DNA from: a virus
IMG/VR virus record: IMGVR_UViG_3300020205_000094
Location: 1 to 47,754 of that record
Length of the DNA: 47,754 bases
Strand: one strand, 5' to 3'
Shown: piece after piece, positions 1 through 47,754 of the stretch
Numbering within the stretch: the first letter of the stretch is position 1
Layout: each line of letters starts with the position of its first letter
The notes under the pieces: generated by a model
Database searches by the model: none
Told to the model about the DNA's origin: nothing
The model's input: the letters and a program-made list of their open reading frames with translations, nothing else
Made by a program: the position numbers and the translations under genes

Positions 1-441
1 GGTCTTAAAGAAATTACATTTGAAACAAATGGTACTCAAAAGTTGTCTGAAGAATTTAAGGCATATCTAGTAGAATGGCAAATGCCTAATATGGATTTTT
101 CTAGAGAGATTACATTTAGTGTAAGTGCTAAACTACCATGTAGTGGCGAGAAGTGGGAAGAAGCTATTCTACCAGAAGTAGTTTGTGAATACGAAGACTT
201 TGGTACAGCATATTTAAAGTTTGTTATTGCTACAGAACAAGACTTTGCAGATGCAGAATGTGCTATTGCGGCTTATCGTAAAGCAGGATTTAGAGGGCAT
301 ATATACTTAATGCCAGTAGGCGGTGTAGAAAGTGTCTACGCAATGAATAATAAAAATGTAGCAATACTGGCTATGAAAAACGGCTTGCGTTATAGTGACC
401 GTTTACAAGTGCCATTATTTAAAAATGAATGGGGAACCTAA
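1..441 (+). CDS. queE: 7-carboxy-7-deazaguanine synthase QueE, C-terminal part (5' end outside window)
   Basis: The reading frame is open from base 1, so this is the 3' part of a gene that begins upstream. The visible 146 residues look like the end of the radical-SAM enzyme QueE, which converts 6-carboxytetrahydropterin to 7-carboxy-7-deazaguanine on the preQ0/queuosine pathway. The recognisable parts are the ETNGT strand near the start and the closing YSDRLQVPLFKNEWGT, which resembles the QueE C-terminus. The iron-sulfur CxxxCxxC motif would lie off-window and was not seen. The stop TAA overlaps the next ATG by one base (TAATG), so the two genes are probably translationally coupled. Phage QueE is known from preQ0-type DNA modification and from host tRNA modification; which applies here cannot be told. 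Confidence 0.82.
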   Translation, partial: GLKEITFETNGTQKLSEEFKAYLVEWQMPNMDFSREITFSVSAKLPCSGEKWEEAILPEVVCEYEDFGTAYLKFVIATEQDFADAECAIAAYRKAGFRGHIYLMPVGGVESVYAMNNKNVAILAMKNGLRYSDRLQVPLFKNEWGT

Positions 442-893
442 TGAATAAATGGATTGAAAAGTTGTTTGGCATTGATAAAATCAAAGCCAGAACCGAACAA
501 GCATTAAAGCAAGCAGAAGAGTCTATCCAAGTAGCCAACAAAGCCGCAACGGCCGCAGAAGCCGCAGTAAAAGCAGAAGAACTTGCCAAGTTAGGTCCAA
601 AAGAAAGAGCTACTGCCAAAGGCGAACCCTATGTTGCAGTATTAGATACCAAAGTAAATCCAGACAATGTACGTAATGGCTTTTTTGAACTTGACTGGAA
701 TGACCTTTTTGTGTTACAATTGAAACAAGCTGGTTACGGATTTGACGGTGATGCTGACGAAGAAATTGTAGATCGTTGGTTTAGAGGCCTGTGCAGAGAC
801 GTAGCTAACGAAGAAGGTATTGATATGACTGACCGAGGTGCCGGTTATATTAATGTTCGTAAGATAACCGAAGACAAAAGCGAAGTTTCATGA
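441..893 (+). CDS. conserved phage protein of unknown function, coiled-coil N-terminus
   Basis: A 150-residue protein starting at the ATG at 441, which overlaps the queE stop; an ATG four codons upstream (429) lies inside queE and is less likely. Residues about 10-60 are a run of K, E, A and Q typical of an amphipathic or coiled-coil helix. The rest is a compact acidic domain with GFFELDWNDLF and IVDRWFRGLCRDV segments. I recall similar proteins in T4-like marine phages but know no function. It sits between queE and RNase H and overlaps the next start by 4 bases (ATGA), so it belongs to the same transcript. Confidence 0.8.
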   Translation: MNKWIEKLFGIDKIKARTEQALKQAEESIQVANKAATAAEAAVKAEELAKLGPKERATAKGEPYVAVLDTKVNPDNVRNGFFELDWNDLFVLQLKQAGYGFDGDADEEIVDRWFRGLCRDVANEEGIDMTDRGAGYINVRKITEDKSEVS

Positions 894-1897
894 CATATAT
901 TTTAGTAGATACTGCTAACACATTCTTCCGTGCCCGTCACGTCATTAAAGGTGACGCTGACACTAAGTTGGGCATGGCGTTCCATATTACACTTAACAGT
1001 ATCCGCAAGGCTTGGCAAGACTTTGGAGGCACTCATGTGGTCTTCTGTCTCGAAGGTCGAAGCTGGCGTAAAGATTATTACACTCCTTATAAAGCACAAA
1101 GGGCGGCGGCTCGCGCGGCTAAGACTGTAAAAGAACAAGAAGAAGAAACTCTGTTCTGGGAATCGTTTGATGCATTTAAAGATTTTGTTACAGAAAAGAC
1201 TAACTGTACAGTATTACAGAATCAAAGACTTGAAGCAGACGATTTGATTGCAGGCTTTATTCAAAGTCATCCTAATGACGATCATGTGATTATCTCGACA
1301 GACACAGATTTTGTACAGTTAATTGCACCCAATGTAAAACAGTACAATGGAGTTATGGAGCATACTATCACACACGAAGGTATCTTTGATAAGAAAAACA
1401 AGCGGGTTATTGATAACAAAACAAAAGAAGCTAAGGTAGTTCCTGATCCAAAATGGTTGTTATTTGAAAAATGTATTCGCGGCGATACTAGCGATAACGT
1501 ATTTTCAGCATATCCTAAGGTACGTAAAAATAAACTAGAAGACGCATTTAGAGATCGTGATAGCAAAGGGTTCGCGTGGAACAATCTCATGTTGCAACGC
1601 TGGGTGGACCATAATGGTGCCGAACATCGTGTACTAGAAGATTACGAACGCAACCGTAAACTTATTGATCTCACGCAACAGCCTACTGATATCCGTAATA
1701 TCATTACTGAAACTATTATTGAGGGCATTAAGCCTAAAGAAGTTACTCAAGTTGGTATTAGACTTTTAAAGTTTGCACAACTATACGACTTACAAAAGAT
1801 CTCAGATCAGGCGGCAAGCTATGCTGATCCATTAAACGCTAAGTATCCCGCAGTTAGTTATACATGGCAAGTTCTAAATAAAAAGGAAGTACAATGA
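890..1897 (+). CDS. rnh: T4-type RNase H, 5'-3' FEN-family exonuclease
   Basis: A 335-residue protein of the FEN/PIN 5' nuclease family, equivalent to T4 RNase H (305 residues), which removes RNA primers and 5' flaps during lagging-strand synthesis. The metal-binding acidic residues are in place: D7 in the opening ILVDTAN strand, E115-A-D117-D118 in RLEADDLI, D138 and D140 in STDTDF, and D199/D202 in RGDTSDN. Conserved basic residues of the arch region lie around 57-75. The start ATG overlaps the preceding stop by 4 bases and the end overlaps the next gene by 4 bases. Its role fits a replication/nucleotide gene cluster. The assignment is secure at family level. Confidence 0.93.
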   Translation: MTYILVDTANTFFRARHVIKGDADTKLGMAFHITLNSIRKAWQDFGGTHVVFCLEGRSWRKDYYTPYKAQRAAARAAKTVKEQEEETLFWESFDAFKDFVTEKTNCTVLQNQRLEADDLIAGFIQSHPNDDHVIISTDTDFVQLIAPNVKQYNGVMEHTITHEGIFDKKNKRVIDNKTKEAKVVPDPKWLLFEKCIRGDTSDNVFSAYPKVRKNKLEDAFRDRDSKGFAWNNLMLQRWVDHNGAEHRVLEDYERNRKLIDLTQQPTDIRNIITETIIEGIKPKEVTQVGIRLLKFAQLYDLQKISDQAASYADPLNAKYPAVSYTWQVLNKKEVQ

Positions 1898-2370
1898 CCG
1901 AAATTCATGCAAAGCCCGTTGTTGACGGTAAATTTTGGATTGTAGAAGAAGACGAAAACAAAGTAGGTGTACTAAAACTTACTGAACAGAAAAAGTTTGT
2001 ATTCAGTTCGAAAGATACTATCACGGTATTTGATAATAAGAAAAAACTGTTTGAGGCATTTGGATCAAATTTCTTTGTAGCAAAGAAAAACTCTGCTGAG
2101 GTTGAAAACTTAGATAGAGAAGTACACGGATATCCAACAAGTAGTGCTCCTTACAATCCCATGTATGATGTAAAAAAACACCTACCACTGTTTACTAAAA
2201 GCAATAAATCAAAATCAGTTTATTGTGCAGGTTACTACATTATTAAATTTGACAAGGGTTGGGTTAAGAGTTTTTGCCCTAAACTTATAACTGTTGAACG
2301 TTATCAATATGAAGGTCCATTTAAAACTGAAATGGAAATGAAACATAGGTTAAACAATGCAAACAGATAA
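1894..2370 (+). CDS. conserved phage protein of unknown function
   Basis: A 158-residue soluble protein without a signal peptide or membrane segment. The N-terminal half reads like a small beta-rich domain (GKFWIVEEDENKVGVLKL). The C-terminal half contains VYCAGYYIIKFDKGWVKSFCPKL, a segment I recall as conserved among T4-like marine phages, where it has no assigned function. Its start overlaps the RNase H stop by 4 bases (ATGA) and its end overlaps the next gene by 14 bases, so it is part of a tightly coupled transcript. No function is proposed. Confidence 0.78.
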   Translation: MTEIHAKPVVDGKFWIVEEDENKVGVLKLTEQKKFVFSSKDTITVFDNKKKLFEAFGSNFFVAKKNSAEVENLDREVHGYPTSSAPYNPMYDVKKHLPLFTKSNKSKSVYCAGYYIIKFDKGWVKSFCPKLITVERYQYEGPFKTEMEMKHRLNNANR

Positions 2371-2599
2371 AATTAATACAACTGTATTGACACAGTTTAT
2401 GAATCAGGTTAAAGCCGCTGATACTGCTAATCAGCGTGAGATTAGATTAGACATTGCTACTGCTAAAAACGTTACACATACACTTGCAGTAGTAATGACT
2501 AGACTAGCAGGTAATTACGAAGGTTTAATGCAGTCACAAGCCAAGGAAGAGCCAGTAATCACTGTTCAAATGGACGGTGGAGTGTGGACTGAAAAGTGA
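2357..2599 (+). CDS. small conserved phage protein of unknown function
   Basis: An 80-residue acidic protein, mostly predicted helix, with the pattern REIRLDIATAKNVTHTLAVVMTRL followed by an acidic tail ending VQMDGGVW. It starts inside the end of the previous gene. Small proteins with this arrangement occur in T4-like cyanophage-type genomes, but I know no function for them. No catalytic motif or membrane segment is visible. It is the last gene before a late-type promoter at 2609. Confidence 0.7.
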   Translation: MQTDKINTTVLTQFMNQVKAADTANQREIRLDIATAKNVTHTLAVVMTRLAGNYEGLMQSQAKEEPVITVQMDGGVWTEK

Positions 2600-2608
2600 T
2601 GTAAATGC

Positions 2609-2616
2609 GATAAATA
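2609..2616 (+). promoter_or_regulatory. T4-type late promoter motif (GATAAATA)
   Basis: GATAAATA matches the NATAAATA late-promoter form of T4-like phages. It lies in a 46-base gap, 30 bases before the ATG at 2646, with a GGAG ribosome site between (2632-2635). It is the only such motif seen inside the leftmost plus-strand cluster. Confidence 0.6.
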
Positions 2617-2645
2617 TATACGTAGTTATCTGGAGATATGTATAT

Positions 2646-2930
2646 ATGAGTCGACCTAAACCAAATGTAGTACTCGAAAGCGTTAATAAAAAAACGTATA
2701 AGAGTGATCAAATCCTAGAAGCGGAAGCTATTTGGGCAGTTTTCCATTTAGGAAAGCCGTTTAACTTAAAAAGTCAAAACAGTCTAAGCGGTTATCCAGG
2801 TAGCAAGTATAAGAAAGTTAGTTTTTCTAACCCTGGCCATGCACACAATCTTGCTAAAAAATTAAACACTTTATTTAACAGCAAAGACTTTGCTGTCTAT
2901 AAACTAACAACAGGCGAAGAAATAAAGTGA
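2646..2930 (+). CDS. small basic protein of unknown function, likely late-expressed
   Basis: A 94-residue basic protein starting at the ATG at 2646. A longer frame opens at 2577 inside the previous gene, but 2646 has a GGAG site 10 bases upstream and a late promoter before it, so it is the better start. The sequence contains FHLGKPFNLKSQNSL and a FSNPGHAHNLAKKLNTLF helix. These look conserved in related phages but have no function I can name. The stop overlaps the next GTG start by 4 bases (GTGA). Confidence 0.72.
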   Translation: MSRPKPNVVLESVNKKTYKSDQILEAEAIWAVFHLGKPFNLKSQNSLSGYPGSKYKKVSFSNPGHAHNLAKKLNTLFNSKDFAVYKLTTGEEIK

Positions 2931-3322
2931 ATAGAAAAACCTACACTAAAATATTTTTGAAACAGGCAGGAGTTGCTGTTACAGAAGAAAATATTAGTGT
3001 TAGTATGCGTGTGTGGTGGCAAAACAACAGAACCAAAAGTGAAGGTGGTCTACGTCTAACCGAAAAAGGTTTGGATTTTTTAAGAACTATTTTGGATCTG
3101 GCTGTTTACGAAGTTCCCTTTCCAACCGGCTTTGATTTGAAGCCACAAGTAATTATATTTTTGGACAGATTCATTGACTGTCCATATTTCCTAACAGACC
3201 GCTCAATAACTGTACTTTCGGAAAGAAAGTGTTTTGAGTTATACCTATTCAACGGTGATGTCCAAAAATACGGAATCACCAAAGCCATGCGTAGCAAAAA
3301 AGCCACAGACGAAAATAGTTAA
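2927..3322 (+). CDS. phage protein of unknown function
   Basis: A 131-residue basic protein with a GTG start that overlaps the preceding stop (GTGA). It contains a W-rich segment (VWWQNNRTKSEGGLRLTEKGLDFL) that resembles a small helix-turn-helix-like or winged fold in outline only. The rest is mixed alpha/beta with FLDRFIDCPYFLTDRSITVLSERKCFELYLFNGD. I do not recognise a family. It closes the first plus-strand gene run; the next gene has its own strong promoter. Confidence 0.7.
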   Translation: MNRKTYTKIFLKQAGVAVTEENISVSMRVWWQNNRTKSEGGLRLTEKGLDFLRTILDLAVYEVPFPTGFDLKPQVIIFLDRFIDCPYFLTDRSITVLSERKCFELYLFNGDVQKYGITKAMRSKKATDENS

Positions 3323-3330
3323 AAAAGTTC

Positions 3331-3359
3331 TTGACTTTTTCCGCGATCTGCGTTATAAT
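3331..3359 (+). promoter_or_regulatory. sigma70-type promoter upstream of the MoxR-like ATPase
   Basis: TTGACT (3331-3336) and TATAAT (3354-3359) are separated by exactly 17 bases. This is a near-consensus host sigma70 promoter, so the gene is probably transcribed early by unmodified host RNA polymerase. The leader is about 45 bases, and a GGAG site at 3403-3406 precedes the ATG at 3412. Confidence 0.88.
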
Positions 3360-3411
3360 AGTAACACTGCACAACAAAAGCAGTTCAATTTTTTAACAGA
3401 CAGGAGCTAGT

Positions 3412-4506
3412 ATGGCAAAAGCAGAAGTTATCAATCGTCAAGTGAGCCCGAACGGTGCTAAAAATGCAATCCGAAAGGCATTTAAGAAACAGCGTCCGTT
3501 GTTCCTCTGGGGTCCTCCGGGCATTGGTAAATCAGATGTCATCCATCAGTTGGGTGCAGAAATAGACGCTCACGTGATTGATATCCGCTTGAGCCTTTGG
3601 GAACCTACCGACATTAAAGGTATTCCTTACTTTGACAGCAACTCAGGTACTATGGTTTGGGGTTCACCTTCCGAACTGCCTACAAAGGAGTTCGCATCTA
3701 AATTCCCCCACGTTATTTTGTTCTTAGACGAAATGAACTCTGCGGCTCCTAGCGTACAGGCCGCGGCTTATCAGTTGATTTTGAATCGTCGTGTAGGACA
3801 GTACCATTTGCCGGATAACGTTCTTATTGTTGCCGCAGGTAACAGAGAAGCTGACAAAGGTGTAACTTATCGTATGCCGGCTCCGTTGGCTAACCGTTTT
3901 GTTCACTTGGAAATGCGTGTGGACTTTGACGACTGGGCACAATGGGCTACTGTAAACAAGGTACATCCAGACGTCGTTGGTTACTGCACCTTTGCTAAGA
4001 AAGACTTGTACGACTTTGATCCTAAGTCTAGCTCACGTGCCTTTGCTACTCCACGTAGCTGGTCATTTGTTAGCGAGCTGTTGGAAGATGACGACACTAG
4101 CAACGACACATTGACTGATTTGATTGCGGGTGCGGTCGGAGAAGGTTTGGCTATTAAGTTTATGGCTCATCGTAAGATTAGCTCTAAATTGCCTAAGCCA
4201 GAAGACATCCTTGCAGGCAAGGTTAAGAAAATGGAAACTAAAGAAATTAGTGCCATGTATTCTTTGACTGTGTCTCTGTGCTATGAGCTTAAAGATGCGG
4301 CTGATAAAAACGACAAGAAGTTTAACGACAAGGTCAACTACTTCTTCCAGTTCATGATGGATAATTTCGAAACTGAATTGGTTGTAATGGGTACCAAACT
4401 TGCATTGACTCAATATCAATTGCCGTTGGATCCGGACGAGATTGCATGTTTTGATGACTTCCATACTAAGTTTGGCAAGTACATTGCGGCGGCGCAGACT
4501 AAGTAA
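3412..4506 (+). CDS. MoxR-type AAA+ ATPase
   Basis: A 364-residue AAA+ ATPase of the MoxR class. Walker A is GPPGIGKS at residues 34-41, Walker B is VILFLDE at 101-107, the sensor-1 asparagine is N144 in VAAGNR, and an arginine in PLANRF (R162) is a candidate arginine finger. The C-terminal ~180 residues form a helical lid-like region. MoxR ATPases act as chaperone-like remodellers together with VWA-domain proteins, and such a protein is the next gene. The gene has its own sigma70 promoter and is followed by an intrinsic terminator, so it is a one-gene transcription unit. The substrate is unknown. The AAA+ assignment is firm; the MoxR subclass rests on domain layout and neighbour. Confidence 0.88.
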   Translation: MAKAEVINRQVSPNGAKNAIRKAFKKQRPLFLWGPPGIGKSDVIHQLGAEIDAHVIDIRLSLWEPTDIKGIPYFDSNSGTMVWGSPSELPTKEFASKFPHVILFLDEMNSAAPSVQAAAYQLILNRRVGQYHLPDNVLIVAAGNREADKGVTYRMPAPLANRFVHLEMRVDFDDWAQWATVNKVHPDVVGYCTFAKKDLYDFDPKSSSRAFATPRSWSFVSELLEDDDTSNDTLTDLIAGAVGEGLAIKFMAHRKISSKLPKPEDILAGKVKKMETKEISAMYSLTVSLCYELKDAADKNDKKFNDKVNYFFQFMMDNFETELVVMGTKLALTQYQLPLDPDEIACFDDFHTKFGKYIAAAQTK

Positions 4507-4514
4507 CCAAAAAT

Positions 4515-4538
4515 AAAAGGTGTAGAAATACACCTTTT
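4515..4538 (+). terminator. intrinsic terminator after the AAA+ ATPase gene
   Basis: A perfect 10-bp stem (4515-4524 with 4529-4538) closes a GAAA tetraloop. The 3' arm ends in TTTT followed by AT, and the 5' arm begins with AAAA, so it could work in both directions. It lies 8 bases after the stop and directly before the next promoter. Confidence 0.85.
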
Positions 4539-4541
4539 ATC

Positions 4542-4570
4542 TTGACTTTTATATAGAATGATTGTATAAT
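4542..4570 (+). promoter_or_regulatory. sigma70-type promoter upstream of the VWA/metallopeptidase-like gene
   Basis: TTGACT (4542-4547) and TATAAT (4565-4570) are 17 bases apart. The -35 begins 4 bases after the terminator hairpin. The -35 region TTGACTTTT is the same as at 3331. An AGGAG site at 4591-4595 precedes the ATG at 4601. Confidence 0.88.
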
Positions 4571-4600
4571 ACATATATACAGTAAACACTAGGAGCAAAA

Positions 4601-5779
4601 ATGGCACATAGTACCGATCCAATTATTGATAAAATTGTAGTAGCACGAGTAGGCTTGCTACTACGCCACCCATTCTTTGGTAATATGGCAACTCGCATGA
4701 AGCTCATTGATGCTAGCGATTGGTTGCCTACTGCCGCTACCGATTTCCGTAACTTCTATTTTAACAGAGAGTTCTTTGAAAAGATGACTCCGCGACAAGT
4801 AGAGTTTGTTGTTGCACACGAAATCTTACATTGTGTATTTGATCACATGATGCGTAACGAAGGTAGAGAAAAACAAATTTGGAACATTGCCGCTGACTAT
4901 TGCGTTAACGGTATTCTAAAACGTGACCGTATTGGAGATGATCCTCCTGTTAAGTTCTTCTATGATCGCAAGTACGACAACTGGTCAGCTGAACAAGTCT
5001 ACGACGAAATCTACAATAAGTATGATGAAGAACAACTTAGCCAGTTGGGTCAGATGTTAGATCATCACATGGACCCAGAAGGTGGTAAAGATGGACAGCC
5101 TCAGTACTCTAAAGAAGAACTGAAAAAGATCCGTGACGAGATTAAAGAAGCAATGATCCAAAGTGCTAATGCCGCCGGTGCAGGTAATGTACCTGGTGAG
5201 ATTGCACGTATGATCAAAGACATGACCGAGCCTAAGATGGATTGGCGTGAAATGTTGCGTATGAATATCCAAAGTCTTGTTAAGAATGACTTTAGTTTTA
5301 GTCGTCCTAACCGCAAAGGTCAAATGACTGGTGCAGTATTGCCTGGTTGTAACTTTGACACTAGTATTGACGTATGCGTAGCACTTGACATGTCGGGTTC
5401 TATTAGCGATGAAATGGGTGCAGACTTCTTGGGTGAAGTTAAAGGCATTATGCAAGAGTTCAAAGACTTTAACATTAAGATTTGGTGTTTTGACACTAAG
5501 GTCTATAATGAACAAGACTATGACGCTTACAACGGCGATGAAATTGACGAGTACGAAATTATGGGCGGTGGTGGTACCGAGTTTGACTGTAATTGGGACT
5601 ACATGAAAGATCATGATATTCATCCTAAGAAATTTATCATGTTTACAGACGGCTATCCTTGGAGTTCATGGGGTGACGAAGATTATTGTGATACTATTTT
5701 TGTTATACACGGTAACGACACTATTGTTCCGCCATTTGGTAGCTATGCATATTACGATATGGAAGCTTCAACAGCCTAA
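4601..5779 (+). CDS. VWA-like protein with N-terminal metallopeptidase-like domain (DUF2201 type)
   Basis: A 392-residue protein with two parts. The N-terminal part carries a zinc-metallopeptidase-like motif, HEILH at residues 73-77, followed by H82. The C-terminal part is a von Willebrand A-like domain whose MIDAS motif is intact: D263-x-S265-x-S267 in ALDMSGS, T326 in GGGGT, and D350-G351 in FTDG. The domain pairing matches the DUF2201 family, which is commonly encoded beside MoxR AAA+ ATPases, as it is here. A charged linker (about 130-185) joins the parts. It has its own sigma70 promoter and terminates in a TAATG overlap with the next gene. Whether the HExxH site is an active peptidase is not known. 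The likely role is as the metal-dependent adaptor of the upstream ATPase. Confidence 0.88.
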   Translation: MAHSTDPIIDKIVVARVGLLLRHPFFGNMATRMKLIDASDWLPTAATDFRNFYFNREFFEKMTPRQVEFVVAHEILHCVFDHMMRNEGREKQIWNIAADYCVNGILKRDRIGDDPPVKFFYDRKYDNWSAEQVYDEIYNKYDEEQLSQLGQMLDHHMDPEGGKDGQPQYSKEELKKIRDEIKEAMIQSANAAGAGNVPGEIARMIKDMTEPKMDWREMLRMNIQSLVKNDFSFSRPNRKGQMTGAVLPGCNFDTSIDVCVALDMSGSISDEMGADFLGEVKGIMQEFKDFNIKIWCFDTKVYNEQDYDAYNGDEIDEYEIMGGGGTEFDCNWDYMKDHDIHPKKFIMFTDGYPWSSWGDEDYCDTIFVIHGNDTIVPPFGSYAYYDMEASTA

Positions 5780-6063
5780 TGTTATCGCTAGATAAGATTA
5801 ATCCACTTAATGTATTAGGGTGCAGGGAGGTGAGTGATCCACCTCCCCATTTTCATTATCTCCAATTAAATCTCAAGTATAATATTGTAGAATCTGTTAG
5901 ACAATGGATTTACGAAAATCTGCATAGTAGATTTTATCTAGGTGAAAGCCTGCAACTTGATGACAATCAATTCACTATAAAAATTAAAATTGGATTTGAA
6001 GAGCCAAAAGAAGCCAGTTTCTTTTTACTTGCTTGTCCACTTTTAAAGTATACAAATCATTAA
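5779..6063 (+). CDS. small phage protein of unknown function
   Basis: A 94-residue protein whose ATG overlaps the preceding stop by one base (TAATG). The sequence after residue 20 (PPPHFHYLQLNLKYNIVESV then RQWIYENLHSRFYLG) reads as a folded alpha/beta domain, and I recall similar small proteins in T4-like marine phages. No function is known to me. A strong GC-rich hairpin lies inside the coding sequence near the start (see 5825-5847). The reading frame could be partly shaped by that RNA structure, but the downstream sequence looks like genuine protein. Confidence 0.68.
   Translation: MLSLDKINPLNVLGCREVSDPPPHFHYLQLNLKYNIVESVRQWIYENLHSRFYLGESLQLDDNQFTIKIKIGFEEPKEASFFLLACPLLKYTNH
5825..5847 (+). 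other. GC-rich hairpin inside the start region of a small gene
   Basis: GGGAGGTG (5825-5832) pairs perfectly with CACCTCCC (5840-5847) around a 7-base loop. It begins about 46 bases after the start codon at 5779. Its 3' side is followed by CATTTTCATT, so a run of T is present but not directly adjacent. It may attenuate or protect the transcript; the sequence shows only the structure. Confidence 0.6.
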
Positions 6064-6070
6064 AGTGATA

Positions 6071-6076
6071 TATAAT
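6071..6076 (+). promoter_or_regulatory. possible -10 element upstream of the 76-residue gene
   Basis: TATAAT at 6071-6076, preceded by TGATA, lies 27 bases before the ATG at 6104. No good -35 is seen at 16-18 bases upstream, so this is at best a weak promoter. Confidence 0.3.
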
Positions 6077-6103
6077 AGTACTTACAACCAAAGGAGTAAA
6101 AAC

Positions 6104-6334
6104 ATGACTGAAACAACTACACAACCAGAAGCACAAACTACACCAGAAGCGCAAGCATCTGTAGATTTAACTGTACAAGACCTTGCAGGTCTACGTTCAG
6201 TAATCGATGTAGCAAGTTCACGTGGCGCATTTAAGGCCGCTGAAATGGAAGCTGTTGGAAAGCTATTCAATAAGCTAAATGCATTCTTGGACCAAGTAGC
6301 TAAACAACAGCCTGCACCAGCAGAAGGACAATAA
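6104..6334 (+). CDS. small conserved phage protein (RGAF-containing)
   Basis: A 76-residue protein. The start at 6104 is chosen because AAGGAG (6091-6096) sits 7 bases before it; an earlier ATG at 6065 overlaps the promoter-like sequence and adds an unlikely N-terminus. The first 25 residues are T, Q, E and P-rich and probably disordered. The core is LTVQDLAGLRSVIDVASSRGAFKAAEMEAVGKL, followed by LNAFL, a pattern I recall in small proteins of T4-like cyanophage-type genomes with no known role. The C-terminal tail is Q/P/A-rich. Confidence 0.75.
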   Translation: MTETTTQPEAQTTPEAQASVDLTVQDLAGLRSVIDVASSRGAFKAAEMEAVGKLFNKLNAFLDQVAKQQPAPAEGQ

Positions 6335-6338
6335 TCTA

Positions 6339-6953
6339 ATGGCTGATATCAAACACATTGGAAGGTTCAAGTCAAACGGACGTAAATGTCTGATTGCCTA
6401 TAGAACACTGCCCGGTGAAAGTGATTCTGCGTTAGTTATTCAAACTGAAAACTTGACTGACGAAAATCACGACTCTCTAATGAAATTAGTTGAGTCGCAA
6501 GGTGCTCAGTCAAGTTATGAGTTTGCAGAAGTCCTAGCACGAACACGATTCCAAGACGGTAGCATTATGTTGGCTAACTTGCACAACAATAAAAAACTGT
6601 TAAAGGTTAAGACTAGTGAAATTGAAGTTATTCCAAACATGAAAGCAGTTCTTGGGTTAGATCAACTTAATCAGTTGATTGCCGAGCAACGTGGCATGAG
6701 TGTTAATGACCTTGCACTAGGTAATCAAACATCAATTCAAGATGTTGCTAAGGTAAACGACCTAACAGTTGAAGAAGCAACTATTCCAGAAAAATCTTTT
6801 GAAACAAGATCAAATATGGAACCGCTTACTGATACTGATCTTGCAAAGAAATATCGTTCTGATGCAGACCGTCTTAGCAAGGAAGCCGCTCAACTGCGTA
6901 GGATGGCTGAAGAGCTTGTTCCGACAAAGAAGAAAGCTGCCATCGACGAGTGA
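6339..6953 (+). CDS. conserved phage protein of unknown function
   Basis: A 204-residue protein starting 5 bases after the previous stop. The N-terminal ~120 residues form a conserved-looking alpha/beta domain (KHIGRFKSNGRKCLIAYRTLPGE at the start), similar to hypothetical proteins I recall in T4-like marine phages. Residues about 165-200 are a charged heptad-like helix (LAKKYRSDADRLSKEAAQLRR), a likely coiled coil. There is no signal peptide or membrane span. Its stop overlaps the next GTG start by 4 bases. Function unknown. Confidence 0.78.
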   Translation: MADIKHIGRFKSNGRKCLIAYRTLPGESDSALVIQTENLTDENHDSLMKLVESQGAQSSYEFAEVLARTRFQDGSIMLANLHNNKKLLKVKTSEIEVIPNMKAVLGLDQLNQLIAEQRGMSVNDLALGNQTSIQDVAKVNDLTVEEATIPEKSFETRSNMEPLTDTDLAKKYRSDADRLSKEAAQLRRMAEELVPTKKKAAIDE

Positions 6954-7270
6954 CAAAAAAGTCTTTGCCAAAAGACGTTGTTGCGTCGTGGCCAGAGATT
7001 TTTAGCGATATAGATGTTCGTGCAATACCGTTAGAGTATCTTGATTCTATACGGATCATTTTTGAAAACGGTAAAGTATGGGACATAGACATTGCCAAAT
7101 ATGCTAAACACTCTGGTGAAGATGATCTAGAAGGTCATCTTAAAGAACTACTCAACAACTATGAAGAGTCTATACAACATATAGACTTTCGCTTAGATGT
7201 CGCTAAAGTTAAAAAAGATGTAATAAAACAAACTAAGAGTTTTCTTAAAAAACCGAAAAGAGAAAAATGA
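6950..7270 (+). CDS. small conserved phage protein of unknown function
   Basis: A 106-residue basic protein with a GTG start that overlaps the preceding stop (GTGA). The core has VVASWPEIFSDIDVRAIPLEYLDSI then FENGKVWDIDI, which looks like a small alpha/beta domain, and a lysine-rich C-terminal tail. Similar small proteins occur beside structural or metabolic genes in T4-like phages. Its end overlaps the DHFR start by 4 bases (ATGA), so it is co-translated with frd. Confidence 0.74.
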   Translation: MTKKSLPKDVVASWPEIFSDIDVRAIPLEYLDSIRIIFENGKVWDIDIAKYAKHSGEDDLEGHLKELLNNYEESIQHIDFRLDVAKVKKDVIKQTKSFLKKPKREK

Positions 7271-7803
7271 TAGCAGGAATGTTTGCAGTAGATAGTGTCG
7301 GGGGAATGGGTTGGAAAGGCTCAATGCCTTGGCCTAATAATCCCGACGATATGAAATGGTTTAAAGCCACTACACAAAATCAAATTGTTGTCATGGGTAG
7401 AAAGACTTGGGATAGTCCCGATATGCCAAGTCCACTACCAGGAAGACATAATGTAGTCTTTACTAATAACTTTTTTGATCAAGACGATATTGAACAAATA
7501 CGTGGCGATGTATGTGAAGCATTGGTCAGTTTAAAAAGCCATAATAAAAGAAAAAATGTTTTTGTTATAGGTGGTCCAAATTTGCTTATGCAAAGTAGAC
7601 CTGTACTTGAACGTGTTTATCTTACTCGTATTTCAGGTGGATACTTAAATGACACAACTATTGACATAGTTGATTTTCTGGACGGAATGGTATTACACCA
7701 AACTGTTAATCTTGGATCTTGTATAGTAGAAGAATATCATAATGAATCAATATCATCAAGCGTTAAAGCATATACTAATAAACGGAAAAAACAAGACCGA
7801 TAG
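7267..7803 (+). CDS. frd: dihydrofolate reductase
   Basis: A 178-residue DHFR, which reduces dihydrofolate to tetrahydrofolate with NADPH and replenishes cofactor for thymidylate synthesis. Family features visible are the N-terminal MIAGMFAVDSVGGMG strand-loop, MPWPNNPDDMKWFK with the catalytic acid D28 aligned to E. coli D27, the VMGRKTWDS cofactor loop, and FVIGGPNLL. The ATG overlaps the preceding stop. The last 62 bases overlap the thymidylate synthase gene in another frame, so the C-terminal tail (rich in K, S and N) is probably dispensable. The DHFR-TS pair parallels T4 frd-td. Confidence 0.93.
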   Translation: MIAGMFAVDSVGGMGWKGSMPWPNNPDDMKWFKATTQNQIVVMGRKTWDSPDMPSPLPGRHNVVFTNNFFDQDDIEQIRGDVCEALVSLKSHNKRKNVFVIGGPNLLMQSRPVLERVYLTRISGGYLNDTTIDIVDFLDGMVLHQTVNLGSCIVEEYHNESISSSVKAYTNKRKKQDR

Positions 7804-8569
7804 AACGGGGGTAGGAACCCGTAGCGTATTTGGTTATCAAATGCGTTTTAATCTGCAAGAAGGTTTTCCAGCTACAACTACTAAGAAGCTCGCCTGGCGA
7901 GCTGTTGTAAGCGAACTCCTCTGGTTCTTAGAGGGTAGTAGCGATGAACGCCGGCTTGCGGAGATCCTACATGGTACTAGAGATACTACAAAAAATACTA
8001 TCTGGACTGCTAACGCCGAAGCACCGTATTGGCAAGATAAGGCAAAGTTTCCAGGAGACTTAGGTCGAGTTTACGGAGTACAATGGCGAGACTTCGGCGG
8101 TGTTGATCAAATAACTAAACTCATTAGCGATCTAAAAACAAATCCTGATAGTCGTAGACATATTATCAGTGCATGGAATCCGCCTGAGCTAGATCAAATG
8201 GCATTGCCGCCATGCCATGTTATGGCACAGTTTGATGTTACAGAGGGTTACCTTAGCTGTCAAATGTATCAACGTAGTTGCGATATGTTTCTAGGTGTAC
8301 CTTTTAACATCGCCAGCTATAGTTTACTAGTTCACATTATTGCTAGCGAGTGCGGTCTTAAGGTAGGAGATTTTGTTTGGACTGGCGGGGACTGTCATAT
8401 CTATAACAATCACGCTGAAGCTGTAGAAGTTCAACTAGGCAGAGAGCCTAAGACATTACCCTCACTAGTGTTTACAACAGGCAAAAAAATCGCCGAGTAT
8501 AAAGTCGACGATTTTGTATTGGATAACTACAATCCAGATCCAGCTATTAAAGCTGAAATGGCTGTTTAA
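7742..8569 (+). CDS. td: thymidylate synthase (ThyA type)
   Basis: A 275-residue ThyA-type thymidylate synthase, which methylates dUMP to dTMP using methylene-tetrahydrofolate. Key residues are present: R21 in DRTGVGTRSVFG, the R138-R139 pair in DSRRH, the catalytic C158 in ALPPCHVM, N189 in GVPFNIASYSLL, and D217-x-H219-x-Y221 in GGDCHIY. Length is close to the E. coli enzyme (264). No intron interrupts it, unlike T4 td. It starts inside frd. Its stop codon shares bases with the stop of the convergent fibre gene on the other strand (TTAA at 8566-8569), with no terminator between them. Confidence 0.95.
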   Translation: MNQYHQALKHILINGKNKTDRTGVGTRSVFGYQMRFNLQEGFPATTTKKLAWRAVVSELLWFLEGSSDERRLAEILHGTRDTTKNTIWTANAEAPYWQDKAKFPGDLGRVYGVQWRDFGGVDQITKLISDLKTNPDSRRHIISAWNPPELDQMALPPCHVMAQFDVTEGYLSCQMYQRSCDMFLGVPFNIASYSLLVHIIASECGLKVGDFVWTGGDCHIYNNHAEAVEVQLGREPKTLPSLVFTTGKKIAEYKVDDFVLDNYNPDPAIKAEMAV

Positions 8570-11500
8570 CGTATAAACGCTTCTATTACTTTAACTCCGG
8601 TATCATTGCTAGATTCTAAAGCAATAGCAAATACATCATTGGCATGCGGAACAGCGGCTACTGCACATCCATTATCGGCTGCTACTAGTCGTTGACCTTT
8701 GCGTACTGTGCCAATTACTTTAACAGGAACTCTTCCTTTTAGTGCAACTGCTACACCACCTTCTAGATCTTTATTCATTAGGTAAGCAGGTTTGTCACTT
8801 ACTACACCAATTGCTAAATCGCCGTAGGTGCTAGCAGTAACTTCTTTTTCACCGCCAATAGCTAATACAGTTCCAACTTCATACTCTGCATCTGGTAGGT
8901 ATTTTTCTGCCAAGTCAGCAAAGTATGCTTCGTTAGCGATACCTATAAATTTATCAGCAGTAATTTCGTTTGCGCTAAAGTCGCCACTGCTATTTCTAGC
9001 TACTAATGTATTAGCAACGTTACTGGTGCTAGCAGTAACGGTAATTTTAACATTGTCGCCGCTACCTGGAACATACGGATTAGTACCTTCATTTAAGGTA
9101 ACATAGGTACTGCCAGTTAATTGTCCTACGTAGTTACCTGATAGACTACCAGTCGATAATTGGAAATTGTCAGCAAACTCAGCTGTGATAGTGATAGCAC
9201 CACTGCCATCAAATGTTTGTGTACCTTTAAGAATACCACCTAATGTTATAGCCCTAGCCTGTTGTAGTTTATCAGCTGTTGCGGCTTTACCTGTAAAGTA
9301 AGCACTAGTACCTGCGCCAGTTCCTTGGCTTAATACTACTGTTCCATTTGGGGATAATACATCGCCGTTTAATCGAGCAATTACAGTTCCGTAACCGTTA
9401 GCACCATCGCCAAGTGTAAGTTTGTTTTGATTAGTATCGTATGAGAATGTTGTTTGGTCGGCGTATATACTTCTTGGTTGACTTCCTGTGCCAGGCAATC
9501 CTCCTGTAACAAATACAGGATAAAACGTGCCTACATCAGTAGGTTTATCAGCTACAAGTATCTGAGCAGAACTACCTACGCTAATTTGTGATAAATTTTC
9601 CCATTTTGGAACTGTTCCTGTACTCTGTAGTACATAGCCAGCGGAGCCAATTGAAAGATAGTTAGTAGTGTTAGCGGCTGTTTGATAAGGTATGTCGCCT
9701 ATTGCTCCGTCGGATAGATTTTTAGATTTAGTAGCCGATGCCGCATTGCCGCCAATTCCGTTACCGTTATCTGTTGCTACAATAGTTAATGACCCTGCAC
9801 CTGCAACTGTTTGACTTGGAAAAGCAACTGTTAAAGTTTGTTGACCTAAAGCAGGAGAATCAGGAACGATGGCTGTAATTGTTACAGTGCCAGTAATCGC
9901 AGTGCCTGTTACTTTGGCACCCACTCTCCAATCAGCAAGACCTTGGAAGCTCCACGGTGCTAAAGAAGTACCTGATCCAGTGAATGTGTCAACAAGTACA
10001 GTTATTGTTAATGCAATATAGTCAATAGCTGTAATTTTTCCAGCCATTGTTATTGTATCGCCGCTTTGTGTTTTAGTTACTCTAATTCTATCGTTGACTT
10101 GCCAACCAGGTACTTTTTGTACTGTCCAAGTTTTAGAGCCAGTACCTACAGTATTTGTAGTTACTGAAACAAGATCGTCGTAGCCGTTGCCTGTAGGCAT
10201 GCTACCTGGATTAGCTATTGTATTAACATTAGAAACAACAATAGTAGTAGATGTTGCCGCGCCACTTGTTCCTACTAATGTAGCATTACTATTAGTAAGA
10301 GAAATTGGAACAGCAGTTGGTGCAATATTAATATTCCAAGTAGAGTTTGGCGTTACTCCGACGCCATCTGTACGTGGTACTTTTAAGTTAGCTCTTGCCT
10401 GTGTATCAGTAGAAGCATTTGTACCGCCTGCGGCAATACCTAAAATACCACCAACACCAAATTTAGCATCAACATAAGACTTAGGTACAGCCTGTTGATC
10501 GCTAGCAATTGCTCCAGTTAATGTAACTGTTACGTATGATGGGTCAGTTGGTTTACCAACTAAGTCAGTGTATTCAATACTAATATTGCCGCTGCCGTCA
10601 AATGGTTTTCCGTTAATATTACGTGGAGTTTTTAAGACTGTAGCAGTACTAGCATTACCCTCAAATGTTGTTGCAGAGATAGTGCTAGTTCCGTCATTGT
10701 TTCTCTTACGTGCTACCAGTGTATCTCCACTGTTCGTAGCCATAAAACTAGCTTGTAGATACGATGTACCAACTTTCAGTGCGTTGGCCTGTGTTGCTGT
10801 ACCGTCAAAAGTAGTGGCATAAACTGTTGCCCACTTAGCACTTGTACTACCTAGATTAAATGCAGAACTTGTTAAATCTGGTCTAATGCCAAACTGGTCA
10901 ATTACCAATGGAAATACTGGGGTTGTATTTTGTTTAACTGAGAACGTAATACGCTGACCGCCTAATCTAGCAGATATTTGTGGCTGGTTAGCAATAACTT
11001 CAATTTTTAAATCGTCGTTTGCTCCTAGTGTAATACCTTCGTCAACGCTTACTTTTACCTGATATGGCAATGTTAATAAATTGTTTACTGGGCTTAGATA
11101 ATCTGCTGGAAGTTTTCCGCCAAAACGTAATGCATTCGAAGCTGTTCCCCAAACTCTATATGTGCCGCCGCCATTGGTGCCGCTAATACCAACAGCATCA
11201 ACGTTAGGAAATGTGATACCACGCTTAATTTGTTTAGAAGACGGGTCTGTAAAACCAACTATAGTACTATCAGGATCTGCAATGTTTAATACAAATTCGT
11301 CTTCTGATATAATAAAGTTAACTACACCGTTAACTGTTGCGGCAATAATTCCATGAGGTGTATTATTAGCATCAACAACGTTACGGCTTACCATTTGTGT
11401 AATGCCAGTACCTGCATTTTGAGGACCAACAGTTAACCAATCCGCTGTTAGGCCGCCAATTCTAACTTTTAATTGATCTTTATTAGAGTCGAACCATAGA

Positions 11501-11829
11501 TCTCCCGGGGTTGGAAATGGTGGTTCTATTGCGCTGTATTCTGCACCTGTTAGCGTTTTCCATACTTTTGCAGTGGCAGATATGTCGCCTGTATGTACTT
11601 TTAATTTTTTGTTAGTTGTATCGTACCATAATTGTCCAGAAATAGCATTTGGAGGAGGAATCTGTCTTGCAAAATTCTCCAACATGTGTACAAATGTTTC
11701 GTTTTGAATTTCTCCGTAGCCGGCATAATTTTTACCAACTAGCTGAATGTCAAGAGTTTGATCAACTGTACCATCTTGTACAGTTGTTACCACTGTTGCA
11801 TTATTCCATCTGTTTATTGTATATGACAT
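8566..11829 (-). CDS. tail fibre/baseplate structural protein with shared N-terminal module
   Basis: A 1087-residue structural protein, the last gene of the late block. Residues about 1-140 carry a module shared with the next two genes upstream: a GYGEIQNETFVHMLENFA-like helix, GQLWYDTTNKKLKVH, then PGDLWFDS. The middle is low-complexity, T/S/G/N-rich beta structure with repeated short units such as DGTAT or NALKVGTS, as in phage fibres. The C-terminal ~125 residues (FADLAEKYLPDAEYEVGTVL onward) resemble a terminal domain found on fibres of T4-like cyanophages. A GATAAATA late promoter lies 30 bases upstream. Precise location on the virion is inferred, not shown. Confidence 0.8.
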   Translation of the reverse strand: MSYTINRWNNATVVTTVQDGTVDQTLDIQLVGKNYAGYGEIQNETFVHMLENFARQIPPPNAISGQLWYDTTNKKLKVHTGDISATAKVWKTLTGAEYSAIEPPFPTPGDLWFDSNKDQLKVRIGGLTADWLTVGPQNAGTGITQMVSRNVVDANNTPHGIIAATVNGVVNFIISEDEFVLNIADPDSTIVGFTDPSSKQIKRGITFPNVDAVGISGTNGGGTYRVWGTASNALRFGGKLPADYLSPVNNLLTLPYQVKVSVDEGITLGANDDLKIEVIANQPQISARLGGQRITFSVKQNTTPVFPLVIDQFGIRPDLTSSAFNLGSTSAKWATVYATTFDGTATQANALKVGTSYLQASFMATNSGDTLVARKRNNDGTSTISATTFEGNASTATVLKTPRNINGKPFDGSGNISIEYTDLVGKPTDPSYVTVTLTGAIASDQQAVPKSYVDAKFGVGGILGIAAGGTNASTDTQARANLKVPRTDGVGVTPNSTWNINIAPTAVPISLTNSNATLVGTSGAATSTTIVVSNVNTIANPGSMPTGNGYDDLVSVTTNTVGTGSKTWTVQKVPGWQVNDRIRVTKTQSGDTITMAGKITAIDYIALTITVLVDTFTGSGTSLAPWSFQGLADWRVGAKVTGTAITGTVTITAIVPDSPALGQQTLTVAFPSQTVAGAGSLTIVATDNGNGIGGNAASATKSKNLSDGAIGDIPYQTAANTTNYLSIGSAGYVLQSTGTVPKWENLSQISVGSSAQILVADKPTDVGTFYPVFVTGGLPGTGSQPRSIYADQTTFSYDTNQNKLTLGDGANGYGTVIARLNGDVLSPNGTVVLSQGTGAGTSAYFTGKAATADKLQQARAITLGGILKGTQTFDGSGAITITAEFADNFQLSTGSLSGNYVGQLTGSTYVTLNEGTNPYVPGSGDNVKITVTASTSNVANTLVARNSSGDFSANEITADKFIGIANEAYFADLAEKYLPDAEYEVGTVLAIGGEKEVTASTYGDLAIGVVSDKPAYLMNKDLEGGVAVALKGRVPVKVIGTVRKGQRLVAADNGCAVAAVPHANDVFAIALESSNDTGVKVIEAFIR

Positions 11830-11858
11830 CTAGTAGCCCCTAAAACTAACGTTATTAT

Positions 11859-11866
11859 TATTTATC
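11859..11866 (-). promoter_or_regulatory. T4-type late promoter motif for the 1087-residue fibre gene
   Basis: On the minus strand this reads GATAAATA, in the 50-base gap between two fibre genes and 30 bases before the start at 11829. It would allow the last fibre gene to be transcribed separately from the rest of the late block. Confidence 0.68.
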
Positions 11867-11879
11867 GCTCTTTGTTCTT

Positions 11880-13964
11880 TTAAATTAATGCAAAAAGTTT
11901 CCAATTTGTAGCATTTCCTGCAGGGTTTGTTTGCCCCAAAGGTACAGCTACAATACAAATCCATTCTTTATAATCAAATATGACAAGGTCATTAACTGAG
12001 TACGCTGTAGCATTATTCCAATTTCCCGCTGGTACATAATCAGTGATATATTCCCATGCTAAACTATTGTCCGGTTGCTCAACAACAATAAATCTTTTAT
12101 AAAATCTTGTAGTTACAATGCTAGCTAACGGTGCTGGGATCACTTGTGTTTCTATAATATCTTCTACTACTGAAAAGTTTTCAAAGCTACCTTCACCTTT
12201 GTTTACTGTATTTTTACTAAATGCAATAGTTTCAGTACCAGTTAACTCGGTACCAGTTTGTACTGGCTTATACTGTATAGGATTAACAACCACTGCTGAA
12301 TGCGTTGCATGAATTTTAGCAATAGTTCCCTCAATAGCAATACCTTGAGGATTATTGACACTATTGAATATAGAAGCGGTGTATGTTAAAATTTCAACAA
12401 TTTTTGCATTTGCCGCTTCACGTCCAATTTGCGTTGCTATGTCAAAATCGCTGATATCTAGTGTTAGCGCAACTGGTCGAATACTAACACGTTCGTCAAC
12501 ATATTTTTTGTTTGTTACATCTGATGCATTACTAGTAACGTAATTTAAATCTGCTGAATTAGTAAGGGTTTTACCGTCAATATCGATGTAATTAGTGGCA
12601 GAGGTTATAACTAAATCAGTTACACTACTAGTGATTGTATTATTAGTAATATTTAAGCCGGCATCTATATCTAAAGTAGTTAAGTTTCCCAACGTTTTTA
12701 GACTGGAATTAAGTACTGTGGCTCCTAATGTAGTGGCCGATAATACAGAATTATAATTGATACTGTAGGCTTTACCAGTAATTAGATTAAAATTTTCTGA
12801 ACTATCCCAACTTGTATGTGCATACGAATAAGTTAATGTTTTGTCAGTAGTGCCGTGTAGAGTAATACCGCCACCGTCGGCATCACTGTCGGTTACTACT
12901 CCAGTTGACGATTTGTTTAATTCAATATTTTTATCTTCAACTTGTAAAGTAGTTGTGTTGATTGTAAAACTATCGCCTTCTATGATCAAGTTACCTGAAA
13001 CTTTTAAATCTCCAGTAATATCAACTGCTTTAGTAGGAGCTCGATTAAAAAATCCAATTCGTTGATTTATGGAATCAATGTATATTGCTGTTTTTACACC
13101 GCCTACTGGTTGTTTTGTTTTAATTTCGATTGCTCTACTTGACTCATTATTTTCAATAACAAAATTGCCACCTTCAAGTTTTAAGTTAGTATCACCCTGG
13201 GCACTAGTAGTGGTTCCAGGATCGCCTCCTAATAATCTAACACCTGATACTGATTGCACTGTTAGTGATCCAACAATTGTACCGTCTTGATTGTTGTATA
13301 AAATATCGTCTGCTACTTTAACGTCACCGCCTGCGGTAATTAGTCCTTCTGCCCGAGACACCGTAACATTAAATTTAGTGCCAATTAATGTACCTGCTGA
13401 AAATCCAACTCCTATAGGACCAGTAAATCCTTCAATTGCTAATGCTGGTGTAAATGCACTATTGCTGAATATACCTAATAGTACTCCGTTAACAAAAAGT
13501 TTAGCAACTACTTTAAGTCTGTTATTGGTATCAATAATGTTGTCAATTAAGAATCCTGACGTTTTTTGTTGTGCTGTATAGACCGGACCTGCTAATGTCA
13601 AGTCAACTCCATCATAAAAAAACAATTGATTTGTTTCGTTGTTAATCCATAGGTCGCCCGGAACCAAGTTAAGAGGACGTATAGAACTTACAAGCGGGCC
13701 GCCACTAGCTCTAAAAGAATTTCCGTCATATACATTTAATCTACCGGTAGTGGTATTATACCACAGTTGTCCTTTGATAGGGTGTTCTGGTTCTGTGCTA
13801 CTGGAGAAATTTTCTAGTAGCTTTACCAAGTTTTCATTAAACACTTGACCAAAATTTGTAACATTTTTTCCAATTAACGTAAGACTGCTACTGCCAGTAT
13901 CAAATTGACCGTCTGGAATCTCTGCTAATACGTTACCGTCAGTTTTATTAATTTTATATGTCAT
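11880..13964 (-). CDS. tail fibre/baseplate structural protein, paralogue with C-terminal carbohydrate-binding-like segment
   Basis: A 694-residue structural protein that shares the N-terminal module with its two neighbours (GQVFNENLVKLLENFS, GQLWYNTTTGRLNVYDG, PGDLWINNETNQLFFYDG). The middle is fibre-like beta sequence rich in T, N and G, with LKVSGNLIIEGDSFTINTTT-type units and a NKKYVDERV segment commonly seen in fibre trimers. The last ~45 residues (WNNATAYSVNDLVIFDYKEW, then C and closing W) resemble a CBM5/12 chitin-binding-type module. The start overlaps the stop of the upstream gene (TAATG), indicating coupled translation. Likely a host-contacting fibre; the receptor is unknown. Confidence 0.8.
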   Translation of the reverse strand: MTYKINKTDGNVLAEIPDGQFDTGSSSLTLIGKNVTNFGQVFNENLVKLLENFSSSTEPEHPIKGQLWYNTTTGRLNVYDGNSFRASGGPLVSSIRPLNLVPGDLWINNETNQLFFYDGVDLTLAGPVYTAQQKTSGFLIDNIIDTNNRLKVVAKLFVNGVLLGIFSNSAFTPALAIEGFTGPIGVGFSAGTLIGTKFNVTVSRAEGLITAGGDVKVADDILYNNQDGTIVGSLTVQSVSGVRLLGGDPGTTTSAQGDTNLKLEGGNFVIENNESSRAIEIKTKQPVGGVKTAIYIDSINQRIGFFNRAPTKAVDITGDLKVSGNLIIEGDSFTINTTTLQVEDKNIELNKSSTGVVTDSDADGGGITLHGTTDKTLTYSYAHTSWDSSENFNLITGKAYSINYNSVLSATTLGATVLNSSLKTLGNLTTLDIDAGLNITNNTITSSVTDLVITSATNYIDIDGKTLTNSADLNYVTSNASDVTNKKYVDERVSIRPVALTLDISDFDIATQIGREAANAKIVEILTYTASIFNSVNNPQGIAIEGTIAKIHATHSAVVVNPIQYKPVQTGTELTGTETIAFSKNTVNKGEGSFENFSVVEDIIETQVIPAPLASIVTTRFYKRFIVVEQPDNSLAWEYITDYVPAGNWNNATAYSVNDLVIFDYKEWICIVAVPLGQTNPAGNATNWKLFALI

Positions 13965-16411
13965 TATCTATAGTCCGAATCAAAATCTGTTAATTTGCCT
14001 GTCCAAATAATCATATTTAGAGCTAGGAATGGATTCATAATACTAAACGGTTGGCTGAATGGTCCGCCTACTGGTTCTGTTAATATGCCGCCGCTTGTTC
14101 TTAAGAGTCTGCCTGTATCGTTTGCACCACCTAATCCTTTAACTGGAATAGAATCAGTATCGGCTAATTCTGTTGGGCTGTATGCACCGAAGCGTCCGTC
14201 TCGGTTGCCTGTTAAGTCGTGTTCGTGATCTGGAAGATTGTTAACAGTTAATTGCATTTCTTCGTCGCCTGCACCAATACGTACAACTGTAGGATCAGCA
14301 TAATCAATAGTTGCATTTGGATCAGTAACTCGACCAGCTGGTGAAGTAATAGTATCAATCTTTGATGATATGCTATTTCTATCAGGAACTTTTTTACCAT
14401 TAAACATATTATCAGCACCAAGAGGAAATCGACCTCTTAAGTCAGGAAGTTTAAATGTGTCAAATCCTTTTGTGCCTAACGGATTAGTTGTAGCATCATA
14501 TGCATTAGCATTGCCATATAATCCAGAAATTACATTATATAATGCTTCGTATCTTATTCTAGAAACTTCAGATCCGTCGCATAGTAGCCAGCCCATCGGT
14601 GCTGTGAGTCCGGCAAATGGTACAACGGTTCCTACGGGTAGTTGTGGAATTGCTGAAAATAGTGTGTTCTTTTTAATTTTCTTAAGGCCAGCAGTTCCTT
14701 GACTTATTAAGAAATCGTCGCCTTCTCCCAATTCGGCAGCGGCTGTTATTTCTGCTTTGTCAGAAACAAATGTTTCACTAAGATTAGTAACAAACTGTTT
14801 TCTATTACCTAATACTCCTGACGGACTAATAGTTCCAGCAATTGCTTGTGGCCCTGTTGCTGTTCCGTTAAATGTTATATAGGTTTTTGTTCCTTCGATA
14901 ACGTTGTATGTACCGCGATATGCCACTGGGGTAATATTAGACACAACAACTACAGTACCTGCAGGGAACGGAATTACTGTTTGAGCATCAAACTCAAGTT
15001 TAATAATAGTTCCGTTGCCAGATGCAACTGTAGTATTCACTGGATTTGTTCCGGTCTTTCCGTCAAATTCAATTTCGTTACTAGTTACATCGCCAGTCAT
15101 TTCAAATATTGTTGAACTGGCTAAGTTTGTGGCAGATCCATCTACTGATCCTTTAACTGTTCCTACTAGTTTGCCATTAAACTCAGTTGCGGCAAATACT
15201 TTATTAGCGTATATGTTATTAAATTGTTTTCCACCTTCGACTGTGGGATCAGAACCAATTGAAGAACCGTTATTAGTTGCAGGAAATATATTAGTACCAA
15301 CAGTAATTCTACCATCTAATGTAATATTTCCACCAACAAACAAATTCTTTTCAATACCTGCTCCGCCTGCTAGCTGAAATGCTCCAGTAACAATGCTTGT
15401 AGAATCTGTTGTTCCTTTAATGAATAACTGGCCTGACGAGTCAGGATTTTCTTCTGTTAACCCAAGGCGTATATTTCCGCTAATGTCTAATGCTTCTTGT
15501 GGAGCAATATTGTTAATGCCAACACGCTCTTGACTGTCTACACGGATAACAACTCGCTCGTTACCGTTGTTATTAACACGAATATCTAAACTAGATCCAG
15601 ATGTCTTTTGATAAATGTATCCTACACCGTTGTCAACTGCAAGTTCCATTTGGCCGTCAGCACCAATTTGGATACCCGTGTTGCTTTTAACGTTAAGGCC
15701 TTTATAGTTGTTAGTAATTACATCGCCACGTAAAAAATTGTCTGCTTCAAGACCTGTTGATAAGTATCCCGATACAATTAATTTACTAGCTTTTTCTGCT
15801 GTGCCAAAATATCCGTTATATAAACTACTAAGCGTTACACCTGCATAGATATAAGGAAAGCCAGGTAAAGTAGTCTTAGGTTGAAATTTTTCAGTGCTGA
15901 ATATTGCAACACGGAATCCGCCAACATAATTACTAATAACAGTACGCTCAATATTATCAGTGTCTCTAAAACTTTCTGGTTCAGCTCCAGTTCTAGCTCC
16001 TGCACTAAAGCGAGGTCCGACTAAAATCCAACCCGATCCAGAGAATAAAAATAATTGCTGTGTATCAGTATTAACCCATAGATCGCCCGGTAAACTATTG
16101 CCAGCGTCGGGTTGATTACCACTTGATTTTTTAAGGCCGCCAGCGGCTACCCACTGAGTTCCGTCATACACATTTAATTGCTTTATACTAGCATTAGTGT
16201 CATACCATAGTTGACCTTTAACTGGGTTGACTGGTTCACTAGTGTTTGCAAAATTTTCTAATAGGTGTAGGAAGTTTTCGCCTAATGCCTGCCCATAACC
16301 TGTAGTATTTCGTCCTGGAAAGTTAAGACTGGTAACTGAATTCGTAGTATTATCGTCTACGGCTAACGGAGTGTTATTGATTTGATCGGTAAAACGAATT
16401 TGGTATGCCAT
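13964..16411 (-). CDS. short-tail-fibre-like protein with phage tail collar domain
   Basis: An 815-residue fibre protein with the shared N-terminal module (GYGQALGENFLHLLENFA, GQLWYDTN, PGDLWVNTDTQQLFLF). Residues about 590-670 form a phage tail collar domain (PF07484 type): LPVGTVVPFAGLTAPMGWLLCDG through LPDLRGRFPLGADN, as in T4 gp12. The central region is beta-rich with repeated GGNITLDGRITVG-like units. A C-terminal ~145-residue region contains EHDLTGNRDG. T4 gp12 is the short tail fibre that binds lipopolysaccharide; this protein is longer and has the extra module. It ends in a TAATG overlap with the next fibre gene and starts 3 bases after the upstream gene ends. Confidence 0.85.
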   Translation of the reverse strand: MAYQIRFTDQINNTPLAVDDNTTNSVTSLNFPGRNTTGYGQALGENFLHLLENFANTSEPVNPVKGQLWYDTNASIKQLNVYDGTQWVAAGGLKKSSGNQPDAGNSLPGDLWVNTDTQQLFLFSGSGWILVGPRFSAGARTGAEPESFRDTDNIERTVISNYVGGFRVAIFSTEKFQPKTTLPGFPYIYAGVTLSSLYNGYFGTAEKASKLIVSGYLSTGLEADNFLRGDVITNNYKGLNVKSNTGIQIGADGQMELAVDNGVGYIYQKTSGSSLDIRVNNNGNERVVIRVDSQERVGINNIAPQEALDISGNIRLGLTEENPDSSGQLFIKGTTDSTSIVTGAFQLAGGAGIEKNLFVGGNITLDGRITVGTNIFPATNNGSSIGSDPTVEGGKQFNNIYANKVFAATEFNGKLVGTVKGSVDGSATNLASSTIFEMTGDVTSNEIEFDGKTGTNPVNTTVASGNGTIIKLEFDAQTVIPFPAGTVVVVSNITPVAYRGTYNVIEGTKTYITFNGTATGPQAIAGTISPSGVLGNRKQFVTNLSETFVSDKAEITAAAELGEGDDFLISQGTAGLKKIKKNTLFSAIPQLPVGTVVPFAGLTAPMGWLLCDGSEVSRIRYEALYNVISGLYGNANAYDATTNPLGTKGFDTFKLPDLRGRFPLGADNMFNGKKVPDRNSISSKIDTITSPAGRVTDPNATIDYADPTVVRIGAGDEEMQLTVNNLPDHEHDLTGNRDGRFGAYSPTELADTDSIPVKGLGGANDTGRLLRTSGGILTEPVGGPFSQPFSIMNPFLALNMIIWTGKLTDFDSDYR

Positions 16412-16413
16412 GT

Positions 16414-17028
16414 TTACGCTCCGTTAAAACCTGTTAGACTTTGCACTCTAACGGTGTAATCGATTTGAATTAAACGATTTAGTGATTTTTGTACAGGATG
16501 AAAAATAACATGAGTTAATAATTTACCTGTGCCTGTTGGGTTATAAGCTCTAAGACCTAACTCATCAAACACGTATTCGCCGTCTAAGTATGTTGTATTG
16601 TCAAATGCTTCTTGATTGTTAGGCTCGCCGTAATCTAGCAAGCAAGTAACTAAAATATCTGTATAGTTTGTTCCCGTAACGTGACGAACATCAATCTTAT
16701 TGCGAGTTGGATCAACGTTATTTGTGCTACGATCGTTGACTACTTTAGTATAGGTTTCGTTGTACAAACTACTATTAGATCCCGTAGTGTTTGGGGTCAA
16801 ATATGTAATTATTCCTGTTGGATCTACTGCTGTTCCTCCGTTTCCGAAGCTCATTTGATATATTGTTCCTATACCCTCGTTTGCGAGACTCTGTGCCAAG
16901 GCAATACTCATATTCTCATAATGAATAGCATTGCGCTTGTTAACGATAATCTCTTGAGAGACGGGATCCCAAATTTTAATATGTCCTTGGAGTAATATTC
17001 CCGAATTTTCATCTGGTTTTGTTGTCAT
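16414..17028 (-). CDS. virion structural protein, baseplate/fibre region
   Basis: A 204-residue protein between the giant structural gene and the three fibre genes. It begins with a short linker, then GILLQGHIKIWDPVSQEIIVNKRNAIHYENMS and MSFGNGGTAVDPTG, a pattern I recall in structural proteins of T4-like cyanophages. The C-terminal half is beta-rich (YVFDELGLRAYNPTGTGKLL). It has a good ribosome site (AGGTGA) and an AATAAATA late promoter 22 bases upstream. A baseplate or fibre-attachment role is inferred from position. I cannot say which T4 protein, if any, it replaces. Confidence 0.75.
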   Translation of the reverse strand: MTTKPDENSGILLQGHIKIWDPVSQEIIVNKRNAIHYENMSIALAQSLANEGIGTIYQMSFGNGGTAVDPTGIITYLTPNTTGSNSSLYNETYTKVVNDRSTNNVDPTRNKIDVRHVTGTNYTDILVTCLLDYGEPNNQEAFDNTTYLDGEYVFDELGLRAYNPTGTGKLLTHVIFHPVQKSLNRLIQIDYTVRVQSLTGFNGA

Positions 17029-17049
17029 GTTGTTTTCACCTATACAATG

Positions 17050-17057
17050 TATTTATT
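17050..17057 (-). promoter_or_regulatory. T4-type late promoter motif upstream of the 204-residue structural gene
   Basis: Reads AATAAATA on the minus strand, in the 41-base gap after the giant gene and 22 bases before the start at 17028. Spacing is like that of the motif at 42814. Confidence 0.72.
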
Positions 17058-17069
17058 TTAATAGTTTTC

Positions 17070-20000
17070 TTATACTTTATTCTTGTCCGGCAACAGAGCG
17101 TAAGTTGATCTAATAAACTTAGCTGGGTCAGACCCAGAATCAGCTAAACCAATACCCTCTGTAGACCATGCTTGACCTACACGCTTTTGAACTACAATAT
17201 ACTGCCCTGCTTCGGGTACTTCAGTTAAACGAATCTGCATCGGCTGTTGATTACCTGCGGCCGTTACTGAAAATTCAGCTTCGTATGCTACATCACCGCT
17301 TGGACTATCTGGCCCTATATTTGGATTCCAAATAGTGTATGAAGTCTTGCGTAATCTACGGCCTGCTACAAATACTTCTACATCATTACACTGATTATAT
17401 GCTGACGGTATAGTTTTTCTATACCACGTATTGTCTGCAACAGGTACAGTCAGTTTAAAGTCTAATTGTATCTTTAGATACTTAATTCCCTTAGAAATTA
17501 CTCTACTAGTCGGTGTTTGATTATTAATATTGAATATTAGTGATCCAATCGTATTTACACTAGTAGCTGTAACTGTAAATGTAGTCAAGCTATTAATAGA
17601 CGTAATAATCGCCAATGTACCAAAGTTTCCGGCACCAGAAACTTTGCTAACAATTTGTCCTACTTGTAATCCGCTTGTATTATTAGGAATTGTTAATCCA
17701 TTTTTTACATAAGAACCAGTTAATGTAACAGTAGACACTAATCCCGCAGTATTAACAGTACCAGCAATAGTTATAGTTTTTACGTCTTCTGCTCCAGTAA
17801 ACTGTATAGTTCCATATACGTTTGCTGTGGTCGATTTAATAGTGATTTGTGTATTACTATTAACTTCGGTAATTATAGTATAGCCGCCAATTGATCCATC
17901 ACCACTTATTTTAGTTAAGACCATACCGGCACGGAATATACTGTTAGCATTTGATAGTCCAGTTATTGTAGTAGTTAGGCTCGCGGCTGTTACTATTCCA
18001 GTAGCTGACACTGTTGTAAATTGTGGTAATGAAGTAATTGCAGGATTATATATTACTAAATCATATGCTCCAACTGATTTAGCCGGTGTTATAAAAGTCA
18101 ATGTTGTATTGCTTAGTCTGTTAACTACGCATTCAACATCTCCAACAAAGACCTTGACATTAATTTTAAATCCAATTCCTGTAACTGTTACTGTTTGACT
18201 GCCGGATAAGTCTGCTGTTTGATCTTCTCCAGGGAAAGTCACTGATGTTATTATTAGCTCAGGAGAGTTAACATAGATGCTAGAGCCATTAGTGTATCCG
18301 TCTGATACTGTTACCGATGAAATAAATTCATCTTTATACGGAACAGTTTGAACAATACTCTGATCTCTTACTAGAGTACCTTCAGCATGTACTGTCTTAA
18401 CCCCAGTTCCTAATGTTCCACGTTTTAGTTGTCGAATAATATTGCCTTCTTTTCTTAAATATTCAATGCGTTCGCCATCAATGAATACTACTCCAGGTTT
18501 ATTTAATCTAGCACTTGGTTCAGGCAACGCCGAGCCGTCAACTAATTCTATAACATTGTCATAATAATTTAATGTTTTAGATAGTGTAGTAGAAGATGAG
18601 TCGTCGATTCTTAAATATGTGTTTTTATTCAACATGTCTTTAAATATTTTATAACCAAAACTGTTTCGTGTTATTTTATTACTAAATGCAATTACATCTA
18701 TAATACTTGGTGCTAAGGAGACTTCCTCTACTAAGAGACTGCCCCAAGGACACAATCTCAATCCTGGCAAAAATGCTCCGCCGGCATCTGCTAAATTTTC
18801 TTCAGTATATTCAAAAGTTGCATCACAGACTTCCATTGCAACTTCAAAAAAATCAATAGTATCAGGGTCGTAATGATAGCCGTAATTTGGATTGTAATCT
18901 ACTGTGCTTTTTATAATCAAGCCAGTAAGGTGGAGTTTAGGAACAATATTGTTTAGTTGATCTCTGGCATTTTGAATTTTTTCTGGGTCTGTTAATTTAA
19001 TTACAAAATCGTTACGCCCGACGCCGTCTGTTACTCTAAAATAAGCTATGCTAGGAGTGGGACTAGGCGTCGGCACAAGTGTCGGTGTAAAACTAATGTA
19101 ATTCATGTTGCTTTCTAACGCATAGTCAACATTGGGTGTTAGTAGTTTTCTGTTTAAAGTGATCCAAACATACTGAGAACCAATAGCCGGTCTACGTAAC
19201 TTAATTCTACCACCCGATAACTGATTAAATCTGTAATACTCTTTTGCGCCAGCTACTAGTGTCGAAGCTGAGGACGTTTTATCGTGCTCACGCTCAATTT
19301 CAAGTATATCGTGATTACTAAAAGTAATTACAGTAATTACTGTGTTAGCAGTATAATCTCCTAGCAACTCAACAGATAAGTTACCGTCTACGGAAATTAT
19401 ATTATAATCAGAATTTGCAACTATTGATAATGAAATTTTATCTCCAGTTGTTGCAACGCCTTTTTTAACTTTGAGTTGATTGTTCACTGGAAACCAAAAA
19501 TAGTCAATACCTTGCACAATGTTTACACCGTTAACTGCAACAATGACTGTGCTACTATCTACAGTGTTAAATGCGTATCTTGAACTGTCAATAGTATATG
19601 TTCTACTTGCGCCTGCTACTATAAAATAGAAAGTATCTGGTGGTCTTAAAACACTGCCTTCAGTTACTACTAATACATTATTAGATAGAGGTTTAATAAA
19701 TTCAGGGTTACGAGTTAACGGATAGCTTGTGTCGATACCATTATGTATAATTGTTTGTTTTTGTACCTTACTAATAGAGTCGACTGCTGATCCTAAAATT
19801 GTATAGTTAATGATTGAATTAGCAGGCGGTGCAGTATCAAAACGTATTCCAATAGTACCAACTAAAGTATATTGACTAGTTGTTTTAAAAGTTGTTACGT
19901 TCGCGGCATCGCCATTAATAGTAACAAATGCAGTGGGTTCACTTGCCCATCTAGCAGTTGATATAAATTCAGTAGTAGTTCCGTCGCCAATAAAATAATC

Positions 20001-23000
20001 CAAATCTAAGATGTTTAGACCGTTTTGACTGATACTGGTTATAACAACTTCTAAGCCCGGTGCATAATTAGTAATTAATTCAATTTGTTGGTCAGCAAAA
20101 TTAACTGTATAATTTACATCTTGTTTGATAATATTTCCGTTAACTTTTACAATAACCGAAGTTGAAGTTCCAGGACGTTGGCCAATATCAAATACACTAC
20201 TAGCAGGGGCATAGTTATTGCTAGCAATAGTTACTGGAAAACCAGTAGAGTTTGCTGGCCAAATCCCTGTTAATGTGTAGATGTTAGTTCCGGCCTGCGG
20301 CCCACTAATACTGCCAATAACTACATTACTCGGTCCGCCATTAAAGCTAAGACGATAATTACCGGGATTAGCTATAATAGCAGACGCCCAACTTGGATTA
20401 GGAATACCAACTGTTAATGAGTTTTCTTGTACAGTGTAACCGCCTGGGCCGTTGCTCGGTGCTGTATAACTAAATCCAACGTCACCTGTAGTTAGATAAC
20501 GTACTGTTTCAATTACAGGAGCACCGTCACCAATTTTATGATAGACTGTGATATCAACTGTATCCACGACCTGTCCTGTTACTACTTCTTCCGGAGCATA
20601 GCTCGATGTTGTAGTAACAAATCCGTCGCCGTCGACGTTGATATCTTCTGCCGCTAATCCAGTAGCACTTACATAAGCAAAGTCGCCGCCAAATAATTGA
20701 GTATCGTAGGTAATATCACTAGGTTTAAAGCTGCCGTCGCTGGTATTCTTTCTTAATATAATACTATCACCGGCTTGGATGTCTATACCAAATGCTGTGG
20801 TAAATGTTGAATTATTAGGTATCACAATTGGTCCGGTACTTGTACCGTTGCCAATAAAGGAATTCATAATAGCATCTTGATTTACAATACTTGGAAAATT
20901 CTCAATTTCATGTTGTACAGTATTAACTTTTCCGTTAAGGGTAACTGTAGCTCCGGGAGTTATTGTACCAGCGGTTGTTACAACATCGAATCTATTGTTT
21001 CCAGTAGCCAATGCTTTAGCATACGTACTTGTTAAACGCACACTAGTACTGTTAATAATTTCGCCAATGTAGTAAGTGGTGCCGGAAACATATCCCTGAA
21101 TAGAACCATTGCTTAATGTTCCAGTTATTCTAATACTTTGTCCAACTAATCTTAGACCATTTGGCAGTATCAATCTTCCAAAGATATCAAATATTTGTAC
21201 AGAAGCAATAGTACTTGTTCCTTCGTATGCGGCTAGTTGACTAGCACCAGTAGATATTAGAGCAATTGCATTATCTCTAGCAAGCTGTGAGGTAACTGCA
21301 TTTTGTTGGGCAACAATATAAGCCGAATTTAAATCATCGTAAATTGCCTGTTTAGCATCTTTTACTTCTTGCGCTTGATCTATTATTGGTTGATTGCCGA
21401 GAATAATTGCGGCATCCAACGCAAGTTGAGCTTGAAGCAATATTGCCTCGGCCGCAGTTCTAGCATCAAATAGTACATCAAGCTGACGTGTTAGATCTGC
21501 AAGCAATACAATGTTAAAATCTTTGTCTTCTTGGGCAGTTGCTAACCCATTTGCAATAGCTATTTTTTCATTTTTAACAGCAATTAGTTTGTCAAGCAAC
21601 GGTTTAACTGTGATATAATTTGGATCGTCTAGTCGTCTATTAAACGTTTCTGTTGTTCTAAACGAGTATACTCCAGACGCTGTCTGTACTAGTGCTTTAG
21701 TTAATGTTATTTTTGCGCCGACAATATCCGATACAATAGTATTTGATTGTATACCAATTCCTAAAACCAACTGTCCTTTTTTAATTCCGTTAGCATTAGT
21801 AACAAATAAAGACGAACTATCAACAGATCCGGTGCCTAATGGTGTTGCAGTAATGTAACTTCTATTGCCAGTCCAGTATACGTTAATATATTCTATTTCC
21901 GTAGGAGCATAGTTTAAAGTAAATGATCTAGCAATGCCGTCACTCTTAATTAAGAAGTCTGTAAAGTCTGGATCAAACTGATCGTAGCCTGTAGTAAACC
22001 AAGGTAATGCATCATATCCAGATCCTACATCAAAACCAATACCGGTAATTTCTACACCACCGTAATCAACGCCCTGCATTAATTGACCAAGATCTTTACC
22101 CAGTTGGCCAGCTTTAGGATTATAAAAATAATTGATTCTATCGGCCGCATTTAATAAGTTAATATTTTTGTAGTATTCAATTACAACTTTAGATAAGTTT
22201 GATGGCGCTAAATTAAATTGTAATATTCCCCTATATCGAGTATAAGAATAGCTATTATCAATTTCGTTGAATACTATATAATCAGCTCCTAAAATTTCTC
22301 CGTTGTTATCAGATACTGTAGTACGTGTTTTAATAACATCAATTGGCCAAGCTAATTCAAATCTAGTTTTAGATCCGCTAGCAATAAATGTTTCTTTAGA
22401 TACTATTGACCCGAATGTATATTCAGACGATACTCTATCAAATTTAATACCAATCTTTGTTGATCGTACTAGACTGTTAGATAATATTGCCACTGCTCTA
22501 GCAGGAGTGCCGCTATCAGCAAGTGATCCTTCTATTCTGATAGTAGGAGTTACTAAGAAATTTTCTTTGAACGGATCGCTAATAACAATAGTAGAAATTC
22601 TACCAGATGATAGATATGCCTTAGCAGTAATAGTAGCAGGTGCTGGTTCAATTGTTATAATAGGAGCAGTTACGTAACCCGATCCGCCATCTACTATTCG
22701 TATTTCTGTTAAATTGAATCCAACACTATATAACCAATCACTATATGGATATTGTTTAATGTCATTACTACTGTATGTCAGTATACCATCTGAAATACTA
22801 GTTTGAAAAGGTATTACTGTATTAGTAGTCTGGTCGTATTTTGGAGGTAAATCAAAGTCAGATACCTGACTGCCTGTTGGTTCAACAATTTCGTAGGTGC
22901 TAACAAACTCACGAATTTTACTTCTATAAGGTTTAGCCTCATTGATATATTCTTGATAGCTAGGTAAGTTATCGTTTTGATATGTGGGTTTTTGTTTTAA

Positions 23001-26000
23001 CGGACCAAGGTTATGTTTTGATCGTACAAAACTTGTTTTAAATGCCCAGTCAATAAATTTTTGTTCGCTGAATGCATATCTTAAACTAGCAAAGAATAAG
23101 TCTTTATATGCAGTTGCTAAATTGTCAACAAAAATTACATTTTTAATTGTATCAAGAATAACTGTTAATTCTGCCTTTGGCTGGTCATCGAACACATACG
23201 AATCAAAGGTTGGGCCGTCAAATCCTTCTGCATTATCTGCAAAGCGATATAGATTATCAGTAAATTTAATTGTTCCAGATTGTCGCCCAACAGTTTTGTA
23301 ATTAACTGTTGTTTCAAGAACATCTTGATTATCAATTTTTTCTAATAGTACCCATCCGCCGATCCCTTGATTATTAACTTTTACTATTTCGCCAATTTCA
23401 ATACTGGCGCTAGGTAGTTGATATGCAAAATCAAGTATATGATCTAGTTTAGTAAACTCACTATATCCTGCAGAATACCAGTCAATATATTTCCAATAAC
23501 GAGTAGTATCATATGTTTGTGTGCGTTCTCTAAACCAAGATTTCTTTAAAGAATTCCAGGTATATAATGCCCATCTATTATTTGCAGTTTCATCTGAGAT
23601 AACTAGAACAGATAGTGTGCGTACAGATAACGTAGTTGAGTCAAGGTATCCGCTGCCTGGCTTATCAACTACTGCTGAAATAATCTGGCCTTTTAATCCA
23701 AGTATAGTGGTAATCTTTGCGCCACTGCCTATTCCATTAATTGTAACTTCGGGAGGATTAATATATCCTTTACCCGAAGTTAATATATTAACTCTAACAA
23801 GTTTTCCGTTTTCAATTACAGGAGATAGCACTGCTCTGACTATCTCGTTTGTTCCTACAAATCTAATCTGACTGTAAGAACTAATTTCATAGTCGTATTT
23901 TCCTGAACCTAAACTCGGCGCTTCATCTTTAGAATTTAAGCTAGTAAGATCAACATCATCTATTATAGACTGCGTTGCCATTACAGAATTAACACGTTCA
24001 ATAAACTGTTTAAGTGCTTCGACTCTATTAACAAACATGCTTTGTCTTGGTCGACTCTGGATACCGTATTTTAATTTTACTGGAAGTTTTGCATCAGGAA
24101 CTTCGTTGCCTAACTTATCAAATCCTGATAAACTGTCAATCCACTTTTGTTCAACATACTGATTAATTGGTTTATCAATATCACTTGTAGATAATAATTG
24201 ATAATGGCTGTGTATATTTGATTGTTCAAAATTATCAATAATCCAATAACGAACATTTAACGATACTTTTCTGCTGGCAATTAAATCTTTACAATTAACT
24301 AACGAGAACTGATCTGCTCCGTGGAACGATATGTAGCTAACTCCCATATTTTTAGGACTGCTAATATAGTTTGCAACATCTCTGGCAGAAACTAGCCTAC
24401 CGTCTATATTAGGTACTGTGACTTTATTTTTAACCCAGAAGTAATATATGTTTTTAAATGTTTTACTAATTGTATCAAATGTTTTGCTAATACTATAGGC
24501 GGTACTGCCGTATTTGCTAGTACCACTAATGCCAAGAGTTAATCCTGCTTCAGTGTCGGCTAATTTGTCCCACTCTGACGGAGTGTATTCGCTTTGAACC
24601 CATTCGTATATACTTACTAATTGATTTTCAAATAGCGTATTCCAAGAGTTGGCTTTATATAATATAGGGCCTTGATTAGGATCAATAAACTTGGCACTAC
24701 TTAAATCCCACCATAATTGTCCAACTTGTTTTTCTTTCCAACTCATTAGTGTGTCTACTACTACGGTGTCGTTCCCAATAGTATAAGTTGCAGGATCGTA
24801 GTATGTTTTAAACTTTAATTCATTTTCAGCAATACTTAAGATCTTACCCTGTAGAGGATCTACGATATCAAGATATGTAATTATACTACTATCTTCAATG
24901 TCGTATAAGAATACAGATTTAATTTTATCTATATTAACTAATTGACTAGGAGTTCTAAATTTATACCAAGATTTATTTTCAGAATAAAATTCATGAACTG
25001 CGCCAGTCAGTATATTGTAATCACTAATGTACACTCTGTCAGACATAGCAATAGAAGATCCGTAATTAGATCCAACTGCATCACCAACATCTAAACTGTC
25101 AGAGAAAATAAATTTATTTTCGTAGTAATCATATAACATTACACTACCCGATCCTAATTCAGTTTCTAAAAACGTAGTAGCATCTAGGTCAAAAACAGTC
25201 TTATTGTTATCAAATTGTGTACGGGCCAATTGACGTCCGCCAGCACTGGCAATTGCTAACTGATCCCCAACTGTATTAAATTTAACAGTTGAACCAAAAT
25301 ACTCACTGCCTCTATTATAAGGGTTACTCAATTTTTCTCTAAGTACATATAGTCCAGGAGTGTATGCTTCTTTGACATTAACTACTAGAGTAGCCGTTGC
25401 GTCATCATATGACGTTACAACACCGACCATATAATTAGATAAATCGCGTGTGATCGTAACACCTTGTAAATCTAAAATGTTTAAAGGTTTTGGAATAGTT
25501 ACAGTTGATGGGTTAGAATTGTAATTTATACCTCTAGTTAATAATTCGCCGGCAACAACTGCTCCAGTAGTTGGGTTAACTTGTGTAACTTTGTAAGTTG
25601 CTTTGCCGTCACCACCTGAGATAAAAACAATATCATTTACTGCGTAGTTAGTTCCTGCATTAGCAATTACCGGATTTGCTCGCAGGGTGCCAAAAGTTGC
25701 AACTACATTTAATAGCAACCCGGTTCCGCTCTTTCTTACTGTAAAAGTTTTTATTCCAGGTTCAATTGTTATTTGGGTCACACTAGAAGTTGTTACTCCA
25801 GGTAACACAACTGTCCATGTGTTAAATGCAGAAGGAATATTATAGTATACTTCAACTGCTCCTTCATTTAGATGAGTATTAGAATATGTTGGGGCTCCAA
25901 TCGCCAGTTTGCCACCATCTTTAGATACTGCAATAGTAGAACCAAAATTTGACTTTGCTGGTAATGTAGATTCTATAGTTTGTACGGCTTTATTAAATTC

Positions 26001-29000
26001 GTAATTATTAGAATAGTTCCATACACGAATTTTATCATTTCCGTTAATTGAATCATCACTAAAAGAAAGGATAACATTGCCGTTGGCAGCTACTGACATA
26101 TCTTTTAGCTTAAGACCTGCCGCAAACTCAGCAGTGAATACTACAGGAGATCCAACTGTTGCGCTACTGCTAACAAAGGTTGCATCGAGAGCATTTGCTA
26201 CAAGTTTTGAAATGTAATATACAGTCAACGAAGGCGCAACAGTTACAGAGCCTCTTGACGCTACAAATAATTTATCACCAACTATTGCTACCTTGTGTCC
26301 AAAAAATTGATTGTTTGTTTTAGTAGGTGCTGTTACTAGATTTGAAAATACGTAATATCCGTTAGCGTTACGAGTGTATAAGACAACATATCCGTGATTA
26401 GCATATACTGGCATTGCTCCAGCACGATTTTCTAATACAAATACTTCTCCACCAGGAGTAGAAGATATTGTAAAACGTATTGGGTCTATAATTTGTGACA
26501 CATAATATGTCCTGCCAGCAACTATAGTGCCAAGTGCAGTATTTAAAAAGACAATTGGACCGTTAAGAATAAAATTAGCAGTAGTTCCTGCTGATAAAAT
26601 TAATCTATTACCGGTTGATGTTGTTGAGCCTACAACCAAGGGTGCGGCATTTGCGGCTGGTGCGCCTGCGGCCAGATAAAGACCATCGCCTCTGACAGAT
26701 GTCGACGAGGCAAATGAATTATTTGTTAACAGTATTGTTGGGTTAGGATTATTAGCATCCTGTGTAGTAACTGGACTTAGCTCTTCTCTATATGCCCAGT
26801 TAGATTTGGCAGTAGGTCTAGTATAATATAGCATACTGTTTTCTATTGAAACTATCATCACGGTACTAACTTCATTTACAGATACACTAATACCAAAATG
26901 TGATTTGTTATTAGCAACTGTTGTTAGATTATAGCTGTTTTGATATTTCCAAACTGCCCATTGATTATCAGTACCATCTACCCACACTAGGTCGCCGTCT
27001 TTCTTAGCGGCTATTCCTAAATTATTAATAATCTCGATCGACGGTACTCGTACTGATACAAACTTATATAAATTTAAAGTTAGATCAACAGTATCTGCGG
27101 TGTTAAGCAATTTTGGTTTATCAAATTCGATGTAGTCTACACCAACCGCAGTAACTTTATAAAATCCTTCTAGCGTTGCTATAGTGTTGTTAACACCAAC
27201 GTAGCTGCCAACTGCAATATCAGTATCAACAACTCTGTTTAATGTAATTCGAATAGTGTTTTGTATAATTGCAAATTTTCTAATTAAATTTTCAAATAGT
27301 GTAAAACGATAAACATTCCAAGTATTTTTATCACTAGCAGTCCAGAAATAGTATCCGTCGTTTAGTTTGTTTATATCAACAGACAATATCTCGTCTATAG
27401 TGTTTAATTTGTATTCAACATCTTCAGAGTTAACGTACCCAGCAGTCGATACATAGTAATTCGGTAACTGATGAGTTTCAAATGGTGAGTGCGAATATGT
27501 CTTACTTTTTAGGTAAACTTGGTCGGGTAAAATTCTATAAACGAAATCTATTAATGAATTATCAATAGATTTCACTAATTCCACCGGTTGTGGATTAATT
27601 AAGAACTTAACTTCATCTAGTCTAAACTCAACTTCATCGAATCCTGCATTAGAGCCGTATTGACCTATGCGAATAGCCCATTCTTCGTAAAATTCTAAAC
27701 TTTCTTTAGTGCTAGTGCTTAATGCATCAAACAATTTAGCAAAACTATTTTCTGTTCCCTTTTCAGTTATAAATCCTTGATAAAACTTGTATTGACTTAC
27801 ATCGTCATTAATAATGTTTTCAAGGTACTGGCGCTTTTGATAACCGATAAGATGCTGTGCAAATTTTTGTTGGTCTAAATCAAAGCTGTCAGTATCTAAG
27901 TCATAGAAGTCAGGGAATTGGTTAGCTCGATAATCCCAGTTAGGAATTAACTTAGGTTGGGGTCTAGCTTCTAACTTATTCCACTCCGAATAACTGAATT
28001 GTTCGCTGCCGGGAACATTAGTTTTTGCGCTGTAATAAAATTCTTTGTACTTAACAGTATCACCTAATTTATAATCAGTCCAAACTTTCCAAAGTTTAAC
28101 TATTGCACGGTCGTAAATGAATCCTGGAATATCAAAGTCTCCATTCCAGTTAGTTGTCCTATAGCCAACTACTTTGATACGTTCTTGTCTATATCCCTGT
28201 ACTTGATCATATATGATATCATTGAATATAGTATTATTATCTAAAATAAGAACATGTTCTTTTTGTACTAAATTTAAAGTAACATGGTAAATGCCGTCAG
28301 CAGTATTTTTAGGAGATAGTGTGAATAAGTTTCCTTCTCTAGTATTACCTGTGTACAATGAAGACAGGGCCGCGCCATCTTGTTTTAACACTGAATACTC
28401 ATAAAAACTGTCGTATATGTTATCAACTACTGAATATTGTTGACTAAATTTAACTTCTTCGGCACACGGGCTTACACTTATTACTGCGCCGGCTGACCAG
28501 TTTTGAGTAGTCCAGAATGCAAATTCTTTTGCGCTAGTTTGAAAATCAGTTATTGTTCTAATAGTAGGATTAAAATTTTCAAACAGTACGCCTATTGATT
28601 TTAAATATGCGCCGTAACCTAATAGAAAGTCAACTACTTCTTGAATAGTTCTTAATTCAGCACCGTAATGCAGTGTGGAAATAGTGTCTTCAAATTTTGT
28701 TCTAATAATAATTTGTCTACCACCTGTTAACGGCAATGATGGTAACTTAGCAAAATATTTAATTTCAAATACTGCTGATGCTTGATGTGACACTGTTGTT
28801 CTATAATATTGATTATTAAAAAATATAATCTTATCTTTAGTGTAATACTGATTAGCAGTCCAATTAGTAAAGCTGGCAGATACACCGCCTATATTGATTT
28901 CAGCATCGTGATTAATTATTAAAGGTTTCAAATATTTAAATGCAGGAAGAAATTTATTATATCCTCTAATAACAAAGCCAGTTGTTGCTTTTTCTATAAT

Positions 29001-32000
29001 TACTGCGCTGTAGTCAATAGATAATACTGGACTGCTAGTGTTAAGAATTATATTATAATTTTCTTCTGGTATAAAAACATTGCCAGTGTTTAGCGGATTG
29101 CGACTATCAAGAATTAATTTAAATTTTTCTTTAGTAGTAAATCCGCCAAGTTTACTTGATAGGCGAACTATTAGATTTGTTAATTCATTTTTGTAAACTG
29201 GAATTTCTGAAAGAGATTGTCTTCCAATAATATAATCAGTGATGTAATTTACTAGCCCAGCAGTATGCACTCTAGATGCACTATCTGATGTGCTAGGTGT
29301 AATTAAATTAGCAACATTGAATCTTAAATTTCCTCCATCTACTTTATAAACTAATTGTCCAGTATCGTCTCTATATTGTCGAGTACGGTCAAAACAACTG
29401 GAGAATACCTGAGAAGGTCTTAATATAGTTAATGCTGTTATTAAAGAGAATGGATACTCTGCACTACGTCTCCATGCAGATTCGATCGGTGCTTGGTCTC
29501 CGAATCTAAATTTACCTTCAATTAATGATGAAGTATAACCGTCGATGATTCCAATATCGCTAGGGGCCAGTAACTCGCCGTCTTCATTTATAGGCAACAT
29601 TGATAACAGATGAGGTCTTACAAATTTAAAATTTTTAACAACATTAGTATTAGGAGCTCTAACTATACCATTAGCTAGGTCATTCCATAAAATTAAATTG
29701 TTACTAGTGTATGGGGCAGGACCGTACTCAGTTTCCCACCAGGTTGGTTTAATACTAAATCCTAACATTTCCCACGGATGTGTGTGCGGACGGTCAGTGT
29801 CGTATACTAATTTGAATATACCTCTCCAAAATCCTGGAAGTTCTGTGCCAGTTGATGATCTAAATTCTCTGTAATTATAAGTTTTTGGATTACTACGTAC
29901 AAAGAAAGAATGCTTAGTATAGTCGTCAGCTATTAGATTTGACCAATGCAAGAAGTCTCCTGCCATGATGAGATTAAGATCAGCAAATGATACGTCAGTA
30001 GTTCTGTTATATCCAGGAATAAAATCATAGATATCAAATAGACTAGTATCATATGTAACTTTAATATTATTGTAAATCCTACGTTCAAATTCTAATAATA
30101 AGTCATCTCTAAAATCATTAAATGCCACAGTAATACTACCGTCGTGACCTTGAATAACTTTAGTTGGAGTTTGATACGTAGTATCAATAAAAATTTGCGG
30201 CACAAATTTAGGATACAGTCCGTACTTTGTCGGTGTCGGTGGTAAGAAACATCCATCTGTTTTTTCATATTGCACAATTTTTAAATTGTCGCCGGAAGCA
30301 ATTGTTGATAAGATTTTTACAAAATTAACGTCAACAAATTCATAATCACTACCGTGTATTAACAATTCGTCGTTTACATATACTAGTACAGCATGTTCTC
30401 TAACAGTGGTAAGATCAAAGTCAAAAGTCAACGGATATTCAGTAATAGAGTCGTCAATTATTTCTTGCTCGAAAATAAAACTAGGGCCTGCAGGTAACAT
30501 GTCGCTTAGATAATACGGGCTAGCATTTGTAAAGTCTTTAACTATTTCTTTTAAAATTAAATCTAGATGGATTCGTGTTACACCGTCATATCCGTAATCA
30601 GTTGCTTTACGTAGTAAGTTTCTTTTAAATTTTGCATAATCAAGTCTAGCTGTTTTTAATGCATTAATTACATTATAATTTTTGCTAGTAATGTGATATG
30701 CGATAGGTAACAGCGGCGCGGCGTGTTGAACAATTTTTGTTCCCAGCGGCGTAATGTTTCCTAAATCACGAAGGCTTGCAGATCCAGGAACTGTTCCTAT
30801 AAATGAATCAATGTTGTCTGCAATTGAACTTACATGGTTGTTGATTTCGCCTAAGGTAAATGTATCTAAGTTTAAGTTTTGAGGATTATGTTCTAAGTTA
30901 GATGGAAATTCATAATACCCATTAATTTTTGGTGATGTAGAAGTTGTTTTAACTATCAACACATCGTCAATAACTAAATCTTTAAAGAATTCAACATAGG
31001 CTTGATTGTTAATAATACTAATTGTATAGTCAGTGTTATATTTTCTTTGGCCGTTTACATACACCTTGACTGTTAAGTCAGTTAATAAACCACTATCTGC
31101 ATATGCATCAATTAAGAACATATTACGTACTTGGTCAATTAGATATTGTCTAACAACAAATTGTTTAGTTTTTGTACTAGCAATAGACCATCCGTTGGCA
31201 TGATCAAACGAAGTTAATGTATTATTAAGTCGTAGGTAACCTAATTCGATATTAATCGGTGCTGTTAAATTTGCATTACTTTGATAGGTATGTTTGTCAG
31301 TATGAAGATTAAAATTAAAAACAATATCGCCAAAGTTGCCAATATTCCTATATGAAATATTAAAATTTAATTCATCATCGTAGGAGGTGCCTGGTTGATA
31401 ACTGAATAATTTTGTTCCGCTAAATGTAGTACCAGGATACTTTGTTGTGTTTCCATAACTTATTCCAGTAGGGTCTACTACTTCAAATAAGGGACTTTGA
31501 TTGACCTTATTTTTAGTCTGACTCTGTATCCAGGTGCCATCCATGTAATGGAACATTGATCCTCTATAACTGCGTCCCTCTGTTACTAAAACAGCTTCGC
31601 CATCTTGTGGATCAGTATCAGCTGTAGGCAATAGTGTGATTCTACGTTGCCCTAGATGAGTGACAAAACTTATTGTAAATATTCTACCAGAAACTCTAAC
31701 GTCAGTATCTGCTGTAAATAACACACGCATGCCTTCAACTAGATTAATGTTATCAACATTATAACCGTAGCTACCTTCAATTGTAGAAAATACATCTGTA
31801 GTAAAGGTGTCAACTAATGTTACGTTCTGTTTGGCAATACGACCAAAATTCCATAATTGAATGTTTGAATTAAATTCAATAATTGGGCGCTTGGCTCTTG
31901 CTGTTTGATCTAATATTAATGGTTGATTGTTTGCTGTTGCAGATGCTTCAATTAAATTTTTGTGGAACCAGCGATTATGGCGGCTCCACGGATTTCGATC

Positions 32001-33185
32001 ATTGCTTCCTCTATTAATAACTAGATAATCTTTATTTGCTGGGAAGTTAGTGTTTACATCAAATCCCTGTGTATCAAAATTTTCATTATCAAATTCAACT
32101 TCTAAGTCAGAAGTGTACAAAGACGGTGTTTCAAGATCTTTCTCTGCTACTAAGATAATTGCTGTACCGACGCCTTCAACGTACCAATTACCAGTTGAGT
32201 ATATTTCCGGAGTCACTTGTCCAGGAAATGACAGTTTCATTCCGTTAGATAACGTAGTTCCGCTACTAGTAGTATAATATTTTTTACCGATAATTTCAGT
32301 GTCAACTTCTATATAAGTCGATTCAGTAATATCAAAAATTGTAAAATATCCCGAGGTGTTTATATCAGTTTCGCTAACGTAATATAAAATATTAGGAGCA
32401 TTTAACGGTACTGTAAACTCAATAGAACCTTTTTTAACATGTGAAGTAGAGGAAATAATTGTATTTTTATCATCTCTTATTGTGATGCCGGACGTATATA
32501 AGTCTGCATCTCCTATAGTTCTAACTGTCTTAAATGCAAATGGACGGTCTTCACAGTCTATTTCAAAGATATATGTCTGTCCGCGATATAATTTAAATTT
32601 AGGATTTGCCGTTAACCCGTCAGGAGTAAACAAATAAGAAATATTGTCAACTTGATTAACTAATTTAACAGTATACGTACTATTAATATCTGCTGACTGT
32701 CCTAAAACTGTAATGGGTTGAGGACCGTTTGGTAACCAGTAGTATTCTCTATAGTTAACAAATTTATCCCAATCAATGTTGGGATTCCACGCATAAAATT
32801 CTTCGCTATTAACTTTACTATGATCTAAGGTAGTGCCTGCAAAGAAATTTAATTGATTAATATAATCATTATAATCTTTAAAAAATGTAACATTATCTAA
32901 AGAGTCTTTAGAAATGATAGCTGGCTCAAGTTGATACGCGGCTCTGTCAACACTGACCTCTTCTAGATATCTGTCTGTTGATGTGAATGCAGGTGTATTT
33001 TTACGACCAATAAAAGCGTTTACTTTCCCAACAGTTCCCTCGTTGATCATTTGATCAACGGTAGCACTTAAGAACTTTTGATTAGCAGAAGTTCTATAAT
33101 ACTTGGGTAGAAAATCTAATGACGTCCTTTTATTATTGTCGCCAATAGGTAACGCTGATTCTTGTTGGTTGTTATCGAATGCCAT
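17070..33185 (-). CDS. giant virion structural protein (5371 residues), baseplate/tail region
   Basis: One uninterrupted 16.1-kb gene starting 15 bases after gene 6, with an AAGGAA ribosome site. The N-terminal ~170 residues (LPKYYRTSANQKFLSATVDQ, then YNDYINQLNFF and YYWLPNGPQPI) match a class of very large structural proteins that I recall after gene 6 in T4-like marine phages. Visible regions: CBM5/12-like patches near residues 1450 and 1710; FG-GAP-like repeats at about 2150-2730 (for example FGSTIAVSKDGGKLAIGAP); GSGY...PP repeats near 2500-2560, 3130-3180 and 3495-3565; a coiled coil at 3855-3985; and an IPT/TIG-like domain at about 4970-5050. No genes for T4 gp7, gp8 or gp10 follow, so it may cover part of their role. 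It is a structural protein by context; the exact role is unknown. Confidence 0.85.
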   Translation of the reverse strand: MAFDNNQQESALPIGDNNKRTSLDFLPKYYRTSANQKFLSATVDQMINEGTVGKVNAFIGRKNTPAFTSTDRYLEEVSVDRAAYQLEPAIISKDSLDNVTFFKDYNDYINQLNFFAGTTLDHSKVNSEEFYAWNPNIDWDKFVNYREYYWLPNGPQPITVLGQSADINSTYTVKLVNQVDNISYLFTPDGLTANPKFKLYRGQTYIFEIDCEDRPFAFKTVRTIGDADLYTSGITIRDDKNTIISSTSHVKKGSIEFTVPLNAPNILYYVSETDINTSGYFTIFDITESTYIEVDTEIIGKKYYTTSSGTTLSNGMKLSFPGQVTPEIYSTGNWYVEGVGTAIILVAEKDLETPSLYTSDLEVEFDNENFDTQGFDVNTNFPANKDYLVINRGSNDRNPWSRHNRWFHKNLIEASATANNQPLILDQTARAKRPIIEFNSNIQLWNFGRIAKQNVTLVDTFTTDVFSTIEGSYGYNVDNINLVEGMRVLFTADTDVRVSGRIFTISFVTHLGQRRITLLPTADTDPQDGEAVLVTEGRSYRGSMFHYMDGTWIQSQTKNKVNQSPLFEVVDPTGISYGNTTKYPGTTFSGTKLFSYQPGTSYDDELNFNISYRNIGNFGDIVFNFNLHTDKHTYQSNANLTAPINIELGYLRLNNTLTSFDHANGWSIASTKTKQFVVRQYLIDQVRNMFLIDAYADSGLLTDLTVKVYVNGQRKYNTDYTISIINNQAYVEFFKDLVIDDVLIVKTTSTSPKINGYYEFPSNLEHNPQNLNLDTFTLGEINNHVSSIADNIDSFIGTVPGSASLRDLGNITPLGTKIVQHAAPLLPIAYHITSKNYNVINALKTARLDYAKFKRNLLRKATDYGYDGVTRIHLDLILKEIVKDFTNASPYYLSDMLPAGPSFIFEQEIIDDSITEYPLTFDFDLTTVREHAVLVYVNDELLIHGSDYEFVDVNFVKILSTIASGDNLKIVQYEKTDGCFLPPTPTKYGLYPKFVPQIFIDTTYQTPTKVIQGHDGSITVAFNDFRDDLLLEFERRIYNNIKVTYDTSLFDIYDFIPGYNRTTDVSFADLNLIMAGDFLHWSNLIADDYTKHSFFVRSNPKTYNYREFRSSTGTELPGFWRGIFKLVYDTDRPHTHPWEMLGFSIKPTWWETEYGPAPYTSNNLILWNDLANGIVRAPNTNVVKNFKFVRPHLLSMLPINEDGELLAPSDIGIIDGYTSSLIEGKFRFGDQAPIESAWRRSAEYPFSLITALTILRPSQVFSSCFDRTRQYRDDTGQLVYKVDGGNLRFNVANLITPSTSDSASRVHTAGLVNYITDYIIGRQSLSEIPVYKNELTNLIVRLSSKLGGFTTKEKFKLILDSRNPLNTGNVFIPEENYNIILNTSSPVLSIDYSAVIIEKATTGFVIRGYNKFLPAFKYLKPLIINHDAEINIGGVSASFTNWTANQYYTKDKIIFFNNQYYRTTVSHQASAVFEIKYFAKLPSLPLTGGRQIIIRTKFEDTISTLHYGAELRTIQEVVDFLLGYGAYLKSIGVLFENFNPTIRTITDFQTSAKEFAFWTTQNWSAGAVISVSPCAEEVKFSQQYSVVDNIYDSFYEYSVLKQDGAALSSLYTGNTREGNLFTLSPKNTADGIYHVTLNLVQKEHVLILDNNTIFNDIIYDQVQGYRQERIKVVGYRTTNWNGDFDIPGFIYDRAIVKLWKVWTDYKLGDTVKYKEFYYSAKTNVPGSEQFSYSEWNKLEARPQPKLIPNWDYRANQFPDFYDLDTDSFDLDQQKFAQHLIGYQKRQYLENIINDDVSQYKFYQGFITEKGTENSFAKLFDALSTSTKESLEFYEEWAIRIGQYGSNAGFDEVEFRLDEVKFLINPQPVELVKSIDNSLIDFVYRILPDQVYLKSKTYSHSPFETHQLPNYYVSTAGYVNSEDVEYKLNTIDEILSVDINKLNDGYYFWTASDKNTWNVYRFTLFENLIRKFAIIQNTIRITLNRVVDTDIAVGSYVGVNNTIATLEGFYKVTAVGVDYIEFDKPKLLNTADTVDLTLNLYKFVSVRVPSIEIINNLGIAAKKDGDLVWVDGTDNQWAVWKYQNSYNLTTVANNKSHFGISVSVNEVSTVMIVSIENSMLYYTRPTAKSNWAYREELSPVTTQDANNPNPTILLTNNSFASSTSVRGDGLYLAAGAPAANAAPLVVGSTTSTGNRLILSAGTTANFILNGPIVFLNTALGTIVAGRTYYVSQIIDPIRFTISSTPGGEVFVLENRAGAMPVYANHGYVVLYTRNANGYYVFSNLVTAPTKTNNQFFGHKVAIVGDKLFVASRGSVTVAPSLTVYYISKLVANALDATFVSSSATVGSPVVFTAEFAAGLKLKDMSVAANGNVILSFSDDSINGNDKIRVWNYSNNYEFNKAVQTIESTLPAKSNFGSTIAVSKDGGKLAIGAPTYSNTHLNEGAVEVYYNIPSAFNTWTVVLPGVTTSSVTQITIEPGIKTFTVRKSGTGLLLNVVATFGTLRANPVIANAGTNYAVNDIVFISGGDGKATYKVTQVNPTTGAVVAGELLTRGINYNSNPSTVTIPKPLNILDLQGVTITRDLSNYMVGVVTSYDDATATLVVNVKEAYTPGLYVLREKLSNPYNRGSEYFGSTVKFNTVGDQLAIASAGGRQLARTQFDNNKTVFDLDATTFLETELGSGSVMLYDYYENKFIFSDSLDVGDAVGSNYGSSIAMSDRVYISDYNILTGAVHEFYSENKSWYKFRTPSQLVNIDKIKSVFLYDIEDSSIITYLDIVDPLQGKILSIAENELKFKTYYDPATYTIGNDTVVVDTLMSWKEKQVGQLWWDLSSAKFIDPNQGPILYKANSWNTLFENQLVSIYEWVQSEYTPSEWDKLADTEAGLTLGISGTSKYGSTAYSISKTFDTISKTFKNIYYFWVKNKVTVPNIDGRLVSARDVANYISSPKNMGVSYISFHGADQFSLVNCKDLIASRKVSLNVRYWIIDNFEQSNIHSHYQLLSTSDIDKPINQYVEQKWIDSLSGFDKLGNEVPDAKLPVKLKYGIQSRPRQSMFVNRVEALKQFIERVNSVMATQSIIDDVDLTSLNSKDEAPSLGSGKYDYEISSYSQIRFVGTNEIVRAVLSPVIENGKLVRVNILTSGKGYINPPEVTINGIGSGAKITTILGLKGQIISAVVDKPGSGYLDSTTLSVRTLSVLVISDETANNRWALYTWNSLKKSWFRERTQTYDTTRYWKYIDWYSAGYSEFTKLDHILDFAYQLPSASIEIGEIVKVNNQGIGGWVLLEKIDNQDVLETTVNYKTVGRQSGTIKFTDNLYRFADNAEGFDGPTFDSYVFDDQPKAELTVILDTIKNVIFVDNLATAYKDLFFASLRYAFSEQKFIDWAFKTSFVRSKHNLGPLKQKPTYQNDNLPSYQEYINEAKPYRSKIREFVSTYEIVEPTGSQVSDFDLPPKYDQTTNTVIPFQTSISDGILTYSSNDIKQYPYSDWLYSVGFNLTEIRIVDGGSGYVTAPIITIEPAPATITAKAYLSSGRISTIVISDPFKENFLVTPTIRIEGSLADSGTPARAVAILSNSLVRSTKIGIKFDRVSSEYTFGSIVSKETFIASGSKTRFELAWPIDVIKTRTTVSDNNGEILGADYIVFNEIDNSYSYTRYRGILQFNLAPSNLSKVVIEYYKNINLLNAADRINYFYNPKAGQLGKDLGQLMQGVDYGGVEITGIGFDVGSGYDALPWFTTGYDQFDPDFTDFLIKSDGIARSFTLNYAPTEIEYINVYWTGNRSYITATPLGTGSVDSSSLFVTNANGIKKGQLVLGIGIQSNTIVSDIVGAKITLTKALVQTASGVYSFRTTETFNRRLDDPNYITVKPLLDKLIAVKNEKIAIANGLATAQEDKDFNIVLLADLTRQLDVLFDARTAAEAILLQAQLALDAAIILGNQPIIDQAQEVKDAKQAIYDDLNSAYIVAQQNAVTSQLARDNAIALISTGASQLAAYEGTSTIASVQIFDIFGRLILPNGLRLVGQSIRITGTLSNGSIQGYVSGTTYYIGEIINSTSVRLTSTYAKALATGNNRFDVVTTAGTITPGATVTLNGKVNTVQHEIENFPSIVNQDAIMNSFIGNGTSTGPIVIPNNSTFTTAFGIDIQAGDSIILRKNTSDGSFKPSDITYDTQLFGGDFAYVSATGLAAEDINVDGDGFVTTTSSYAPEEVVTGQVVDTVDITVYHKIGDGAPVIETVRYLTTGDVGFSYTAPSNGPGGYTVQENSLTVGIPNPSWASAIIANPGNYRLSFNGGPSNVVIGSISGPQAGTNIYTLTGIWPANSTGFPVTIASNNYAPASSVFDIGQRPGTSTSVIVKVNGNIIKQDVNYTVNFADQQIELITNYAPGLEVVITSISQNGLNILDLDYFIGDGTTTEFISTARWASEPTAFVTINGDAANVTTFKTTSQYTLVGTIGIRFDTAPPANSIINYTILGSAVDSISKVQKQTIIHNGIDTSYPLTRNPEFIKPLSNNVLVVTEGSVLRPPDTFYFIVAGASRTYTIDSSRYAFNTVDSSTVIVAVNGVNIVQGIDYFWFPVNNQLKVKKGVATTGDKISLSIVANSDYNIISVDGNLSVELLGDYTANTVITVITFSNHDILEIEREHDKTSSASTLVAGAKEYYRFNQLSGGRIKLRRPAIGSQYVWITLNRKLLTPNVDYALESNMNYISFTPTLVPTPSPTPSIAYFRVTDGVGRNDFVIKLTDPEKIQNARDQLNNIVPKLHLTGLIIKSTVDYNPNYGYHYDPDTIDFFEVAMEVCDATFEYTEENLADAGGAFLPGLRLCPWGSLLVEEVSLAPSIIDVIAFSNKITRNSFGYKIFKDMLNKNTYLRIDDSSSTTLSKTLNYYDNVIELVDGSALPEPSARLNKPGVVFIDGERIEYLRKEGNIIRQLKRGTLGTGVKTVHAEGTLVRDQSIVQTVPYKDEFISSVTVSDGYTNGSSIYVNSPELIITSVTFPGEDQTADLSGSQTVTVTGIGFKINVKVFVGDVECVVNRLSNTTLTFITPAKSVGAYDLVIYNPAITSLPQFTTVSATGIVTAASLTTTITGLSNANSIFRAGMVLTKISGDGSIGGYTIITEVNSNTQITIKSTTANVYGTIQFTGAEDVKTITIAGTVNTAGLVSTVTLTGSYVKNGLTIPNNTSGLQVGQIVSKVSGAGNFGTLAIITSINSLTTFTVTATSVNTIGSLIFNINNQTPTSRVISKGIKYLKIQLDFKLTVPVADNTWYRKTIPSAYNQCNDVEVFVAGRRLRKTSYTIWNPNIGPDSPSGDVAYEAEFSVTAAGNQQPMQIRLTEVPEAGQYIVVQKRVGQAWSTEGIGLADSGSDPAKFIRSTYALLPDKNKV

Positions 33186-33199
33186 GTAATATTCCTTCT

Positions 33200-36100
33200 T
33201 TACGCACTTGTGATGTCATTATTGTTTAACGGAATTGATGTTAGTACTGTGCCGCTTGAATTAATTCTTGCCGCAGTAATCTCTGAAATAATTTCAATAT
33301 CATCAACTGTTGCAGAACTAATTAATAATTCATCTGCATTTGATGTTATTTCAAATAAACTACCAAAGGCTAAATCTTGTTGTCTTGGTACAATTACTAT
33401 GTTTACTAGATTAGGACTTAGTTGACGAATAATATATGCAGATAGTTCTCCAAAATAGAACGTATCACCAAATTCCCAATTTTCTAAAGCAAAAAATTCG
33501 TTAATTGCAGTTATGACCCCGGACTTAATGTCATTGTCACTTATTACTACATTAGAATTTTTTACCACTTTAAATATACCTTGCAGGCTAGACGCGGCAT
33601 TTTTACCAAATAATGGTTTATATTTTGCAGGGTGATAAACAATTTCATCACTTATAGATTTTACTTTGTTTATATCTGTACTAAAATTGAGGTACAGTGA
33701 GTCACTACTAGGAGGCAACGGCTTAGTTACTACCTCGCCTTGCAACCAGCGGCGATATAATAAATCATATGTTTTAGTTAACATAAAAATATCTATTATA
33801 TTTGTTGCGGCAGGATCTAGCCTTGACGAGTTATCTGCGGCGTGAGTATACTGAAATTTTAAATTATCTCTACCTAAGAATCCTTTATATTCATTAGTAA
33901 TTATAAAACTAGTTGATGATTTATTAAATATTTTAACTAAGTTTTCTTTAATAATATAAATTAACTGTCCGTCATCTAATGTTAGAGGAACGGCTTCTTG
34001 GCTTAGATATACGTTGATTAGATTATTGGTATTTTCAATGTAATAAAAATCAGTGGAGCCGTCTAGCGCCACTTGACGCTTTTGAAAAATAAACTTAGAT
34101 GTACTATTTGTCAAAGGACTAACAATATTTTTAAATAATTCTGGATCGTCAACTATGCCATCTTCATTGCTGTCAAAAAAGCTAATAGAAATCTTTTTAG
34201 TGTCGATATATCCGTCACTGCCTAAATATTCGTCAATAATTTCCCAATCAAAATTTTGATTAAATGCAGACAACACATCCGGTTGTGTGTTAACACTCAT
34301 TACTGAAATTTTATCTCTGATTACTTTTCCTGTAGATGGGTCGTAAACTTTAGAGGTACTATCAAAGAAAAATCTCATTTCTTTAAAACTTTCAAATACA
34401 TATCTTAGACCGCGGTAAGTTGCAAGGTATGAAGTTCCGTCAGTTTCAAATAATAATATCCAACTTGCATCTAATTGTTGATTGCTTGAGTCGCCTGTTT
34501 TTCCTAGGCCAAATGCAGATTTTTTATCAATATTAGAGTCTGTAATAATTTTCCATACTGTATCTGAGCTGTCATACCTTAGAGCAAAATTCTTATTGGC
34601 TGCGATTAGATCAATAATTTTATTCTTAACACTATCTTCAAGTGCGGTAACAAATTTTGGTACCGCAGTGTCACAAACTGCTCCCGAAGGTACAATTTCA
34701 TTTAATGTCACCGGACCAAGTCCAGTAGGCAATATGCCAAGATTTTTTGCTGTACCATCGCCAACTATCTGTACAACTCGTGTCCAAATTCCAGTCTTAG
34801 CAGATACAGGTGCGCCAGCTTCATCAATTAGTTTATTATCGCTACTGAATAATTTGCCAGGAGGAGGAACAAATTTTAACATTGCTCCCGGAATAATAAA
34901 TCTCAAATTAGAAAATGTTGCAGTTCCTAATTTTTTAATTGCAGTAGTTTGTGTATTATCGTTAATGTATCCAGTTGATATATTTGTAGCAGAAGTAACT
35001 TGTGTAAAGGAAGAAAATGCAACTCCTAAAGATACAAACGCATAGCTATCTAAATAAAAATCTTTAACTGTACGACTAGCAAGTACTGGTTCAATTTGAT
35101 TTAATACTGCATTTTCAATATCGGTTCTAGTGTTATATGAAAATTTGAAACTGCTGATAATAGGCTCTTTATATAAGATGCCGTCAGTTCCAAACAAATT
35201 AGTATGACTATATTTTCCAGTAGAATCTTTTAGGTCAAAGTATCTACTGATACCGGAACTTACTCGATTAACTGATTTTACTTTAATAATTTCTTGATTT
35301 ACACTAAGTGGAAAGACATTGTAATCTTCACCAGTAATCATACGATTCTGTGTATAGTATGTTGACGGTGCGTTAGTTTTAATGCTGTCACTTGTTTCGC
35401 TTGCGGAAGCATTTTGAACAGTATAATTTAATCCTGCTGAGATAGATAGTATTTCTTGCTTGCCGGATTTGTTACTGATGTAGGGAATATCAAATGTTAC
35501 ATTTTTAATATTAGAAGGACTAATTGCATACTCGAAGCCATTACTAACTCTGTAGTATACTCTAAAATTACCCTGTGGCAGATCGCCAAATGTTCCATCA
35601 GCAAAGTTTAAACGAACACGGTCGCCGGTGCGTGTAATTACTGAAAATATTTTTCTAACACTCTTAGAAAGAGAATTGTATATGACATTGTTACCTTCAA
35701 CTGCGTCAACTTTTGTCCATTCTTGCGATAGTAGGCCTGCGCTGTCTAAGCTGTATAACCAAATGTCTGAGTTGTTAATGTTAGAGCTATCTAGATCAAC
35801 GGTTTCATTTGTACTTGGTCGTTGAATAGAAAATGTTCCTTGATTTAAACTTCCTTGACGGAAATGAGCAAAGAATCCTGTGTTAGTACTAGGACTGCCG
35901 CCGCCATCGTCGCGATATAAAAATGCCAAGTTAGTACCAGGCATTGGTGGTTCTTCATAGATGTTTAAAGAATTTTTAATTGCACATGATACAATTTCAA
36001 AATTCATATTTCTACCATCGATGTTCTTGGTAAACCCATAAATTGGTGCATCAGTATTAGTTGCATTGAAACGATACTGCTGTGTTCTGATGCCGGCAAT

Positions 36101-36634
36101 TATTCCAGAATCTTGTGGTTTGCCGAACTGGCCAGTTGACGGTAGTGCAGAATTTACTACTTTTATAAACTGTTCATACCAATTAGTGTTGGCGCTATCG
36201 TTCCATACAATTGTTTGATTTGCTAGGCTACGACCGTTGCTGTCTATAATAGCTTCACTAGTTTTTACCGAGCTAAACTTTAACAAGCCGTTAGCACATT
36301 GGTTTCTTTTAGGATTATAGCTGAGTAAACGTGCTAGACGTAGGACGCTTTCGCGGCGATCTGCAAGCTCAAGAAAGTTCTCGCGAGCATTTAGGTCGAA
36401 GCGGAAAGCTAAATTTTGTCCAAGGAAAGCAATTAAATCAATTAGGGCTAGGTACTCACTAGACTCAATATAGTCGTTAAAGTCTTCTGGATAGTTTTCA
36501 CGTAGATACGTGATCATTGTTCGACGTAGATTGTCGAAATCGTATGATTTAAAGTCGGCGTTTTTAAAGCTCTGGTATACCTTTTTCCAGTCTTCTGCCG
36601 CAATTAATTTGTTTTGTCTATCTATACTTGACAT
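33200..36634 (-). CDS. 6: baseplate wedge protein gp6
   Basis: An 1144-residue homologue of baseplate wedge protein gp6 (T4: 660 residues), the J-type protein that joins wedges into the inner baseplate ring. The N-terminal region is typical: DFDNLRRTMITYLRENYPEDFNDYIESSEY followed by LIDLIAFLGQNLAFRFDLNARENFL and RRESVLRLARLLSY. The central part (RVYYRVSNGFEYAISPSNI and the region after ITGEDYNVFPL) fits a baseplate J-like fold. It is larger than T4 gp6, with an extended C-terminal half. It follows gene 25, as in related phages. A GATAAATA late promoter and a GAGGA ribosome site precede the start. Confidence 0.9.
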   Translation of the reverse strand: MSSIDRQNKLIAAEDWKKVYQSFKNADFKSYDFDNLRRTMITYLRENYPEDFNDYIESSEYLALIDLIAFLGQNLAFRFDLNARENFLELADRRESVLRLARLLSYNPKRNQCANGLLKFSSVKTSEAIIDSNGRSLANQTIVWNDSANTNWYEQFIKVVNSALPSTGQFGKPQDSGIIAGIRTQQYRFNATNTDAPIYGFTKNIDGRNMNFEIVSCAIKNSLNIYEEPPMPGTNLAFLYRDDGGGSPSTNTGFFAHFRQGSLNQGTFSIQRPSTNETVDLDSSNINNSDIWLYSLDSAGLLSQEWTKVDAVEGNNVIYNSLSKSVRKIFSVITRTGDRVRLNFADGTFGDLPQGNFRVYYRVSNGFEYAISPSNIKNVTFDIPYISNKSGKQEILSISAGLNYTVQNASASETSDSIKTNAPSTYYTQNRMITGEDYNVFPLSVNQEIIKVKSVNRVSSGISRYFDLKDSTGKYSHTNLFGTDGILYKEPIISSFKFSYNTRTDIENAVLNQIEPVLASRTVKDFYLDSYAFVSLGVAFSSFTQVTSATNISTGYINDNTQTTAIKKLGTATFSNLRFIIPGAMLKFVPPPGKLFSSDNKLIDEAGAPVSAKTGIWTRVVQIVGDGTAKNLGILPTGLGPVTLNEIVPSGAVCDTAVPKFVTALEDSVKNKIIDLIAANKNFALRYDSSDTVWKIITDSNIDKKSAFGLGKTGDSSNQQLDASWILLFETDGTSYLATYRGLRYVFESFKEMRFFFDSTSKVYDPSTGKVIRDKISVMSVNTQPDVLSAFNQNFDWEIIDEYLGSDGYIDTKKISISFFDSNEDGIVDDPELFKNIVSPLTNSTSKFIFQKRQVALDGSTDFYYIENTNNLINVYLSQEAVPLTLDDGQLIYIIKENLVKIFNKSSTSFIITNEYKGFLGRDNLKFQYTHAADNSSRLDPAATNIIDIFMLTKTYDLLYRRWLQGEVVTKPLPPSSDSLYLNFSTDINKVKSISDEIVYHPAKYKPLFGKNAASSLQGIFKVVKNSNVVISDNDIKSGVITAINEFFALENWEFGDTFYFGELSAYIIRQLSPNLVNIVIVPRQQDLAFGSLFEITSNADELLISSATVDDIEIISEITAARINSSGTVLTSIPLNNNDITSA

Positions 36635-36653
36635 ACTCAGTCCTCATTATAGA

Positions 36654-36661
36654 TATTTATC
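36654..36661 (-). promoter_or_regulatory. T4-type late promoter motif upstream of gene 6
   Basis: Reads GATAAATA on the minus strand, in the 50-base gap between genes 25 and 6, 20 bases before the start at 36634. A GAGGA ribosome site lies between motif and start codon. Confidence 0.72.
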
Positions 36662-36684
36662 GTATAGATAAAGTGGGCAGTTTA

Positions 36685-37128
36685 TTAACCGAGTAGACTG
36701 TTGTCTTTGTCAAACTTAAATCTTAGATTTTCTGATATGTTGTATATCAAATACGTTAACTCGCACTCTATTTGTATGCCACTTTCATATTCACTTACTA
36801 TGACATTTTGAACTCTAACACGCGGATCGTAGTTGATAATAGTAGATACATTTTGTACTATAAGATTTTTAACTTCACTAGTTAACGGGTCAAATAGTAA
36901 GTCCCAAATAATAGTCCCAAAATTTGGATTTTCAAGACGCTCGCCGTAGCGAATATGAAAGTGATTAATGATATCTTGCTTAATTAATGCTAGATCGTAT
37001 AGAGCAAATCCGCCAGAGGGATTGCCTACTGTGCTGAGTCCTCTATAAGTCTTACTTAAAGGTGGCGCTGAAGTCTTCCTAACTTCAGGAACAACTGTTC
37101 TAGTGTATAGTGATTTTTCTATGCTCAT
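36685..37128 (-). CDS. 25: baseplate wedge protein gp25
   Basis: A 147-residue protein of the gp25/GPW family (PF04965 type; T4 gp25 is 132 residues), a wedge component that also recalls sheath-initiating proteins of contractile systems. Family features are ALIKQDIINHFHIRYGERLENPNFG, then WDLLFDPLT and the basic YDPRVRVQNVIV strand. It sits between genes 5 and 6, the usual order. No Shine-Dalgarno sequence is visible. A late promoter motif ends only 5 bases before the ATG and overlaps the gene 5 stop, so it may be translated from a leaderless message or by coupling to gene 5. Confidence 0.9.
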   Translation of the reverse strand: MSIEKSLYTRTVVPEVRKTSAPPLSKTYRGLSTVGNPSGGFALYDLALIKQDIINHFHIRYGERLENPNFGTIIWDLLFDPLTSEVKNLIVQNVSTIINYDPRVRVQNVIVSEYESGIQIECELTYLIYNISENLRFKFDKDNSLLG

Positions 37129-37133
37129 AGTAG

Positions 37134-37141
37134 TATTTATT
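37134..37141 (-). promoter_or_regulatory. T4-type late promoter motif at the gene 5/gene 25 junction
   Basis: Reads AATAAATA on the minus strand and overlaps the gene 5 stop codon. The 13 bases AATAAATACTACT are identical to those of the gene 48-like promoter at 42814. The motif ends only 5 bases before the gene 25 ATG, so transcription would begin about at the start codon. Confidence 0.5.
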
Positions 37142-38711
37142 TGCTAATTTTCCTAAATGTATCTGTTGAAGTAGTATACTTTGATGGGTCTTGTCCGTGT
37201 AGATTTTCGTGTCCGTCCCATGGTTCGTGCATAGGTGTTCTTGCTACTACAATAGCCAATGCGTCTGGTTGTACAGCGTCGGTTATAGACGCGGCTGTTG
37301 CGGCTTCGGCTAATGGGCCGTTTAGGTTGATTTTTCCGCCGCTGGTAAGATTAATGTTTGATCCAGCATTAATAGATGTTGATGTTCCGGATGTAAATTT
37401 GTTCCCTCCTGAAGATAGCAATGCGATATCTGCTCCTGAAGTTATTTTTACGTTTGAGCCTGTTTGTAAATTAAATGCTTGGCCAATACCTTCACTGCTT
37501 GCTCCAGTAACGGTGGTATTTCTATTGGCTCCAATACTTTCATTTTTTGTTCCTACTACAGATATCTTTTGATCTGCTCCTACTATTAAGCTGTGTACAG
37601 TTCCAACTTCAACATTGTGTTTTGCGCCTGCTCGAATGTTGACGTTTCTGCCAGCATCCATGTTGATGTCTTGATCAGCTTTGATGTTGATGTCTTTTTC
37701 TGTGTGAATACTAACGCTATCTTGTGCATAGATATCAATCTTGCCCATGCTGGTTAATTCTATCCATGTAGTACCGGCGGCATTACCAATATAAATTAAA
37801 TCTTCGCTGTTGTGTAAAAGAATTTGATGCCCTGTGCGAGTACGAATACGTACTAATTCGTTGTGTGGTATGTCTGGTTGGCCACCTGATTCACCGTTTT
37901 CTACACTAACGTATTCGGGTGGTCCTTCACTTGCAGGAGTTTTACGAATAAAACTTTCGTCACCGTCATCCATGACAAAGGTAGTCCCGCCTAGTCGACT
38001 AACAAATGCACTCATCCTGCTTTCTTTTTTACCTATTTGCCCCGTAGGAGCATTGGGTTTTCTATCAACTGGTCCCGGTGTACTAATTCCAAATACAGTG
38101 CTTGGCAATTCTCGACGTGCGCTACTAGATGTAATTCCCCTAGTATCGTCTTTGTTTAGTCCCTGTGTTGTTAATATTTTGTGGAACGGATGTATTGGTT
38201 TTGGTAGCTGAGTTACGTCCGGTTGTGTTAGTGTCTTATTAGACTTTTTATTATATTCAGCTACAACTTTTCTCTCGTCACTACCTGCCTCAGTAGTAGT
38301 GGACGTTGCTGCCATTCCAGGAACCATAAAATTTACATACTCGTCAGGAGCACAACCAATCCAGTAGCCTTTGGCCGCATTTCCGTAGGCAAACATAACC
38401 ATTACAATAGTTCCTACATCAGGAGGAACCATCCACATGCCGTAGGCTTTTTGTGTACTATCATAGTCGTTAGGTGATTCGTTTGTAAAAGTAATGCTAG
38501 TTTGGCCTGCAAAGGGACTTAGGTATCTAACAGTAATTACTGAGCCAGTAATACCAGGTTCTTCTCTACCAACATCATTGATTAATTCAACTTGTAATGA
38601 ACCCATGTATTTTGCGTCGATGTGACTAACTACTCGAGCCATATAGGGACCTGGGTAATCAAAGTACCGCTCTTCCGATCTTGAGTCTTCTGGGAGTGTA
38701 TCGTTTATCAT
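37137..38711 (-). CDS. 5: baseplate hub/spike protein gp5, lacking a lysozyme domain
   Basis: A 524-residue central spike protein of the gp5/VgrG type. Residues about 18-140 form an OB-fold-like domain (YPGPYMARVVSHIDAKYMG, YGMWMVPPDVGTIVMVMFAYG, KGYWIGC). Residues about 328-455 are eight-residue-type repeats (for example DINIKADQDINMDAGRNVNI), which build the triple-stranded beta-helix needle. The T4 gp5 lysozyme domain between these parts is not present; the linker is S/T/P/K-rich instead. A lysozyme-like domain is found on the protein encoded just upstream. The coding DNA near residue 12 contains 16 bases identical to a sequencing adapter (see findings). Confidence 0.87.
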   Translation of the reverse strand: MINDTLPEDSRSEERYFDYPGPYMARVVSHIDAKYMGSLQVELINDVGREEPGITGSVITVRYLSPFAGQTSITFTNESPNDYDSTQKAYGMWMVPPDVGTIVMVMFAYGNAAKGYWIGCAPDEYVNFMVPGMAATSTTTEAGSDERKVVAEYNKKSNKTLTQPDVTQLPKPIHPFHKILTTQGLNKDDTRGITSSSARRELPSTVFGISTPGPVDRKPNAPTGQIGKKESRMSAFVSRLGGTTFVMDDGDESFIRKTPASEGPPEYVSVENGESGGQPDIPHNELVRIRTRTGHQILLHNSEDLIYIGNAAGTTWIELTSMGKIDIYAQDSVSIHTEKDINIKADQDINMDAGRNVNIRAGAKHNVEVGTVHSLIVGADQKISVVGTKNESIGANRNTTVTGASSEGIGQAFNLQTGSNVKITSGADIALLSSGGNKFTSGTSTSINAGSNINLTSGGKINLNGPLAEAATAASITDAVQPDALAIVVARTPMHEPWDGHENLHGQDPSKYTTSTDTFRKISK

Positions 38712-38714
38712 AAA

Positions 38715-41657
38715 TTATGCCTGCTCTGAGGAGGCTTTGAAATAGCCGTCTTGACTTTGTGCGTAAGTAACTGCATCTTCTCCTTCTGCTGGAACATACT
38801 CAACTTGATTATTTGTTTGTTGATCAGTAGGAGATACTTGAGCTCCACGGTCACGATTAAGTCTTTGTGTTTCAGCCTCACTTTCATTTTCTTGAAATGC
38901 TTCTAAGCCAGGAGGATTTTGATTTGCTCTACGTGCTAAATTTAACACTTGGGTAAACTTGCCCTTAACAAAACTACTCTTTACAGTAATTACTTTATAT
39001 AGTCCACTAAATGGTATTTCTAACTCTGGTTTAATATCTTCCGGAAATGTTAGACTTCCGCTTGAATTTAGATCAACTGGTGTAAGGAAATTAATTAATA
39101 CATCTACTTCGCTTGATTGATAATCCATTGCTCCTGTGGCTGTAAGATTTATCCTATTAGTTGAGTTCGTGTTAGTAAAATTTCCTAATCCGCTGTCTGA
39201 CAAATAATAGGGATCTCCTAAAATAGTCATGTCTGCTTGAACTTTTTCAGTTCCTAAATTTAATATACGTGCTTGGAATTGTTTTGCCACAAGTGTCTTA
39301 TAAGTGTCAGCATCGCCGCCACCGTCACTACTTTTCCATCTGTCAACCTTAGCTAGACCCATAGCAGTTCCTATTGCTACGTCTCCGCCAGATTTTGCAT
39401 TACCATTAATTGAAGGAACATACGGAAGTATACTGTCTGACGGGGCTACTCCTGCTTGTCCTAAACGAGACATTAATGCTTCGCCTGCGGCAGCGCCTAG
39501 TCCCTGTGCTAATAACGGTACACCAAAATTGTTGTTTAACGTTAATTTAAAATCTAATACATCAACGTTTTTTCCAGTGTAGATATAGTTGTATTCTTTA
39601 ACTGCTTCGTCAACAAGTTGTTGATAACCTCTAGCGGTGATGTTAGGTGTTGCAAATAACGATTGATGAATCTTATACGGTACTACTCTAAACACTAGTA
39701 GTTTAGGATTAACACCAACATTTTCATTTTGTTTATTGGCGGTTATTATATAGGCTTGAGTTTCAATTCTAAACCAATCATAAAATCCGTCTTTAGGTGT
39801 GTTAGTTACTGCTCCAGTACAATAATCGCTCATTAACATTACTTCTGTAATTGCATTAATAATACTAGTGCCTTTTCTAAATACAAATTCTTTGTCATTT
39901 CCTGCTACTTGATAGGCATTACGTGGAAATTTTTTATTTGCTAGTGCAGATACTGTAATATTTTTATCGTTAGCGTTTGGATCATCGGGCTTTTTAGCGT
40001 CGAGACCGCCTTGTGCTAGAGAAAAATTCATGCTAGCTTTACCCAATGCACTGAGTTCACCTTCAGCTTGTACTAAAATATTAGTTTTTTCGTCTCTGGT
40101 TAATCGAACCCTAGACAGCACATTGCCGCCGCCGGCGGTACCTTCTTTTATTGTTGCTCCGTTATCGGGTGGATCTTGCGGGGCAATTGTTTGCACTACA
40201 TCTGGAAACACAATAGCAATTTCATCAGGCAAGTACGGCTTTTTTTCATCCGTTTTCGATGACTCTAATAACCTACTAGTCATTAACTGTTGCAAACTAG
40301 TTGAACCGCTTTGAAGCATTTCAACAACCGTTTTTCCGGAGATTGCAAAGTCAGCTTTTAAAAAATTATAATTGTCGTTTAACGCTAACTCATTCCATGC
40401 TTGTGATTTTACTTGATACTTACATCCTGCAGATGTAATAGTCATATTAATGCTATACATCCTAATTGGAAAGTATCTAACTGCTACCGTCTTAGATTCG
40501 TTGTCAGTAGTGTGCCCTTTAAATTCTAAACTTAATAGATACGGAGCCTGTGTATAATCAGTGTGACCATTTTCTACTGCGGCTATTTGACAACTTTGCA
40601 AAAACTGTCCCATGCTGTAAGGCTCTGTTACTTCAAAATCTAAAGTAACTATGTTGGTTCCTTTTGTTGATGACGACGGTGTGATTTGACTATACATTTC
40701 TACGTTGTCAATAAAATAATCATATTTCCCAGAAGGATTATCGTCGGTTGTATATGCCGTTGATATTCGAGATTCTGAAAATCTGCCGCCACTACTTAAA
40801 ATAATTCTGCCAACAAGGCCTTTTCTATAACTTTCGTCGGGAAAATTTACAGCATCAGCAGATAAACTACTTAGGGTAAACAAATAATTACTTGAGATAA
40901 ATTCTTCCAATGGATTTACTATAGGCAGTTCGATTTTTTCTTGTGCGCCGTTGGTGTTAGAGGAAAGGTCAAGTGCTGTGGGTAAATTTGAAACACTAGT
41001 TGCAGAAATTTCTGTGCCTCTATCAATAGACGGTCCGGGTATAACAACTGATTCTCCGGGGCTAAGACTTTGATCTACAGGAACAGTTCCTGCGGTAACT
41101 TGACCGCCTGCGGCGGCGGTTGTTGTTGGTACTCCGGTTGCTCCACTTACTGCTTTCTGTGCGGCAATGAATGGAGTCTTCGGCGATACTCCGTTTCCAT
41201 CAGCTTTAGCGTTTAATCCGTCTTTAACTATTGCACCTGCTCCTGATAAAGAAGATGCGGCTAGCCAACCTGCACGTTGTTCTTGAGGGGTATCGGCAGT
41301 AAGTCTATAAGTCCCTTCTGGAGTTTTTAAAGTCTCTAGTGTTCTAGCATTAACAGCAGTATACTTTTCGTATGCTTTGTCTTGCGCGGCAGAATTATAT
41401 AAAAATTCTTGTACGCTTTTTGGTTGACCGGCTGTGCCTACCCAATTTTTAGGATCGTTTAATGCGGCATTGCCTAGTTTGCTAGTGCCAGGTTTTAGGT
41501 AGCCAACTGTCTCTAATGCCTGTGCGCCCATTTGATAGCCGCCAGCATAACCAAACTGATTTACAACAGTATAGTTTCCGCGGCTTTCATCATAAAGACG
41601 TTGAGCCCTATACTTCTCATAATTAGCCGGAGTTAATCCTGCAATCGTAGCTGCCAT
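38715..41657 (-). CDS. hub-like baseplate protein with N-terminal lysozyme/transglycosylase-like domain
   Basis: A 980-residue protein encoded between genes 53 and 5. Residues about 1-160 look like a peptidoglycan hydrolase: LYDESRGNY carries a candidate catalytic E24 in an ESxG-type motif, followed by NQFGYAGGYQMGAQALETVGY, resembling lytic-transglycosylase or tail-lysozyme domains. A T/P/G-rich linker (160-235) leads to a structural region (NYLFTLSSLSADAVNFPDESY onward) with tail-protein character. The position beside gp5 suggests a gp27-like hub role, but I could not confirm homology. The C-terminus is Q/E/N-rich and probably disordered. It starts 1 base after gp53 ends and ends 3 bases before gp5 begins. 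Confidence 0.78.
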   Translation of the reverse strand: MAATIAGLTPANYEKYRAQRLYDESRGNYTVVNQFGYAGGYQMGAQALETVGYLKPGTSKLGNAALNDPKNWVGTAGQPKSVQEFLYNSAAQDKAYEKYTAVNARTLETLKTPEGTYRLTADTPQEQRAGWLAASSLSGAGAIVKDGLNAKADGNGVSPKTPFIAAQKAVSGATGVPTTTAAAGGQVTAGTVPVDQSLSPGESVVIPGPSIDRGTEISATSVSNLPTALDLSSNTNGAQEKIELPIVNPLEEFISSNYLFTLSSLSADAVNFPDESYRKGLVGRIILSSGGRFSESRISTAYTTDDNPSGKYDYFIDNVEMYSQITPSSSTKGTNIVTLDFEVTEPYSMGQFLQSCQIAAVENGHTDYTQAPYLLSLEFKGHTTDNESKTVAVRYFPIRMYSINMTITSAGCKYQVKSQAWNELALNDNYNFLKADFAISGKTVVEMLQSGSTSLQQLMTSRLLESSKTDEKKPYLPDEIAIVFPDVVQTIAPQDPPDNGATIKEGTAGGGNVLSRVRLTRDEKTNILVQAEGELSALGKASMNFSLAQGGLDAKKPDDPNANDKNITVSALANKKFPRNAYQVAGNDKEFVFRKGTSIINAITEVMLMSDYCTGAVTNTPKDGFYDWFRIETQAYIITANKQNENVGVNPKLLVFRVVPYKIHQSLFATPNITARGYQQLVDEAVKEYNYIYTGKNVDVLDFKLTLNNNFGVPLLAQGLGAAAGEALMSRLGQAGVAPSDSILPYVPSINGNAKSGGDVAIGTAMGLAKVDRWKSSDGGGDADTYKTLVAKQFQARILNLGTEKVQADMTILGDPYYLSDSGLGNFTNTNSTNRINLTATGAMDYQSSEVDVLINFLTPVDLNSSGSLTFPEDIKPELEIPFSGLYKVITVKSSFVKGKFTQVLNLARRANQNPPGLEAFQENESEAETQRLNRDRGAQVSPTDQQTNNQVEYVPAEGEDAVTYAQSQDGYFKASSEQA

Positions 41658-41658
41658 C

Positions 41659-41955
41659 TTATATTCCTAATACTCTGAACAGCGTAGTTTTTTTAGGAAG
41701 ATAGATTAGTGTACCTACTTTAAAATCAAAAATTGGATCTCGTATAACGTTCATATTTCGTTGTGTAAACACCCACCATAACTTAGGAGTACCGTACAAA
41801 TCTTGAGACAGTAAATCTGGTCTGTAGTTATAATGAGGATCAATAGTGTAAGGAATATCATCAGGCTCTGCACTAACAGGGCGTATGTTAAAAGTCCCAA
41901 GGTAACCGTTTGACAGTGGTGTTTCGTGCCACGGGCTAGTAATTTTATATGCCAT
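41659..41955 (-). CDS. 53: baseplate wedge protein gp53-like (LysM/tail-protein-X-like)
   Basis: A 98-residue protein with YTIDPHYNYRPDLLSQDLYGTPKLWWVFTQRN and a closing DPIFDFKVGTLIYLPKK. These are the hallmarks of gp53-type wedge proteins of T4-like cyanophages and of the related tail-protein-X fold, although T4 gp53 itself is longer (196). It would sit at the inner baseplate where wedges meet the hub. Its start overlaps the upstream stop (TAATG), giving translational coupling with the gp48-like gene. Confidence 0.8.
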   Translation of the reverse strand: MAYKITSPWHETPLSNGYLGTFNIRPVSAEPDDIPYTIDPHYNYRPDLLSQDLYGTPKLWWVFTQRNMNVIRDPIFDFKVGTLIYLPKKTTLFRVLGI

Positions 41956-42791
41956 TAAATGTAACCTCCATCACCTAGATAAGTTCCGTTAACAAAGGCA
42001 TCTAATGAAAATTCTCGTTGCTGTGTTCTACTATAGATTGGCATTAGTTGTATTGTCATTGTACTTTTTACAGGAGCATATGTGGGCTGGCCGCCAAAGC
42101 GGTTAAGACCGTTTACATCTGTGATACCACCTACTTCAGCAGAAATGTAATCAACTTCTTTTGGTAGGTCCATAGTAAATGTTTTAACTACCACTGGTAC
42201 ATTATTAAAAACATATGCACCGTATCCGTTTAATCGAACAACCGGTGGGGGCTGACCCGCATCTGTCGAGTCACCAAATGACATTTTTGTAATTGATCTT
42301 AAATAGTGCGTTGCGGCAATCCAGTATTCGGCATCTACACTATTTTCGCAATAAAAATCAGCAGTGATACTAATTGTTTCAACTCTGCTATGTTCATAGG
42401 CCATAAAAGCATAATTATTATGTGTTGTATCAAGAGAATTATAAGTTGCTGAGTGTGTTATATTAACTTGCGGAGTAAAAGGAAAAATTAAATTTTCTCC
42501 CGAATCTACTAGAGGTTTTAATATGGGACTATCTTTGTATGCAGGGTTATTTGTTGGTAAACTTAATTTTACTCGCCAATCAGTAGCACCTTCATTAAAC
42601 GATACTGATCCGGGAATTTGTCCCAATGGTGCTTCACTGCCGCCAAACATTGGTCCTCTAAATGCGTTAACAAGTGCGGCGCCAACTGCAACTCCGCCTG
42701 CTATTTTAGCTAACTTGTTATTTCCTGTAGCAGCCGCAATTCCTGCAATACCCGTTGCAGTGGTTGCAAAACTATTTAAATCGTTGGCCAT
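41955..42791 (-). CDS. baseplate tail-tube junction protein, gp48/gp54-like
   Basis: A 278-residue protein, first gene of the minus-strand late block. The N-terminus is a hydrophobic A/G-rich stretch (GIAGIAAATGNNKLAKIAGG), and the body has WRVKLSLPTN, FPFTPQVNITHSATYNSLDTTHNNY and FVNGTYLGDGGYI, which I associate with gp48-type tube-cap proteins of T4-like cyanophages. gp48 and gp54 are related and cap the baseplate to start tube assembly, so which one this is remains open. It precedes gp53, which favours gp48. A GGAG site and an AATAAATA late promoter lie upstream. Confidence 0.68.
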   Translation of the reverse strand: MANDLNSFATTATGIAGIAAATGNNKLAKIAGGVAVGAALVNAFRGPMFGGSEAPLGQIPGSVSFNEGATDWRVKLSLPTNNPAYKDSPILKPLVDSGENLIFPFTPQVNITHSATYNSLDTTHNNYAFMAYEHSRVETISITADFYCENSVDAEYWIAATHYLRSITKMSFGDSTDAGQPPPVVRLNGYGAYVFNNVPVVVKTFTMDLPKEVDYISAEVGGITDVNGLNRFGGQPTYAPVKSTMTIQLMPIYSRTQQREFSLDAFVNGTYLGDGGYI

Positions 42792-42813
42792 ATTTGGTAA
42801 TCTCCGTCAGTAG

Positions 42814-42821
42814 TATTTATT
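42814..42821 (-). promoter_or_regulatory. T4-type late promoter motif for the baseplate block
   Basis: Reads AATAAATA on the minus strand, followed by CTACT as at the gene 25 promoter, 22 bases before the gp48-like start. It shares two bases (42820-42821) with the -35 box of the divergent gene 55 promoter. Confidence 0.78.
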
Positions 42822-42848
42822 GACTTTATTAACTGCTGATATTATAAT
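42820..42848 (+). promoter_or_regulatory. sigma70-type promoter of gene 55
   Basis: TTGACT (42820-42825) and TATAAT (42843-42848) are 17 bases apart. The -35 TTGACTTT is shared with the promoters at 3331 and 4542. GAGGAG at 42855-42860 lies 11 bases before the ATG at 42872. The -35 overlaps a divergent late promoter. Confidence 0.87.
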
Positions 42849-42871
42849 GTACATGAGGAGTCATAAAAATA

Positions 42872-43735
42872 ATGAAAAAAGTAAACTACCTAAATAACAA
42901 AGACTTGTTATTAGAAATACATAGAAGTAAAAACAGTTACTCCAGCTATACAAAACCCGAATATCATCAATATGATCTTATTTTGCCTAGCATAGAAAAG
43001 ATTAACATTCGAACTGTTGCAGAAGCCAAACGAGTTCGAGCAAAAAGACTAGGACAACAGGCATTTGAGGCGGCTAAGGCTATTAATCCCAAGTGCAAAG
43101 CCGCAGAATTTGAAGTAGATTATAAAACTGTTGAAAAGCCAGATGTTGTCTTTCGTATTATGACTTATGACCATGTTCCGTTAGAACCTGGACGTAAACG
43201 TACACCGAAGACTCTAGCCGATCATAGAGAAAAAGTTAACTTTCCTGCTTTCCAACATTGGAAGTTTGACGAGAATGACGAGCTAGTTTGCGTGGGTAAG
43301 AGTCATTGGAAAGGTCCAATGAAGACCGGTAAGTTTTGCAAAGATCACGGACAGGTTACTAATACATTAGCTCGCATGTACATCAAGTTATGTGAACGAT
43401 ATGCCACTCGCGGCAACGTTCGTGGATACACGTACAATGACGAAATGAAGGGGCAGGCCATTTTACAGTTGACGCAAATTGGTCTACAGTTTGATGAATC
43501 AAAATCAGACAATCCATTTGCCTACTTTACTGCGGCTGTTACTAATAGCTTTGTTCGAGTCATCAATATTGAAAAGAAGATGCAAAACATTCGAGACGAT
43601 ATTTTAGAAATGAATGGAATGAATCCAAGTTATACCAGAATGATTAATGCAGAGTACATTGCGGCAGCTAAACGTGATGCAGATTCTACTGCGGTTGTTC
43701 CTGTTGGCGATATTGAAGTTGACCCTGCAGAGTAA
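42872..43735 (+). CDS. 55: late-transcription sigma factor gp55
   Basis: A 287-residue homologue of T4 gp55, the small sigma-family protein that directs host RNA polymerase to TATAAATA-type late promoters. The conserved part is at residues about 163-256: TNTLARMYIKLCERYATRGN, MKGQAILQLTQIGLQFDESK, NPFAYFTAAVTNSFVRVIN and EKKMQNIRDDILEMN, corresponding to sigma region 2. The first ~160 residues, including RTVAEAKRVRAKRL, make the protein about 100 residues longer than T4 gp55 (185). The strong sigma70 promoter fits expression before late genes. The matching NATAAATA motifs in this window support the function. Confidence 0.9.
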   Translation: MKKVNYLNNKDLLLEIHRSKNSYSSYTKPEYHQYDLILPSIEKINIRTVAEAKRVRAKRLGQQAFEAAKAINPKCKAAEFEVDYKTVEKPDVVFRIMTYDHVPLEPGRKRTPKTLADHREKVNFPAFQHWKFDENDELVCVGKSHWKGPMKTGKFCKDHGQVTNTLARMYIKLCERYATRGNVRGYTYNDEMKGQAILQLTQIGLQFDESKSDNPFAYFTAAVTNSFVRVINIEKKMQNIRDDILEMNGMNPSYTRMINAEYIAAAKRDADSTAVVPVGDIEVDPAE

Positions 43736-43748
43736 TTTCTGTTATAAT
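43719..43748 (+). promoter_or_regulatory. sigma70-type promoter upstream of gene 47
   Basis: TTGACC (43719-43724) and TATAAT (43743-43748) are 18 bases apart. The -35 lies inside the end of gene 55. AAAGGA at 43755-43760 precedes the ATG at 43767. It would drive 47, 46 and the genes after them. Confidence 0.75.
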
Positions 43749-43766
43749 AGTCTAAAAGGACAATGA

Positions 43767-44771
43767 ATGTTTAAAAAAGTAGCCTGTTTCACCGACATAC
43801 ACTTTGGATTAAAATCAAATAGCTCAACTCATAACCAAGACTGCGAAGATTTCGTAGATTGGTTCATTGCGGAAGCTAAAGCGGCTGGCTGTGAAACCGG
43901 TATATTTCTTGGCGACTGGCATCATAATAGAAACAGTTTGAATATCACTACCATGGATTATACCCTACGTAGTTTAGAAAAACTTGGTCAGGCATTTGAT
44001 AACTTTTATTTCTTCCCAGGCAATCACGACTTGTATTATAAAGACAAGCGTGATATTCATTCTGTTGAGTTTGGCAAGTATGTTCCGGGAATTACTGTTG
44101 TCAATGAGATCACAACAATCGGTGATACTACCTTAGTCCCGTGGCTAGTGGGTGATGAGTGGAAGAAGATGGAGAAGCTAAAGAGCCGTTATGTCTTTGG
44201 TCACTTTGAACTTCCCCTGTTTTATATGAATGCCATGATTGCTATGCCTGATCACGGTGAACTACAGGGCTCACATTTTAAAAATCCTGAATATGTATTC
44301 TCGGGTCACTTCCACAAACGTCAAGCCAAAGCAAACATTGTATATATTGGTAATGCGTTTCCTCACAACTATGCAGATGCATGGGATGATGACCGAGGAA
44401 TGATGATTCTTGAGCACGGAAAGAAGCCAGAATATCGCATATGGGACGATGCTCCTAAGTTCAAGACAGTTAAACTAAGTCAACTTATTGATGATGCAGA
44501 AACACTTATTAAATCTAAGAGTTATCTGCGTGTAGGCATTGATATTCCTATCAGTTACGAAGAAGCTAGTTTCATTAAAGAAACTTTTCTAGCACAATAT
44601 GACATTAGAGAGCTTACTCTTATCCCAGAAAAGAAAGATGTTGAAATTAATAACGATTTAGATGTTGAACATTTTGAATCCGTTGATCAGATTGTCAGCA
44701 GTCAGCTGGCTACTATTCAAAGCGACAGCTTTGATCCAAAAGTATTGCTAGCGATCTATAATAACCTATGA
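43767..44771 (+). CDS. 47: recombination endonuclease subunit gp47 (Mre11/SbcD type)
   Basis: A 334-residue Mre11-like phosphoesterase, close to T4 gp47 (339), the nuclease half of the gp46-gp47 complex that resects DNA ends for recombination-dependent replication and helps degrade host DNA. The metal-binding motifs are in order: D10-x-H12 in FTDIHFG, G49-D50 with H52 in LGDWHHNR, G85-N86-H87-D88, H146 in FGHFE, and G180-H181-x-H183 in SGHFHKR. An ATG 4 bases upstream (43763) is out of frame. The stop overlaps the gene 46 ATG by 4 bases (ATGA), keeping the two subunits coupled. Confidence 0.94.
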   Translation: MFKKVACFTDIHFGLKSNSSTHNQDCEDFVDWFIAEAKAAGCETGIFLGDWHHNRNSLNITTMDYTLRSLEKLGQAFDNFYFFPGNHDLYYKDKRDIHSVEFGKYVPGITVVNEITTIGDTTLVPWLVGDEWKKMEKLKSRYVFGHFELPLFYMNAMIAMPDHGELQGSHFKNPEYVFSGHFHKRQAKANIVYIGNAFPHNYADAWDDDRGMMILEHGKKPEYRIWDDAPKFKTVKLSQLIDDAETLIKSKSYLRVGIDIPISYEEASFIKETFLAQYDIRELTLIPEKKDVEINNDLDVEHFESVDQIVSSQLATIQSDSFDPKVLLAIYNNL

Positions 44772-46540
44772 TAAAAATAAAAGACCTAACAGTTAAAAAC
44801 TTTATGAGCGTAGGTAATGCTACGCAAGCAGTGAACTTTCAGAAAGGACATCTTACACTTGTGCTAGGTGAGAACTTGGATCAAGGTGGGGATGATAGCG
44901 GAAGTCGTAACGGTACAGGTAAAACTACCATTGTTAATGCACTTAGCTATGCTATCTTTGGCAATGCATTGACTAATATTAAGAAAGATAATCTAATCAA
45001 CAAGATCAACAGCAAGAACATGTTAGTTACTGTTGAGTTTGAGAAAGATGGTATTCTTTATAAGATTGAACGCGGTCGTAAGCCCAACATTCTTAAGTTT
45101 TACATTAACGATCAAGAGCAAGAAGCTGCCGATGACGGACAGGGCGATAGCCGCGAAACACAAAAAGACATTGACATCTTATTAGGTATGAGCCACGATA
45201 TGTTTAAGCATATTGTAGCATTAAACACCTATACAGAGCCTTTCTTAAGTATGAAAGCTAATGACCAACGTGCTATTATTGAGCAGTTGTTGGGTATTAC
45301 TATCTTAAGTGAAAAAGCAGAAGCACTTAAAGAACAGATACGTATTAGTAAAGACGAAGTAATTCAGGAAGGTGCTCGTATCGAAGCGATCAAGCGTTCT
45401 AATGAGCGCATACAAGAAAGCATCAATAGTCTTAAACTTAAACAAGGGCTATGGCAAAAGAACCGTGATAGTGATGTTAAGAAGATTGAAGGTGCCATTG
45501 CAGAGCTTGCACAGGTTAATATTGATGCAGAAATTGTTCAACATGAGAAGTTAAAAGTCTATGATGAACATGCGGCACTGATTAAAAGTCTTAATAAAGA
45601 AAAAGCCACACTTGAAACTGCTCTTATGCAAGCAGACAAGAACGTTAAAAAGTACGAACGTGAAGTTACACAGCTAGCAGAGAACAAATGCCCAAGTTGC
45701 GAGCAAGATATACACGATCACAAGCATGATGAAATGAAAGCTAGTGCTGAAAAGCATCTAGCCGATGCAGTTGCATACTTAACTGAAGTTAGTGTAAAAT
45801 ACGAAGCTAGTGTTAAAGACTTAGAAGACATTGGAGACATTAACGGTCGTCCTAAAACATTCTACGACACACTGAGCGAAGCATTTAATCATAGAACAAA
45901 TTTAGAAAGTCTTGGTATTCAGTTGAAAAATAAGCAAGAAGAAGTTGACACATACCAAGAACAAGTAACAGAACTAGAGCATACTGCTCTACAAGAGATA
46001 AACTGGGACACAGTTAACAGTTTAAATCTCATGAAAGAACATCAGGAGTTTTTATTAAAACTCCTAACCAGTAAAGACTCGTTTATTCGTAAGAAGATCA
46101 TTGATCAGAATCTTGCTTACTTGAATAATCGACTAACATATTACCTTGATAAGGTGGGTCTACCTCACACCGTTGTATTCCAAAATGACCTAACGGTAGA
46201 AATAACCCAACTCGGGCAAGATCTCGACTTCGATAACTTGTCACGAGGAGAAAGGAATCGCTTAATCTTAGGATTGTCGTGGGCGTTCCGTGATGTTTGG
46301 GAGTCGTTATATCAGAACATCAATCTCTTATTCATAGATGAACTTATTGATTCCGGCATGGATGCCAATGGAGTTGAAAACTCTATTGGTATTCTTAAAA
46401 AGATGGCTCGGGAACGTAATAAGAACATTTATCTAATCTCTCATAGGGACGAATTAGTGGGTCGAGTGAACAACGTGCTCAAGGTAATCAAAGAAAATGG
46501 CTTTACGTCTTATGCAAATGACGTTGAGATATATGAGTGA
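44768..46540 (+). CDS. 46: recombination endonuclease subunit gp46 (Rad50/SbcC type ATPase)
   Basis: A 590-residue SMC-like ATPase, similar in length to T4 gp46 (560). Walker A is GSRNGTGKT at residues 45-53, two coiled-coil arms flank the zinc hook CPSC at 308-311, the ABC signature LSRGE is at 491-495, and Walker B LLFIDE is at 520-525. With gp47 it forms the end-resection complex. Its ATG overlaps the gene 47 stop, and its end overlaps the next gene by 8 bases. All elements needed for activity appear intact. Confidence 0.95.
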   Translation: MIKIKDLTVKNFMSVGNATQAVNFQKGHLTLVLGENLDQGGDDSGSRNGTGKTTIVNALSYAIFGNALTNIKKDNLINKINSKNMLVTVEFEKDGILYKIERGRKPNILKFYINDQEQEAADDGQGDSRETQKDIDILLGMSHDMFKHIVALNTYTEPFLSMKANDQRAIIEQLLGITILSEKAEALKEQIRISKDEVIQEGARIEAIKRSNERIQESINSLKLKQGLWQKNRDSDVKKIEGAIAELAQVNIDAEIVQHEKLKVYDEHAALIKSLNKEKATLETALMQADKNVKKYEREVTQLAENKCPSCEQDIHDHKHDEMKASAEKHLADAVAYLTEVSVKYEASVKDLEDIGDINGRPKTFYDTLSEAFNHRTNLESLGIQLKNKQEEVDTYQEQVTELEHTALQEINWDTVNSLNLMKEHQEFLLKLLTSKDSFIRKKIIDQNLAYLNNRLTYYLDKVGLPHTVVFQNDLTVEITQLGQDLDFDNLSRGERNRLILGLSWAFRDVWESLYQNINLLFIDELIDSGMDANGVENSIGILKKMARERNKNIYLISHRDELVGRVNNVLKVIKENGFTSYANDVEIYE

Positions 46541-46763
46541 TATTGATACCCACGAGCTATTAATTAGAGAGTTCATGGAGTACGCCAAATGGAGTACTCG
46601 ATTTGAGCTCCACGGTTATAAAGAAAGTGCTGTTAAGGCACGAGTAGCTCTAGGTGAGATACGAAGACTCATAATGACTAGGCGAGCAGAAATACAGGCA
46701 AAGAAAAATTTAATACACGGAATCCAAAACGACAGTGACGAAGAGGCTAGTGACGATAACTAG
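46533..46763 (+). CDS. small basic helical protein, weakly Hc1 histone-like
   Basis: A 76-residue protein starting at the ATG at 46533, 8 bases before the gp46 gene ends; an earlier in-frame ATG (46497) is buried in gene 46. It is helical with a basic middle (KARVALGEIRRLIMTRRAEIQAKK) and an acidic tail (DSDEEASDDN). The KARVALGEIRRL pattern recalls small histone-H1-like (Hc1-type) proteins annotated in cyanophages and bacteria, but the similarity is short. It could bind DNA alongside the gp46/47 complex. Function is not established. Confidence 0.65.
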   Translation: MSDIDTHELLIREFMEYAKWSTRFELHGYKESAVKARVALGEIRRLIMTRRAEIQAKKNLIHGIQNDSDEEASDDN

Positions 46764-46766
46764 TTG

Positions 46767-47195
46767 ATGCAATGGACTTATCAGAATACAATAGTAGAAG
46801 AACTACCCGAAACCTGCATTGGTTTTGTGTATCTGATAACAAATAACATCACTGGAAGAAAATATATAGGCAAAAAACTTGCGAAGTTCGCAAAAACGAC
46901 TTATAAAGTTGTTAAACTCAAGAACGGTACCAAGAAAAAGAAAAAGATTAGAAGCAAAATTGATTCAGACTGGCGTGACTATTATGGATCAAGCGATGCA
47001 CTAACCAAAGACGTAGAAACACTAGGCACAGACAACTTCTCCAGAGAAATACTTTTCTATTGCACATCAAAAGCAGAATGCTCATACATCGAGGCCCGAG
47101 AACAATTTACTCACAAAGTTCTAGAATCAGCAGATTACTATAACGGACACATTGCTGTTCGTGTACACGGCTCACATATCCTCAAAAAACCCTAG
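46767..47195 (+). CDS. GIY-YIG-like putative endonuclease
   Basis: A 142-residue basic protein with a degenerate GIY-YIG core: GFVYLITNNITGRKYIGKK at residues about 18-37, then the DWRDYYGSSDAL segment and a conserved glutamate in SYIEAREQF, followed by YYNGHIAVRV. Phages carry many free-standing proteins of this kind, often annotated as Seg-like or putative homing endonucleases. A lysine-rich insertion (KNGTKKKKKIRSK) sits between the motifs. ATG at 46767 is the likely start; TTG at 46764 is possible. The ribosome site is weak. It is followed directly by the non-coding structured region. Confidence 0.78.
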   Translation: MQWTYQNTIVEELPETCIGFVYLITNNITGRKYIGKKLAKFAKTTYKVVKLKNGTKKKKKIRSKIDSDWRDYYGSSDALTKDVETLGTDNFSREILFYCTSKAECSYIEAREQFTHKVLESADYYNGHIAVRVHGSHILKKP

Positions 47196-47518
47196 GCAAC
47201 ACAAGCGGAAATAGCAAGCGTCAGCTAACATCGGACGCCCGTATACCTGGATCTCGGATCGCAGGGAGGGAAACAACTCTAGCCGCCAGAGTGCTCAGCA
47301 ACTATCCTTAACAGGACGACGATCGCTAATGCCGCGGTTTTGCTGTTATAAAATTTAAGGCAAGAAAGAAGGGAGAAATACCCTACGTGTGTACGTATGT
47401 TAGCGTATATTTGCACACCGCCGTTGTGATAAAGACTCTGCTCGTGGTACCGGACAACCGCCACTGTAACGCAGTAACGCTAGTGTGACATGTTCAACTC
47501 AGATAATGTCGTTTTAAT

Positions 47519-47539
47519 CTTTGCCCTGCCTGGGCAAAG
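47519..47539 (+). other. perfect 8-bp GC-rich hairpin
   Basis: CTTTGCCC (47519-47526) pairs with GGGCAAAG (47532-47539) around a 5-base loop. No T-run follows on the plus strand, so it is more likely an RNA domain than a terminator. Confidence 0.6.
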
Positions 47540-47637
47540 TGTGACTGAACAATCTAGATAATATCTTAAGTGCTTCGCACTAAATTATAAGTACATAATA
47601 AGAAAGAAGAAGAATAGTGTGAGCGAAAGCGAAACAC

Positions 47638-47656
47638 AGATGAACGTAGTTCATCT
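47638..47656 (+). other. perfect 8-bp hairpin before the late promoter
   Basis: AGATGAAC (47638-47645) pairs with GTTCATCT (47649-47656) around a GTA loop. It lies 13 bases before the late promoter at 47670 and may mark the 3' end of the structured RNA. Confidence 0.55.
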
Positions 47657-47669
47657 ACATGCATCCCGA

Positions 47670-47677
47670 TATAAATA
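47670..47677 (+). promoter_or_regulatory. consensus T4 late promoter (TATAAATA)
   Basis: TATAAATA is the exact T4 late -10 consensus. It stands 24 bases before the ATG at 47702, with TTAGGA between as ribosome site, so the gene beginning at 47702 is probably late and possibly structural. Confidence 0.78.
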
Positions 47678-47701
47678 TACTAACTGCTTAGGAATACGAT
47701 T

Positions 47702-47754
47702 ATGAAGCTATACGAAGTTCTATTAGAAGATAAAAAACAAGTACAAGAAGCACC
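47702..47754 (+). CDS. start of a late gene, truncated by the window end
   Basis: Only the first 17 codons are visible, beginning MKLYEVLLEDKKQVQEA. The start is well supported by TAGGA 7-10 bases upstream and an exact TATAAATA late promoter. Too little is present to assign a family. The late promoter suggests a capsid, tail or packaging protein. Confidence 0.6.
   Translation, partial: MKLYEVLLEDKKQVQEA

Follow-up and report, generated by a model that had tools for sequence, protein, structure and literature searches.

The window analysed here is the whole of IMG/VR virus record IMGVR_UViG_3300020205_000094 (47,754 bases), probably a fragment of a phage genome, and homology and covariation confirm, at the level of sequence, that its one long gene-free gap holds a conserved structured non-coding RNA. 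This RNA does not constitute a wholly new class: by alignment, it is a longer variant of the RF01718 (Polynucleobacter-1) kind, whose 3′ two thirds are not covered by Rfam. With a probability of roughly 0.53, we propose that the locus represents a phage gene whose product is a trans-acting, structured + strand RNA of ~445 nt, which would serve as a scaffold or decoy and in which two equal seven-base words would be the sites of one partner.

The gap and its genomic setting

The gap (47196–47701) measures 506 nt and is bounded by the stop codon of a GIY-YIG gene (47195) and the following ATG (47702). Elsewhere in the window, the large ORFs are separated by at most 94 nt, in agreement with an earlier note on this DNA that had called the region the only gene-free stretch of over 300 bases. 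The ~54% G+C that the same note had given for the first 145 bases was likewise reproduced (54.5% vs. 37.3% window-wide). The genes around the RNA are T4-like and all on the + strand, i.e., a late sigma factor (phrog_12791), phrog_100, phrog_77 and a SegE-like GIY-YIG nuclease; the phrog_100 and phrog_77 matches represent gp47- and gp46-like nuclease subunits. Elsewhere, a single ORF of 5,371 aa (17070–33185, – strand) takes up about one third of the window. The RNA is framed by the following features:

46764–47195, + strand: SegE-like GIY-YIG nuclease gene, upstream neighbour (PF19835, E 7e-33; phrog_447, E 3e-38)
47670–47677, + strand: TATAAATA word ahead of the next gene (ATG 47702), the sole exact copy in the window on either strand

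We take TATAAATA at 47670 to be a T4-type late promoter word. A consensus scan of the + strand revealed neither an own promoter nor a U-tailed end of the RNA at the expected places, nor a sigma-70-type promoter where a weak –35/–10 pair (47152–47180) had been suspected. Moreover, no integrase family was found among the nine window proteins scanned, and tRNA genes were lacking from the window as well as from 25 of the 26 related loci scanned.

A known RNA family covers the 5′ domain

The sole Rfam match at gathering score across the whole window is 136 nt long:

47213–47348, + strand: 5′ domain, Rfam RF01718 Polynucleobacter-1, model positions 1–141 of 141 (90.5 bits against a gathering score of 37; E 3.9e-18)

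Since the alignment covers the whole model with no non-standard pair marked in the window, we regard the assignment of the 5′ domain to RF01718 as secure. In the available part of the discovery paper (Weinberg et al. 2010, PMC2864571), Polynucleobacter-1 is described as a short candidate, with a table row that reads 'y' for RNA, 'y' for cis-reg, '?' for switch, and 'Burkholderiales, fresh water/estuary'. Apart from this paper, none naming RF01718 was found in the literature searched, and the searches returned nothing further on this RNA. Window positions 47305 and 47317 inside RF01718 covary in a manner that is not of base-pairing type, as 63 sequences have T-C and 23 have C-T (E 0.000).

The earlier note had left undecided whether the region belonged to a known or a new class, and the answer is divided: the 5′ 136 nt are RF01718, and the 3′ two thirds fall outside Rfam. 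Its suggestion of GOLLD or ROOL received no Rfam match, and the other families that it had listed for checking (HEARO, tmRNA, group I) did not match either. Specifically, GOLLD, ROOL, HEARO and the group I intron yielded no match at gathering score in the window and none up to E 5 in 46700–47754, and ARAGORN found no tmRNA in the window.

Extent and fold of the RNA

In the alignment of the region after the GIY-YIG gene, conservation extends well past RF01718, and covariation persists for ~310 nt beyond the 141-position model. Covariation was assessed with our own script on 89 phage sequences (123 before dereplication; class-B loci, L116 and L134 left out), against a null in which the inferred substitutions of each column were placed randomly on the tree (40 null alignments). 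This tree-aware approach revealed 30 covarying pairs with E ≤0.15 over 47220–47655, of which 24 are of base-pairing type, three are equal-base couplings of repeated words, and three are neither. Together with the RF01718 match, these pairs bear out the proposal of a large structured RNA, and they delineate the following features:

47213–47656, + strand: whole structured RNA, ~445 nt, ends approximate (RF01718 match in the 5′ part plus covariation over 47220–47655)
47218–47238, + strand: hairpin 47218–47222/47234–47238, part of the RF01718 structure (47220–47236, AT 51, GC 20, E 0.050)
47296–47345, + strand: helix 47296–47301/47340–47345 enclosing hairpin 47322–47326/47334–47338 (five covarying pairs, i.e., 47298/47343, 47299/47342, 47300/47341, 47324/47336 and 47326/47334, E 0.000 each)
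47389–47416, + strand: long variable hairpin with UAGCG in the loop, outside RF01718 (five covarying pairs: 47391–47414, E 0.050; 47392–47413, 0.000; 47393–47412, 0.100; 47394–47411, 0.125; 47398–47407, 0.000)
47402–47481, + strand: proposed pseudoknot A, hairpin loop 47402–47406 with 47477–47481 (one pair, 47405–47478, GC 70, AT 17, E 0.125)
47423–47458, + strand: proposed pseudoknot B, 47423–47427 (GUUGU) with 47454–47458 (ACAAC) in GGUACCGGACAACCGCC (47425–47456, TA 54, CG 35, E 0.000)
47438–47474, + strand: helices 47438–47441/47471–47474 and 47444–47447/47461–47464 (covariation at 47438–47474 (CG 33, GC 33, TA 10, AT 5), 47439–47473 and 47440–47472, E 0.000 each, and at 47445–47463, E 0.050)
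47520–47538, + strand: hairpin UUUGCCC/GGGCAAA between two repeated words (pairs in the window; 76.3% of cells paired in alignment A2, with little covariation)
47569–47581, + strand: small hairpin AGUGC-UUC-GCACU (47570–47580, E 0.075, 69% standard pairs)
47617–47637, + strand: hairpin GUGU-GAGC-GAAA-GCGA-A-ACAC (GAGC...GCGA kept in phage and bacterial alignments)
47638–47656, + strand: terminal hairpin (47639–47655, 47641–47653, 47642–47652, 47643–47651 and 47644–47650, E 0.000 each)

The second alignment (A2) covers 47419–47562, outside RF01718, and comprises 44 sequences (60 before dereplication; class-B loci, L023, L028, L036, L041, L060, L071 and truncated contigs left out). Its covariation score of 0.263 was reached by none of 500 shuffles (0.095) and by no slid version (maximum 0.076), while its nine pairs changed on both sides and its 19 further pair types were equalled by 16 and 37 of the 500 shuffles, respectively. 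In the region of pseudoknot B, 98.5% and 92% of the cells are paired in helices 1 and 2 of A2. A lack of covariation among homologues had been named by the earlier note as grounds for abandoning its proposal; covariation was found in both the 89- and the 44-sequence set.

Both proposed pseudoknots fall outside RF01718, and they differ from the one previously envisaged. The latter had employed AGCAA at 47213–47217, but its presumed partner TTGCT (47340–47344) covaries with a second AGCAA (47297–47301) instead, and CCGC (47332–47335), its other element, overlaps the hairpin 47322–47326/47334–47338.

Strand, folding energy and coding potential

At 58 helix pairs, selected by Watson-Crick share alone, G-T cells exceeded A-C cells by 204 to 60. 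Per pair, 33 favoured G-T and 12 favoured A-C (p 0.0025 in a test that ignores shared ancestry; the count includes one pair, favouring A-C and with no window position, that was absent from the first per-pair count). The excess arises outside RF01718; the counts within it were 8 vs. 4 (8 vs. 5 with the extra pair) and non-significant. Because G-U thus exceeds A-C at helices, the + strand is favoured as the RNA strand, a conclusion that is supported but indirect.

The density of short hairpins, earlier read as a signal in itself, did not stand out. The minimum free energy of 47213–47660 gave z = –0.99 on the + strand, with 22 of 100 shuffles folding equally well, and z = –1.93 on the – strand, with 3 of 100 doing so. 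Single-sequence folding was therefore discarded as evidence, being not above chance on the + strand, and the case for an RNA is built on homology and covariation. The longest ORF in the region had a median of 38 codons among the 89 sequences, vs. 44 in one shuffle of each.

A seven-base word occurs twice

Within the 3′ part, the same seven-base word follows two different leaders:

47497–47507, + strand: copy 1, ACUC followed by AGAUAAU (47501–47507; identity to copy 2, same-base coupling)
47552–47562, + strand: copy 2, AUCU followed by AGAUAAU (47556–47562; identity to copy 1, same-base coupling)

Both copies read AGATAAT in the window DNA and flank the UUUGCCC/GGGCAAA hairpin. Same-base coupling, beyond the phylogenetic null, was found at 47496–47551, 47501–47556 and 47505–47560 (E 0.000 each). 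The identity of the words was examined further in all fetched loci, on both strands, by comparing the seven bases after each ACTC and ATCT lying 34–62 bases apart (2,013 pairs). Among the matches listed, 173 loci fit the pattern, with identical copies in 172 and six of seven bases equal in the remaining one; other ACTC–ATCT pairs at that spacing had 0–5 of the next seven bases in common, peaking at two, and since listing required at least 6/7 equal bases, less similar words would drop into this background. As many as 15 different words occur among the 173 loci (AGATAAT, GGATAAT, GGATGAT, GCATAAT, AACAAAA, AGCGAAA and others). The loci comprise 70 fetched via the GIY-YIG protein, 98 fetched by pattern (among the matches listed), four bacterial ones and the window, and are not independent, as certain contigs entered the set twice; the number of distinct phage contexts is 142.

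The GIY-YIG-fetched loci (best 80 of 580) had been chosen blind to the word. Seven of these contigs end early, and of the other 73, 69 carry equal words, one has a 6/7 match, and three (L023, L028 and L036) fall outside the ACTC/ATCT pattern; L028 still bears GGATAAT twice, and a repeated word was not found in L036.

The full seven-base complement of the word occurred inside the RNA in at most two of 151 regions per 10-nt bin (five-base pieces in up to 21), and flanking phage DNA showed no clear enrichment of the complement. The word itself gave no clear signal in ~1.2 Mb of phage flanks, with 138 observed vs. 108 expected on the RNA strand and 109 vs. 95 on the other, composition not being controlled in these expectations. 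The RNA probably presents a single recognition word in two places to the same partner, and because a complementary site was not found, this partner is likelier to be a protein than a nucleic acid.

Phage relatives and their neighbouring genes

Phage homologues were collected as the best 80 of 580 viral loci fetched with the GIY-YIG protein, and RF01718 was searched for in 49 whole records from these 80 loci, plus 16 loci. The family scored above cut-off in 40 of the 49 whole records. Of the nine misses, five carry another sequence at that place (L007, L039, L042, L043 and L049), two are contigs that stop early (L019 and L041) and one is divergent (L036); the ninth, L009, resembles RF01718 by eye but gave no candidate on first look. 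A pattern scan for the 3′ part revealed at least 120 further stretches. A model of the 3′ core (R1) was also built; since it holds only 10 base pairs, its matches rest mostly on sequence. Ten loci whose 5′ half differs were matched by R1 at 61–79 bits, and Rfam scans of nine of them gave no RF01718 match, so the 3′ core appears to be the more constant part among phages. L023, L028 and L036 were scored by R1 at only 32–38 bits. In four loci (L094, L097, L126 and L164), the same 3′ core is preceded by what looks by eye like yet another, third type of 5′ half.

This constant 3′ and exchangeable 5′ region, in a phage-borne, large and pseudoknotted RNA, recalls GOLLD as presented in the available part of PMC12286853, and would suit an RNA-only oligomer like GOLLD, ROOL or OLE, i.e., a cage or dimer with the equal words as symmetric contacts. 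We nevertheless regard such an oligomer as quite improbable, since none of the three matched via Rfam and since base-paired contacts would need complementary words, whereas the observed words are identical and their seven-base complement is as scarce as described above.

Neighbouring genes were surveyed in 99 oriented two-word loci, i.e., 98 found by pattern (among the matches listed; at least 12 of them on contigs already fetched via GIY-YIG) and the window. Among the matches listed, the GIY-YIG gene lies within 2.5 kb upstream in 88 of the 99, six are cut, and it is absent in the other five, i.e., in 5 of 93 assessable phage loci. In three of these five, another gene occupies that spot after the gp46-like ORF, judged by eye. 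Where GIY-YIG is missing, a gene with a GxSWE...GAY(I/V)GG motif precedes the RNA in L116 (3893–4423), L125 (3963–4484) and L147 (9348–9854); by eye, it is perhaps a nuclease of the Holliday-junction-resolvase type. In L011, L041, L054, L060 and L071, the GIY-YIG gene and the RNA are separated by an additional ORF (in which the L041 contig ends), and the spot therefore takes up genes.

Downstream, the next gene differs among phage loci in both presence and direction, at odds with the cis-regulatory position estimated for Polynucleobacter-1. A + strand ORF of at least 90 aa starts close to the RNA (at most 460 nt after copy 1) in 39 of 85 judgeable phage loci and in none of the other 46 (among the matches listed), and the next ORF is on the opposite strand in some loci, e.g., L045, L047 and L067. 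Where a + strand gene follows the RNA (from 47702 onwards in the window, and in many phage loci), its product typically starts like MKIYEIISE, and 60 of 70 N-termini fit M(K/R)xx(E/D)(I/L/V) (among the N-termini listed, a few of which repeat). Such starts resemble the leaders of the internal head proteins of T4, which target these proteins to the capsid and are cut by protease.

These neighbours bear on the reading of the RNA as a cis-regulatory leader or 3′ UTR that controls the gene before or after it, which we consider distinctly unlikely. Polynucleobacter-1 was marked as probably cis-regulatory in the available part of Weinberg et al. 2010 (PMC2864571), where 'cis-reg' is the authors' estimate and no criterion of the Rfam model. 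Consistent with such a role, the window gene begins 45 nt past the last hairpin of the RNA, and in 80 of 99 phage loci (among the matches listed) fewer than 450 nt separate the end of the GIY-YIG match from copy 1. However, the 46 loci with no suitable downstream ORF, the reversed next ORFs and the five loci devoid of GIY-YIG argue against it, as do the differing neighbours of the bacterial copies (see below) and the presumed T4-type late promoter word that separates the RNA from the next gene in the window.

Action in trans is instead favoured, because the next gene varies, the bacterial neighbours differ, and each of the five phage contigs checked yielded one strong match (one of them also a weak second, E 0.037); this support is indirect. 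As for wider relatives, blastn returned no DNA relatives among 50,697 phage records, and R1 had no match in the records of six named T4-like phages, so a cultured phage carrying the RNA was not found. The matches of a 14-base pattern scan of genome contigs look like chance.

Bacterial copies

Starting from the family of a Pandoraea genome, RF01718 was found above cut-off in 6 of 398 genomes. Within one genus of that family, 20 of 186 genomes contain it (19 above cut-off, the 20th below). In all 25 bacterial loci, a divergent DUF6641 gene (PF20346) adjoins the RNA, and in 19 of the 25 a small tyrosine recombinase gene lies on its other side. Both words are present in 23 of the 25 (20 identical, one with 6/7 and two with 5/7 equal bases), and the bacterial alignment was built from those 23 and two found via DUF6641 (25 copies, 24 after dereplication). 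By eye, the layout is as in phage: RF01718 part, long hairpin, two words, GAGC/GCGA hairpin and terminal hairpin. Moreover, the bacterial hairpin loop can pair downstream (CCACUU with AAGUGG, read from the alignment) at the site of pseudoknot A, and GUUUC/GAAAC replaces, by eye, the GUUGU/ACAAC of pseudoknot B. Since R1 had no match in the bacterial loci L322–L328, homology beyond RF01718 is argued here from layout and motifs.

The region of L368 contains two tyrosine recombinases (one of 430 aa) along with an AAA protein that resembles the clamp loaders of phages (phrog_168, E 1e-20; 27–29% identity among the 12 matches listed), and is the one region in which an integrase and a phage-like replication gene, our criterion for a satellite, occur together. 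The gene after the RNA in L366 resembles AbiEi. These contents suggest that the RNA-bearing bacterial regions may be a phage satellite or defence element, satellites proper being conjecture. No close relatives of the DUF6641 or the clamp-loader-like protein of L368 were found among IMG/VR contigs. In L365 and L366, PADLOC matched MTase_II, PDC-M33A/B, REase_II and AbiEi, i.e., restriction-modification or candidate defence genes. Near one bacterial copy, an ORF (L334 164–628, MKLDEIITADE) has a leader score of 10.6, whereas the best of 2,433 background ORFs reached 8.4; relatives of its protein do not score above background.

DUF6641 was considered and rejected as a partner common to phages and bacteria, as none of 17 large phage contigs contained it and it had no relative in IMG/VR or INPHARED, which leaves the phage and bacterial loci with no partner protein in common. 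Conversely, the link from DUF6641 to the RNA is loose: 18 DUF6641 loci were found in 11 of 300 genomes of the order, and a motif search revealed both words in two of these (L347 and L361) and only the terminal-type hairpin pair in L348, L352 and L364. Against PDB sequences, the best DUF6641 hit (E 0.13) was set aside, and no paper on DUF6641 was found in the literature searched.

Another reading is that of a DNA-level element. Iterons are repeated protein sites on DNA, and tyrosine recombinases need equal 7-bp overlaps. The gap might accordingly be a replication origin, packaging site or recombination site, with the seven-base words as protein sites and the RNA as a structured primer. Two equal, co-changing words would suit one DNA-binding protein, and the recombinase gene near 19 of 25 bacterial loci and the one strong match per phage contig checked would fit as well. 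We hold this to be unlikely, as the excess of G-U over A-C at helices indicates an RNA, the word is not clearly enriched in the ~1.2 Mb of flanks, and the nine window proteins scanned include no integrase family.

Proposed role

We thus return to the trans-acting scaffold or decoy as the preferred reading. RF01718 would form the 5′ third of this RNA, and the 3′ two thirds would fold with two pseudoknots and display the same seven-base word after ACUC and again after AUCU, the two copies flanking a hairpin. Serving most likely as a scaffold or decoy, the RNA would offer the two words as two binding sites of one partner. This partner would probably be a protein, bound as a dimer or as two copies, and as the specificity of this partner drifts, both word sites would change together. 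That the RNA is expressed during infection, and what kind of molecule the partner is, are put forward as conjecture.

A further-reaching idea, which we entertain as possible if rather unlikely, is that of a specificity RNA with two exchangeable words, common to lytic T4-like phages and to chromosomal elements that parasitise or resist them, with rival copies competing. The phage version (RGAURAU-type words) would then serve the phage, and the element version (AGCGAAA-type) would redirect or block the same machinery. RF01718 itself proves to form the 5′ end of a far larger RNA with a well-supported fold, which occurs in many uncultured T4-like phages and, judged by layout, also in mobile regions of bacteria. 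Two equal words that evolve together are an unusual rule and offer concrete mutants, and DUF6641 is a candidate partner on the bacterial side.

Comparison with known systems

The window RNA shares the full RF01718 model (47213–47348), which the bacterial copies have too. RF01718 ends at 141 positions, whereas the window RNA covaries further, and some phages keep the 3′ core in the absence of RF01718. GOLLD and ROOL are, like the window RNA, large structured phage RNAs, and GOLLD combines a conserved 3′ region with an exchangeable 5′ region (PMC12286853, available part). In size, however, the window RNA (~445 nt) differs from the ROOL RNA (659 nt) and from many of the GOLLD RNAs (>800 nt) described there. 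Its setting, beside recombination genes and devoid of tRNA, also differs from that of GOLLD and ROOL.

Finally, phage ICP1 and its satellite PLE each have an abundant non-coding RNA (PMC7567579, available part), a likeness that consists in a lytic phage and a chromosomal element each carrying a prominent RNA of this type. The ICP1 and PLE RNAs are not described as related in the available part of that paper, whereas the phage and bacterial RNAs compared here share both RF01718 and their layout.
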